The position numbers and the translations under genes were made by a program. A DNA stretch of 64,000 nucleotides, from contig CAMCDS010000008.1 of NCBI GenBank assembly GCA_945873625.1, forward strand, positions 1 through 64,000, given 5' to 3'. This DNA is from an uncultured Porphyromonadaceae bacterium. GTDB taxonomy: Bacteria > Bacteroidota > Bacteroidia > Bacteroidales > Muribaculaceae. Every line of letters starts with the position of its first letter. Positions within the stretch are counted from its first letter, which is position 1. Positions 1 to 64,000 of this stretch are shown here, piece by piece. The notes under the pieces are model-generated. The model was not told where the DNA came from, ran no database searches, and saw only the letters and a program-made list of their open reading frames with translations.

Positions 1-58
1 TGAATAGAGCATCTGACTACGGATCAGAAGGTTGCAGGTTTGAATCCTGCAGGAGTCA
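1..58 (+). tRNA. tRNA-Arg(ACG), 3' part
   Basis: The window opens inside a tRNA. The anticodon stem (TCTGA/TCAGA, 12-16 and 24-28) closes a seven-base loop with anticodon ACG at 19-21. The T arm (GCAGG, TTTGAAT, CCTGC, 34-50) is intact and is followed by the acceptor 3' strand and discriminator A. CCA is not fully encoded. The 5' half lies outside the window. Confidence 0.9.
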
Positions 59-60
59 CA

Positions 61-95
61 AAAGCGTTTCGCATATCTGCGGAGCGCTTTTTAGC
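61..95 (+). terminator. Terminator after tRNA-Arg
   Basis: The stem AAAGCG/CGCTTT (61-66 and 85-90) with an inner CGC/GCG pairing is followed by a T-rich run. It is placed directly after the tRNA, as expected for a Rho-independent terminator. Confidence 0.6.
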
Positions 96-144
96 TTTTA
101 TGCCTCGGCTGTAGGTTTGACACCCGGTTGCAGAGGAATGGATG

Positions 145-152
145 TAATTTTG
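145..152 (+). promoter_or_regulatory. Putative -7 box of the metal ATPase gene
   Basis: TAATTTTG fits the Bacteroidetes -7 consensus TAnnTTTG. It lies about 20 bases before the ATG at 174. No well-spaced -33 TTG is visible. If real, it supports the 174 start rather than the more upstream in-frame GTG/ATG choices. Confidence 0.4.
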
Positions 153-173
153 TGGCGTAAAAGCTATCGCCTT

Positions 174-2216
174 ATGAAGAAGAATAATACAACACAGGGC
201 AACTGCAGCTGCCACTCACATAATCACCACCATTCACACCACGAACATGGCTGTGGCTGCCATCCGCATACTCACGACCATTCCCACCATGAACACGGCT
301 GCGGATGCCACTCACATTCCCACGGCCACCCGGGAGGATTGAAGGGATTTGCCGCACCGGCAGTATCGTTTGTGATGCTTGCGGCCGGCATGCTGATGGA
401 GCACTTTCGCTTCGCCCCTTTCGTCTCGCACGAATGGACGGAGTTTCTATGGTATCTCATAGCTTTCCTGCCGGTAGGTCTGCCGGTCATGAAGGAAGCC
501 GTAGAGGGTTTCGCTTCGCGCGATTTCTTCAACGAGTTTACGCTGATGCTGATTGCCTCGATAGGGGCGTTCTGCATACGCGAATGGCCCGAGGCCGTAG
601 GCGTGATGCTCTTCTATTCGGTCGGGGAGACGCTGCAGCAAGGAGCCGTGGACCGCGCGACGCGCGACATCTCGCGTCTGCTTGATGTGCGCGGCGAGAG
701 CGTAAGGGTGGTGCGTGGAGACAAAACCGAAAGCGTCAGTCCCTCCGGGGTGAAGGTCGGCGAGACAATCGAGGTCCGCCCCGGAGAGCGTGTGCCGCTC
801 GACGGCGTGCTGACCGGAGGGGGAGGCGTGTTCGACACCTCGGCACTGACAGGCGAGAGCCTGCCCCGCGACATGGAGGAGGGAGACGAGGTGCTCGCCG
901 GAATGATATCTTCTCAGACCACGGTCCGCATCCGCGTAACCCGCGAGTACAGCCGAAGTGCACTCTCGCGGATACTCGACCTTGTGGAGCATGCGTCGGG
1001 CCGCAAAGCACGTACCGAACTGTTCATACGCAGGTTTGCGCGTGTATATACGCCGACGGTCATCGCCCTTGCGGTGCTTGTGGTGGCAGTGCCGGCACTT
1101 GTGTCGCTGTTCGCGCCCGGATTCCGTTTCGTCTTTTCCGACTGGCTCTACCGTGCCCTCGTCTTTCTTGTCATCTCCTGCCCGTGCGCACTGGTGGTCA
1201 GCGTCCCGCTCGGCTATTTCGCCGGCATAGGGGCGGCCTCGCGCCGGGGAATCCTTTTCAAGGGGGGCAACTATCTCGATGCCATCACGCGGGTGGATAC
1301 CATCGCCTTCGACAAGACCGGTACGCTCACCACCGGTGAGTTTGGCGTAGTCGCCGTCGAGAGTCGCGTCATGCCCGAGCGAGAGATGCTTTCGCTCCTT
1401 GCCTCGGTCGAGACAGGCAGTTCGCATCCCCTTGCCAAAGCTCTCGTCAGATATGCCGGGGAGGCCGGGATAGAGCCCCTTCCGGCCGAGGGTATGACGG
1501 AGAAGCCCGGCTTCGGCGCCGTGGCCGCAGTAGGCGGCAGAAGGGTAGTGGCCGGCAATCTGCGTATGCTCGACTCGGAGAATACGGAATATCCCCCTGA
1601 GCTGCTGTCGCTGCGCGGCACCGCGATAGTCTGTGCCGTCGACGGACGCTATTGCGGATATGTGGAGCTCGCCGACACGATGCGCCCCGATTCAAGGGAG
1701 GCTCTCGACGCCCTTCGCGCGCTCGGAATAGACCGGACGGTGATGCTTTCGGGCGACAGGGACGAGATAGCGAGGGAATATGCCTCGCGGCTGGGCATCG
1801 CCGAAGCCCATGGCGGACTGCTGCCGCAGGACAAGGCCGAGTATGTGGCCAAAATAGCCTCTATGCCCGGACGGAGCATAGCCTTCGTGGGCGACGGGAT
1901 GAACGACGCACCGGTGCTCGCTCTGAGCGATGTAGGCATAGCGATGGGCGGACTCGGGTCGGACGCGGCCATAGAGAGCGCCGACGTGGTGATACAGACC
2001 GACGCCCCCTCGCGCATAGCCACGGCCATCAGAATAGGCCGCACCACCCGCACGATAGTGAAGGAAAACATCGTTGGGGCGATTGGAATCAAGGCAGTGA
2101 TACTGCTCCTCGGAGCCATGGGATTCGCCTCGCTGTGGGCGGCCGTGTTCGCCGACGTTGGCGTCGCCCTTCTCGCCGTGCTCAATTCGATGCGCATACT
2201 CTGGAAGAGATATTGA
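174..2216 (+). CDS. Zn2+/Cd2+-exporting P1B-type ATPase with His/Cys-rich N-terminus
   Basis: This 680-residue protein is a heavy-metal-transporting P-type ATPase of the inner membrane. It shows the actuator TGES motif, the metal-site CPC in a membrane helix (near residue 336), the phosphorylation motif DKTGTLT (Asp near 380), the SSHPLAKAL motif typical of P1B pumps, and the hinge GDGMNDAP. CPC together with family resemblance points to Zn/Cd/Pb export rather than copper. Instead of a ferredoxin-like HMA domain, the first 50 residues are a run of His and Cys with HSHHEHGCGCH repeated. The start at 174 (MKKNNTTQ) is preferred because the 19 residues upstream are unlike the family and would overlap the putative promoter. 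The gene is single and closed by a long palindrome. Confidence 0.93.
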   Translation: MKKNNTTQGNCSCHSHNHHHSHHEHGCGCHPHTHDHSHHEHGCGCHSHSHGHPGGLKGFAAPAVSFVMLAAGMLMEHFRFAPFVSHEWTEFLWYLIAFLPVGLPVMKEAVEGFASRDFFNEFTLMLIASIGAFCIREWPEAVGVMLFYSVGETLQQGAVDRATRDISRLLDVRGESVRVVRGDKTESVSPSGVKVGETIEVRPGERVPLDGVLTGGGGVFDTSALTGESLPRDMEEGDEVLAGMISSQTTVRIRVTREYSRSALSRILDLVEHASGRKARTELFIRRFARVYTPTVIALAVLVVAVPALVSLFAPGFRFVFSDWLYRALVFLVISCPCALVVSVPLGYFAGIGAASRRGILFKGGNYLDAITRVDTIAFDKTGTLTTGEFGVVAVESRVMPEREMLSLLASVETGSSHPLAKALVRYAGEAGIEPLPAEGMTEKPGFGAVAAVGGRRVVAGNLRMLDSENTEYPPELLSLRGTAIVCAVDGRYCGYVELADTMRPDSREALDALRALGIDRTVMLSGDRDEIAREYASRLGIAEAHGGLLPQDKAEYVAKIASMPGRSIAFVGDGMNDAPVLALSDVGIAMGGLGSDAAIESADVVIQTDAPSRIATAIRIGRTTRTIVKENIVGAIGIKAVILLLGAMGFASLWAAVFADVGVALLAVLNSMRILWKRY

Positions 2217-2225
2217 TGCCATACG

Positions 2226-2277
2226 CGTAAATAGCCGGCCTTGCTGACATGAATGTCAGCAAGGCCGGCTATTTACG
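2226..2277. terminator. 24-bp perfect palindrome, bidirectional terminator
   Basis: The two 24-base arms are exactly complementary around a TGAA loop. The element sits between the convergent metal ATPase and sod genes. It is best read as a shared transcription terminator or 3' RNA stabiliser; there is no long T run. Confidence 0.7.
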
Positions 2278-2291
2278 TGTAAGCTAAGCGG

Positions 2292-2870
2292 TCAGGAGTA
2301 GCGCATCTCGATTACGTCCCAGTCGAGTATCTCCCACAGCGAGTGGAGATAGTCGGCACGGCGGTTCTGATAGTCGAGGTAGTAGGCGTGTTCCCATACG
2401 TCGAACACCATGAGCGGACGCAACCCTTTGGTCATGGGGTTCTCGGCATCCTTCCCCTGCGATATGATGAGCGTGCCCTTTTCGTCGGCGGAGAGCCACA
2501 CCCATCCCGAGCCGAAGAGCGTGGCGCCGGCCTCCTCAAACTTCTTCTTGAACTCGTCGAGCGATCCGAACTGCTCGTCGATGCGTTTGCGCAGCAGTCC
2601 GCCCGGTTCTTTTAGTCCCGAGGGGGAGAACTGGAAGAAGTAGAAGATATGGTTCCATGCCTGGGCGGCGTTGTTGAATAGCTTGCCATCGCTTTTGACG
2701 ATGATGTCTTCGAGAGCCATATCGGCATATTCCGTGCCTTCGATCAGTTTGTTGAGGGTGTCGATATAGTTCTTCTCATGTTTGCCGTAGTGGTATTCCA
2801 CGGTTGAGAGCGAAATCACCGGACTGAGGGCGTCGGGCGCGTAAGGGAGTCGGGGCTGTGTGAATTTCAT
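2292..2870 (-). CDS. sodB: Superoxide dismutase, Fe/Mn family
   Basis: This 192-residue cytosolic enzyme dismutates superoxide to oxygen and peroxide. It has the four metal ligands in their usual contexts: His in EYHYGKH (near residue 27), His in AAQAWNH, and Asp and His in VFDVWEHAYY. The GSGWVWL motif is also present. Length and motif order match the iron/cambialistic enzymes of Bacteroides, so Fe is the likelier metal but Mn cannot be excluded. The start MKFTQPRLPY was chosen because it matches family N-termini; a longer in-frame extension upstream overlaps the terminator of the neighbouring gene. Confidence 0.95.
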   Translation of the reverse strand: MKFTQPRLPYAPDALSPVISLSTVEYHYGKHEKNYIDTLNKLIEGTEYADMALEDIIVKSDGKLFNNAAQAWNHIFYFFQFSPSGLKEPGGLLRKRIDEQFGSLDEFKKKFEEAGATLFGSGWVWLSADEKGTLIISQGKDAENPMTKGLRPLMVFDVWEHAYYLDYQNRRADYLHSLWEILDWDVIEMRYS

Positions 2871-2898
2871 CTGTTTTCGTATTTTGTTTTGTCTGTGA

Positions 2899-2938
2899 TA
2901 AAAAGTAAGTCGGTCGGGAACGTATCCCAACCGACTTA
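2899..2938 (-). terminator. Terminator of the surface-protein gene
   Basis: On the minus strand a 14-bp stem (TAAGTCGGTTGGGA with TCCCGACCGACTTA, one G-U pair) is followed by CTTTTTATC. This is a good Rho-independent terminator between the exported-protein gene and sod. Confidence 0.75.
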
Positions 2939-2963
2939 ATAACAATCGTGCAGTGCAGAATGT

Positions 2964-4493
2964 TTAGAGCGACACCTTCACAGCTCCTTTCGAGGTAACT
3001 ATCATGTAGACGCCGCCTTTTTCGAGATCAAGGCTTCCGCTTGTGAAAGAGGCGATTTCGATGCCGGCTATGGTGTAGACCTTTACGGTCTCCGTGCCGT
3101 CGGCCGTTATCGAGTTTCCTTCGATTCGCCATCCGCGGTCGGCTGTGGCCGAGTCCACGCCATGCGTTCCGGCAATGCGTGCCTTGAATCCGCGCAGGCG
3201 GAATATGCCTGAGGAGGAGTCGGCGGGGCGGAGGGAGATGTACATCAGTCCGTCTTCCTTGGCCTTGACGGTGATCACCTTCGTCTTTTCGTCGGGCGTG
3301 CAGCTGCCTGCCTCCACAAACTCCTTCGGGAGGTCGCGTGCCGAGCTATAGACGGCGATGCGCTCTTTTCCGGAGAGGGGATTGTCTGCGTCGAGCGGCA
3401 GAATCTCATAGTCGATTTCAAACTCATATTCCTTACCGGCAGCCACAGCAAACGAGGGGGCCTGGATGTAGCTTGCGTTGTAGGTGATTCCGTTGGCGGT
3501 AAATTCCTTTGCCTCAAGATAGGTGGCTCCGGATTCGGTAACCTCGTTCCACTGCTGGGCCTGCATCCTGAGGGGATGATAGTGCTGCCATTCGTCGCCG
3601 CGCAGCGCGAAGTCGGCCGTGTAGGCGGCGTTGCCGTCAAGCAGGCTTACGGTAGCCTCGGGGCTTTCGATGCGCACGTTGTCGATCGAGATGTTGCCCA
3701 TGCTTCCGGCCTGAAGGAGCTTGAAGGCCACCCAGTAGTATCCGTCCTTGTCAATGGTGAGTTCGGCCATCTCCTTTCTTGCGGCCTTTTCGGGTGCCGA
3801 CTCGTTGACGATGCCCATTATTTTACGGGTCATGGTAAGCGCGTCGGGCGAAGTGCCGATCATCACGTCGAAAGTATGGTTGTAGTACTCGCCGGTCTGG
3901 TTCTGGAGCGTATGCCAGAAGAACGAGAACTGGTATTTGCCGGCCGGGAGATAGACGCGGTTGAGCACCACGTTGTCGCCCTGAATCCAGTTTTTCACCT
4001 CACCGCTGTGCGACAGAGCCTTGGTTCCCGAGTAGGGGTTGACGGCTCCTATCTTCCATTTGTTGAGATTGTCGAACACGAATCCGTGGAGGTGGTCTGA
4101 AAGCTCCATGTCCCAGAGAGCCGGGAGCTGCATGGTGGGGAGCACTTCAGGACCGATGGCGGCGTAAGAGTTGTTTTTCTTGTCGGAGTCCGTGGGATAT
4201 CTTATGGCGGCGGCCACCGAGTAGATTCCCTCGCGGTCGAAGGTTATCTTTTTGGAGAATGTGTGGGAAAATTCCTTTCCTGCGGTTGCCACTGCCGGAG
4301 AAGTCTCCTCGAATGTATAGAGTATCTACTGCTTTCCGTTGACGGTGAGCATCACCTGATAGGCCACGGCGATGTCGCTGATGGTCTCGCGTCCGCAGTT
4401 GAGTCCCCTGACGGTTACTGTCGATTCGGGGTGGGAATATGCTGCGGCGGCAGTGGCCCCGACAACCAGTGATAGTAAAAGTCTTTTCATCAT
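2964..4493 (-). pseudogene. Exported surface/adhesin-like protein interrupted by in-frame TAG
   Basis: The frame starts MMKRLLLSLVVGATAAAA, a clear signal peptide, and continues into an Ig/CARDB-like segment. It reaches TAG at codon 56 (4326-4328) and then stays open in the same frame for 453 more codons to a TAA. The part after the TAG has the same character (beta-rich, two jellyroll-like segments) and ends in a type IX secretion-like tail (VKVYTIAGIEIASF, then GGVYMIVTSKGAVKVSL). No frameshift is needed. Either the gene carries one nonsense mutation, the base is a sequencing error, or the codon is read through. An internal start at MATAGKEF (4292) would give a 442-residue protein without a signal peptide, unlikely for this family. 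Ligand or function unknown. Confidence 0.75.
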
Positions 4494-4530
4494 GATTTAT
4501 GTGATGTAGGTTTTGATAATGTCCTGGGTG

Positions 4531-4538
4531 CAAATTTA
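4531..4538 (-). promoter_or_regulatory. Putative -7 box of the surface-protein gene
   Basis: On the minus strand TAAATTTG matches the TAnnTTTG box about 38 bases before the first ATG. It directly abuts the T-rich end of the upstream dus terminator. No clear -33 TTG is seen. Confidence 0.4.
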
Positions 4539-4566
4539 AATAAAAATACCGGAGCGGGTCCGGTAT
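4538..4566 (-). terminator. Terminator of the DUF486-dus operon
   Basis: On the minus strand ATACCGGA, a five-base loop and TCCGGTAT are followed by TTTTATTT. A second hairpin (TCTGAATTT/AAATTCAGA, 4591-4613) lies between it and the dus stop codon. Confidence 0.75.
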
Positions 4567-4649
4567 CATATATTAAGGTATGTTTAAAATTCTGAATTTT
4601 CAACAAATTCAGAAAACTGAACGCCAATATGTTATGAATCGCGACATTT

Positions 4650-5576
4650 TCAGATGGTCGCTACGGCCGAGAGGTATTTCGGCATCGTGCCTGCCTTGCG
4701 GATGGCTTTCCAGGGCTTGCGGCCTATTTCCTCTTCGGCATATTCCCAGAAGGGCTTGATTTTGGAAAGCACCTGGCTCTCGCCACAGAGCAATGCGCTG
4801 TAATGGTCGAACAGGCGCGAATGGAAATCCATCATCCTCTCGACGCGCTCCTCGTGGGCCATCTCTTCGCCTTCGCGTATCTCCTGCAGCAGCGAGGGGC
4901 GGCCGAGCAGTCCGCGGCCGAACATCAGTCCCTCCAGTCCCGGGAAGGCACCGTCGGTATCTGCGGCGTCGGCCGGAGTGCGCAGGTCGCCGTTGTAGAC
5001 CACCGGCACGCGCGCCTCCGTGAAGATGCTCCGGAAGGCGTCCATGTCGGGGGTGCCGCCGTATTGCTGGCGTGCCACCCGGGGATGCACGGTGAGATGG
5101 GTGAGCGGAAGCCGGTTGATGATGTCGATGGTTTCGCGCCATTCGTCGGGCGAAGTCATGCCGAGGCGTATCTTCATTGAAAACCGAACGTCGGGAAAGG
5201 CGGCTACACACCTCTTCACATCCTCCATCAGCTTGCGGTTGCCTATTGTGGCGGCTCCGCGTCCGCGGGCGGTCTGCAAGGGGAAGGGACAGCCCATGTT
5301 GAGGTCGATTTCATCGGCTCCGGCGGCCGTGAGTCCGCTGAGCAGTATGTTCAGCTCGTCGGCGTCGCGGAATATCACCTGCGCCACTACCGGAAGCCCG
5401 GCCTCGCGGCTTGCCGTGAAGTCGGCTACGTCCCTGCGGCGCAGCTCCCCTTTCTCGACACGTATGAAAGGTGTGAAATATGCGTCGGCCGGACCATACA
5501 CTTCAGAGTGTATCATCCGGTAGGCGTGGTCGGTGTGTCCCTGCACGGGAGCGCAAAAGAGTTTCAGGTCTGTCAT
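4650..5576 (-). CDS. dus: tRNA-dihydrouridine synthase
   Basis: This 308-residue FMN enzyme would reduce uridines in the tRNA D loop. It has the TIM-barrel start APVQGHTDHAYR, the active-site cysteine in LNMGCPFPLQ, SMKIRLG, THLTVHPR for substrate and FMN contact, VVYNGDL, and the phosphate-binding LMFGRGLLGRP. Family membership is firm; which D-loop position it modifies (DusA, B or C type) is not. The start MTDLKLFCAPVQG overlaps the stop of the upstream DUF486 gene by four bases (ATGA), which argues for translational coupling and against the 14-residue longer frame. Confidence 0.9.
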   Translation of the reverse strand: MTDLKLFCAPVQGHTDHAYRMIHSEVYGPADAYFTPFIRVEKGELRRRDVADFTASREAGLPVVAQVIFRDADELNILLSGLTAAGADEIDLNMGCPFPLQTARGRGAATIGNRKLMEDVKRCVAAFPDVRFSMKIRLGMTSPDEWRETIDIINRLPLTHLTVHPRVARQQYGGTPDMDAFRSIFTEARVPVVYNGDLRTPADAADTDGAFPGLEGLMFGRGLLGRPSLLQEIREGEEMAHEERVERMMDFHSRLFDHYSALLCGESQVLSKIKPFWEYAEEEIGRKPWKAIRKAGTMPKYLSAVATI

Positions 5577-5950
5577 TTTGATGGCATGAATACGAAATAC
5601 ACTGCCGCCACAAGGCATAGGAAGGCGGCTATATGATTCCAGTGGAGCTTCTCGCCCGAGAAGAAAAACATGGCGAGGATAGTGAACACGGTGAGCGTAA
5701 TCACCTCCTGTATCACTTTAAGCTGCATAAGGCTGAACGGGCCCCCGTTGCCGGAGAATCCTATTCTGTTGGCCGGCACCATGAAGCAGTATTCGAGCAG
5801 AGCCACGCCCCACGAACAAAGTATCACGACGAAAAGCGGCCAGTTTTTCGAGACGCCTATGGTCTGCAGCTTCAGGTGTCCATACCATGCCATAGTCATA
5901 AAGACGTTGGATATGACGAGAAGAAAAATGGTAAGCAGAGTTGAGTTCAT
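5573..5950 (-). CDS. DMT-family (DUF486) small membrane protein
   Basis: This 125-residue protein has four predicted transmembrane segments. It resembles the DUF486 family, small relatives of drug/metabolite transporters, with the motifs FMTMAWYGHLK and WGVALLEYCFMVPANRIG. The substrate is unknown. It is the first gene of a two-gene operon with dus (four-base overlap). A promoter with TTTG, 20 bp, TAATTTCG lies upstream. Confidence 0.8.
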   Translation of the reverse strand: MNSTLLTIFLLVISNVFMTMAWYGHLKLQTIGVSKNWPLFVVILCSWGVALLEYCFMVPANRIGFSGNGGPFSLMQLKVIQEVITLTVFTILAMFFFSGEKLHWNHIAAFLCLVAAVYFVFMPSK

Positions 5951-5972
5951 TGCTTTTTCAGATATGCGGACG

Positions 5973-6004
5973 CGAAATTAGTGAAAAGTTCGCTATATGC
6001 CAAA
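5973..6004 (-). promoter_or_regulatory. Promoter of DUF486-dus
   Basis: Minus-strand TTTG (6001-6004) and TAATTTCG (5973-5980) are separated by 20 bp. This is one mismatch from the Bacteroidetes sigma-A consensus and lies about 25 bases before the ATG. Confidence 0.5.
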
Positions 6005-6202
6005 TAGAATTGCCAAACTCATCTAAATTATCCCGAAAAGCAACCAAGGCTCCATTCACCGGCAACTGTAGACAATTCGAAAATGCGCATTTGCATACAT
6101 ACTCCTTAATATAGGGCGGCGGTTTAAGGTCGATATATGTATCGCGGATTCGGGGAAGCAGATGATAAAGTTAAAAAATCTTTTGCGAAAATGGTCAGAA
6201 TG

Positions 6203-6234
6203 TTTGTCCGTTTTAAAATTATGTTGTAAATTTG
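6203..6234 (+). promoter_or_regulatory. Promoter of the Crp/Fnr-like regulator
   Basis: TTTG (6203-6206), a 20-bp spacer and TAAATTTG (6227-6234) match the Bacteroidetes promoter exactly. The predicted leader is about 75 bases to the ATG at 6318. Confidence 0.7.
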
Positions 6235-6317
6235 TGTTCCATAACAATGTTTTTTCGTTTCCGCGGCTATGGCACGGAAGAGAAAGTTTCTACCGGTTTA
6301 GGATTATAACACACTGT

Positions 6318-7019
6318 ATGATAAAGAAAAGCGATCTTGAGGAAATCATCTCCCACGACCTGTATGAGCTCTGGAACGTGCTTCGGCCCGAGCAGAGGCG
6401 CATCGTATCACGTCATTTCACGATCCATCGCTATAAGAAAAATCAGATTATCTACGCCGAGGGCGAAGAGCCCGAGCTGCTCTGGTGTCTGCTCAAAGGG
6501 AAGGTAAAGACTTTCAAGAGCGGCATAGGGGAGAGGGTGCAGATTATCCGCCTCTACCGCCCCGTGCAGTATTTCGGTTACCGTGCTTTTTTCGCCGGCG
6601 AGAGCTATACGTCGTCGGCTTCGGCTTTCGAGCCGAGCACCGTGGGATGCATCCCGATGTCGGTGGTCGAGGAGCTGCTGAAAGAGAACAACGACCTCGC
6701 GATGTTTTTCATCCATGAGCTTTCGCGAAACCTCGGAGGCAGCGACAACAAGATAGTTACCCTCACTCAGAAACACATACGCGGACGTCTGGCCGAGGCC
6801 CTGCTGCTCCTTGCCGACAACTATGGCCTGGAAGACGACGAGGCCACGCTCAGGATATGCATGAGCCGCGAAGACCTCGCGAGCCTCTCCAACATGACTT
6901 CATCCAACGCCACGCGCACGCTCAGCTCATTCGTGGAGGAGCAGCTCATACTCGTCGACGGGCGCAGGATAAAGATCATCAACGCCCCGCGCCTGAAAAA
7001 AATCTCGCGTTTTGGCTGA
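6318..7019 (+). CDS. Crp/Fnr-family transcription regulator
   Basis: This 233-residue protein has an N-terminal cyclic-nucleotide-binding-like beta barrel (about residues 25-140, including QIIYAEGEEPELLWCLLKG). A long dimer helix follows, then a C-terminal winged helix with MSREDLASLSNMTSSNATRTLS, the typical Crp-type HTH. There is no N-terminal cysteine cluster, so an Fnr-type iron-sulfur oxygen sensor is unlikely; the effector is unknown. The start MIKKSDLEEI was chosen because the promoter box ends at 6234 and the 52 codons before it show no domain. It is followed after 88 bp by dapF-dapL. Confidence 0.88.
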   Translation: MIKKSDLEEIISHDLYELWNVLRPEQRRIVSRHFTIHRYKKNQIIYAEGEEPELLWCLLKGKVKTFKSGIGERVQIIRLYRPVQYFGYRAFFAGESYTSSASAFEPSTVGCIPMSVVEELLKENNDLAMFFIHELSRNLGGSDNKIVTLTQKHIRGRLAEALLLLADNYGLEDDEATLRICMSREDLASLSNMTSSNATRTLSSFVEEQLILVDGRRIKIINAPRLKKISRFG

Positions 7020-7107
7020 GAGGTGCCGAACGTTGTTATATAGAAAACAAGAGGGGGCGCGGCCCGAACGACAAGCGGACTGATTCCCTATTAAATATTA
7101 TTACAAG

Positions 7108-7977
7108 ATGTCTGCCAAGCTATTATCTATCCAGTTCACCAAAATGCAAGGTGCCGGCAACGACTATATCTACGTCGACGCCACACGCCAGTGTCCCGAC
7201 ATCGACCTGCCGGAACTCGCCAGGGCGGTAAGCTCGCCCCATTTCGGGGTTGGCGCCGACGGGATGGTGGTGATTCTACGTTCCGACAACGCCGACCTCA
7301 GTATGAGGATGTTCAACGCTGACGGCTCCGAAGCCGAGATGTGCGGCAACGCATCGCGGTGCGTTGCCCTCTATGCCCGCGAGCGCGGTCTTGTCGATTC
7401 CGACATCATGACGCTCGAGACCCGTTCGGGAATCAAGATTCTGACCATCGGCCGCACCGACGGCAAGATAACCGGCATCACCGTCGACATGGGGCTGCCC
7501 CAGTTCGGAGCCGACTGCCTCCCCGGCAAGCGCGACGACGGCCTGGCCGTGATACTCACTGCCGGCGACGAGGCCTTCACCGTGATTCCCGTCTCGATGG
7601 GCAATCCCCACGGGGTGATATTTACGTCTGACCTCAGCGACAGGGTGGTGCTGGGTAAGGGACCGCTCCTCGAAAGCAATCCTCGCTGGCCCGAGAAAGC
7701 CAACATAGAGTTTGCCCACAGGACGTCGGACACCGACATAGATATGCGCGTGTGGGAACGGGGCACCGGCGAGACGCTGGCCTGCGGCACAGGCGCCTGC
7801 GCCGTGGCCGCCGCGGCATGGAAGAGGGGCGCGAAGGCAAAGACGCTCAACATTCATCTCAAGGGAGGGACACTCAACGTGAGCCGCGATTCCTCGTCGG
7901 GGCATCTGCTGCTCACCGGTCCGGCCGAGTTCATCTGCGACGGAGTGTTTTACCACCACCTTCCTGAAAGGGACTGA
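7108..7977 (+). CDS. dapF: Diaminopimelate epimerase
   Basis: This 289-residue enzyme converts LL- to meso-diaminopimelate for lysine and peptidoglycan. Both active-site cysteines are present: FNADGSEAEMCGNASRC near the N-terminal third and GTGETLACGTGACAVA near the C-terminus. The opening FTKMQGAGNDYIYVD is the family signature. It is followed by dapL with only three bases between them, so the two are co-transcribed and act in consecutive steps. Confidence 0.97.
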   Translation: MSAKLLSIQFTKMQGAGNDYIYVDATRQCPDIDLPELARAVSSPHFGVGADGMVVILRSDNADLSMRMFNADGSEAEMCGNASRCVALYARERGLVDSDIMTLETRSGIKILTIGRTDGKITGITVDMGLPQFGADCLPGKRDDGLAVILTAGDEAFTVIPVSMGNPHGVIFTSDLSDRVVLGKGPLLESNPRWPEKANIEFAHRTSDTDIDMRVWERGTGETLACGTGACAVAAAAWKRGAKAKTLNIHLKGGTLNVSRDSSSGHLLLTGPAEFICDGVFYHHLPERD

Positions 7978-7980
7978 CAG

Positions 7981-9174
7981 ATGATACGTCTCAACGACAG
8001 CTATGAGCGTCTCGACGAGACTTACCTCTTCGCCAAGGTGGCAAGGAAAGTAAACGCCTGGCGGCTCTCGCGCCCCGACGCCGACATAGTGAGGATGGAC
8101 ATAGGCGATGTAACCCGTCCGATATGCGGGGCAGCCATCGAAGCGATGCATAGGGCAGTGGCCGATCTGGCCGCTGCCTCAACGTTTCACGGCTACGGTC
8201 CCGAACAGGGCTACGCCTTCCTGCGCGAGGCGATAGCCGCCGGCGACTATGCGGAGCGCGGAATCGACATAAGTCCCGACGAAATCTTCATCGGCGACGG
8301 AGCCAAAAGCGACATCGGCAATTTCCCCGACATACTGAGTGCCGCCGACACGGTGGCACTCACGGATCCGGTTTATCCCGTCTATGCCGACACCAACGTG
8401 ATGGGCGGGCGAAAACGCTTCATCTCGCTCCCCATGATTCCGGAAAACGGGTTTGTGCCCTGTCTGCCGGAGGAAACGCCCGACGTGGTCTATCTCTGCT
8501 TCCCCAACAATCCTACTGGCACGCTTCTCCCGCGCGAGAATCTGCGCCGGTGGGTAGACTATTGCCGGGCCAACGGAGTGCTGCTGCTTTTTGACTCGGC
8601 CTACGAGGCATACGTCCGCACTCCCGGAGCTGTGCGCTCTATTTTCGAGATAGAAGGAGCCCGGGAGGTGGCCGTGGAGTTTCGCAGTTTCTCAAAGACA
8701 GCCGGGTTCACCGGCCTGCGCTGCGGCTACACTGTGGTGCCGAAAGACCTTACCGGGCGGTTCTCCGATTCCAGGAAAGGCTCGCTCCACGACCTGTGGC
8801 TACGGCGTCAGACCACGAAATTCAACGGCGCCTCCTACATCGTGCAGCGGGCTGCCGAGGCCCTCTACACTCCCGAGGGGCGCGAGGCCTGTCGCGTGCA
8901 GACCGATTCATATATCGCCAACGCCTCCCTTCTGCGCGAAAGCGCGCTGGAGGCGGGGCTGTACGCCGTCGGCGGCCAGGATTCACCTTACGTATGGGTG
9001 AAGGCGCCCGGCGGCATGGATTCGTGGAGCTTCTTCGACCGTCTGCTCGAGCTCGGCATCACGTCGACGCCCGGATCGGGATTCGGTAAGTCGGGCGAGG
9101 GATTCGTGCGGCTCACCGGTTTCAATTCCGAAGCCAACACGCGGGAGGCCATAGAGAGGCTCCGGCGCATCTGA
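7981..9174 (+). CDS. dapL: LL-diaminopimelate aminotransferase
   Basis: This 397-residue PLP enzyme of fold type I makes LL-diaminopimelate directly from tetrahydrodipicolinate. This is the short lysine route found in Bacteroidetes, plants and Chlamydia. Visible signatures are MDIGDVTRPI, HGYGPEQGYAFLREAIA, FPNNPTGTLLP, and the PLP lysine in FRSFSKTAGFTGLRCGY. The C-terminus ends normally (ERLRRI). Directly after its stop codon the sequence runs into the middle of a glutamine synthetase gene, so the deletion there spared dapL. Confidence 0.95.
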   Translation: MIRLNDSYERLDETYLFAKVARKVNAWRLSRPDADIVRMDIGDVTRPICGAAIEAMHRAVADLAAASTFHGYGPEQGYAFLREAIAAGDYAERGIDISPDEIFIGDGAKSDIGNFPDILSAADTVALTDPVYPVYADTNVMGGRKRFISLPMIPENGFVPCLPEETPDVVYLCFPNNPTGTLLPRENLRRWVDYCRANGVLLLFDSAYEAYVRTPGAVRSIFEIEGAREVAVEFRSFSKTAGFTGLRCGYTVVPKDLTGRFSDSRKGSLHDLWLRRQTTKFNGASYIVQRAAEALYTPEGREACRVQTDSYIANASLLRESALEAGLYAVGGQDSPYVWVKAPGGMDSWSFFDRLLELGITSTPGSGFGKSGEGFVRLTGFNSEANTREAIERLRRI

Positions 9175-9176
9175 CG

Positions 9177-18007: not shown

Positions 18008-19522
18008 TTAGTGGCGGAAATGGCGGTGGCCCGTGATGGCCATTGTCATTCCATGGTTCTCGCAATAGTCTACCGACTCCTTGTCGCGGATGCTTCCGCC
18101 GGGGTGTACGACGGCTTCCACGCCCGCCTTGTCGGCAATCTCTACGCAGTCGGGGAAGGGGAAGAAGGCGTCCGACGCCATGCTTGCTCCCTTGAGCGAG
18201 AATCCGAAGCTCTCGGCCTTGGAGATAGCCTGCCTGAGGGCGTCGACGCGCGAGGTCTGTCCGATGCCGGAAGCCATGAGCTGCTTACCTTTGGCGAGCA
18301 CGATGGCATTGCTCTTCGAGTGTTTCACAATCTTGTTGGCGAAGAGCATGTCGGCAGTCTCTTCAGCGGTAGGCTTGCGGGTGGTTACGACGTCGAGGTC
18401 GTCGGGGGTCTCGGTCTTCATGTCAGCCTGCTGCTCGAGGATGCCGTTGAGAGCCGAGCGGTAGCGCATCTCAGGAAGCGAGAGGTCGTTTGCGAGGAGG
18501 ATAATGCGGTTTTTCTTCTGTTTCAGCACGGCGAGAGCCTCGTCGGAATATCCGGGGGCGATGATTACCTCGAAGAAAATCTTGTTGATTTCCTCGGCTA
18601 CGGCGGTCTCGATGACGTCGTTGGCAATCAGCACGCCGCCGAATGCCGAGACGGGGTCGCAGGCGAGTGCGTCGGTCCATGCCTGCCCGATAGTGGCGCG
18701 TGAGGCCACTCCGCAGGCGTTGTTGTGTTTGAGAATGGCGAAGGTAGGCTCGTCAAACTCGCGGATGAGGCCGACTGCCGCATCGATGTCGAGGAAGTTG
18801 TTGTAGCTTATCTCCTTTCCGTGGAGCTGCGAGAACATCTTTTCAAAGTCGCCGAAGAAGCGGGCCTGCTGGTGGGGGTTCTCTCCATAGCGGAGATGCT
18901 TGCAGCCGTCTACAGTCAGACGCAGCGCCGTAGGCGAGGGGGCGTCGAACCAGTTGAAGATCGCACTGTCGTAGGCCGAGCTCACACCGAACGCCATGCG
19001 GGCGAAGTCGCGGCGCTGGTCGATGTCGGTCTGCGCTCCCTGCGCTTCCAGAGTTGCCTGCAGCGGAGCGTACTGGGCCTTGGAGGCCACAATCACCACG
19101 TCGGCAAAATTCTTGGCTGCAGCGCGTATGAGCGATATTCCGCCTATGTCGATTTTCTCGATGATGTCTTGCTGCGAGGCGCCTGAAGCTACGGTCTCGC
19201 TGAAAGGATAGAGGTCGACAATCACAAGGTCGATTTCAGGAATCGAGTATTTGACAGCCTGCTCGGCGTCGCCCTCGTCGGCACGGCGCATGAGGATGCC
19301 GCCCATCACGGAGGGGTGGAGCGTCTTGACGCGTCCGCCGAAAATCGACGGATAGCCGGTGATGGACTCCACCGGAGTGCATTCGAAACCGTTGTCGACT
19401 ATAAACTTATGTGTGCCTCCCGTTGAATAGAGCTTCACCCCCTCGTGTTTGAGGAGATTGAGGATGGGGAGGAGTCCGTCCTTATGATAAACCGAAATTA
19501 ATGCGGATTTAATTCTTTTCAT
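18008..19522 (-). CDS. purH: Bifunctional AICAR formyltransferase / IMP cyclohydrolase
   Basis: This 504-residue cytosolic enzyme catalyses the last two steps of purine synthesis. The N-terminal MGS-like cyclohydrolase domain (about 1-195) shows YSTGGTHKFI and GGRVKTLHPSVMGGIL. The C-terminal AICAR transformylase shows LRYGENPHQQARF and KHNNACGVASR with its catalytic Lys-His, ending in HPGGSIRDKESVDYC. In Bacteroidales purH commonly precedes mreB, as here. Confidence 0.97.
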   Translation of the reverse strand: MKRIKSALISVYHKDGLLPILNLLKHEGVKLYSTGGTHKFIVDNGFECTPVESITGYPSIFGGRVKTLHPSVMGGILMRRADEGDAEQAVKYSIPEIDLVIVDLYPFSETVASGASQQDIIEKIDIGGISLIRAAAKNFADVVIVASKAQYAPLQATLEAQGAQTDIDQRRDFARMAFGVSSAYDSAIFNWFDAPSPTALRLTVDGCKHLRYGENPHQQARFFGDFEKMFSQLHGKEISYNNFLDIDAAVGLIREFDEPTFAILKHNNACGVASRATIGQAWTDALACDPVSAFGGVLIANDVIETAVAEEINKIFFEVIIAPGYSDEALAVLKQKKNRIILLANDLSLPEMRYRSALNGILEQQADMKTETPDDLDVVTTRKPTAEETADMLFANKIVKHSKSNAIVLAKGKQLMASGIGQTSRVDALRQAISKAESFGFSLKGASMASDAFFPFPDCVEIADKAGVEAVVHPGGSIRDKESVDYCENHGMTMAITGHRHFRH

Positions 19523-19617
19523 TAGCTACTGAATGTCAATGATATATGGAACCTCGTGCCTTCGAGCGGGTCGTTGTCGGCCCACAAGTGTGGAGAAGTG
19601 TCTGGTTTTTCAGAGTG

Positions 19618-19625
19618 CAAATTTA
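19618..19625 (-). promoter_or_regulatory. Putative -7 box for the purH-mre-rod block
   Basis: Minus-strand TAAATTTG lies about 95 bases before the purH ATG. The -33 region is AT-rich but has no clean TTG at 19-21 bp. The rest of the 19523-19781 gap holds the terminator of the TPR gene and nothing else recognisable. Confidence 0.45.
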
Positions 19626-19706
19626 CAAAAAAAATCTGTTTTGACCGCGTATTACGCTAATTTTAGGAATTATTTATGATATTTTATTCCGGTTGCCGCA
19701 CGGGCA

Positions 19707-19739
19707 CAAAAAAAGTCCGGCCGTCGGTGCGGCCGGACT
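19707..19739 (-). terminator. Terminator of the gyrA-TPR unit
   Basis: A perfect ten-base stem AGTCCGGCCG/CGGCCGGACT is followed on the minus strand by seven T. It is a textbook Rho-independent terminator just after the TPR gene. Confidence 0.92.
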
Positions 19740-19781
19740 GTATGCCGGTGGTGTGTTCCACCCCGCAGGTGCGTATGCAGC

Positions 19782-20909
19782 TTACTGGGCGGGGAAGTAG
19801 TTGTCGAGGTTGTACTGGATGCTGTCGAGCAGATAGTTGAGCGTGCTGTCGGGCTTGTCGGCGTGGAGAGCCTTGGCCTTCTCGGCAATTGCTTTGGCTG
19901 CCTCGAAGTAGTTAACCTTCACATCGTTGCGCTTTTCGCGAGCCTCGGCGCTGTTGCCTTCGATGAGGTTCCACTTCTCAGTGCCGGTGCGGAAGATCTT
20001 CTTGGCGGCGTTGAGGAGGGTCTCGAAGTCGGCGCTTTCGATTGAAGCAGCCTTGCGGTAAGCCTCTACCGAGAGGTCGTCTTTGTCGCTACGGTCGTAG
20101 ATGAAGCCGAGCAGACCGTAGAGGTTGGCGTTGTCGGGGTTCTGGCCGAGTTCCTTCTGCACGAGGGCGATGGCGCCGTCGATGTTCTTGTCTTCGATCA
20201 TGCTGTTGACAAGGTTGTTGAGGAATACGGGCTGCGAAACGCCGAAACGTTTGTATCCGTCGGCAGCCACCTCGTTGACGTGCTTCTTGGCCTCGCCTAC
20301 GAGGGTAGAGTCGCGCTGGGCCATCGACTGCCAGCAGGCAATCTCATAGATGTAGGCCTCAGGCTGGGCGTAGTTGTTGAGGCGTGCGTTCTTGAAGGCC
20401 TTTGCGCTCTCCTCAACGGCGTTGCCGGAGTAGGCTGCGAGGCCGGCGTTGAAGTATGCGGTGGCACGCTGCTCCTCGGTGATGTTCTGAGCCGAAGCGG
20501 CGAGGGCGGGGATGCCGGGCATGTCGGCATAGATGGTGAATGCCTGATATGCCTCGGGATAGTATTTCTTATTGTTGTAGAATGCTCCGCCGGCATTGAA
20601 GAAGTCGTTGGCGTGGCCTACGATGGTGCTGATGATCTTCTTCGAGTGCTTGGGATTGACTTTACCCTTAGCGTTGGGCACGGAGTCGAGCGGAAGGGCC
20701 TTCATAAAGATGGTGTAGCCTTCGATGAGCTCTTTGCCCATCTGCTCGGGGTCCACTCCCGCGGGATTGATCTGCTGGAGGGTGAAGTTTTTGTCGTAAG
20801 ACTTAAAGAGAGCGTTGCCCTGTTCGTAGAGGGCCTTGGCCTCCTGTTCCTGAGCGAAGAGGGAGCCGGTGGCGGCAACACAGATCGCGAGAGCGAGTGT
20901 TTTCTTCAT
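19782..20909 (-). CDS. Exported tetratricopeptide-repeat protein
   Basis: This 375-residue protein starts with a signal peptide (MKKTLALAICVAATGSLFAQ). It is helical throughout, with TPR-like pairs such as EAYQAFTIYADMPG, ATAYFNAGLAAYSGN and NLYGLLGFIYDRSDKDDLSVEAYRKA. A periplasmic scaffold or complex-assembly role is plausible, but the partner is unknown. It lies downstream of gyrA on the same strand, separated by a terminator-like hairpin, so it is probably transcribed partly by read-through or from its own promoter. Confidence 0.75.
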   Translation of the reverse strand: MKKTLALAICVAATGSLFAQEQEAKALYEQGNALFKSYDKNFTLQQINPAGVDPEQMGKELIEGYTIFMKALPLDSVPNAKGKVNPKHSKKIISTIVGHANDFFNAGGAFYNNKKYYPEAYQAFTIYADMPGIPALAASAQNITEEQRATAYFNAGLAAYSGNAVEESAKAFKNARLNNYAQPEAYIYEIACWQSMAQRDSTLVGEAKKHVNEVAADGYKRFGVSQPVFLNNLVNSMIEDKNIDGAIALVQKELGQNPDNANLYGLLGFIYDRSDKDDLSVEAYRKAASIESADFETLLNAAKKIFRTGTEKWNLIEGNSAEAREKRNDVKVNYFEAAKAIAEKAKALHADKPDSTLNYLLDSIQYNLDNYFPAQ

Positions 20910-20983
20910 ATCGGTTGGGTTTTGAATTGATTTCTTAGAGTGGGGTTGAAGTCTCAGAGGTCAGCGTTTCCTGATGTTTATGC

Positions 20984-21029
20984 AGCTCCGGTCTCCTCCT
21001 TTATATATAATCGGGCCGGAACCGGAGCT
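20984..21029 (-). terminator. gyrA terminator-like hairpin
   Basis: AGCTCCGGT (20984-20992) pairs with ACCGGAGCT (21021-21029) around a 28-base loop, which includes a second GGAGGAGA/CCGGCC stretch. It lies 57 bp after the gyrA stop. Confidence 0.5.
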
Positions 21030-21085
21030 TTCTATTAAGACATCATAATTTACTCACGGTTTAACATCGTGTCGGCACTGCCGGT

Positions 21086-23701
21086 TCATGCTTCGGCATC
21101 GCTGTCTTCACCCTCGGTGTCGGGAGTGGAGTCAGTGGCTTCATCACTTTCGGCTGCATCGGCCACTTCAATCTCGGCGAGGGCTTCCTCCTTATCGGCG
21201 GCCATCCGGTCCTGAGGGTCGGTCTCGTTCATGGCTTCTTCCTCGGCTGCCTCCTCGGGGTCGGAGTCAACTTTGCATACGGAGGCGATTCGGTCGCCGC
21301 GCTTCGTGAGGTCGATGAGCTTGACGCCCTGGGTGGCACGGCCCATGACGCGGATGTCGGCCATGGAGAGGCGGAGGGTGATGCCGCTCTGGTTGATGAT
21401 CATGAGGTCGTTGGAGTCGTTCACGTTCTTGATGGCCACGAGGTTGCCGGTCTTGTCGGTGATGGCCATTGTCTTGACTCCCTTGCCGCCGCGGTTGGTG
21501 ATGCGGTAGTCGTCGAGGGCGGAGCGCTTGCCGTAGCCCTTTTCGGAAACCACCATCACGGTCTCGTCGGGAGCGCCGGTCATGGTTATCATGCCGACCA
21601 CCTCGTCGTCTTCGCTGCCGAGCGTCATGCCGCGCACGCCGGTCGACATACGTCCCATCTCCCTGACGGTCGATTCGGGAAAGCGGATGGCCCGACCCTC
21701 GCGGTTGGCCATTATCACTTCGCTGTGGCCGTCTGTGAGGCGCACCTGAATCAGCTGGTCGTCTTCACGTATGATGATGGCGTTCACGCCGTTGGCACGC
21801 GGACGGGAGTAGGCCTCGAGCGGAGTCTTCTTGATTATGCCTTTCTTCGTGCAGAAGATAAGGTTGTGGGAGTTGGTGTATTCCTGATCGTTGAGGTGCT
21901 TCACGCGGATAAAGGCATTGACGGCGTCGTCAGCCTCGATGTTGAGCAGGTTCTGGATGGCGCGACCCTTGGTGTTTTTGGCACCTTCGGGAATCTCATA
22001 CACCTTGAGCCAGTAGCAGCGTCCCTTGCGCGTGAAGAAGAGCATATAGTTGTGGTTTGAAGCCGGGTAGATATGCTCGATGAAGTCAGAGTCGCGCGTG
22101 TCGCTTCCCTTGGCTCCGAGGCCGCCGCGGTGCTGAGCGCGGAACTCGCTCAGGGGCGTGCGCTTGATGTATCCGAGGTGAGAGATGGTGATTATCATCT
22201 CGTCGTCGGGGTAGAAGTCTTCGGCATTGAGGTCGCCCGAGAACTGATTGATTTTCGTGCGGCGTTCGTCGCCGTATTTGTCTCGAATCTCGATGAGCTC
22301 GTCTTTCATCACCCGGCGGCATACACTGTCGTCGGTGAGAATCTGGTTGAAAAACTCGATCTGACGCTGCAGCTCCTCAAACTCTTCGTGGAGCTTTTCG
22401 ATCGAGAGGCCGGTGAGGCGTCCGATGCGCATGTCGACGATGGCACGGGTCTGCACTTCGTCGAGTGCGAAGCGTTCGCCGAGGCGCTCGCGTGCGAGGT
22501 CTTCGGTGCGCGACGAGCGGATAATCTGAATCACTTCGTCGATGTTGTCGCAGGCTATGATGAGGCCCTTGATGATATGGGCGCGTTCCTCGGCCTTACG
22601 CTTGTCGTAGATAGTGCGGCGTATCACCACCTCGTGGCGGTGGTCGATGAATGATTGCAGCAGCTCCTTGAGGTTGAGCGTCTTGGGTCGGCCGTTGACG
22701 AGGGCCACGTTGTTGACGCTGAACGACGTCTGCAGGGCGGTAAGCTTATAGAGCTTGTTGAGCACCACGCGTGCGTTGGCGTCGCGCTTGATGTCGATGG
22801 CGATGTGCATCTTTCCTCGCGCGGAAGTATCGGTGATGTCGGCTATGCCGTCAATCTTCTTCTCCTCCACGAGGTCGGCGATATTCTTCACGAGGTCGTT
22901 TTTCACCACCCCGTAAGGAATCTCCGAAATCACTATCTGGTCGTGGTTGCCGTCGGATTCTATTTCGGCTTTGGCGCGGATTATGATGCGGCCGCGACCG
23001 GTGTGGAATGCGTCGCGCACCCCCTGGAGGCCGAAAATCTCGCCGCCGGTGGGGAAGTCGGGGGCCTTGATGTATTCCATCAGGCCGTCGATGTCAAGCT
23101 CCGGATCGTCGATAAGGGCCAGAGATGCGTTGAGCGACTCGGTGAGGTTGTGGGGCGGCATGTTGGTCGCCATGCCGACAGCGATACCCGACGCACCGTT
23201 GACCAGCAGGTTGGGGATGCGGGTCGGGAGCACCGCCGGCTCCGACAGGGTGTTGTCGAAGTTGGGCACGAAGTCCACGGTCTCCTTGTCGAGGTCCTGA
23301 AGCATCTCCTCGCCCATGCGGGCGAGCTTCACCTCGGTGTAACGCATGGCGGCAGGGGAGTCGCCGTCGATCGATCCGAAGTTGCCCTGACCGAACACCA
23401 GGGGGTAGCGGAGGCTCCATTCCTGAGCCATCCTCACCATTGTGAGATAGATCGAGAAGTCGCCGTGGGGGTGATACTTACCCATCACCTCGCCGACGAT
23501 ACGTGCCGATTTCTTCGTGTCGCCGGAGAAACGGTTGCCCAGCTCGTTCATGCCGAAGAGCACACGGCGGTGCACCGGCTTGAATCCGTCGCGGACATCG
23601 GGTAGGGCTCGCGATACTATGACCGACATACTGTAGTCGATATAGGCGCTTTTCATTTCCGATTCAATATTGATCGGGATTATCTTGTCGTCTGATTGCA
23701 T
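21086..23701 (-). CDS. gyrA: DNA gyrase subunit A
   Basis: This 871-residue protein is the breakage-reunion subunit of gyrase. It has the winged-helix and tower region, the catalytic tyrosine in PAAMRYTEVKL, and the GyrA box QRGGKG-like element (NRGGKGVKTM) in the C-terminal beta-pinwheel. It ends in a very acidic tail of about 60 residues. The quinolone-determining stretch reads KYHPHGDFSIYL, placing Phe at residue 82 where susceptible Bacteroides have Ser. The start MQSDDKIIPINIE was chosen from family N-termini; a 13-residue longer frame exists. The gene is preceded by a CAAAATTA (-7 type) box at 23807-23814 on the minus strand. Confidence 0.97.
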   Translation of the reverse strand: MQSDDKIIPINIESEMKSAYIDYSMSVIVSRALPDVRDGFKPVHRRVLFGMNELGNRFSGDTKKSARIVGEVMGKYHPHGDFSIYLTMVRMAQEWSLRYPLVFGQGNFGSIDGDSPAAMRYTEVKLARMGEEMLQDLDKETVDFVPNFDNTLSEPAVLPTRIPNLLVNGASGIAVGMATNMPPHNLTESLNASLALIDDPELDIDGLMEYIKAPDFPTGGEIFGLQGVRDAFHTGRGRIIIRAKAEIESDGNHDQIVISEIPYGVVKNDLVKNIADLVEEKKIDGIADITDTSARGKMHIAIDIKRDANARVVLNKLYKLTALQTSFSVNNVALVNGRPKTLNLKELLQSFIDHRHEVVIRRTIYDKRKAEERAHIIKGLIIACDNIDEVIQIIRSSRTEDLARERLGERFALDEVQTRAIVDMRIGRLTGLSIEKLHEEFEELQRQIEFFNQILTDDSVCRRVMKDELIEIRDKYGDERRTKINQFSGDLNAEDFYPDDEMIITISHLGYIKRTPLSEFRAQHRGGLGAKGSDTRDSDFIEHIYPASNHNYMLFFTRKGRCYWLKVYEIPEGAKNTKGRAIQNLLNIEADDAVNAFIRVKHLNDQEYTNSHNLIFCTKKGIIKKTPLEAYSRPRANGVNAIIIREDDQLIQVRLTDGHSEVIMANREGRAIRFPESTVREMGRMSTGVRGMTLGSEDDEVVGMITMTGAPDETVMVVSEKGYGKRSALDDYRITNRGGKGVKTMAITDKTGNLVAIKNVNDSNDLMIINQSGITLRLSMADIRVMGRATQGVKLIDLTKRGDRIASVCKVDSDPEEAAEEEAMNETDPQDRMAADKEEALAEIEVADAAESDEATDSTPDTEGEDSDAEA

Positions 23702-23806
23702 CTCGTATATGATGTTTTGCTTAGTGTGGCGGCCGCACAATGTTGATAATCAACGTGTAATGCGGCTTTGCCCCGGAAAGGGGCGGCCAAACTGCCAAAT
23801 AACGTA

Positions 23807-23814
23807 CAAAATTA
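23807..23814 (-). promoter_or_regulatory. Putative gyrA -7 box
   Basis: Minus-strand TAATTTTG lies about 105 bases before the chosen gyrA start. There is no convincing -33 box. Confidence 0.35.
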
Positions 23815-23891
23815 ATAAAAATTTGCGGAATATCATAGCCTGAATGGCGAAACCCTGCGGAGGCAGAGCGTTTTCCGCTTCACTGACGCCA

Positions 23892-25487
23892 TTATTTGAA
23901 CGTGTCGGGAAGGTCGTTCTCGTAGAGCACGGTGTCTCCGCGGCGGAGTATCCGGCTCAGAAGCTGCTGGGCTTCGGCGAAGCTGCCCACCTCGTGGAGG
24001 TTGGCGGTGTCGAAGTCGGTCGACCGGATGCCCGACGAGAGGGCGTCGCGGTTGTATTCGCCGACGATTACGGCTACGTCGACTTTGTCGCCCATATAGC
24101 GGCCCAGTTCCTTGTTGAGTTCATGCTGCTCTTCGCCCAACTCGATCATTCCGGGGGTTACGATTATGCGCTTGCCGTCGGTGAAATGCGAAAGCACGTC
24201 GACGGCCATCTTCGAGCCCGAGGGGTTGGAGTTGAAGGCGTCGTCAATGATGGTTACGCCTCCGGGCGTCTGCTTGATGTTGAGCCGGTGCTCCACCTGC
24301 TCAATAGCTGCCACGGCATATCTGATGCGTTCGTGGGGCACGCCGAGGCGAAGGGCTATCACTATGGCACCGAGAAGGTTGGCTATGTTACATTCGCCCA
24401 CAAGGCGCGTCTCGAGACCGAGACGCAGACCGTCGGATCCCTCTACGGTGAATGTGGTGCCTTTGGGGGAATAGCATACGTCGACGGCGCGGAAGTCGCA
24501 CCCTTCGGGATTGCTCACGCCGTAGCGCATGGTCTTCACATTGTGAACCTCGCGGGCTGCCGAGGGCTCGAAATCGTTGTTGACGGCCAACAGTCCGTCG
24601 GCGGGGAGAGCGTCGGCCAGCTCGAATTTAGTGGCGCATACGTTGTCGATTGTCTTGAAAGTCTCAAGATGCATGGGGCCTACGGCGGTGATGATGCCCA
24701 TTGAGGGGTGGACAAGGTCGCATATCTCCTTGATGTCGCCCGTCTGCTTGGCGCCCATCTCGCAGATAAACACCTGATGGTAAGGCTTCATCATCTCGCG
24801 GACCGTGCGTATCACGCCCATAGGGGTGTTGTAGCTGCCGGGAGTCATCAGCACCTCATAGCTCTCGCTGAGGATGCGGTTGAGGTAATGCTTGGTGCTG
24901 GTCTTGCCGTAGGAGCCCGTGATGCCTACTATCTGAAGGCCGGGCATCGAGCGGAGTATTGAAGCGGCCTCGTTGTAGTATTTCCGGTTGATTGATTTCT
25001 CGACGGGGGTCAGGAGCCATACGGCAGCTATCACTATCGCCCATGAGAACATGCTGATGAGCAGTATGGTTACGAGGGCTTTGACCGCGCTGTCAGATGC
25101 TTGCGGCGCGTTGATGGCCGGCACCGTGGCCGCCGTGATGAAGGCTGCGGCCGCCAGCACTCCCGACACCGAATAGATGCGCCATACGCGGCGGGTGAAG
25201 ACGAGCGGCTTCTTGTATTTGCGGCGAAGGATGTAAAAGATCTTCACGATGAATGTAACGGCGATGACAAGCGCCGCCTGTGCGGGAGTCATCAGCGTGG
25301 AGAAAAGGAGCATGAGCAGGGCAAGGTCCACGAGGCGGGAGGCCGAATAGTAGTCGCCCTTTTCAAGCCAGCGGTAGTAACGGCTTATGCGGTAGCTGTT
25401 CTGTTGCAGCATCTGGATGTCGTACTTGAAATTGAGCAACATGTAAACGCCGCATACGATATAGATTGCGATAAGATATGCTAACAT
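23892..25487 (-). CDS. Membrane-anchored Mur ligase-family protein (MurF-like)
   Basis: This 531-residue protein has two parts. The first 170 residues hold four or five membrane helices. The rest is a Mur ligase: ATP loop GITGSYGKTSTKHYL, central-domain MGAKQTGDIKEIC and HLETFKTIDNV, and the C-terminal domain with DDAFNSNPSGSKMAVDVL and TPGMIELGEEQHELN. These resemble MurF (D-Ala-D-Ala adding enzyme). The membrane part is not found in classical MurF, so this could be a paralogue with another amino-acid or peptide substrate; a separate murF elsewhere would decide. It is 57 bp downstream of the hydrolase gene, same strand. Confidence 0.8.
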   Translation of the reverse strand: MLAYLIAIYIVCGVYMLLNFKYDIQMLQQNSYRISRYYRWLEKGDYYSASRLVDLALLMLLFSTLMTPAQAALVIAVTFIVKIFYILRRKYKKPLVFTRRVWRIYSVSGVLAAAAFITAATVPAINAPQASDSAVKALVTILLISMFSWAIVIAAVWLLTPVEKSINRKYYNEAASILRSMPGLQIVGITGSYGKTSTKHYLNRILSESYEVLMTPGSYNTPMGVIRTVREMMKPYHQVFICEMGAKQTGDIKEICDLVHPSMGIITAVGPMHLETFKTIDNVCATKFELADALPADGLLAVNNDFEPSAAREVHNVKTMRYGVSNPEGCDFRAVDVCYSPKGTTFTVEGSDGLRLGLETRLVGECNIANLLGAIVIALRLGVPHERIRYAVAAIEQVEHRLNIKQTPGGVTIIDDAFNSNPSGSKMAVDVLSHFTDGKRIIVTPGMIELGEEQHELNKELGRYMGDKVDVAVIVGEYNRDALSSGIRSTDFDTANLHEVGSFAEAQQLLSRILRRGDTVLYENDLPDTFK

Positions 25488-25544
25488 CGGTAGGTAGGTG
25501 GTGATGGTTGTCGGATTTATTATGCAGATGGTTGGCGGTGAGGG

Positions 25545-26333
25545 TTACTTCCGCGCGGACGCAAGCTCTTTTTTGAGAAACTCTCGCACCACGGCCCTGA
25601 ATCCGCCCGGGTTGTCGAGGAATGAATAGTGGCCGCATCCCGGGAAGCTCACGAGGCCGGCGTCGGGGATGAGTCGCTCCATGGTCTTCGCGTCCGAGAG
25701 GGGAGTGGCGGTGTCGTTCTCGCCCCATATCAGCAGCGTGGAGGCCTTGATGTCGGGCATGTGGCATTTGAGGTCCTGGTTGACGCAGCGGCTCATCACC
25801 GCCCGCATCACGGGCGACGAGTTGCGATAGTCGGCCGATCCGGCTTTGCCGCGCCACGCCTCGATCATTTTCTCCCCTTTCTTCTTTCCGAAAAGCATCG
25901 GGAGGAGACGCTTCATGGCCTTGAAGGTATAGACCTTGGCGTGATACTTCAGCGTGCGCTTCGGCTTTATGCCGGCGGCATCTACCAGCAGCATCTTCTT
26001 CACGGGATTGCGCGAGGCCATGACTATGCCCACACGCCCGCCGAACGAATGCCCGAGCAGAATCGGGCTATCGATTCCCAAAGCCTTCACGAACTTCTCC
26101 ATGAGCGACGCAAACTCATAGACACCCCATGGCGTCGGGGGTTCGTCGCTCTTTCCGTGTCCCGGAAGGTCGACGTTCACCACTCGGAGACCGTCGGCCA
26201 CGGTGTCTCTCACCGAGGCAAGCGTAGTGTGGTCGCAGCCCCAGCCGTGCATCATCAGTATCGGAGTTCCGTCGGGATTGCCGCAGTCTTCGTAGTGAAG
26301 GCGCAACCCGTCGATAGTAATTTCTTTTTCCAT
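25545..26333 (-). CDS. Alpha/beta-hydrolase
   Basis: This 262-residue cytosolic hydrolase of the alpha/beta fold has the oxyanion motif MMHGWGCD, VDLPGHGKSD, the nucleophile elbow GHSFGGR with Ser, an Asp in WGENDTATPL, and His in FPGCGHYSFLDNPGGF, so the Ser-Asp-His triad is complete. The substrate cannot be told; esterase or BioH-like activity is possible. It is the first gene of an operon with the membrane Mur ligase and has a good promoter. Confidence 0.85.
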   Translation of the reverse strand: MEKEITIDGLRLHYEDCGNPDGTPILMMHGWGCDHTTLASVRDTVADGLRVVNVDLPGHGKSDEPPTPWGVYEFASLMEKFVKALGIDSPILLGHSFGGRVGIVMASRNPVKKMLLVDAAGIKPKRTLKYHAKVYTFKAMKRLLPMLFGKKKGEKMIEAWRGKAGSADYRNSSPVMRAVMSRCVNQDLKCHMPDIKASTLLIWGENDTATPLSDAKTMERLIPDAGLVSFPGCGHYSFLDNPGGFRAVVREFLKKELASARK

Positions 26334-26414
26334 TTCAAGTCAGGGAGATTCATGAGCGGCGCGTCTTTGCGGCATGAGGTGTCATCCCTCCGCGACGGCT
26401 AATCTCCCAATTTG

Positions 26415-26448
26415 CAAAGTTACAAAAAAAATCGTTATCCCGGTCAAA
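26415..26448 (-). promoter_or_regulatory. Promoter of hydrolase-Mur ligase operon
   Basis: Minus-strand TTTG (26445-26448) and TAACTTTG (26415-26422) are separated by 22 bp, slightly longer than usual. The -7 box lies about 80 bases before the ATG. Confidence 0.55.
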
Positions 26449-26493
26449 GGAAGCCGGCGTTTGTGGGCGGCCGGAGCCGGGGAAAACGAAATA

Positions 26494-26523
26494 AGTGCGG
26501 AAAACCGTGATTTTCCGCACTTT
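26494..26523 (-). terminator. dnaA terminator
   Basis: The 12-base arms AAGTGCGGAAAA and TTTTCCGCACTT enclose a six-base loop. It lies 43 bp after the dnaA stop codon, with T-rich sequence on both sides, so it may work in both directions. Confidence 0.85.
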
Positions 26524-26566
26524 TTAGGTTGAGCGTATTGATATGTATGCAGATGCAGGGGAATGG

Positions 26567-27976
26567 TCAGCGCTTGAGGTCGATCTCAATCTGAGCCACG
26601 GCGTCGGAGAGCTCGCGGGCGAAAGGCATCCTGTCGCGGATAGCGGCTATGCCGTGCATCACGGTGGTGTGCGTGCGGTTGAGCTTGCGGCCGATGGCCT
26701 TGAGCGAGAGGCCGGTGAGCTTGTTGCCCAGGTACATGGCCACCATGCGTGCGTCGGCTATCTCGCGCACGCGGCTTTTCGAGAAGATTACGTCGGGGTT
26801 CAGTCCGTAATACTCGGCGGTGGCGTCGACTATCATGTCGAAGTTGAGCGTCTTCTTGTTGACCTTCACAGAATTGCGCATCACGCTTCTTGCCATCTCA
26901 AGCGAGATAGGCGCGTTGAGGGTGATGCTTCGCGTCAGTATGCCCATCACGATTCCTTCAAGCTCCCTGACGGATCCCGCTGTGTTTTCCGCAATGAAGT
27001 CGAGCACCTCGCCGGGAAGTTCAAGTCCGTTTTTCGTCGACTTATAGTGGAGTATCCTCCGGCGCAGGTTCACGTCGGGGAGGGGGAGCTTCTCGGTAAC
27101 GCCCCATTTGAAGCGGTCGATGAGACGGTCGGAGATGCCGTCGAGCTCCACCGGCGGGCGGTCGCAGGTGAAAACGAGCGTCTTGCCCCTGTGGTGCAGA
27201 TGGTTGAAGATCGGGAACAGCACTTTCATTGTGCCGTCTTTGAAGGCCAGCTCCTGCAGGTCGTCGAAGAGGATGGCGTCCATCTGCTGAAACCAGTTGA
27301 TGAACCCCGGAATTTCCTTCTTCACGGTGGCACCGGCCAGCAGGTACTGGAACTGTCGCATGGGGAGGAACAGCACCTTGGCCGCCGGATTCCTCTCCTT
27401 GATTCTTATGCCGATGGCCTGAATCAGATGGGTCTTGCCCACGCCTACGTCGCCATAGAGGAAGAAAGGGTTAAAGTCGGTCTTCTTGGGATTGTTGGCT
27501 ATGTATTCGGCAATGGTGAAGGGTAGCTTGTTGCTCTCGCCGACGCAATAGTTCTGGAAGTTGAGCGTCTCGTTGAGCTGCGAGTCGATTTCACCTTCGG
27601 CTGATGCGGCATTGTCCTCGAGCGGATTGACGGCACGGCGTGCCTGACGTCCCACCTTGTCCTGAATGACGTGGCTCTGCGCGGGGCTTTCGAGCTTCAC
27701 GCGGCTTTTGTCGTCGTTGCCGATTACGTTGATTTCGTATGAGAGGCGTATTCCGGTGCCGAATGCCTTTCTTATTGAGGCGGAGATGATGCCGTAGAAG
27801 TCGTCTTCATACTTCTCATAGAAGAAGTGGGAGGGTACGGATATGGTCAGCGACTTGCCGTCGAATGCCTTGGGTGCGGCATCGGCAAACCAGGTGTCGA
27901 AGCGCTGAGGTCCGACATTTGCCCGGATAAGGTCGGTGAACTTATCCCATTTCTGTTGTAAGTCTGCTGATATCAT
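26567..27976 (-). CDS. dnaA: Chromosomal replication initiator DnaA
   Basis: This 469-residue AAA+ protein opens the replication origin. It has the N-terminal interaction domain, a variable linker (about 90-140), then domain III with FFLYGDVGVGKTHLIQAIG (Walker A), ILFDDLQELAF (Walker B) and the sensor I region FTCDRPP. Domain IV follows, with LTGLSLKAIGRKLNRTHTTV, a slightly divergent form of the DnaA-box-binding signature. No gene for DnaN lies next to it; the neighbours here are a hydrolase and a nitroreductase, as is common in Bacteroidales. Confidence 0.97.
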   Translation of the reverse strand: MISADLQQKWDKFTDLIRANVGPQRFDTWFADAAPKAFDGKSLTISVPSHFFYEKYEDDFYGIISASIRKAFGTGIRLSYEINVIGNDDKSRVKLESPAQSHVIQDKVGRQARRAVNPLEDNAASAEGEIDSQLNETLNFQNYCVGESNKLPFTIAEYIANNPKKTDFNPFFLYGDVGVGKTHLIQAIGIRIKERNPAAKVLFLPMRQFQYLLAGATVKKEIPGFINWFQQMDAILFDDLQELAFKDGTMKVLFPIFNHLHHRGKTLVFTCDRPPVELDGISDRLIDRFKWGVTEKLPLPDVNLRRRILHYKSTKNGLELPGEVLDFIAENTAGSVRELEGIVMGILTRSITLNAPISLEMARSVMRNSVKVNKKTLNFDMIVDATAEYYGLNPDVIFSKSRVREIADARMVAMYLGNKLTGLSLKAIGRKLNRTHTTVMHGIAAIRDRMPFARELSDAVAQIEIDLKR

Positions 27977-28337
27977 CTCTGTCTAATACTATATCTTTTC
28001 GCGTCTATCTTTCGCGCCGGCTCTGCTGACCTATTTTTTAAACGCGAATCGAGTGCAAAATTGCGACAAAAATTCGGAATAAAAAAATGGCTTAAAAATT
28101 TGGAAGTTTTGTTTCGGAATGAATAATTTGATTATCACCCTTTTATATTTCGGCTCGTCTTTTGGCCGGAAGGTTGGCGTAATTTCCGATTAGTAGAGCC
28201 GGAAACGGCAGGGTAGAGGTTCTCTTTCAAGGCTGAAACGACTGGTGCACAGCCGTGTATCGGTTTGCACGATGATGTGGGGAGTTGTAAGAACAGTGAG
28301 TTGTTATTTAGACTAAGTGTAAATAACAATTTTCGGC
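27977..28337. other. AT-rich intergenic region upstream of dnaA
   Basis: These 361 bp hold the dnaA leader and promoter region, but no strong TAnnTTTG box and no cluster of TTATCCACA-type DnaA boxes could be found. The only clear structure is a ten-base inverted repeat, TTGTTATTTA/TAAATAACAA (28301-28310 and 28320-28329), eight bases beyond the nitroreductase stop. It is either that gene's terminator or a binding site. Confidence 0.5.
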
Positions 28338-29102
28338 TCAGGTCTTATAGAAAAGGCCTCCATTGCCCCAGTCCCATTCTCCGTCGGCGGCCTGCCCGAA
28401 ATTGTACTTCCCTATTCCGAGGTCGACAAGCGTCTTTTCTCCCCCCTCGGCCGATGCGGCCACGGTAAGGTTGCCTTCCGCGTCGCGGGCGGGACGTATG
28501 CGCACGGGCTGCTTGTTGAGGGCCGAGGGAGCCGAGGCGAGTCCCTTGAGTCCATTTTCAAGCCACGGCAGGCGGCGGCATGCCTCGGCGAAATCCATCG
28601 CTTCCGTCGCAACGAAGAAATCCTCCGGCTGTCGGTCGTGTCTGTGGGCCATCTTCATGGCGAGGCCGGAGAGGAACGTCTGCTGTTTCTCCTCGGCATA
28701 TCCTAAGGCGATTATGAACAGGATGCGGCGGTCTACCCTCAGCACGGTTTTTACTCGCGATTGGTCGTAGGTGCCCCCGACGAAGCAGGTGCCCAGTCCA
28801 AGCTCAACGCATTTCATCACTATCTGCTCCGCAAAATATCCGGCACGCTCCTGCGCATCGGGGAATGAGATGTCGGCCACGGCACATATATAATTGCGTA
28901 CGCCGTGAAACATGCCATAGCTTGCCTTGAAGCCCTCGAAGGGTGTGGAGTCGTCTGTTATCAGCTCGAAGTGCATCCCGGCCTCGTGGGTGTTGACCAT
29001 AGTGATAGCGGCCTTGACGGCATTGGCTGTCGCCGGTTCGATGGGGCGGCTGCTGAAGCGGCGCACGGAATGGCGGCTTCGGAGAAACTCGGGAGTCATC
29101 AT
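28338..29102 (-). CDS. Nitroreductase-fold protein (TM1586-like)
   Basis: About 254 residues, with the flavin-contact start FLRSRHSVRRFSSRPIE typical of nitroreductases. GYFAEQIVMKCVELGLGTCFVGG and a second half-domain with LSALNKQPV-like spacing (APSALNKQPVRIRP) follow. This arrangement matches the TM1586-type nitroreductase family, in which two pseudo-repeats form one FMN site. The substrate is unknown. ATG codons at 29102 and 29099 overlap the TGA of the DEAD-box gene, so the two genes are translationally coupled. Confidence 0.75.
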   Translation of the reverse strand: MMTPEFLRSRHSVRRFSSRPIEPATANAVKAAITMVNTHEAGMHFELITDDSTPFEGFKASYGMFHGVRNYICAVADISFPDAQERAGYFAEQIVMKCVELGLGTCFVGGTYDQSRVKTVLRVDRRILFIIALGYAEEKQQTFLSGLAMKMAHRHDRQPEDFFVATEAMDFAEACRRLPWLENGLKGLASAPSALNKQPVRIRPARDAEGNLTVAASAEGGEKTLVDLGIGKYNFGQAADGEWDWGNGGLFYKT

Positions 29103-30568
29103 CACTCGTGCGGATTTGCGTTTTCCGATGAGGGCGCGTTATTGGCCGGCGCCTCGTTCTTGGGGCGGCGGCGATGGCGGTGGTTGGGACGGCGACGCTT
29201 GGGCGCGGTGCCGTTTTCAGCTTTCCGGGCCTCTGTTTCCGGCACGTTGGCGCTTGCGGATTTCTCTGTTTTATCCGCTTTATCTGCTTTCGGTCGGCGT
29301 GCCTCACCATTCTTTTTTGCAGCCCCCTCTTTCGGCTTGCGGGAGCTGCGGCCGGAGCCTGACGATTTTTTTCTGTCGCCCTTCCCCTTGCGTCCGTCGC
29401 CCCGGCGCGAAGACCTGTAGGGGGGCACTTCGCCCAGCTCGGCAGGCACCTCGCCCTTCGGCACCTCCTTTTCAAGCAGGGCCTCGATGCGGCGCAGGCG
29501 CGGACGCTCCTTTTCGGAAATAAACGTGATTCCCTTCCCTTCGGCGTCGGCGCGGGCCGTGCGGCCGATTCGGTGCACGTAGTCTTCCGGCTCGCCGGGC
29601 ACGTCGTAGTTCACCACCATCTCTATGTCGTCGATGTCGATGCCTCGCGCCACGATGTCGGTGGCTACGAGCACATTTATTCTTCCGGCCTTGAAGTCGA
29701 GCATCACCTGGTCACGCTTCTCCTGATCGAGGTCGCTGTGCATCTCGCCCACGCGGATGTTGTCGCCCCTGAGGGTCTTGTAGAGCTCCTTCACCTTCAG
29801 CTTCGACGACGCGAATACGATTACGCGCGAGGGAGCCGACTGGCGGAAGATGTGGCGCAGCAGCGGCAGCTTCTGCGTCTCATATACCATATAGGCGGTC
29901 TGCTCGATTTTCTCGGCAGGCTTCGACACTGCCAGTTTCACTTCGGCCGGGTCGCGCAGTATCTTCGATGCAAGCGTCTGTATCTTCGGCGGCATCGTGG
30001 CCGAGAAGAGAAGCGTCTGCCGCTCTTTCGGCAGATAGCTCACTATCTGCATGATGTCGTCGTAGAAGCCCATGTCGAGCATCCGGTCGGCTTCGTCGAG
30101 GATGAAGAAGCTCACACGGCTGAGGTCTACGTAGCCCATGCTGAGGTGGGCTATCAGGCGTCCCGGCGTGGCAATCACCACGTCGGCACCCATTGTCAGT
30201 CCCTGCTTCTGCTGGTTGAAAGTGTGGCCGTCGGTGCCTCCGTAAATGGGCACACTGCTCAGACCCATGAAATATGCGAAACCCTGCATCTGACGGTCGA
30301 TCTGCTGGGCAAGCTCACGGGTAGGAGCCATCACGATGCAGTTGACAGCATCGTTGGGATAATTTCCGGAAGCGAGTTTTTCAATCACGGGAAGCAGATA
30401 TGCGGCCGTCTTGCCGGTGCCCGTCTGGGCCACGGCGATGAGGTCGCGTCCGTCGATAATCCGGGGGATGGCCTGTTCCTGAATGGGGGTACACTCGTCG
30501 AAATGCATGTCCCACAATGCATCGAGCAGGTCGTCGTCGGTCAGAAGTTCGTCAAATCTCATAGTCAA
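29102..30568 (-). CDS. DEAD-box RNA helicase, RhlE type
   Basis: This 488-residue helicase has the Q motif (FDECTPIQEQAIP), AQTGTGKTAAYLLP, PTRELAQQ, TPGRLIAHL, DEADRMLDMGF, SATMPP, and the second RecA domain with ARGIDIDDIEMVVNYD and HRIGRTARAD. The last 110 residues are a Lys/Arg/Ser/Pro/Ala-rich, disordered RNA-binding tail (RSSRRGDGRKGKGDRKK). It probably acts in ribosome assembly or mRNA remodelling. It has its own promoter and leads a two-gene unit with the nitroreductase. Confidence 0.93.
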   Translation of the reverse strand: MTMRFDELLTDDDLLDALWDMHFDECTPIQEQAIPRIIDGRDLIAVAQTGTGKTAAYLLPVIEKLASGNYPNDAVNCIVMAPTRELAQQIDRQMQGFAYFMGLSSVPIYGGTDGHTFNQQKQGLTMGADVVIATPGRLIAHLSMGYVDLSRVSFFILDEADRMLDMGFYDDIMQIVSYLPKERQTLLFSATMPPKIQTLASKILRDPAEVKLAVSKPAEKIEQTAYMVYETQKLPLLRHIFRQSAPSRVIVFASSKLKVKELYKTLRGDNIRVGEMHSDLDQEKRDQVMLDFKAGRINVLVATDIVARGIDIDDIEMVVNYDVPGEPEDYVHRIGRTARADAEGKGITFISEKERPRLRRIEALLEKEVPKGEVPAELGEVPPYRSSRRGDGRKGKGDRKKSSGSGRSSRKPKEGAAKKNGEARRPKADKADKTEKSASANVPETEARKAENGTAPKRRRPNHRHRRRPKNEAPANNAPSSENANPHE

Positions 30569-30619
30569 ATATTAAGCGCGTAAATCGGCGACAATGTCGC
30601 CGCATCACGTTTCAGACTG

Positions 30620-30627
30620 CAAAGTTA
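30620..30627 (-). promoter_or_regulatory. -7 box of the DEAD-box gene
   Basis: Minus-strand TAACTTTGC lies about 50 bases before the ATG. The -33 region has no clear TTG at the expected spacing. Confidence 0.5.
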
Positions 30628-30799
30628 CTGATTTTCGCGCTTATTTGCCTGAAAAGCGAGGGTAAAAATTGATGCCGGCAGAGGATTGGGGGAGCCGAAA
30701 CCAAAAAAGATCGAAAAAAATATGAAAGAGTGAGAACATTTTTCCGGCAACCGATGTTATACATACAAAACATCAAAAAACAACAAAAATGCCTAAGAC

Positions 30800-31309
30800 A
30801 TGAAAACTAAAGAATCCTTCAAACAGCGTCTCGTCGGTCTTCAAGGCAACCTCCTCAGCTTCGCCTATCAGTTGACCACAAACCGCGAGGCTGCCGAAGA
30901 CCTCCTTCAGGACACTACCCTCAAAGCGCTCGACAACGAAGACAAATACGTCGACAACGTCAATTTCAAGGGATGGATCTTCACGATAATGCGTAATATC
31001 TTCATCAACAATTATCGTCAGACCGTCAGAAAAGCCACCGTCATTGACCAGACCGAGGATCTCTACCACCTTAATATAAGTCAGGACAGCGGATTCGCTA
31101 CTCCCGAAGGATCGTTTGCCGTGAAGGAAATATCGATGGCCGTAAACGCTTTCTCGCAGGAATATCGCGAGCCGTTCAGCCTCTATCTCGCAGGATATAA
31201 ATACAACGAGATTGCCGAGAAGATGAATCTTCCCCTCGGCACAGTGAAGAGCCGCATCTTCTTCGCCCGCAAGAAGCTCCGCGAGCAGCTCAAGGACTAC
31301 GCCCGTTGA
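30800..31309 (+). CDS. ECF-type RNA polymerase sigma factor
   Basis: This 169-residue group IV sigma factor has sigma-2 (LLSFAYQLTTNREAAEDLLQDTTLKAL, FKGWIFTIMRNIFINNYR) and sigma-4 (YREPFSLYLAGYKYNEIAEKMN, LGTVKSRIFFARKKLRE). No anti-sigma gene or TonB/SusCD partner is adjacent, so the signal is unknown. A four-codon ORF (MPKT) begins at 30789 and its TGA overlaps the sigma ATG, which may couple translation. The 230-bp gap upstream carries the DEAD-box promoter on the other strand and an AT-rich region. Confidence 0.9.
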   Translation: MKTKESFKQRLVGLQGNLLSFAYQLTTNREAAEDLLQDTTLKALDNEDKYVDNVNFKGWIFTIMRNIFINNYRQTVRKATVIDQTEDLYHLNISQDSGFATPEGSFAVKEISMAVNAFSQEYREPFSLYLAGYKYNEIAEKMNLPLGTVKSRIFFARKKLREQLKDYAR

Positions 31310-31478
31310 TTCGGCGGAGTCGGAGCAGACACCCCATACGGCGTCTTCTGTCAGCACCGCTTCCTCTGGGATGCAGCCGCAGCGACAGAGACTGACCGAA
31401 AAAGAATTTGTTAGGTATTTTTGTTTCATAAGAACATACATCGAGGGCTTTCATCATGATGCCCGGCATCATAGCCCT

Positions 31479-31527
31479 CAATGGCAACGCCGGTCGCGCA
31501 GTGATTGCGCGGCCGGCGTTGCCATTG
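31479..31527 (+). terminator. Large hairpin after the ECF sigma gene
   Basis: CAATGGCAACGCCGG pairs perfectly with CCGGCGTTGCCATTG, with further pairing TCGCGCA/TGCGCGG inside. It lies in the 348-bp space between the sigma gene and the convergent hutH. The 31310-31470 stretch before it shows no supported gene. Confidence 0.55.
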
Positions 31528-31594
31528 TCGGCATGCAGGTATCTTGGCCGAGTGTCGGTCAGGGTGTTATATCCGTGTCTGCCGGTGTGAAGAA

Positions 31595-31634
31595 GCGCCC
31601 CGCATCCACCCTTTTCGGGGGTGGTGCGGGGCGC
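31595..31634 (-). terminator. hut operon terminator
   Basis: A long GC stem GCGCCCCGCACCACCC/GGGTGGATGCGGGGCGC (one mismatch) lies about 25 bp after the hutH stop on the minus strand. The loop contains CCGAAAA. Confidence 0.7.
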
Positions 31635-31657
31635 CGGGATATGCGGATATGCTTTTT

Positions 31658-33166
31658 TTACTTTTCGATCTCTACCTTGAAGGTGTCGAGGAAGCGCATG
31701 GTGGCAGTGATATAGTCGGTCATCACTACGTCGTCTTCCACGAAGGCCACGTGCTCGCGGTAAGCCTTCATCACGCTCTCGATGTAGGGCGACGACTTGA
31801 GCGGACGACGGAAGTCGATGCCCTGGGCGGCGTTCATCAGCTCGATGGCGGCTATGTACTTGAGGTTGGCGATGATCTTGTGGAGCTTGGTTGCGGCGTT
31901 GGCACCCATCGACACGAGGTCTTCCTGTCCGTTGGAGCTTACGATGCTGTCGCACGATGCCGGCCATGCATACATCTTGTTCTGGCTCACCATCGAAGCG
32001 GCCGAATACTGCGGAATCATGAAGCCGCTGTTGAGACCCGGGTGTGCCACGAGGAACTCGGGGAGACCGCGGAGGCCGAGGATGAGCTGGGCCACACGAC
32101 GCTCCGAGATGTTGCCGAGCTCATGCAGGGCGATGCCCATATAGTCGAACACGAGGGCAATCGGCTCGCCGTGGAAGTTGCCGCCGCTCACCACGAGGTC
32201 CTGGTCGACAAACACTGTCGGGTTGTCGGTTACGGAGTTGATTTCGGTGTGGAGCACTTCGGTAACGTGGTACATGGCGTCCTTCACAGCGCCGTGCACC
32301 TGAGGGATGCAGCGGAACGAGTAGGGATCCTGCACGTGGGCTTTCTCGCGCTTGATGATTTCGGAACCTTCGAGCAGGTTGCGGAACACTTTGGCGGTCT
32401 CGATCTGTCCGCGGTGGGGACGCACCTGCTGGATGCAGTCGAAGAAAGGCTCGATGCGGCCGTCGAAGGCTTCGAGCGACATGGCTCCGAAGAGGTCGAA
32501 GCAGTTGACTATATGCCATCCGTCGATAAGGGCCTTGATGCCGTTGGCGCTCATGAACTGAGTGCCGTTGAGCAGGGCGAGACCCTCTTTCGATTTCAGC
32601 TTGATGGGGTTCCATCCGAAGATGTTGAGAGCCTCCTGGCCTTTGATTACCTTGTCCTTATAGCATACCTCGCCTTCGCCGATGAGGGGGAGGAAGAGGT
32701 TGGCGAGAGGGGCGAGGTCGCCCGAGGCGCCGAGCGAGCCGCGGTCGTAGACCACGGGGAGGACGTCGTTGTTGTAGAAGTCGAGGATGCGCTCCACGGT
32801 CTCCACCTGCACGCCGCTGAATCCCATCGAGAGGGCGTGGGCCTTGAGGAGAAGCATCAGTTTCACCACGGTCTTGTCGACGGGAGTGCCCACCGAGCAG
32901 GAGTGGCTCTTCACGAGGTTCTCCTGAAGCGTGGAGAGCTCTTCGCGCGAGATGTGTTTGTTGCAGAGCGAGCCGAAGCCGGTCGTAACGCCATAGATGG
33001 GCGTGGTGTTCTCGTCGGTCTTGCGGTCAAGGTAATCACGGCATTTGGTGATTTTGGCACGTGCTTCGTCGGAGAGTTCCAGACGGGTGCCGTCGTTGAG
33101 TATGCGTTCGATCAGGTCGTAGGTGAGTTCCGACGAACCGATGGCGTATTTAGCGAGTTTTTCCAT
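31658..33166 (-). CDS. hutH: Histidine ammonia-lyase
   Basis: This 502-residue enzyme turns histidine into trans-urocanate and ammonia, the first step of histidine breakdown. The Ala-Ser-Gly triad that forms the MIO cofactor is present in DRGSLGASGDLAPLA. GVTTGFGSL and the SQNKMYAWPASCDSIVSSNGQEDLVSMG region complete the active site. It is the last of three hut genes, 30 bp after hutI. Confidence 0.96.
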   Translation of the reverse strand: MEKLAKYAIGSSELTYDLIERILNDGTRLELSDEARAKITKCRDYLDRKTDENTTPIYGVTTGFGSLCNKHISREELSTLQENLVKSHSCSVGTPVDKTVVKLMLLLKAHALSMGFSGVQVETVERILDFYNNDVLPVVYDRGSLGASGDLAPLANLFLPLIGEGEVCYKDKVIKGQEALNIFGWNPIKLKSKEGLALLNGTQFMSANGIKALIDGWHIVNCFDLFGAMSLEAFDGRIEPFFDCIQQVRPHRGQIETAKVFRNLLEGSEIIKREKAHVQDPYSFRCIPQVHGAVKDAMYHVTEVLHTEINSVTDNPTVFVDQDLVVSGGNFHGEPIALVFDYMGIALHELGNISERRVAQLILGLRGLPEFLVAHPGLNSGFMIPQYSAASMVSQNKMYAWPASCDSIVSSNGQEDLVSMGANAATKLHKIIANLKYIAAIELMNAAQGIDFRRPLKSSPYIESVMKAYREHVAFVEDDVVMTDYITATMRFLDTFKVEIEK

Positions 33167-33196
33167 TATTTATAGGGTGTTGTGTTGTTTGTCGTA

Positions 33197-34444
33197 TCAG
33201 GGATTTTCCACCACGGTGCGTCCGCCCGAGATTACGGTGCGCACGCAGTTCATGCCTACATAGTAGGGCAGTATGTTGATGTTGTCGGTGGCGAGCATCA
33301 CGAAGTCGGCGGCCTTCCCCTCCTCGATGGAGCCTACCTTGTCGGCCAGGCCGATGGCGGCGGCGCCGTTGAGCGTGAGGGCCGTGATCGTCTCCTCGAT
33401 GGTCATCTTCATGTAGATGCAGGCGAGAGCGATGGTGAGAGGTATCGAGCCGCTGAAGCATGAGCCGGGGTTGAGGTCGGTGGCGAGGGCCACGGCGCCG
33501 TCGGCGTCGATGAACTTGCGCGCGGGAGCGTATGGCTCCTTGAGGGTGAACGCAGTCAGGGGAAGGAGGGTGGCCACCACTCCGGCCTTGGCCATGGCTT
33601 CCACACCCGCGTCGCTGACGTGGAGCAGATGGTCGGCCGAGAGGGCGCCAAGCTCTGCCGCCAGTTCGGCGCCTCCGAGCTGCACGATTTCGTCGGCATG
33701 GAGCTTGAGCTTATAGCCCATCTCCTTTGCGGCCGTCAGCAGGCGGCGCGACTCCTCGATTTCAAACACGTTTTTCTCGCAGAAGATGTCGCAGCAGTCG
33801 GTCATAGACTTGAAGCGGGGCAGCATCTCATTGATGATGAGGTCTACGTATTCGTCGGTGCGACCGGCATACTCTTTGGGCACTGCGTGGGCGCCGAGGA
33901 AAGTGCTCACTATTCTGACGGGCTGTCCCTCCTTGTCGGCGAGGCGGCGGATGGCGTTGAGCATCTTCTCTTCCGTCTCGGTGTCGAGGCCGTAGCCGCT
34001 CTTGGCTTCCACGGTGGTTACGCCCATGCGGCTCATGTTGTCGAGAAACCACTGTGCGCGTCTGACGAGTTCGTCTTCCGAAGTGGCGCGGGTGGCGTTG
34101 ACGGTGCTCTGGATGCCGCCGCCACGCTCCATTATCGACATATAGGTGTCGCCCTTCAGACGCCATTCAAACTCGTCGGGGCGGAAACCGCCGAAGATGA
34201 GGTGGGTATGGCTGTCGACGAAGCCGGGGAGCAGCGCGCGTCCTTCGGCGTCGATTTCTCTGAATCCTTTGGTATCGGCCACGGGACACTCAGCCGTGGG
34301 ACCCACATATTCGATGATGCCGTCGCGGGCCACCACGCAGCCGTCGGCTATGGTGCGCAGGTCGGCCATTTCGCTCCCCTTGCGGGCCGAGCGGCCCACA
34401 GGGGTAACGATGGTGGCATGCTTTATGATGAGATTCTCGCCCAT
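33197..34444 (-). CDS. hutI: Imidazolonepropionase
   Basis: This 415-residue amidohydrolase opens the imidazolone ring to give N-formimino-L-glutamate. The metal-binding HxH lies in GFVDSHTHLIFGG, with GYGLDTETE, KLHADEIVQLGGAELA, SADHLLHVSD and the late Asp in ATDLNPGSCFSGS. It starts three bases after the hutU stop, so translation is coupled. Confidence 0.96.
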   Translation of the reverse strand: MGENLIIKHATIVTPVGRSARKGSEMADLRTIADGCVVARDGIIEYVGPTAECPVADTKGFREIDAEGRALLPGFVDSHTHLIFGGFRPDEFEWRLKGDTYMSIMERGGGIQSTVNATRATSEDELVRRAQWFLDNMSRMGVTTVEAKSGYGLDTETEEKMLNAIRRLADKEGQPVRIVSTFLGAHAVPKEYAGRTDEYVDLIINEMLPRFKSMTDCCDIFCEKNVFEIEESRRLLTAAKEMGYKLKLHADEIVQLGGAELAAELGALSADHLLHVSDAGVEAMAKAGVVATLLPLTAFTLKEPYAPARKFIDADGAVALATDLNPGSCFSGSIPLTIALACIYMKMTIEETITALTLNGAAAIGLADKVGSIEEGKAADFVMLATDNINILPYYVGMNCVRTVISGGRTVVENP

Positions 34445-34447
34445 GTC

Positions 34448-36454
34448 TTATTTGGAGATAAGGTTTTTGAGATAATCCTCGTCGGCGATGAAGGGCTCGG
34501 TAATCATGAATCCGTTGTCGGCCTGAGTGTCGTTCCATTCCTTGACGGTCGACATTGCGTTCTCGTTGCGTGCCCATGAGCGGCGTGCCACGCCACCCAT
34601 CACGTCCCAGAGCATTGCCTGCTTCAGGATGTTGTCTACGCGCTCCGAGCCGTCGCATATCATTCCGAAGCCGCCGTTGACGGCCTTGCCGATGCCTACG
34701 CCGCCGCCGTTGTGGAGGGCTACGAGGCTCATGCCGCGCGCGCAGTTGCCTGCGAAGCACTGCACGGCCATGTCGGCCATGACGTTCGATCCGTCCTTGA
34801 TGTTGGAGGTCTCACGGAAGGGCGAGTCGGTGCCGCTCACGTCGTGGTGGTCGCGGCCGAGCATGATGGGGCCTACCTCGCCATTGCGCACCATGTCGTT
34901 GAACTTGAGGGCGATTTTCAGACGGCCCATGGCGTCCTGATAGAGGATGCGGGCCTGAGTGCCTACTACGAGGGCGTTCTTTTCAGCGTCGCGGATCCAG
35001 TTGTAGTTGTCGCGGTCCTGGCCACGGCGGTCGGGATCGATGCACTCCATGGCGGCGTGGTCGGTCTTCACGAGGTCTTCATGCTTGCCCGAGAGGCATA
35101 CCCAGCGGAAGGGGCCGTAGCCGTAGTCGAACAGCATCGGGCCCATGATGTCTTCAACGTAGGAGGGCCAGATGAAGCCGTCTTTCTCGTCGATGCCGTT
35201 GCGCGAGATTTCCTTCACTCCGGCGTCGTAGATGGCTTTCATGAACGAGTTGCCATAGTCGAAGAAGTATGTTCCCTTGGCGGTGAGCGCCTTGATGGCC
35301 TCATAGTGGCGGCGGAGCGACTCGTCGACGAGCTGGCGGAAGCGCTCGGGGTCGTCGTGGAGAAGCTGCGTGCGCTCCTCAAACGAGAGGCCTGCGGGGC
35401 AGTAGCCGCCCTCATAGACAGCATGGCACGAAGTCTGGTCGGAGAGCAGCTCGATCTTTATGTCGTTGGCCACGGCATGCTCGAGCAGGTCGACCACGTT
35501 GCCGTGGTAGGCTATCGAGATAGGCTTCTTCTCGTCCATAGCCTTGCGGGCGAGACGGAAGGCCTCGTCGATGTCGGAGGTAACCTCCTGCACCCAGCCC
35601 TGGCTGTGGCGGGTCTCGATGCGCGAAGCGTCTACCTCGGCGATGATGGCTGCGGCGCCGGCTATTTCGGCGGCCTTGGGCTGAGCGCCGCTCATGCCTC
35701 CGAGACCGGAGCTTACGAAGAGGTGGCCGGCGAGATCACCGTCCTGAGGCACTCCGAGCTTCATGCGTCCGGCGTTGAGGAGCGTGTTGAACGTGCCGTG
35801 AACGATGCCCTGCGGACCGATGTACATCCATCCGCCGGCGGTCATCTGGCCGTAGTTGGCCACTCCGAGCTGCATGGCTTCGTGCCAGTCGTGGAGGTTG
35901 TCGAAAAGACCCACCATCATGGCGTTGGTGATGATGACGCGCGGAGCGTCCTTGCGCGAGGGGAAGAGGCCGAGGGGATGACCCGATTCGATCACGAGCG
36001 TCTGCTCGTCGGTCATCTCCTGGAGATATTTCTTGATGAGGCGGTACTGGAGCCAGTTCTGGCATACCTGACCGGTCTCGCCGTAGGTTACGAGTTCGTA
36101 GGGATAGAGGGCGATGTCGAAGCAGAGGTTGTTGTCGATCATCACCTGGAAAGCCTTGCCTGCGAGGCATTTTCCTTCGTATTCGTCGATAGGCTTGGCC
36201 TTGAGGTCGCCCTCGGGACGCCAGCGGTAGGCGTAGATGCGTCCGCGGGTGCGGAGCTCTTCCAGAAATTCAGGAGCCACCTTTTCGTGGAGCTCCTCGG
36301 GGAGATAGCGGAGAGCGTTCTTGAGCGCGGTTACTGTTTTTTCGGGAGTGAGAGTGTATCCGCGGTCGGGAGCGCGGCGGATGCCTTCGTGAAAAGCGGG
36401 CATTTCAGGCAGTTCGCCCGAAAGAAGTATTCTCTTGTCAGAGTTCATAATCAT
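34448..36454 (-). CDS. hutU: Urocanate hydratase
   Basis: This 668-residue NAD-dependent enzyme hydrates urocanate to imidazolonepropionate. It has MTAGGWMYIGPQGIVHGTF, SSGLGGMSGAQPKAAEIAG for NAD binding, the catalytic Cys in FAGNCARGMS-type context and DQTSCHAVYEGGYCPAG, and ALHNGGGVGIGKAVNGG. It is longer than the approximately 550-residue proteobacterial enzyme but typical of the Bacteroidetes form. As first gene of the operon it has a strong promoter. No gene for the last step (ftcD, fchA, hutF or hutG) is in the cluster. Confidence 0.95.
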   Translation of the reverse strand: MIMNSDKRILLSGELPEMPAFHEGIRRAPDRGYTLTPEKTVTALKNALRYLPEELHEKVAPEFLEELRTRGRIYAYRWRPEGDLKAKPIDEYEGKCLAGKAFQVMIDNNLCFDIALYPYELVTYGETGQVCQNWLQYRLIKKYLQEMTDEQTLVIESGHPLGLFPSRKDAPRVIITNAMMVGLFDNLHDWHEAMQLGVANYGQMTAGGWMYIGPQGIVHGTFNTLLNAGRMKLGVPQDGDLAGHLFVSSGLGGMSGAQPKAAEIAGAAAIIAEVDASRIETRHSQGWVQEVTSDIDEAFRLARKAMDEKKPISIAYHGNVVDLLEHAVANDIKIELLSDQTSCHAVYEGGYCPAGLSFEERTQLLHDDPERFRQLVDESLRRHYEAIKALTAKGTYFFDYGNSFMKAIYDAGVKEISRNGIDEKDGFIWPSYVEDIMGPMLFDYGYGPFRWVCLSGKHEDLVKTDHAAMECIDPDRRGQDRDNYNWIRDAEKNALVVGTQARILYQDAMGRLKIALKFNDMVRNGEVGPIMLGRDHHDVSGTDSPFRETSNIKDGSNVMADMAVQCFAGNCARGMSLVALHNGGGVGIGKAVNGGFGMICDGSERVDNILKQAMLWDVMGGVARRSWARNENAMSTVKEWNDTQADNGFMITEPFIADEDYLKNLISK

Positions 36455-36476
36455 GGTAGGTTGTTGAATTTGTGTG

Positions 36477-36507
36477 CAAAGTTACATATTATCGGTTAGA
36501 GTCGCAA
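36477..36507 (-). promoter_or_regulatory. hutUIH promoter
   Basis: Minus-strand TTG (36505-36507), 20-bp spacer, TAACTTTG (36477-36484). The leader to the hutU ATG is only about 18 bases. Confidence 0.75.
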
Positions 36508-36508
36508 G

Positions 36509-36549
36509 AAAAATCCGCCGAATCTCCATAATGTTGAAAATTCGGCGGA
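36509..36549 (-). terminator. glgP terminator
   Basis: Minus-strand CCGCCGAAT and ATTCGGCGG are separated by 16 bases and followed by ATTTTTC. It is positioned between glgP and the hut promoter. Confidence 0.8.
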
Positions 36550-36591
36550 CTATTATCGCGTCTGCGGGTCAGGAATCATCTTTCCGCGAGG

Positions 36592-39156
36592 TCAGAACCA
36601 GCGGAGATAGGCGAAATCCTGACGGTGGGGAAGGTCTTTGTTGTCGGGATACATGCGGAACGAGAATGTGAACATTCCGGCGTCGGTGAGCTTGTCTTTT
36701 CTCTCGTAGGTGTAGACGTTTCCGTCGCGTTTCACTACCTTGAGCGGGTAGCGGCCCACATACTTGCTGACGCCGTCTTCCTCGCGATAGAGCACAATCT
36801 CCACGCCGATGGCGTCGCCGAGACCCTTGGTGTCGATCACGCAGCTTGCGTCGAACGCCGTGCCGGTGCGGGGCTGCGATCCGGGTTCGCCGTCGTTGAA
36901 CGAACTGGAGAGGATCTCCACCTGGTCCCACTTGGAGGCAACTTCCTCTTTCCATGCCACTATCTCGCGGGCCTTGGCGAAGTCGTGAGCCTTGAGCGCG
37001 TGGGCACGTCTGGCTTCGGGCGAGTAGAAGCGGGCGATGTAGTCGTCGAGCTGACGCTGCATGGTGAAGTGGGGGGCGATATGGCCGATGGAGCGCTTGA
37101 TGTACTGTATCCATTCGGGGCTGTAGCCCTTCGAGTTCTTGGCGAAATAGAGGGGGATAATCTCGTTCTCGAGCATCGAGTAGATTGTGGCTGCGTCGAG
37201 CTTGTCCTGCTGGGCCTGGTCGGTGAATGTACGCTTGTCGGTCAGTGCCCATCCGGCCTGCTCGTCGAAGCGGTAGCCTTCATACCACCATCCGTCGAGC
37301 ACCGAGAAGTTGAGCACGCCGTTCATCTCGGCCTTCTCGCCCGATGTGCCCGAAGCCTCGAGGGGACGGGTAGGGGTGTTGAGCCAGATGTCGACACCGG
37401 TTACGAGACGCTTGGCCACAATCATGTTGTAGTCCTCGAGGAAGATGATCTTGCCCTGGAACTGCGGCATGCGCGAAATCTCAACGATGCGCTTGATGAG
37501 TCCCTGTCCGGCGCCGTCGGCGGGGTGAGCCTTGCCGGAGAAGATGAACTGCACGGGGAACTGCTCGTTGTTGACAATCTTGGCCAGACGGTCGAGGTCG
37601 GTGAAGAGCAGGTGGGCGCGCTTATAGGTGGCGAAGCGGCGTGCGAAGCCGATGATGAGCGCGTCGGGATTGATCTTGTCGGTAACCCGCATCACCTCGG
37701 CGGGGTCGCCCTGGTTCTTGATCCATTTCTCCTTGAAGTCGCTCTTCACGAAGTTGATGAACTTGTGTTTGAGCACGGTGCGCATCTGCCAGATGGCATC
37801 GTCGGAGACATTGAATATCTCCTTCCACGACTCGGGGTCGCTCTGGTCCTCAAACACTTTCGGACCGAGATTGTCGAGGTAAAACTTCTTCCATTCCGAA
37901 GCGGCCCATGTCGGCATGTGGACGCCGTTGGTTACGTAGCCTACGTGCGACTCCTCGGGGGCATATCCCTTCCAGATGCCGGCAAACATGCGCTTCGACA
38001 CCTCTCCGTGGAGCCAGCTCACGCCGTTGGCCTCCTGGCAGGTGTTGAGGGCGAACACGCTCATCGAGAACCGCTCGTTGGTGTTGGGGTTCTCGCGGCC
38101 CATGTTCATGAGGTCGTTCCACGAGATGCCCAGCTTGGCGGGATACTCGCTGAGGTATTTGCCGAAGAGGGGCTCCTCGAAATAGTCGTGTCCGGCGGGC
38201 ACGGGGGTGTGGACAGTGTAGAGCGACGAAGCGCGCACCACTTCGAGCGCCACGTTGAACGAGAGCTTGTCTTTCTGCACATAGTCAACCAGACGCTGCA
38301 GGTTGAGCAGAGCGGCGTGTCCCTCGTTGGCGTGGTAGATGTCGGTATGGATGCCGAGCTTGTTGAGCATGTAGATGCCGCCGATGCCGAGCAGGTATTC
38401 CTGCTTGAGGCGGTTCTCCCAGTCGCCGCCGTAGAGCTTGTGGGTGATTTGGCGGTCGAACTCTGAGTTCATGTCGAAGTCAGTGTCGAGCAGATAGAGC
38501 TTCATGCGGCCCACGTTCACGCGCCAGATGTGGGCGTATACGATGCGGCCGGGGAAAGGCACCTCGAGCACCATGGGCTGTCCGTCTTCGCCTATCACCT
38601 GGTCGATGGGGAGGCGGTCGAAGTTCTGGGGCTCATAGTTGGCTATCTGCTGGCCGTCCATCGAGAGCGACTGGGCGAAGTAGCCGAAGCGGTAGAGGAA
38701 ACCGACGGCCGTCATGTTGACGCGGCTGTCGGAAGCCTGCTTGATATAGTCGCCGGCAAGCACGCCGAGGCCGCCGGAGTAGATTTTGAGGCAGTTGCAC
38801 AGGCCATACTCCATCGAGAAATATGCCACAGAGGGTATATCCGTGCGGGTAGGCTGCTTCATGTAGTCTTTGAAAGAGGCGTAGACGCCCTTGATGCGCT
38901 CGAGGAGCACCTCGTCGGCAAGTATCTCTTTCAAACGCTCATAGCTAATCTGCTGAAGGAGCATCACAGGGTTCTCGCCCACCTTGCGCCATAGCTGCTC
39001 GTCGAGGTCGCGGAAGAGGGACTTACCCTCGCTGTTCCATACCCACCAGAGGTTTTTCGACATCTCCTCGAGGGGCTTGAGCTCCTTGGGCAGCTCGGTG
39101 CGCACCGTAAGGTTGCGCCAGTTGGGCTGATTGGTGTTGCTAACTTGAAGTTTCAT
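36592..39156 (-). CDS. glgP: Alpha-glucan (glycogen) phosphorylase
   Basis: This 854-residue GT35 enzyme releases glucose-1-phosphate from glycogen. It belongs to the shorter bacterial/archaeal alpha-glucan phosphorylase group. Visible are [27 protein letters not shown] split over the N-terminal substrate region, [33 protein letters not shown] and the PLP-region motif [20 protein letters not shown] with its lysine. It follows glgA on the same strand with a 72-bp gap and they probably share transcripts. The pair cycles glycogen between storage and use. Confidence 0.93.
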
Positions 39157-39228
39157 AACTTTTTAAATATATGAAATTGTGATTTTATTCTTGTTTGGGG
39201 TTATATGCCCTGCGGGCACGTGTGATGT

Positions 39229-40881
39229 TCAGGCCTTGGCCAGGCGCTCGTCGCGGCGGCGCATGGCTTCGCCGTAGGCCTCCTCATAGCGTGCGATAAA
39301 GTATTTCCAGTCGGCGCTTTTGGCTGTCTGCGCGGCGGCCTGGCGGAGAGCGGCGGTCTCGTTGGCCGGCATGAGGGCGTGGCGGCGGATGATTGAGGCC
39401 ACCTCGGCCACGTCGTGGTCGTAGTTGCTGTCGGTGCGGGCTATTACCTCCACGCCGGTTGACGCAGAGCCTCCGAATGTGGAGAGCACCCACTGGCCGA
39501 AGCCGGCCTTGTCGCTGCTCACGGTCGGCACGCCGAAAGCGATGCTCTCGAGAGGAGTGTAGCCCCACGGCTCATAGTAAGAGGGGAACACCGTAAGGTC
39601 GAGGGCCGGAAGCAGGTCGTAGTAGCTGATGTCGACGATGCCGTCGTGGCCGTCGAGATAGCAGGGCACGTAGACAGTCTTCACGCGCTCCGAGGCGTTC
39701 TCCTTCGAGAGGCGGGCCAGACGTCGGAAGATGGCGTCGGAGTCCTCGTTGTTGAGACGGTGGGTTGTGAAGTCGGGTTCGGGGCGTGTGTAGCCCTCGT
39801 CGGTGAGGTCTACGAGCAGACCGCCCGACGGCTCTTTGACCCATGCGGGCACGAGCACAAGGGCGAGTATGTCTTTTTCGGGACGGCTCTTGCCGAGGCT
39901 GTCGATGGCGTCGAGGCAGAGGTCGATTCCCTTGTTGCGGTATTCGTTGCGTCCTGATGTGGCCACGATGAAGGTGTCGTCGCTCCATTCGCGTCCGGTG
40001 AGCATCGAGGCTATCCGGAGCAGGCGTGCGCGTCCGGCCTTGCGGAGCGAGGCATACTTCGCGGCTCCGGGCACGAAGCCCGGCTCGAATCCGTTGGGGG
40101 TAACCACCTGCGGATTGATGTCGAGAAGCTGCCGGCATTCGCGTGCCGTAACGTCGCTCACGGTGGTGAAGCAGTCGGCCTGATGGGCGGCGGTCTTTTC
40201 GAGCGAGTGTTTCGACTCCATGTTGAGCTCGCGTGCCATCTGGTCGCCGTTGTAGCCGGTGAAATAGTCGTAGAGCGGCTTGCCGTTGCCGCAGATGCTG
40301 CGGCCTATCGAAGTGGCGTGGGTGGTGAACACGGTGGCCGTCTGCGGGCGTGTCATGCGTGTGTAGAGCAGACCCATTCCGGTGGTCCATTCGTCGAAAT
40401 GGGCTATCACCTTCGCGGGGTCGGCTTTGAGGTGGTCGGCTATCGCTCCGGCAGCGATGGCCGAGGCGATGGCGAAAGCGCACGACTCGTCGTAGTCGCC
40501 GTATGCGTGGAGCGAGTCGACGCCAAATTCCTTCCACATCTCTCCATAGATGCGGTTAAGCTCGGCATATACGCCTTCGTAGCCCACGAGAGCCACTATC
40601 GGCGAGCCGGGGATGTCCCAGCGTCCGATGCGGAGGGTGATGCCGTAGGGGAGCTTCAGGGCCGAGGCGGCTTTCTTCAGAAGCGTCTTCCTCTCGATGA
40701 AGCCGGTCGACGCATCGGCGTCTTCCTTGAAATCGGGACCGATGAAAACGAGTCTGTCGCCATAGAGCTTCTTAAGCTCACGGGCTTTGGTCGAAAGCAC
40801 TGTGTAGATGCCTCCGACTTTATGACATACTTCCCATGAAGATTCGAAAAGTACGTCTATTTTTGCATTCTGTGTCTGCAT
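39229..40881 (-). CDS. Glycogen synthase, GT3 type
   Basis: This 550-residue enzyme resembles the eukaryote-type (GT3) glycogen synthase rather than bacterial GlgA (GT5): FESSWEVCHKVGGIYTVLSTKA, HFDEWTTGMGLLYTR, FTTHATSIGRSI, TVSDVTARECRQLL, TPNGFEPGFVP, and the C-terminal PSYYEPWGYTPLESIAFGVP with its catalytic glutamate. GT3 enzymes occur in Bacteroidetes. UDP-glucose is the usual donor, but the donor is not fixed by sequence here. A promoter about 215 bases upstream gives an unusually long leader. Confidence 0.92.
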   Translation of the reverse strand: MQTQNAKIDVLFESSWEVCHKVGGIYTVLSTKARELKKLYGDRLVFIGPDFKEDADASTGFIERKTLLKKAASALKLPYGITLRIGRWDIPGSPIVALVGYEGVYAELNRIYGEMWKEFGVDSLHAYGDYDESCAFAIASAIAAGAIADHLKADPAKVIAHFDEWTTGMGLLYTRMTRPQTATVFTTHATSIGRSICGNGKPLYDYFTGYNGDQMARELNMESKHSLEKTAAHQADCFTTVSDVTARECRQLLDINPQVVTPNGFEPGFVPGAAKYASLRKAGRARLLRIASMLTGREWSDDTFIVATSGRNEYRNKGIDLCLDAIDSLGKSRPEKDILALVLVPAWVKEPSGGLLVDLTDEGYTRPEPDFTTHRLNNEDSDAIFRRLARLSKENASERVKTVYVPCYLDGHDGIVDISYYDLLPALDLTVFPSYYEPWGYTPLESIAFGVPTVSSDKAGFGQWVLSTFGGSASTGVEVIARTDSNYDHDVAEVASIIRRHALMPANETAALRQAAAQTAKSADWKYFIARYEEAYGEAMRRRDERLAKA

Positions 40882-41094
40882 TTCTGTTACAATCTTCTTT
40901 CGTTACCTTTTCCCGGAGTAGTCCGTCGGTCTGACGGGTAGAATATTTCTCCGGACCTGTAGAGTGATGGTCGAGCCATTGCCGGCCGCTGATGGGCCTG
41001 ACGGGCTGGCTGCTCAGATTAATTCCCTATAAAAATCTAAAATATCAGCCCCCGGAAAGTTGCTGACTGTCCGGCGGGTCGGATAAATGAAGTG

Positions 41095-41125
41095 CAAAGT
41101 TAATACATTTTTTCCGAAACTGCAA
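41095..41125 (-). promoter_or_regulatory. Glycogen synthase promoter with long leader
   Basis: Minus-strand TTG (41123-41125), 20-bp spacer, TAACTTTG (41095-41102). Transcription from here would give a leader of about 200 bases before the ATG at 40881, rich in short inverted repeats (for example around 40975-41000). Confidence 0.7.
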
Positions 41126-41177
41126 ATCCTTGAAGTTTTGCAATCGTTTTTTTCTGAGAGTGTTGCGGATAAAAGTG

Positions 41178-41214
41178 AGGTGGCGGAGCCTCCGCAAGGG
41201 AGATTCCGCCACCT
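41178..41214 (-). terminator. Terminator of the GLUG-protein gene
   Basis: AGGTGGCGGA (41178-41187) pairs with TCCGCCACCT (41205-41214). On the minus strand it is followed by CACTTTTATC, 23 bp after the stop codon. Confidence 0.75.
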
Positions 41215-41236
41215 GACGTTATTCAGCGTGTCGCGC

Positions 41237-44200
41237 TCAGTTGCCGCTTTCGCTTACAATCACTTTTCTTGCCACGCGCTTTCCGTCGGCTCCGGTGGTA
41301 ACCTCGACGATTACCTCTCCCGGACGCGGGGTGAACGTGCGGCGTCCGTCGAGGGTGAACCATTCTATCGTCAGTTGAGTGTCGCTGTCTACGCTGTCTA
41401 CCCCGTGCATGAGCCTGGTGGTAAGAGGGTAGGTGCGGCTGAAGGCTCCGGCCGTGGCCGTGATTGAGCCTTCTCCGTCAGCCTGTGGATATGCGTAGCC
41501 GTCGGATATGCCGATGGTGCCCCCGGCGCTCCATGCGGTGCCTTTGAGGCTGCCCAGCGTGATCGGACTGTTTACGTGCTCGCGTGTGTCGCCTTCGTAA
41601 AGGGTGAAAAAGACTGAATTGGCCTTGGCTGCGTCGGTCTCTGCCGAGACTGCGAGTCGGGGCAGGCAGAGCGGGGCGAAGACGTATCCGCCGCCGAGCA
41701 CGTCTGCGCTCTCGAAGAGCTCCGCCGCCGTCATTGCGACCGCTCCGTCCACAAGCCGGTCGGCCGGCTTGAGTCCGTCGGGCGCGTAGAAGCATGAGCT
41801 GACCACTGTCGGTTTCGACGAGGGGTCGGCCGAGATATGTCCGGCCGCGTTGCGGTATTGCTCGTTGCTGGAGTTGGCCGTTACGGTACCCGAGGAGTAA
41901 CAGCGTGTGATGGTGGTCCCGGTGCTGCGTCCCGTGATGCCGGCCACATAGCGTGCGGTCGTGATGTCGCCGGTGTTGTAGCAGTCGCTGACGGCGGTGG
42001 TGCCTCCCGTGCAGTTGGCGATGCCCGAAGCGCTTCCGTTGGCGCCGGCCGTGATGTTTCCGGCGTTGAACGAGCGCGAGATGGTGAGCGCCGAGCCTGA
42101 AGGAGCCTCGCCGACAATGCCTCCGGCGTTCATCGATGACTCAATCTCACCGGTATTGAAGCAGCCGTCGACGCTTACCTTCTGCGATACCTCGCCGATG
42201 ATTCCGCCTCCGCGTCCCATCATGGGTTTTACCTCCGACGTATTGTAAGACGATGTGATGCTGCATCCGTTGGCGGCCACGCCGGCGATGCCTCCGGCCT
42301 CCACGAATTTGGGGGTGGCGACACAGTCGTTGAATTTGGCTACGCTGACGTCGGCCATGTTGGCACATTCGCTCACCACGGCATGGTTGTAGCCTATGAT
42401 TCCTCCGGCTATTTCGCTGTTGGCCATCACTTTTCCGCTCACCGAGCAGCGCGATACGGATATGGTTGTCGAGCCTGCTGCCGCGTTGCTCGACCCGGCG
42501 ATGCCGCCGGCCGCCTTGTTGTAGGCCTTTATGACGCCGCTCACCTCGCAGTCGCTGATAGAGGCTCCATCGCCGATGAATCCGGCTATGCCGCCTACGT
42601 TGTAGTATCCTTCTATGTCGGCGTCGGTCAGGCGCACGTTGCTTACCTCGGCTCCTTTGCCGAGGGCGCCGAAGAGACCGACATTGCCGTTGCTTCCGCG
42701 GGTGTATTCGAGGGCCGTGCCGTTGGCGTCAAAGAGCACTCCGGCTATCCTGAGGTTGCGTATCGCGAATCCTCCGCCGTCGTAATGGCCCGCGAAGTAG
42801 TAGGTCAGTTCGCTGTTGAAGGCGTTGGTGGCCTTCGATGCTATGCCGTCGAATCCGGAAGTTCCGGCCATGTCGATGTCGGCTGTCTGACGGAACCATA
42901 CACCCTCGAAGTGCTCGATGCGCTCGCCGTTGCAACGGGCGGCGCAGCTCCTTGAGCTGCGCCTTGTTAGTGATGAGGTAGGGTGAAGCCTCCGTGCCCT
43001 CGCCTTCGAAGAGCACCGGCACGCGCATCACGGGGATGGCGGTGGAGTAGAGGCTCTGGGCGAGCAGGATGGTGTTGCTCACGGCTGCCGGAGGATTTCC
43101 GGCTGTGATTCTACCGTCGGCTATGCTGAACCATTCCCCTGCGGCCATTGACGCCTTGATGCCGGGCATGGCAGTGCTGATAACGGCCGAGCCTGAGAAG
43201 TCGGAGGCCGTGGTTCCGGCCGGGAACACCACGTAGGCCGCAGCCGCTTCCTTTACGGCTTCGGCCATAGAGGAGACGCTGACGCGGGGATAGAAACCCT
43301 TGGTGTAGGTCTAGTGCTCGGCCGGGATTCCGGCAAGCGTCTCGCCCGAAGTGAAGGAGAGGGTGGGCAGCGCCGTCTGTCCCGATTCGGGAATCTGGTA
43401 TCCGGCTATCATCTCCGGGTCGCCGCGCAGCTGCGAGTCGTAGTAGCAGTCGGCCACGGTGGCGTATTTGAAGTTGGGCGCGGTGCCGCTTCGGAAGTTG
43501 TGGGCCACGATGGCGCCGACATATCGCTTGTCGGGCGTGTCGATGCGCCCGGTGTTGATGCATCCGTGCACGTCGCAGTCGGCGTTAGAGTTATAGCCCA
43601 CGATGCCGCCGGCTTTCTGATAAGAGACGTAGACGTGGCCGGCATTCATGCAGTTTTCGACTGTGCCGAAATAGTTGTAGCCTGCGATACCGGCTCCCGT
43701 CGACTGCTTGTCGGGTTCGCGCAGGGAGTCGAACGACTGTGCCTCCACCTTGCCGAGGTTGACGCATTTGCTTATCACTCCGCGCTCGTTGCGTCCGGCT
43801 ATTCCGCCGGTCTGCTCATAACACTCGCGCACTGTGCCTGAGAAGACACAGCCGTAGATAAATCCTTTGGTGGCCGACGATTCTTTGAGGTAGCCGACTA
43901 TTCCGCCCGAATAGCGGTAGATGTTCTCTACCGTGGCGGACGACGAACATTCGCGGATCATGCATCCGGCCTCGGCCTGTCCGGCCACGGTGCCGGAGAC
44001 GGTGTAGCCTTTGACGGTACACGAGGAGTCGAAATGCAGGTTCTGCACTCCGCCGCTGTTCTTGAGTGTGCCGATGAAGCCCACGTAGCTACGCGAGCCG
44101 GTCTTTCCGGAGGTGAGCGTCTTGCCGTTTTCATCGTTTTAAGACCGTCGATATGCATGTTGCTGACCGTGTGGCCACGTCCGTCGATTATTCCGGCGAA

Positions 44201-44515
44201 GTACCACGATATGCCCGAAGCCGAGCCGGCCGGTGCGGAACCGATGCCGTAGAAGTCCTTGATTCCGCTCATGTCGATGTCGGCGGTGATGGCGAAATGC
44301 ACGCCCTGATAGTGGCCGGCGTTCATGCCGCTTGTGGCTCCGCTCTCGCCTGCGCAGGCGTCGGCGAGCGTCTTGATGTCGGCCGCCGTCTTCAGCAGAT
44401 AGGGCGAGGCCGCTGTGCCGCTCCCCTCGAACGGCAGCGCGGGATCGGCGGCGAAGAGCCGCGCCCCGTAAGCCATGATAAGGGAGATGGCGATTAGTAG
44501 ATGTTTGAAGTTCAT
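41237..44515 (-). pseudogene. GLUG-repeat surface protein with two frameshifts and one TAG
   Basis: A single gene of about 1090 codons can be followed through three frames. It starts MNFKHLLIAISLIMAYGARLFA (signal peptide) and continues to about 44138, where one A missing from an A run shifts the frame. Adding it back gives GLKNDENGKTLTSG. The second frame (MGFIGTLKNS...) is stopped by TAG at 43311-43313, just before TYTKGFYPRVSV, where relatives usually have Trp. The same frame resumes until about 42940-42950, where one extra base in a GC run breaks AQLKEL(AA)RCNGE. The third frame runs to a C-terminal type IX-like tail (IEWFTLDGRRTFTPRPGEV). Repeats such as GGIVGYNSNADCDVHGC are GLUG-like, typical of beta-helical adhesins or peptidases. 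Function lost or the assembly is wrong. Confidence 0.85.
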
Positions 44516-44580
44516 AGATGAAATGAATGAATATAGTGAAGGATGAATTTCCACACTGCAGGGATGCGCTATCTCGGATG

Positions 44581-44588
44581 CAAAGGTA
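44581..44588 (-). promoter_or_regulatory. Putative -7 box of the GLUG gene
   Basis: Minus-strand TACCTTTG fits TAnnTTTG and lies 65 bases before the ATG at 44515. No clear -33 TTG at 19-21 bp. Confidence 0.4.
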
Positions 44589-44661
44589 ATCCTTTTAATC
44601 CATACTAAGCCTCTTTCCAACAAAAAATGTTAAAGCAGGGGTCGCGGATTTCGGCCAAATT

Positions 44662-44908
44662 ACCTCCGGAGGAGGTTGCCTTTTCAATAGCCCCATGTTA
44701 ACGAACGCAGTGAGGTACATGGGGATAAACAGCACAGGGTAAAAACAACCCCCGGAGGGCGGTTGCATCTACCGGCCCGGCTGATTCTTTGCTGACGGAT
44801 GCAACCCGCCTCCGGGGGGTTTAGGTGTGGGTATATAAGTACCCCCACGTAGACTCGCTATCGCTTGTCAACGTGGGGTTAGTGAAGATGTAACCTCCTC
44901 CGGAGGTA
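44662..44908. repeat. Nested palindromic intergenic element, copy C
   Basis: This is the third copy of the element found after rpsP, 33 kb away: outer ACCTCCGGAGGAGGTT (44662-44677), CCCCATGTTAACGAACG hairpin (44691-44724), core arm AACAACCCCCGGAGGGCGGTTGC (44744-44766) with an imperfect partner at 44800-44820, the inverted hairpin CCCCACGTAGACTCGC... (44843-44878) and AACCTCCTCCGGAGGT at the right end. It lies between the GLUG gene and the TraB-like gene; nothing else is seen in 44516-45009. Confidence 0.85.
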
Positions 44909-45009
44909 TCGCCTGCGTCCGCCCGACCTCTCCCGAGGCACTCCCTGTGCACTCACTCGCCATGAGGGCGAATCGGGGCTTCAGGTGGGATGAGATGTTA
45001 CGGTGCCGG

Positions 45010-45894
45010 TTATTTCTTCATCATCGGCTCTACGGTGTATCCGAGCGAGCGCAGACCTTCGACTATCCCTTTCGGCCCGGCGAGGTGGAGCGCTCCGACG
45101 GCCACGAAGCAGCTGCCTTCGCTGAGGATTGCGGGGAGCTTGGTGAGCCAGTCGGCGTTGCGTCGGTCGAGCAGGGCGGTCACGAACTCCGAATGGCTGT
45201 CGTCTACCTCTGTGAGCTTGAGCAGGGCGTCAAGGTCCTGGGCAAGATAGCTGGCGTTGAGCTTTTTCGACTGCTCGGTGATTTTCTCGGGGTGGTCGAG
45301 CATCTCCACGAGGTCGGCGGCCTGACGGGTGATGGGGGTAAAGGTGTAGAGGAGGCGTCCCTGCATCTCCGGCGTCTCGAGGCCGATAACCTCCTTGCCG
45401 GCCTTCTTCCCTTCGGTCTGGAAATAACCGTCGAGCTGCTCCTGCGGATTATATCCGGGGAGGTCTTTGGAGAGGGACGAGAGCGACACTATCGACTGGG
45501 CCACCATCGGGCGCATCATGCTAAGGGCGTCGAGCGTGAGTCCGGGCATGGGGGCGTACTCCTTGAATTTCTCCGATATGCGCTCGTAGTCGGCGGGGGC
45601 GATGAGGTCGCGCAGTGTTGAGTCGGTCGGAGCCATCATGAAGGGCTGGAGGGCGGCCGCGAGCTGCATCTGGCCCATTGTCATGTCGATTTCGCCTACA
45701 ATCCGGTCGGCGTCGGCGAGAGCCTTGCGTGCGCCGGCCACAGAGTCGATTACCGACAGGGGTGCGATGTGGTGGGTGCCGAAGATGTAGGAGGGCTTTT
45801 CGAGTCCGTTGCCGCTCACTTTGTAGAAAATCTGGGCCTGGGTGGCCGACGCCCACATAAGCAGGCCGCATACGATGAGTAATATCTTTTTCAT
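45010..45894 (-). CDS. TraB/GumN-family protein, exported
   Basis: This 294-residue protein has a signal peptide (MKKILLIVCGLLMWASATQA). It is followed by the TraB/GumN family pattern: YIFGTHHIAP near the start, a central GLETPEMQGRLLYTF and the late GALHLAGPKGIVEGLRSLGY. The Gly-x-His and Glu residues are those proposed for metal-dependent activity in the Tiki/TraB superfamily. A periplasmic peptidase-like role is possible but not shown. It is divergent from clpB. Confidence 0.85.
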   Translation of the reverse strand: MKKILLIVCGLLMWASATQAQIFYKVSGNGLEKPSYIFGTHHIAPLSVIDSVAGARKALADADRIVGEIDMTMGQMQLAAALQPFMMAPTDSTLRDLIAPADYERISEKFKEYAPMPGLTLDALSMMRPMVAQSIVSLSSLSKDLPGYNPQEQLDGYFQTEGKKAGKEVIGLETPEMQGRLLYTFTPITRQAADLVEMLDHPEKITEQSKKLNASYLAQDLDALLKLTEVDDSHSEFVTALLDRRNADWLTKLPAILSEGSCFVAVGALHLAGPKGIVEGLRSLGYTVEPMMKK

Positions 45895-46078
45895 GTCTTG
45901 TTGTTTGGGCGGTCAGTCCGCAATGGTTGATGTTTTATGTGTTAGACAGACCGTACCCCTAAATAACTACACCCTTACCGAAAATATTGCGTCGGAGGCT
46001 CCTTCGGGGCGTGCGATTCAACAATCGGGGCGGTTGTTTGTTAATAAATCAAAGCGGAAAACGCATACACACCTTAAT

Positions 46079-48670
<2,592 letters not shown>

Positions 48671-48704
48671 ACACTCTTGAACATTATCCATCCGGTTTTT
48701 CAAG

Positions 48705-48732
48705 GAGTCCGGCCTCGTGCCGGACTCTTTTC
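48705..48732 (+). terminator. clpB terminator
   Basis: A perfect nine-base stem GAGTCCGGC/GCCGGACTC with a five-base loop is followed by TTTTCGTTT. It marks the end of the core genome segment in this window. Confidence 0.9.
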
Positions 48733-48812
48733 GTTTCCGGATGAAACGGGCTTGGCCCCACCATTTTATTTAAATTCTTTCGGAAAAAGAAATTTCTTTC
48801 GATTCTATTTTG

Positions 48813-48820
48813 TATATTTG
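48813..48820 (+). promoter_or_regulatory. Putative promoter of the defence island
   Basis: TATATTTG fits the -7 box and lies 19 bases before the XRE gene's ATG. The preceding T/A-rich region has TTTC rather than TTTG at about 48798. Downstream genes are packed within about 25 bp of one another, so this may drive at least the first three. Confidence 0.5.
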
Positions 48821-48838
48821 CACCATATTTTGGTACGT

Positions 48839-49072
48839 ATGGAGAACAAAAAATTAAATCGGTTACGCGTAGTCATGGCAGAGAAGGATCTCTTCAACAT
48901 GTGGCTATCTGAAAATTTGGGGGTCAGTCAGGCGACTGTTTCCAAATGGGTGACTAATTTCTCCCAGCCCAATTTGGAGATGCTTATAAAGATTTCCAAG
49001 TTGCTTGAAGTGGATGTCAATGATCTTATCCGTCCAGAGGAGGTCGTTATAGAAAAGAAGACAGAACAGTAA
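48839..49072 (+). CDS. Small XRE-family HTH regulator
   Basis: A 77-residue protein that is almost only a Cro/C1-type helix-turn-helix: VVMAEKDLFNMWLSENLGVSQATVSKWVTN and NLEMLIKISKLLEVDVNDLI. The start at 48839 (MENKKLNRLRVV) is chosen because the promoter-like box and terminator of clpB lie just upstream. It precedes the helicase gene by 21 bp. By position it is a likely repressor or regulator of the island, as small HTH proteins often are in restriction loci; this is inference. Confidence 0.85.
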   Translation: MENKKLNRLRVVMAEKDLFNMWLSENLGVSQATVSKWVTNFSQPNLEMLIKISKLLEVDVNDLIRPEEVVIEKKTEQ

Positions 49073-49093
49073 TCCGAAAAGAACAATTCCAAT

Positions 49094-51901
49094 ATGGCAA
49101 ACTACGCTGCCGGACAAAGAATAACGGTAAGAGGAGAAGACTTCCTTATTACCAACATAGAGCCAGACGTCAATGGCAACTACCTGTTGCACGTCATCGG
49201 TATCAGTGAACTTGTAAAGAATCATCATTTCATCTTCGACACAAGCATTGATACCAGCATGGAAATTGTCAGCCCAATCAACACACAGTTGGTAGCCGAC
49301 AAGGATCCTCGTTGGCGCAAGACAAGACTTCTGGTTGAAACAGCCATCCGTAACAATGCCTTCTTCTCACAGAAGATTACCGTTGCACAAGGCGGAGCCT
49401 ACGATATTGCGGAATATCAGATGGAGCCAACGTTGAAGGCTTTGGAACTTCCGCGTCCCCGTTTGCTCATTGCCGATGGTGTCGGCTTGGGTAAGACCAT
49501 CGAGGTCGGTATTTTCCTGAGTGAGATGATTCGTCGCGGACGAGGCAAGCGTATCCTTGTCTGTGCGCTGAAGAGTATTCTTGCTCAGTTCCAGGAGGAA
49601 ATATGGAATCGCTTTGCCATTCCCCTTGTTCGTCTTGACAGCGTTGGCGTAGCACGCATCCAAAGTGAGATACCTCTCAACAAGAATCCTTTCGACTATT
49701 ACGACAAGACTATCATCAGTATCGATACACTGAAGAACAACGGTCGTTTCCGTGCATGGTTGGAGAAGACCCACTGGGACATCATCGTTATAGATGAGTG
49801 TCACAAGGTGTCCAACGAGGCAAGTCTCCGTGGTGACCTCGCTCAGTTCCTTGCCCAAAAGTGCGACTCGTTGATTCTTACCTCTGCCACTCCTCACAAT
49901 GGAAACGCCGAGTCATTTGCCAATCTCATGCGTATGCTCGACCCCATTTCCATCCCGAGAAATGGCGAGTACACACAAGATGACGTGAAGCCATATTATG
50001 TGCGTCGATTCAAAAAGGATATTGAGGACGAACACATTCGTGGACAGTTCCAGAATCGCAAAATCATTAGCATACCTGTCAACCTGCATCCCGAGGAAGA
50101 AAAATTTCTGAAGGTGCAGCACACACGCTTCCAGTCGGTCAACAAGGCAGATAGCTCAGACCCGCTCTTTGCTCTTTCTCTATTCAAAAGTTATCTTTCA
50201 TCTCCCTATGCCGCCCAAGCTTCACTTGAAGAGCGAAGCAAAAAAGATGACAGCGTCGAAGTGAAGGAACTGCTCGATTTGGTAAACACAAACATCTCTT
50301 TGGGAATAGATACCAGATATGTTGCCTTCAGAGACAAGTTGAAGGAAATCTGGAAGAAGAATCCTAAGGAGCGCATCGTAATCTTCACCGAGCGTATTGC
50401 CACAATGAAGTTCCTCGAAGAGAATATCAAAAAAGAGTTCAAATTGAACGAGGAACAGGTCAAGCGCTTTGACGGCTCTATGTCCGACACTGAGCAGGAA
50501 GAGATGGTGAGCGACTTCGCCAAGGAAGACAGCAAGATACGTGTGTTCATTTCCAGCGACTCCGGTTCTCAGGGTGTGAACCTCCATTACTTCTGTCATA
50601 TCATGTTCAACTATGATATCCCCTGGAGTCTTATCACCCTGGAGCAGCGCAATGGTCGTATCGACCGATATGGTCAGAGGCAGACACCTATTATATATTA
50701 TCTTGTAGCCCAGGGACAGGACGAAGACCTGCGCACCGACTTCCGCATCCTCGACAAGTTGAAGGACAAGGAGCAGGAGGTGCATGACGTGCTTGGCGAT
50801 GCCATGAGCGTGATGGAACTCTACAACAGCAAGAAGGAGGAAGATGAGGTTGCCAAGGCTCTCCAAACGGGCGATGACCATTATCTTGACCCGTCAGCAA
50901 CCCAGCGCCGCCGTCAGCGTGGCGGCTTCAAACGTCCTGATGTTGTGACTACGACACCTGCCAAGGAACATCTATCCGAGAAGATATTTGAGCCTAAGTT
51001 GTCTCTCTACAAGTCCGATGAAGATTTCTACAAGGACCTCTTCAACGAACTTGAAGCCAGCGAGTCAATACACCATGGTGATGTGCGCTGGCAGAATGGC
51101 ACTGTGCCATACGTGGAGGTGAAGAACAATGCAGAACTCAGTGACGTGTTGTTCGACATTCCGCGTGAGGCTATTCCTTCCGACAACATCTTCCGTCTGT
51201 GCATGGACAAGGCTACGCTCAACAAGTCAATCGCTGATTCACGCAAGAGCAAGAATGGCGACTGGAGCAAGTTCCTTCCGCTGTATGACCTACATCCTAT
51301 CATCCAATACCTGCTCACCAAGTTCACGGCATCCGTGCCTAAGAACCAGGCCTTCGTCGTCAAGGGCGAACAGATACCAAAGGGAATGAGTTACTACCTG
51401 TTCTATGGCAGTCATGCCAATGGACTCGGTCAGAATCTCGTCAGTAAGTTCTTTGTCGTACCTCTCGACAAGGAAGGAGCGCTGCGCAGCAAACCGCAGT
51501 CTCTCTTTGACTTCCTTGCCGAGTATCATGTTATGGAAGGATTCCTCCAAGGTGTACAGGACGAAGACGTAGCCTTGCTCCAGAATAATTTGAACAGTGC
51601 CGTCAACTTCGGTTCCGAACTCTACATGAAGGAAAAACAGTTCGACGTGGCGCTGAAGATGGAGATAGAACTCAATCAGTACAAGTCCAAACTGGAGAAA
51701 TGGGTGAACGATGGACAAGCCACCTTGTTCGATGGCCTGAACGAAAGTGAAGACATTCACGTTACCCGTCGCAACAAGGACAAAGAGATAGAAGAGATTC
51801 AGAAGATCAGCGACCAGTCGAGCCAGTTCTATCAGGATATGTTCTCGCTCGACAAGGCAGAGCCTTATATGCGTCTCTTGGCTGTCTTCTATAATTTCTA
51901 A
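49094..51901 (+). CDS. SNF2-family helicase/translocase (DrmD-like)
   Basis: This 935-residue protein has a full SF2/SNF2 motor: [18 protein letters not shown] (Walker A), [12 protein letters not shown] (motif II), [11 protein letters not shown] (III), [13 protein letters not shown] (IV), [15 protein letters not shown] (V) and [13 protein letters not shown] (VI). The C-terminal 300 residues are specific and end without a known nuclease motif. The overall form, with RapA-like motif VI and a following large adenine methylase, resembles the DrmD helicase of class 1 DISARM and helicases of related restriction systems. It probably moves on DNA as part of restriction. No core DISARM genes (drmA, drmB, drmC) are seen. 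Confidence 0.85.
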
Positions 51902-51924
51902 CCGATAAAAGTAAGCATAACGCT

Positions 51925-54900
51925 ATGGCTGACAATATAAAATATCGTTTCATACAGAATGTCGGTGACTATTTCCCTTCGGGATATTTCAGCGACGATT
52001 TTCTGGACAAGGTTCAGAAGTGTGCCGGCATATCCAATGATGAGATGAAGGAACTCTGCACTCCTTTCGTGCGTCTGCGCCAGGAGTACAACGACTACAA
52101 GAACTTCATTATCAACGACTCTCCGCGTCCGGAGGATGCCATCAAGAAGACTTATGACTTCCACACCAGCCTGCTCCGTATCCTTGGCTATGACACCGAT
52201 CATGCCTATCAGGAGCACTGCATCGTCAATGAGGACACCACGCCCATTGAGATGATTCCTGTACGCCACATCATCCGCCAGGGGCAGCAGACCAAGATGC
52301 TCATCATGGAGATGCAGAACCTCATTACCATTGATGACAAGGAACCCGCCGGCCTCTTCGAGCAGCAGTATGAGAGCGAGCCGAACACCAAGGAGCAGAA
52401 GTATTCTGCCCGCCAGTGGCGTTTTGTCTTCAATCTTGACACGGAGAAGTACAAGATTTCGCCAGCCATCATCAACAAGGCGATTACACATATCTTCCTT
52501 CTGCCAGAGGAGCGCCGTCCGCATTTCATCCTGATGCTGGCCGGCAACACCATATTCCTTTTCGACAAGGACAAGTGGGCTAAGGGCAGTTATCTGGAGT
52601 TCTCTCTTGACGAGCTCTTTGCTCAGGCCAGTCTGAGTGCTTTCCGCAACTACTATGCGCTCTTCCACATGCTCGTCAGCAAACAGACCCTTGCTGCCGA
52701 CGGTGAGATGGTGCTGATGGACAGCATCATAGAGGAGAGTTACAAGAATGCCTATGAGGTAACCAAGGACTTGAAGGAAGGTGTCATCCTTGCCGTGGAG
52801 ACGCTTGCCAACGAGGCTCTCTTCTGGTGGAAGCAGAACAACAACATCCCTGTCAGCGACTATACCGACGATACTTTTGAAGGACTTGTGAAGGATGACT
52901 GTCTGACTATCATCTACCGCTTGCTCTTTCTCTTCTACGCTGAAAGTCGTGATGAACTCGAAATCCTTCCTGTGGACGATGAAGTATATAGGTTAGGCTA
53001 TTCGCTGGAGTCTCTGCGCGACCTCGAAATGGTGCGTCTCAACTCGCAAGCCAGTCGTGAAGGCTATTTCTTCGACGATAGCATCCACCATCTCTTCCAC
53101 CTGCTTTCTGATGGTCATAATGCCACAATAGAAAGTGGATATATCAAGAGTTTTCGTGTCCGTCCTATCGACTCACCGCTCTTCAATGACAAGAATCTCC
53201 ACTATCTTGGTGACGTGAGAATCCGCAACATCAAGTGGCAGGAGATTATCAAGGCTTTGTCTCTGTCAAAGAAGAAGAACTACTGCGGACGAATCAGCTA
53301 TGCCAACTTGGGAGTCAACCAGTTGGGCAGTGTCTATGAGAGTCTGCTTGCCTTCCGTGGCTTCTATGCCGAGGAAGACTACATAGAGGTGCATAAGGCC
53401 AATGAACCTCAGGACGGTACGTTCCTCGTGCCATACAGCCGCATGGGTGATTTTGACATCAGCGAAGTGCTCACCAATCAAGAGACAGGTGAGCCTATCA
53501 TCTTGCCTAAGGGTACTTTCGTATATCGTCTGAACGGACGCGACCGACAGAAGTCAGCCAGTTATTATACTCCCGAAGTGCTGACGCGCAGCACAGTGAA
53601 ATACACCCTGAAATCTATCATTGACGAGGTGCGCAACAACAAGCGTAAGGCAACCGAACTGCTTGAACTGAAGATTTTGGAGCCTGCCATGGGTGCAGCT
53701 GCTTTCCAAAATGAGGTTATCAATCAGTTGGCGGAGGCATATCTTGCGGAGCAGCAGCGTCAGCAGCGTGAGAACGGGTTGCACAACTGGCGTATATCGC
53801 CAGACAGATATCGTGACGAGTTGCAGAAGGTTAAGGCTTATATTGCTACGCACAATGTATATGGCGTGGACCTGAATCCTACAGCCATCGAACTGGGAAA
53901 ACTGTCATTGTGGCTGAATGTCATCCACAAGGATATGGAAACGCCGTTCTTTGCCAACCGAATCTGCGTGGGCAACGCTGTCATTGGGGCATGGCTGAAA
54001 GTGTATGGCAAGAATGATTTCTATGGCATTACTGAGCGTTATGGTGCGAAGCTGAAACCCAACAAATGGTGGGAGAAGGCTCCTCACAAGGTGAAATTCT
54101 TCTCTAATCGCGTCAATCGCTCCGTCAATGAGATATATCATTTCCTGCTTCCTGATGCCAACATGCTTGGAGTGCGCAGCATCAAGGAGCAGAAGAAGGC
54201 GCATCCTGCAGAGGATAGACGTATGGCTGGAATCCTCAAAGACTGGACTGCGCCAATAGGTGCTTATGAGTTCCAGACCCTTCTACGTCTGTCGGCAAAG
54301 ATAGATATTTTGCTGAAGGATTACTTCACGGACCAGATTTCCATAGAGAAATATACCAACAACCGCCGTGAGATATGGGATGGCATTGACCACTCTGCCA
54401 CCGACTCTCTGTTCAAAAACGAGGAGCAAGCGGAGTCATACGCTCGCAAGCAGGCACTTTTCGATACACGCTACGGACACAACAATGCCTATCGCAAGCT
54501 CAAGCTGGCGATGGACTATTGGTGCTCGCTCTGGTTCTGGGAATACAAGAATGCTGACAGTCTGCCTACCCGTCAGGAGTATTGGGCAGACATCGAGGCG
54601 CTCCTTGATGTGGATAATGACAAGCTTGACAATCGCACTCGCCAGGCTCTTGAACGTGCCGGTAGGGTATCTGAGGAAAATCCCGAATTTACCCGTCTCA
54701 GTGAAGATGAGTCGCAGATTGTCGCAAAGACACAGGAAGAATTGCTTACCGCTGCTCATGGCATGACCTCGCTCTTCTCTGACGACGACCCTCTTCGCCT
54801 GAAGATTGTCTGCCGACTGTCAGAGCGTTACCGCTTCTTCCACCCTATGCTGGAGTTCATTGAGGTGTTCTGGCTAAGGGATGGATTTGATATTATATGC

Positions 54901-56859
54901 GGTAATCCGCCGTGGTTGAAGTTAGAGTTTGATGAGCAAGGTATTATTTCGGAAAAATATCCGGAAATAGCAATACGCAATGTTAGTGCTCCGCAGGCAC
55001 GCAACATGCGTGATTCATTTTTCGCTTCTTCTCCGCTTTTGCAACAATTATATCGGGATGAAGAATTGGAGAATGCTGGAACTGCTGTATTTCTGAATGC
55101 AAAGTGTAACTATCCTTTGCTCGAAGGACAGCAAACAAATCTCTATAAATGCATCCTTGAGAATGGTTTTTCTCTGCTTTCTGATAATGGATTTATGGGA
55201 TTATTGCATCCTGAAGGTGTTTATGATGATCCAAAGGGACAAATCTTGAGAAAGGAAATATACCGTCGATTGATATACCACTATCAATATCAGAACACAT
55301 TGAAGCTATTTACCGAAATATTACATTGGACAATGTATAGTTCAAACATCTATGGACGTAAAAAAGATAATATAGACTTTGTAAGTATAAGTAATCTATA
55401 TCATCCAAATACGATTGATGTATGTTATGTACACACAGGTAATGGGCCATGTGGAGGAATGAAAGATGAGAATGGAAATTGGAATACAGCTGGTCATCAC
55501 GACCGAATAGTACATATTACGGAAAAAGAATTGAAAGTGATGGCTGACACTTTTGAACAAGGTGCTGACCCTCAATCTGCAAAATTGGTAAGCATTCATG
55601 CAAAGCAAATCATGAATGTATTGGAAGCGTTTGCAGATTTCCCTAAACATGTGGGGGATTTCAATGCGAACATTACAGTTGATTTAGATGAAACAGGAGC
55701 TGTAAATGTTGGAATAATAAAACGAGAAACTTATTATCCAATCGTTGATAATTACGAGATGGTGTATAATGGTCCTCAAATATATGTTGGTAATCCAAGT
55801 TATAAGACTCCAAGAACAGTATGCGTCAATAAGGCTGACTACGACACTATTGACTTGTCTTCCATTTCTAACGATTATATCGCAAGGTCTAACTATAGAC
55901 CTATTATGCCATTGTTCGAATACAAAAAACAAGTACAAGGTTTCTTTATTGGACAGAATGCAGACGGGGAGGATATATATGACGATTGGATTGACCACTA
56001 TAAGGTAGGATTCAGAAAAATGATAAGTCTTCCGAGCGAACGCTCGTTGATATGTGCTGTCCTGCCACGCAGGACAGCACATATCAACGGTGTCATCTCC
56101 TCTTCCTTCGTCAGAGGAGATGACACCGTGGATATGGCTGCGCTTTGTGCATCGATACCAATGGACTTCTTTATGAAGACTATAGCAGCGCAAAACCTGA
56201 CGTCTGTAAGAATGCAAGGTTTCCCTCTTGGTGTTGATGAAAAATACAATAATGCGATGCGTTCTCGCGCCCTTCTCCTCAACTGCCTCACCAAGCACTA
56301 TGCCGACCTGTGGAACGAATGTTGGCGAGAGGAATACAAGCAGGAAACGTGGTCGATTGCCGACCCAAGGTTGAAGCCTTTCGACACCTTGCACGAAGAC
56401 TGGGCATGGGACATCCCCTTGCGCAACTACTTCGAGCGTCGTCAGGCTTTGGTAGAGATTGACGTGATAGCCACCATGGCATTAGGCTTGAGCTTAGAAG
56501 ACTTGGATATGATTTACACCATCCAGTTCCCCGTGCTCCAGCAGAACGAGAACGACACATGGTATGACCAGAAGGGCAACATCGTCTTCACCTGCTCCAA
56601 GGGTCTCACCGGTGTAGGTCTCGACCGCAAGCGCAACAACAAGACCGGCATGCTCGGATGGGAAGACATCCGTGGTGAGCAGATAGATGAAAACACCTAT
56701 GCCGGCATCGCCCCAACCCATACCCACACCATCGACCCTGCCAAGAGCGAACTCTACGGCGGACAGCAAGTCACCTACCATGCCCCCTATACCCGCTGCG
56801 ACCGCATAGCCGACTACCGCCGCGCCTGGGCACATTTCGATAAAATATTCAACAAATAA
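51925..56859 (+). CDS. Giant N6-adenine DNA methyltransferase (DrmMI / Eco57I-like)
   Basis: This 1644-residue protein has an N-terminal region of about 550 residues of unknown fold. The methylase follows with SAM motif I ILEPAMGAAAFQNEVI (usually xPxxGSGAF), YGVDLNPTAIELGKLSLWLN, and the catalytic NPPW in DIICGNPPWLKLEFDEQ near residue 995. A target-recognition part (about 1000-1450) and a conserved C-terminus (DRIADYRRAWAHFDKIFNK) complete it. The recognition part is clearly AT-richer than its flanks, suggesting exchange. Bases 56033-56129 form three abutting perfect inverted repeats inside the frame. It starts 23 bp after the helicase. It may only modify DNA or may combine modification and cutting; a nuclease motif was not identified in the N-terminus. 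Confidence 0.85.
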   Translation: MADNIKYRFIQNVGDYFPSGYFSDDFLDKVQKCAGISNDEMKELCTPFVRLRQEYNDYKNFIINDSPRPEDAIKKTYDFHTSLLRILGYDTDHAYQEHCIVNEDTTPIEMIPVRHIIRQGQQTKMLIMEMQNLITIDDKEPAGLFEQQYESEPNTKEQKYSARQWRFVFNLDTEKYKISPAIINKAITHIFLLPEERRPHFILMLAGNTIFLFDKDKWAKGSYLEFSLDELFAQASLSAFRNYYALFHMLVSKQTLAADGEMVLMDSIIEESYKNAYEVTKDLKEGVILAVETLANEALFWWKQNNNIPVSDYTDDTFEGLVKDDCLTIIYRLLFLFYAESRDELEILPVDDEVYRLGYSLESLRDLEMVRLNSQASREGYFFDDSIHHLFHLLSDGHNATIESGYIKSFRVRPIDSPLFNDKNLHYLGDVRIRNIKWQEIIKALSLSKKKNYCGRISYANLGVNQLGSVYESLLAFRGFYAEEDYIEVHKANEPQDGTFLVPYSRMGDFDISEVLTNQETGEPIILPKGTFVYRLNGRDRQKSASYYTPEVLTRSTVKYTLKSIIDEVRNNKRKATELLELKILEPAMGAAAFQNEVINQLAEAYLAEQQRQQRENGLHNWRISPDRYRDELQKVKAYIATHNVYGVDLNPTAIELGKLSLWLNVIHKDMETPFFANRICVGNAVIGAWLKVYGKNDFYGITERYGAKLKPNKWWEKAPHKVKFFSNRVNRSVNEIYHFLLPDANMLGVRSIKEQKKAHPAEDRRMAGILKDWTAPIGAYEFQTLLRLSAKIDILLKDYFTDQISIEKYTNNRREIWDGIDHSATDSLFKNEEQAESYARKQALFDTRYGHNNAYRKLKLAMDYWCSLWFWEYKNADSLPTRQEYWADIEALLDVDNDKLDNRTRQALERAGRVSEENPEFTRLSEDESQIVAKTQEELLTAAHGMTSLFSDDDPLRLKIVCRLSERYRFFHPMLEFIEVFWLRDGFDIICGNPPWLKLEFDEQGIISEKYPEIAIRNVSAPQARNMRDSFFASSPLLQQLYRDEELENAGTAVFLNAKCNYPLLEGQQTNLYKCILENGFSLLSDNGFMGLLHPEGVYDDPKGQILRKEIYRRLIYHYQYQNTLKLFTEILHWTMYSSNIYGRKKDNIDFVSISNLYHPNTIDVCYVHTGNGPCGGMKDENGNWNTAGHHDRIVHITEKELKVMADTFEQGADPQSAKLVSIHAKQIMNVLEAFADFPKHVGDFNANITVDLDETGAVNVGIIKRETYYPIVDNYEMVYNGPQIYVGNPSYKTPRTVCVNKADYDTIDLSSISNDYIARSNYRPIMPLFEYKKQVQGFFIGQNADGEDIYDDWIDHYKVGFRKMISLPSERSLICAVLPRRTAHINGVISSSFVRGDDTVDMAALCASIPMDFFMKTIAAQNLTSVRMQGFPLGVDEKYNNAMRSRALLLNCLTKHYADLWNECWREEYKQETWSIADPRLKPFDTLHEDWAWDIPLRNYFERRQALVEIDVIATMALGLSLEDLDMIYTIQFPVLQQNENDTWYDQKGNIVFTCSKGLTGVGLDRKRNNKTGMLGWEDIRGEQIDENTYAGIAPTHTHTIDPAKSELYGGQQVTYHAPYTRCDRIADYRRAWAHFDKIFNK
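56033..56129. repeat. Three abutting perfect inverted repeats inside the methylase gene
   Basis: Hairpin 1: CGAGCG/CGCTCG, 56033-56046, two-base loop. Hairpin 2: 21-base perfect arms, 56045-56065 with 56069-56089, three-base loop. Hairpin 3: 17-base perfect arms, 56087-56103 with 56113-56129, nine-base loop. Consecutive hairpins overlap by two or three bases. The reading frame stays open and the encoded residues (ERSLICAVLPRRTAHINGV) still look family-like. Confidence 0.95.
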
Positions 56860-56874
56860 ACTTATATTTATATT

Positions 56875-58146
56875 ATGAAAATAAAATATATACAGATTAA
56901 GAATTTCCGTGGTATAAATGATTTTGAGATTGACAACTTGTCAAATCTTAACGTTGTAGCCGGAATAAATGGTGCAGGAAAGACTTCAATTCTCTTAGCC
57001 ATTCGAATTCTACTGTCGTGGCTTGTCGCAAGAATCAAGAATGCCAAAGGGCGTGGCATCAACATTCTTGATCGTGATATCACGAAAGGGCACGATTTTT
57101 GTTTCATGAAAATATGCCTCTACAATGGCATCAGTTGGCAGATATACAAAAAACGCTCAAGCATTAGAAGACCTATTGATGCAGATAATCTTTATAAGAC
57201 ATCAATGGTTGATATGATGAGTCTTGCAAACAGCATCGCAGAGGCCGTTGCTGCTCATCCTGAGACTACAGACATCCCTCTTATCGACGCTTATGGAGTT
57301 AATCGCGTTGTCGAAGACACACCTATGCGAGTACGCAAGACCCATAAACTCAGTTCTCTTGATGCGCTCTCTGTAAGCATGTCTAACAGTGTTAATTTCC
57401 ATGATTTCTTTATCTGGTTCAGGGAGATTGAAGATATTGAGAATGAGTCGATGCGCAATAGCGGAGTGCTTGTTCACGATAAGAAATTGGACGCTGTGCG
57501 CAATGCAATTACAGGCTTGCTGGATGGATACTCTGACCTAAAGGTGCAGCGCAATCCGCGTGCCTTCATTATAAACAAGAAAGGTCTGCAACTGAACTTC
57601 AACCAACTGTCAGATGGCGAAAAATCTTATATATCTTTAGTACTTGACATTGCAAGAAAGATGGCGATGACGCATCCGACACTGGATCACCCGCTTGATG
57701 GCGATGGTGTTGTGCTCATCGACGAAATAGACCTGCATCTTCATCCTACGTGGCAAAGAGATGTTATAGAACGCCTGCAAAAGATTTTCATCAATTGCCA
57801 ATTCTTGATAACAACTCATTCTCCACATATCGTTTCATGTGTAAATGTCGCTGACGGCGACAAATTGGTAACAATACTTAATGGAGTCGCCAGTGAAATT
57901 AGTAGCAATCAGTATGGCCTGGAAGCTGATCGTGTTCTGTCTGAAATATTCCAAATGGACAGCATGCGTAATCCTGTAGTACAATCTCATATTGATGTTC
58001 TTTGGACGTGTCTGAAACATCAGGATTATGAATCACAAAGATTTCTTGATGAGTATGATTGGCTGAAGAATCACGTAGATGCCAGCGATCCTGTTTATGC
58101 ACAGATCAAATTACAGATTGCACTTATTAAAAAAGGGTTAGCGTAA
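56875..58146 (+). CDS. AAA family ATPase, PtuA-like (Septu-type)
   Basis: This 423-residue ABC/SMC-like ATPase begins IKNFRGINDFEI and has AGINGAGKTSIL (Walker A), QLSDGEKSYISLVLDIA (signature), GVVLIDEIDLHLHPTWQ (Walker B) and TTHSPHIVSC (H-loop). It lacks a TOPRIM domain. It is followed by an HNH gene with a one-base overlap (TAATG), the gene pair of Septu (PtuA-PtuB) and retron-associated ATPase-HNH effectors. No retron reverse transcriptase is near. The likely role is phage sensing with activation of the HNH partner; this is inferred. Confidence 0.85.
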   Translation: MKIKYIQIKNFRGINDFEIDNLSNLNVVAGINGAGKTSILLAIRILLSWLVARIKNAKGRGINILDRDITKGHDFCFMKICLYNGISWQIYKKRSSIRRPIDADNLYKTSMVDMMSLANSIAEAVAAHPETTDIPLIDAYGVNRVVEDTPMRVRKTHKLSSLDALSVSMSNSVNFHDFFIWFREIEDIENESMRNSGVLVHDKKLDAVRNAITGLLDGYSDLKVQRNPRAFIINKKGLQLNFNQLSDGEKSYISLVLDIARKMAMTHPTLDHPLDGDGVVLIDEIDLHLHPTWQRDVIERLQKIFINCQFLITTHSPHIVSCVNVADGDKLVTILNGVASEISSNQYGLEADRVLSEIFQMDSMRNPVVQSHIDVLWTCLKHQDYESQRFLDEYDWLKNHVDASDPVYAQIKLQIALIKKGLA

Positions 58147-58781
58147 TGATACACATAGTTAAAGGTGCGCCATTAGGTGACTTTACAGATTTCGTCCAGA
58201 ACGAACATCCTACCAATTGGGATGATATTCATCATTCCAAACGTCATCCTGGCCTCGGCAAAAAATGTCGGGAGCACATACTGCTCAATGAACAAAATGT
58301 GCTTGGCGGATATACTGAACGTCCGCTATGGAACACACAAACGGATTTGCACATTGACCACTTTAAGAAAAAGGGTATGAACTGGCCACAAGATGTCACC
58401 TGGGAGTGGGATAACTTCATCGTCGAAGACCGTAATCCAAATTATGGAGCTTGTTATAAGGACACTCACACTTCGGACATGGCAGACTATGATCTTCTAC
58501 TTAATCCTGTATCTGAACACCCTGAGCGACTGATGACCTATCTGCCCGACGGACAAATCATGGCAAGGACAGATATTGACAAGCAGGATTCCAAGCGTGC
58601 AACATTCACAATTGAGCGTTTCAACCTTGGGCATGAAAGTCTTAGGCAGATGAGATATGAAATCATGAAACAGATAGAATCGTACAATCAACTGACAGAC
58701 GATGAAATACGAGTTGCGCTTGAAAGCCAAGGATTTCCTTCTGTTGTTGAGTGGGCATTGCAGGTAAGAGCGATTTTGTGA
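58146..58781 (+). CDS. HNH-family nuclease, PtuB-like, without the usual cysteines
   Basis: This 211-residue protein is in the position and has the outline of PtuB (TIGR02646-type HNH). HHSKRHPGLGKKCREHILLN occurs near residue 30, the core DLHIDHFKKKGMNWP near 65, and WEWDNFIVEDRNPNYGACYKD after it. The HNH core histidines and Asn are visible. The CxYCE motif that normally precedes the core reads GGYTE, and the later Cys-x-x-Cys is reduced to NYGACYKD, so zinc-knuckle ligands are missing. A related subfamily without zinc is more likely than a dead protein. It overlaps the ATPase stop by one base. Confidence 0.75.
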   Translation: MIHIVKGAPLGDFTDFVQNEHPTNWDDIHHSKRHPGLGKKCREHILLNEQNVLGGYTERPLWNTQTDLHIDHFKKKGMNWPQDVTWEWDNFIVEDRNPNYGACYKDTHTSDMADYDLLLNPVSEHPERLMTYLPDGQIMARTDIDKQDSKRATFTIERFNLGHESLRQMRYEIMKQIESYNQLTDDEIRVALESQGFPSVVEWALQVRAIL

Positions 58782-58857
58782 GGAAAATGATGACTACAAC
58801 CGCATCGACGACTACCGCCGCGCCTGGGCACACTTTGGTAAGATACTGAACATGTAA
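58782..58857 (+). pseudogene. Duplicated 3' end of the adenine methylase gene
   Basis: Directly after the HNH stop, an open fragment encodes DYNRIDDYRRAWAHFGKILNM and a TAA. It matches the methylase C-terminus DRIADYRRAWAHFDKIFNK at 56798-56859 over about 60 bases with a 23-base identical block. The following spacer (ATATTTATAT before ATGAAA) also resembles the spacer between the methylase and the PtuA-like gene. It is a left-over tail, 11 bp before the OLD gene, and is too short to be a gene. Confidence 0.9.
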
Positions 58858-58868
58858 GAAATATTTAT

Positions 58869-60734
58869 ATGAAACTAACAAGATATAAAGTAACAAATTT
58901 CCGTTCAGTTAAAGATTCTGGATGGATTAATTGCAACGATGTGACAACATTAGTCGGCATAAATGAAGCCGGCAAATCTAATCTTCTTCTTGCTTTATGG
59001 AAATTAAATCCGGCAAGTGGCGGAGACATCGACATTTTGCACGATATGCCAGTTGACAAATTGGCTGAAATGCGCAATCATACTTCAGAAACGACCTTTA
59101 TTGAAGCGGAATTTTCAATTACTGAAGAAACGAGAACAGTTATTGGAGAAGAAGTTGGTTGCAACATGTCTGATGTTTCGAAGGTTTCCGTGTCACGTTA
59201 CTATGATGGCAGACACGATGTTGACCTTCATGGGATTGTTCCACAGACCACACTTCAGGAAACAATCAAGGAAAAAACTCCAGAAGGTGATGACAAGGAG
59301 AAGACCGTGTCTAAAGAATACCTAAAGGAGGATTTAGATAATGCCATTATTTCACACTTACCAAAATTCGTATACTACTCGAATTATGGTAATTTATCGA
59401 CTCGTATATATTTGCCGAATGTCATGAAGTGGCTTAATGGTGAAGCCATTCCTGGTATTGATATAAACGAGGATCAGGTTCGGACACTCCGCGTCCTTTT
59501 CAGTTTTGTAAATCTTCAACCTCAGGAAATACTAAATCTAGGAAAGGATACAACAGCCGAAGTCCGTAGAAATGGTCGCACACCAACACAAAACGATATT
59601 GACAAGACTGATGCGGACAAAGAGAAGAGGAGTATTCTTCTTCAATCTGCATCGACTAGACTAACAAAAGAATTTAAAGACTGGTGGAATCAGGGAGAAT
59701 ACAAATTTAGATTTGATGCCGATGGCGACTACTTTAGAATTTGGGTGTCAGATTCAAAGAGACCAGCAGAAGTTAGCTTGGAACTGAGAAGTACTGGGTT
59801 GCAGTGGTTCTTGAGTTTCTATTTGATTTTTTTAGTCGAAAGTCAAGAAAATCATAAAAATGCGATTCTGCTTCTTGACGAAGCAGGTTTGACTTTGCAT
59901 CCATTAGCACAGAAGGACTTATCTAAGTTCTTCAATAAGTTGTCTCTTACGAACCAAATTATTAATACAACTCACTCCCCATTTATCGTAGATACAAACA
60001 ATATTGATAGATGTAAAGTCGTATACATGGACTCTGATGGTTTAACTGTAGCCTCAGATGATCTTCGTCAAAGCAATGATAAGCTTAACGAAAAATCCAT
60101 ATATGCTGTTCATGCTGCTCTTGGACTCAGCGTATCAGATATTCTTCTCCAAGGATGCAAGCCAGTTATTGTTGAAGGTCCTTCTGATCAGATATATCTC
60201 AATACGATAAAACAGATACTTATAGGAAACAATATTTTTTCCCCGAAAGATGAAATCGTATTTCTTCCAAGTGGCGGAGTTAAGGGAATACCTGGCGTTG
60301 TTAGCATCATATCTGGCAAGAATGGTGAAACTCCTATAGTAATTGTCGACTCAGACAAAAGTGGCCTTGACGCAAAGAAAAAGTTACTCAGCGGTGACTT
60401 GTATTCTGGCGATAATGGCAAAATCTTGGAGATTAAAGATTACACAGGAATGGATAATTCCGAGGTCGAGGATTTCATCCCTGCGGATATTATCTGCAAG
60501 CAGATTTCTAAGATATTGCCTCACGATTTAGATGATGATTTCGAAGATGTATACACTGAAGGAGAACCTATTGTCCCTCAAATCGAAAAGTTCGCACACG
60601 ATTACAATGTTACCCTTTCCAAAGGTTGGAAAGTCGAACTGGCAAAAAAGGTTAAATCATCGATGTTGAAGAAGGTATTTTCAAAAGAAGATTGCAAGAA
60701 TTGGAAAAAACTCTTTGATAAATTCTGTAAGTAG
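58869..60734 (+). CDS. OLD-family ATPase-TOPRIM nuclease
   Basis: This 621-residue protein has an N-terminal ABC-type ATPase (VTNFRSVKDSGWI, VGINEAGKSNLLLALWKL, ELRSTGLQWFLSFYLIF, ILLLDEAGLTLHPLAQKDL, TTHSPFIVDTNN). A C-terminal TOPRIM domain follows with PVIVEGPSDQIYL, IVIVDSDKSGLDAKKKL and EVEDFIP, the acidic residues of OLD nucleases. GajA of Gabija and other OLD defence nucleases share this plan, but no GajB (UvrD-like) helicase follows. Its ATG lies 11 bp after the duplicated methylase tail, suggesting it originally followed the methylase directly. It ends in TAG, the only TAG stop among the genes seen. Confidence 0.9.
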   Translation: MKLTRYKVTNFRSVKDSGWINCNDVTTLVGINEAGKSNLLLALWKLNPASGGDIDILHDMPVDKLAEMRNHTSETTFIEAEFSITEETRTVIGEEVGCNMSDVSKVSVSRYYDGRHDVDLHGIVPQTTLQETIKEKTPEGDDKEKTVSKEYLKEDLDNAIISHLPKFVYYSNYGNLSTRIYLPNVMKWLNGEAIPGIDINEDQVRTLRVLFSFVNLQPQEILNLGKDTTAEVRRNGRTPTQNDIDKTDADKEKRSILLQSASTRLTKEFKDWWNQGEYKFRFDADGDYFRIWVSDSKRPAEVSLELRSTGLQWFLSFYLIFLVESQENHKNAILLLDEAGLTLHPLAQKDLSKFFNKLSLTNQIINTTHSPFIVDTNNIDRCKVVYMDSDGLTVASDDLRQSNDKLNEKSIYAVHAALGLSVSDILLQGCKPVIVEGPSDQIYLNTIKQILIGNNIFSPKDEIVFLPSGGVKGIPGVVSIISGKNGETPIVIVDSDKSGLDAKKKLLSGDLYSGDNGKILEIKDYTGMDNSEVEDFIPADIICKQISKILPHDLDDDFEDVYTEGEPIVPQIEKFAHDYNVTLSKGWKVELAKKVKSSMLKKVFSKEDCKNWKKLFDKFCK

Positions 60735-60781
60735 AATTCCTATATGCAAATTGGATTTGATACCACATACAAGTAAATTTC

Positions 60782-63700
60782 ATGGCAAAATACATCAACA
60801 GAAAGCAGTTGCTTAAAGCTTCAGCCGAAGAAATTGAGCGATTCTTTGCAGAAACCACCTTTGAAGGCATATATTCTTCCGAGGTCCGTAGCAAGAATAC
60901 AGATTTTTATAAGGGCAGTATATCTGATATTAAACTGGAAGGGCGACCGACCAATATTGCTCCCACGTTCTTAAATGTGCCCACGTCCAGTAAGCCTATT
61001 CCGGAAGGACCTTGTTCTTTCAAATGCAGATTTAATCTTGCTGCTTACAAACAAGATGAGACAAAATACATTGTCAATCTTCTTGGAAGCACCCTTAGTG
61101 CCATAGATTCTATATCCCAACCGGAGATTATGGTGAGTTCGAAGGATTCTAAGGAGCAAGATCTCTTTGATATGTGGGGAGTAGACAACTGTGAATGTAT
61201 CGGTTTCTATCACTATGATGAAGAGAGTGAAACCTACATTGTTGATGACCTTCGCAAACCTAATTTTGACCATATTCCGTATTACCCTGGTGATACGGAA
61301 AAGCGTCCTATTAAGATTACGTATCCACATGAGATTAGAGGCATAAAGCTTAATGATTACTATTTGTTTACATGGAAGCTTTCTCATCGCAACAAATTTA
61401 ATCCTTATGAGATTTATATAGATTTCGAGAACCAGCCTAAGCCGATTGAGCCTAAATGGTTTATTGACACGCTCTTTGATGATCGCCACAATGATAAATC
61501 AAAGAATTTTGGTTCTGCAACGAACTTCCTTGACACTCTAAGTAAACAACTCAGCGCCAAGGAGTCTACCTTCGTGTATGAGCTGCTACAAAATGCCAAT
61601 GACTATCCAGTGGAAGGTCAAAGTGTGGATGTTGAGTTCCATGTTACTGACAACTATATACTTTTCATCCACTCTGGTGACAAGTTCAATGTACGCAACA
61701 TTTCTGGAATCTGCGGTATAAACGAGAAAGAAAAGGTAGCGAACAAGAAGACTATTGGATATAAAGGTATCGGTTTCAAAACCGTGTTCCTAAACAACCA
61801 CTACGTATACTTGCGTACGGGAAAGTACTCTTTTAGATTTGACCAAAAAGCAAAAAAGATTAAACGTCTTGAAGCCCCCTGGCCTATTTTGCCGGTATGG
61901 ACAAGCCACGAAGAAGTTGCAGCAGAAGTCAATAGTGTATTTGACACTGTAGACAAGAAGTTCCGTGTAAAGATTGCCTTGCGCCCTGATGACAAGAAGA
62001 TGCTTCATCTGGGACGAAACTCGTACGCCAATCTCTTTAAGGAGGTTTTTGCAGATTCAAACATCATTCTCTTCATTCCTAACATAAATTCGGTTCGTGT
62101 CATCATAGACGGGAAGGAAGAAAGAGTCTGCTACCGAAACAATGACGAATGGATTGTAGGAGACTACGAGGAAGACATTGATCTTAACATCCAAGCTCTT
62201 GTAAATAAGACTATAGACAAAGGCAATAGTCGTATTCCGGAAAAATACAAGGATTTCGACTGCACTAAAGTATCATTCGCATGTAAGCATGAGGGGGCTA
62301 TCATTAAGCCAGTAGATAAGGCTACCCTATACTGCTATTTGCCAACTAAGGCTTCGTGGGGATTCCCCTTCCTCATGAATACCGACATGATACCCAAAGG
62401 TGATCGCAATGACATAGAAACAGAGGTTAAGCTCCTGGACGAAGACGAAACGAACTTCAACGAAGTCCTTGCTGCGATTGCTGGTCGTAAGTTATTTGAC
62501 TGGCTGAAGGATCTTTTGATGTCTTGTAAGTATCATCTTGGTTCGGTATTTTCACTTGTTCCTGATTTCAAAAAATGCAAGAAGGAACATGATTACTACG
62601 ATGACTTTATCGCCCAGTTTGAAGACGAATTCAATGAATGTGTTGAAACAGAACAAATCGTGCCTGTGACCAAAGGGATTGCGAATGTTAAGAGTGTTGT
62701 CTATGACACAATTGGACTCACCACAGCAGGCGTGATGACTGATGATGAAATCCTTAAGTTCTCTGGACTGGACAACGGTTATCTTCCATTGCCATTACTG
62801 CGTAAGGACAAGAATTTCTTATCCTTCTTAAAACGCTATGCGGATGAAGACATGAAGTTTGACGAAGACAAACTTCATGATATGATAGATAACGAAGAAT
62901 TCCAGACTTGGCTTAAGGTTCAGGACAATAATAACAAGTTCATTAAGTTCCTTCTTGACAATGATATGCTGGAGGACTTCATGGACGAAGAGATATTCTT
63001 GGAAGATGAAGGCTCTTTGCAAAAGGCTGAGGCACTCTACTATGATGTTGACAAGTACCTCGTTGATTTGCTAGCATTTACCAATTATATTTATTTCCTG
63101 TCGCCAAAGACAAGAGAGTTCTTCAAGGATAATAAAAAGTGGATTGATGCCATAGATGGGAAGTTTGCCGAGTTCGATTGCGATGACTTCGTTAATAACG
63201 AATTACTTTCATATACAAACAAAGCAAGTACAATTGAAAGTCTTAAGGACAAGGATACCTCTATTCACTTCTTTAAGTTCCTTGCAGAGAATGTGGAGTT
63301 TGATGATGATTTCACATCACTGCCGTTTATTGCTGATGATGAAACTGTCGTAGATGATTTTGAAGATAAATTCTTATTCTTTACGTCCGAAAAAGGGCAC
63401 AAAGTTTGCGAGTCAGAATGGATGTCCTCTATAGCTGTAGCGTTTGTATCTGAGGATTATACAAAAGCTACGAAAGAATATCTCAAAGACAATTTCGGTG
63501 TTCAGACATTTTCTGATGAAATTATAGTCAAGGACATCATCTTGTCGGACGATTATCACAATGACATAAGTGATGGCATCAATGAGGATTTTGCCATTAG
63601 TAAATCTTTCGTCTTGTATTGCTTCTCTCAGAAAGATTATTTTGAGTCTGGTTCCTTGCGGAACTATTCGCTTCACACGTTCGATGGTGATGGAGATGAA

Positions 63701-64000
63701 GCTTGGTGCTTGACTGAAGACCATGTGTATTTCCAATCAGACCTGTACGATGACTTTGCTGCAAAAGAATGGGTCAACTATGACTGGATGTATGCTTTTG
63801 ATGGAAGCTACATGGAAGGAGTTGCTTCTCCTTCGGACTTGAAAGATTTCGTTAAGAAGGCTTTCTGGGTAGAGGAACTTTCTCAAAAGAATTTCTATAC
63901 AGATATTGTTAAGCATCACTTAAAATCAGATTTTTTCAAGACTATCTGTGGGAACAATGATGGAGATGGACATAAAAATTTAGACTTTATCCACTATCTA
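60782..64000 (+). CDS. Very large GHKL/Hsp90-fold ATPase (sacsin-like), cut by window end
   Basis: The frame is open from ATG 60782 to the last base, 1073 codons without a stop. After an N-terminal domain of about 230 residues comes a GHKL ATP-binding site: ESTFVYELLQNANDYP (the Glu/Asn N-box) and KKTIGYKGIGFKTVFLNN (G-box), as in sacsin and the NO VEIN-like histidine-kinase-fold ATPases. YLPTKASWGFPFLMNTDMIP is the region after the ATP site. The rest is helical and acidic with no domain recognised. Such proteins occur in anti-phage islands; the role here is unknown. It starts 47 bp after the OLD gene. Confidence 0.85.
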   Translation, partial: MAKYINRKQLLKASAEEIERFFAETTFEGIYSSEVRSKNTDFYKGSISDIKLEGRPTNIAPTFLNVPTSSKPIPEGPCSFKCRFNLAAYKQDETKYIVNLLGSTLSAIDSISQPEIMVSSKDSKEQDLFDMWGVDNCECIGFYHYDEESETYIVDDLRKPNFDHIPYYPGDTEKRPIKITYPHEIRGIKLNDYYLFTWKLSHRNKFNPYEIYIDFENQPKPIEPKWFIDTLFDDRHNDKSKNFGSATNFLDTLSKQLSAKESTFVYELLQNANDYPVEGQSVDVEFHVTDNYILFIHSGDKFNVRNISGICGINEKEKVANKKTIGYKGIGFKTVFLNNHYVYLRTGKYSFRFDQKAKKIKRLEAPWPILPVWTSHEEVAAEVNSVFDTVDKKFRVKIALRPDDKKMLHLGRNSYANLFKEVFADSNIILFIPNINSVRVIIDGKEERVCYRNNDEWIVGDYEEDIDLNIQALVNKTIDKGNSRIPEKYKDFDCTKVSFACKHEGAIIKPVDKATLYCYLPTKASWGFPFLMNTDMIPKGDRNDIETEVKLLDEDETNFNEVLAAIAGRKLFDWLKDLLMSCKYHLGSVFSLVPDFKKCKKEHDYYDDFIAQFEDEFNECVETEQIVPVTKGIANVKSVVYDTIGLTTAGVMTDDEILKFSGLDNGYLPLPLLRKDKNFLSFLKRYADEDMKFDEDKLHDMIDNEEFQTWLKVQDNNNKFIKFLLDNDMLEDFMDEEIFLEDEGSLQKAEALYYDVDKYLVDLLAFTNYIYFLSPKTREFFKDNKKWIDAIDGKFAEFDCDDFVNNELLSYTNKASTIESLKDKDTSIHFFKFLAENVEFDDDFTSLPFIADDETVVDDFEDKFLFFTSEKGHKVCESEWMSSIAVAFVSEDYTKATKEYLKDNFGVQTFSDEIIVKDIILSDDYHNDISDGINEDFAISKSFVLYCFSQKDYFESGSLRNYSLHTFDGDGDEAWCLTEDHVYFQSDLYDDFAAKEWVNYDWMYAFDGSYMEGVASPSDLKDFVKKAFWVEELSQKNFYTDIVKHHLKSDFFKTICGNNDGDGHKNLDFIHYL

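Follow-up and report, generated by a model that had tools for sequence, protein, structure and literature searches.

How does a protein-coding gene come to hold long, perfect palindromes, and what keeps them perfect? Bacterial genes rarely contain such palindromes, and we know of no bacterial precedent of the kind described here. The question is raised by the window (the whole 64,000-nucleotide stretch analysed), in which a large phage-defence methylase gene carries consecutive hairpins within its coding sequence.

Perfect hairpins in the methylase gene

The host gene, its recognition region and the palindromic elements are as follows.

51925..56859, + strand: Type IIG or DrmMI-like N6-adenine methylase gene (1644 aa), host of the hairpins; open reading frame with matches to PADLOC REase_MTase_IIG (E=0), DrmMI (8.7e-58) and Pfam Eco57I.
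55012..56334, + strand: approximate target-recognition region (codons about 1030-1470); variable between alleles, with a drop in identity relative to the backbone and allele swap in E. coli homologues.
about 56036..56049, + strand: 6-bp hairpin CGAGCG-AA-CGCTCG; ordinary and unconserved.
56045..56065, + strand: left arm of hairpin A, 21 nt; encodes S-L-I-C-A-V-L-P; kept in L034 and L125.
56069..56089, + strand: right arm of hairpin A, 21 nt; encodes R-R-T-A-H-I-N; four pairs with two-sided changes, none with one-sided changes.
56080..56085, + strand: CATATC, within the right arm of A, with GATATG as its alternative partner (pairing search); same mismatch in L034 and L125.
56087..56103, + strand: left arm of hairpin B, 17 nt; encodes N-G-V-I-S-S.
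56113..56129, + strand: right arm of hairpin B, 17 nt; encodes R-G-D-D-T-V, which deviates from the family consensus (alignment, per-position scores).
56131..56136, + strand: GATATG, the 3' partner in the outer extension of B (pairing search).

The methylase matches the PADLOC profile PDLC03614 over residues 8-1643, that is, over the whole protein. The DrmMI profile is a weaker match than the Type IIG restriction-methylase profile, and no solved relative was found by sequence. A DrmD-like SNF2 helicase gene precedes the methylase gene, which is followed by a Septu pair (ptuA/ptuB-like) and a gene for an OLD-like ATPase-nuclease (window 49094-60734). In L034, a Bacteroidales metagenome-assembled genome from horse faeces, a 376-aa protein, DUF262-like by eye, and an AAA-like ATPase are encoded 3' of the methylase; in a distant genus and on E. 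coli plasmids, this place is taken by a large helicase-like protein. The defence genes downstream of the methylase look interchangeable.

The original prediction, that three consecutive hairpins with perfect arms lie in an intact frame and overlap by 2-3 bases, is correct, and the case is stronger than first claimed. Hairpin A has 21 bp without a mismatch around a 3-nt loop, CAC, and hairpin B has 17 bp, also without a mismatch, around a 9-nt loop, TCCTTCGTC. The 6-bp hairpin is real too; it differs between species and is probably incidental. A and B overlap by 3 nt, the reading frame runs uninterrupted between 51925 and 56859, and the protein alignment is intact. As in coding palindromes maintained by template switching, the inverted repeats are perfect and both of their arms are translated. 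Past one A.G mismatch, B gains six outer pairs (56080-56085 with 56131-56136), so that the right arm of A has two possible partners: CATATCAACG can pair upstream, in A, or downstream, in the B extension.

A 21-bp palindrome had been held to be unexpected by chance, and 150 synonymous codon permutations of the methylase gene bear this out, since their longest tight hairpins span 6-10 bp as against the 21 bp observed. Our survey of about 530 kb combined the window with 400 kb from its genome and with parts of the DNA of four relatives. Among ORFs of at least 200 codons in this set, no other perfect hairpin of at least 17 bp was found, except for the homologous hairpins in relatives; two further ones lie in shorter, doubtful ORFs. 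Other palindromes noted were an intergenic perfect 25-bp hairpin with a 2-nt loop (window 2226-2277), probably a bidirectional terminator; a perfect 24-bp inverted repeat with a 34-nt loop (window 11436-11517); and a perfect 29-bp hairpin with a 3-nt loop (L037:1229-1289), apparently just 3' of a homologous methylase gene.

Matched changes in two lineages

Comparison with relatives, which had been proposed as a check, found A and B conserved with the same geometry in independent genomes, and the 6-bp hairpin not conserved. Both A and B recur in L034, with matched changes from C-G to T-A in A and from C-G to A-T in B. They are also present in G1587, a member of the same family in another genus, with arms and loops of unchanged length and another five matched changes. 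Among the window, L034 and G1587, seven pairs have changed on both sides and none on one side only, and hairpin B of L034 has become one pair shorter at its inner end; controls slid out of the true register gave at most one two-sided change. DNA identity in the rest of the gene is 65-73% among the three, which also share the A.G mismatch in the B extension. Third codon positions in the hairpins are identical at 86% (window-L034) and 69% (window-G1587), compared with 47% and 44%, respectively, outside them. Since third-position conservation is equally high at codons about 1580-1610 (56662-56754), where there is no hairpin, our argument rests on co-change and not on conservation alone.

The window genome consists of 52 contigs and L034 is a metagenome-assembled genome, and such data are known for chimaeras. 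An assembly or amplification artefact, such as an inverted chimaera, is nevertheless extremely improbable, given the same stems with matched changes in independent genomes and the intact frame and protein alignment; the assembly error that the original prediction had allowed for did not materialise.

A different stem occupies the same strip in a distant class. Hairpin C, present in G394, G418 and G547, which belong to one genus, has a stem of 21-23 bp and a 4-nt loop (sequence CTCCCACCGTCANCAGG-G/C-CAT); it shares the 30-codon strip with A and B but is centred elsewhere. Four of its pairs have changed on both sides, and G356, a fourth species, carries an imperfect copy. Arms that co-change in this way, in C as in A and B, are what coding palindromes maintained by template switching show. 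A, B and C each have their own codon-phase register (assigned by hand for C), three in all, so no single codon bias accounts for the stems. In A, wobble positions face each other across the stem, so that synonymous changes could weaken its pairing. These sequences suggest a second, separate emergence of hairpins at this spot, in a distantly related group.

Matched stem changes are usually read as proof of RNA function. A selected RNA element, whose stable mRNA stems (possible RNase III substrates or ribosome pause sites) would restrain or time the synthesis of a hazardous restriction-methylation enzyme, with selection keeping the pairing, would explain the compensatory changes in A/B and C. 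It would also suit the predicted RNA energies, which in every hairpin-bearing gene lie between -41 and -71 kcal/mol (z between -7 and -11), the value for the window being -71 kcal/mol (z = -11), and the two alternative partners of CATATCAACG recall attenuators. RNA would, however, permit G:U pairs, and of the 177 pairs counted in nine stems, all but one (176) are Watson-Crick, with G:T absent, which argues mildly against such an element; nor is there any one-sided change in A/B. Furthermore, the stems vary in sequence, register and number from lineage to lineage, they are absent from most homologues, including some whose backbone is near-identical, and no Rfam family was matched at gathering score. 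Rfam returned only sub-gathering microRNA models, as any perfect hairpin would, and one weak snRNA match outside the hairpins. On balance, we regard a selected RNA element as unlikely.

The loops of hairpin C in G418 (GTGA) and G547 (TCAC) are exact reverse complements, and through this inversion H-V-N-G in G418 becomes H-S-H-A in G547. The comparison involves 4 nt only, with a chance of about 1 in 256 per pair over three pairs, and G418/G547 is the one pair that shows inversion; no loop inversion was found in A or B among the window, L034 and G1587. The replaced residues, and the confinement of the hairpins to the specificity region, would suit a mutational contingency site, that is, a palindrome favoured since template switching alters several recognition residues at once, including loop residues beside an invariant histidine, and thereby diversifies specificity. 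The arms themselves are, however, unusually conserved and the species are few, and we consider such a site highly improbable.

Recognition-domain alleles with and without hairpins

A and B occupy codons 1374-1402, inside the allele-variable region. In 34 of the 40 aligned homologues, the same, ungapped codons contain no long stem; this hairpin-free set includes E. coli, cyanobacterial and alphaproteobacterial plasmid copies. Because the 33-codon strip has no gaps across the 40 homologues, its length is the same as in those that are palindrome-free. Unpaired homologues, which the original prediction had regarded as a possible refutation, thus exist, but for A and B they show gain and loss, not error. 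One E. coli allele, from a plasmid homologue, contains a 12-bp perfect stem in the strip (L054:443-471, L092:244-272), which may be a matter of chance. Complementarity in the hairpin-free homologues is somewhat raised in register A (rank 4 of 95) and register B (rank 2 of 95) and takes only rank 21 of 107 in register C; the signal of a putative self-complementary seed is weak, and absent for C.

Over the backbone (residues 1-1030), identity to the window is 83% in Segatella baroniae, 82% in L034 and 67% in G1587. Over the recognition domain, both within the hairpin strip and outside it, the window, L034 and G1587 cluster, and Segatella stands apart (28-31% identity in the strip). From these identities by segment, on which the domain-exchange reading is based, the hairpins appear to belong to the recognition-domain allele and not to the gene backbone. 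The E. coli homologues seem to exchange recognition domains in the same manner: several alleles of the domain occur on a common backbone, and the alleles read differ over the region. DNA similar to the recognition region of the homologue was found in 522 of 5426 complete E. coli genomes, of which just 48 reach a query coverage of 80% or more. To our knowledge, recognition-domain exchange in restriction-modification genes is not known to involve perfect coding hairpins.

The position of the hairpins in an exchangeable domain, and their travel with it, would also be expected of a selected DNA element, namely a cruciform or a single-strand hairpin, placed where the recognition domain ends, that acts as a break or exchange site for domain swaps or to which one of the system's proteins binds. 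Strict Watson-Crick pairing suits a DNA structure, and hairpins recur at one site in two lineages. Yet E. coli homologues exchange recognition domains without any such hairpin, the three unrelated stem sequences and registers leave no common binding sequence, and the region has no second copy in the genome. We therefore think a selected DNA element quite unlikely. The original prediction had put forward an inversion site for swapping recognition domains; although the hairpins sit inside the recognition domain and travel along with it, that proposal finds no support, given the E. coli exchanges, the spacing of the arms, which are 3 and 9 nt apart, and the 401-bp region, which lacks a second genomic copy. 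The same loop lengths and the lack of an alternative copy speak against an invertible or phase-variable domain switch.

Two other origins were considered and rejected. A palindromic mobile element (Rickettsia type, REP or MITE) does not agree with the absence of extra residues (0 gaps in 40 homologues) and the single genomic locus. A viral or plasmid origin was dismissed as the hairpin DNA is unmatched in phage and plasmid collections; the exact hairpin patterns did not occur in viral contigs, and a protein query found no relative in the phage and plasmid collections.

Probable template switching and known coding palindromes

We favour the view that replication template switching created these coding palindromes in the methylase recognition domain and keeps them perfect, and we consider this probable. 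The sequences themselves show that the stems are perfect, that their arms change together, that two lineages carry different stems at the same site, that the hairpins accompany the domain and that one loop is exactly inverted. Template switching that perfected weaker palindromes had been among the causes first suggested, and it is the best-supported reading; what we infer is how the mutations came about, in which order, and that the hairpins need serve no function. A single template-switching event can generate a perfect stem; the process can also repair mismatches and turn loops around, and loop inversion has been described as its strongest support (PMC8794818). It homogenises repeat arms in yeast coding genes (PMC8604942), and Mikhailov et al. 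2019 proposed it for the coding palindromes of nematomorph mitochondria, where arm identity is all-or-none (PMC6649704). Four features of the methylase hairpins fit such a process: strict Watson-Crick pairing, the loop inversion, the family-foreign right arm of B and the raised complementarity in registers A and B.

The events could have run as follows. The conserved strip, ERTLIxAxxPPxxxHIxxVxSxxF, would be weakly self-complementary, and a stalled DNA end may fold back, or jump to the other strand. The reverse complement of a neighbouring stretch would then be copied in place, replacing codons in one step with the length unchanged; the right arm of B, R-G-D-D-T-V(-D-M), may be seen to resemble a copied antisense of A-H-I-N-G-V-I-S-S. 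After a tight perfect stem had formed, mutations in one arm would be erased or transferred to the other, so that the arms would co-evolve. Changes would survive only at positions where both arms tolerate them, which would account for the slow DNA divergence of the arms. Since deletion of the hairpin would break the protein, the hairpin would persist until the whole domain was swapped.

Some of the evidence counts against template switching. Given that no other long ORF in the roughly 530 kb holds a comparable hairpin, any general mutation process would have to be exceptionally active, or exceptionally well tolerated, at this one site. This rarity is the weak point, as a general process should leave more coding stems: either the strip is unusually tolerant, with both arms encoding acceptable residues, or the stems are useful. 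Because of it, we leave roughly one third of the probability to selection on an RNA or DNA element. In addition, both stems hold their length and loop size in three species despite 65-73% DNA identity, and the A.G mismatch beside B stays uncorrected in all three. A broader proposal, that palindromes in recognition domains are a selected device, recurrent at one site and perfect at the DNA level, which controls the gene or rewrites specificity residues via template switching, seems to us doubtful.

Among known systems, the nematomorph mitochondrial coding palindromes (PMC6649704) are similar in that perfect inverted repeats lie in functional genes, both arms encode aligned residues, stems overlap and have competing partners, stems are gained and lost, and identity is nearly all-or-none. 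They differ in being mitochondrial and in comprising more than 100 repeats over many genes, with arms of up to 142 bp, whereas here the stems are bacterial, occupy one site in one gene family, have arms of 17-23 bp, move with an exchangeable recognition domain and show explicit compensatory changes across species. Template switching in yeast coding genes (Abraham and Hazkani-Covo 2021, PMC8604942) and in RNA genes (PMC8794818) likewise involves arm homogenisation, spacer inversion and several adjacent amino-acid changes at once, but those cases concern short repeats and events that are recent, in strains or in RNA genes, in contrast to the long perfect stems and deep divergence in this defence gene. 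Rickettsia palindromic elements, as cited in PMC6649704, are also in-frame palindromes in protein genes; they are inserted and mobile, add residues and lose pairing over time, whereas the methylase stems stay paired, were not inserted and have no further copy. With the recombining recognition domains of restriction-modification genes (e.g. PMC3983042), the methylase gene shares the swapping of specificity regions among alleles.

The methylase hairpins would thus provide a tractable bacterial family in which stems differ at one site, co-change, lose perfection (G356) and move with the domain. They make it possible to test, in a clean natural setting, if template switching by itself can pass for structural selection, and if it supplies diversity to the specificity domains of defence enzymes. 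Taken together, the palindromes appear to work like coding palindromes kept by template switching, and what is new is that they occur in bacteria, are restricted to a recognition domain, recur at one site and travel with the domain.
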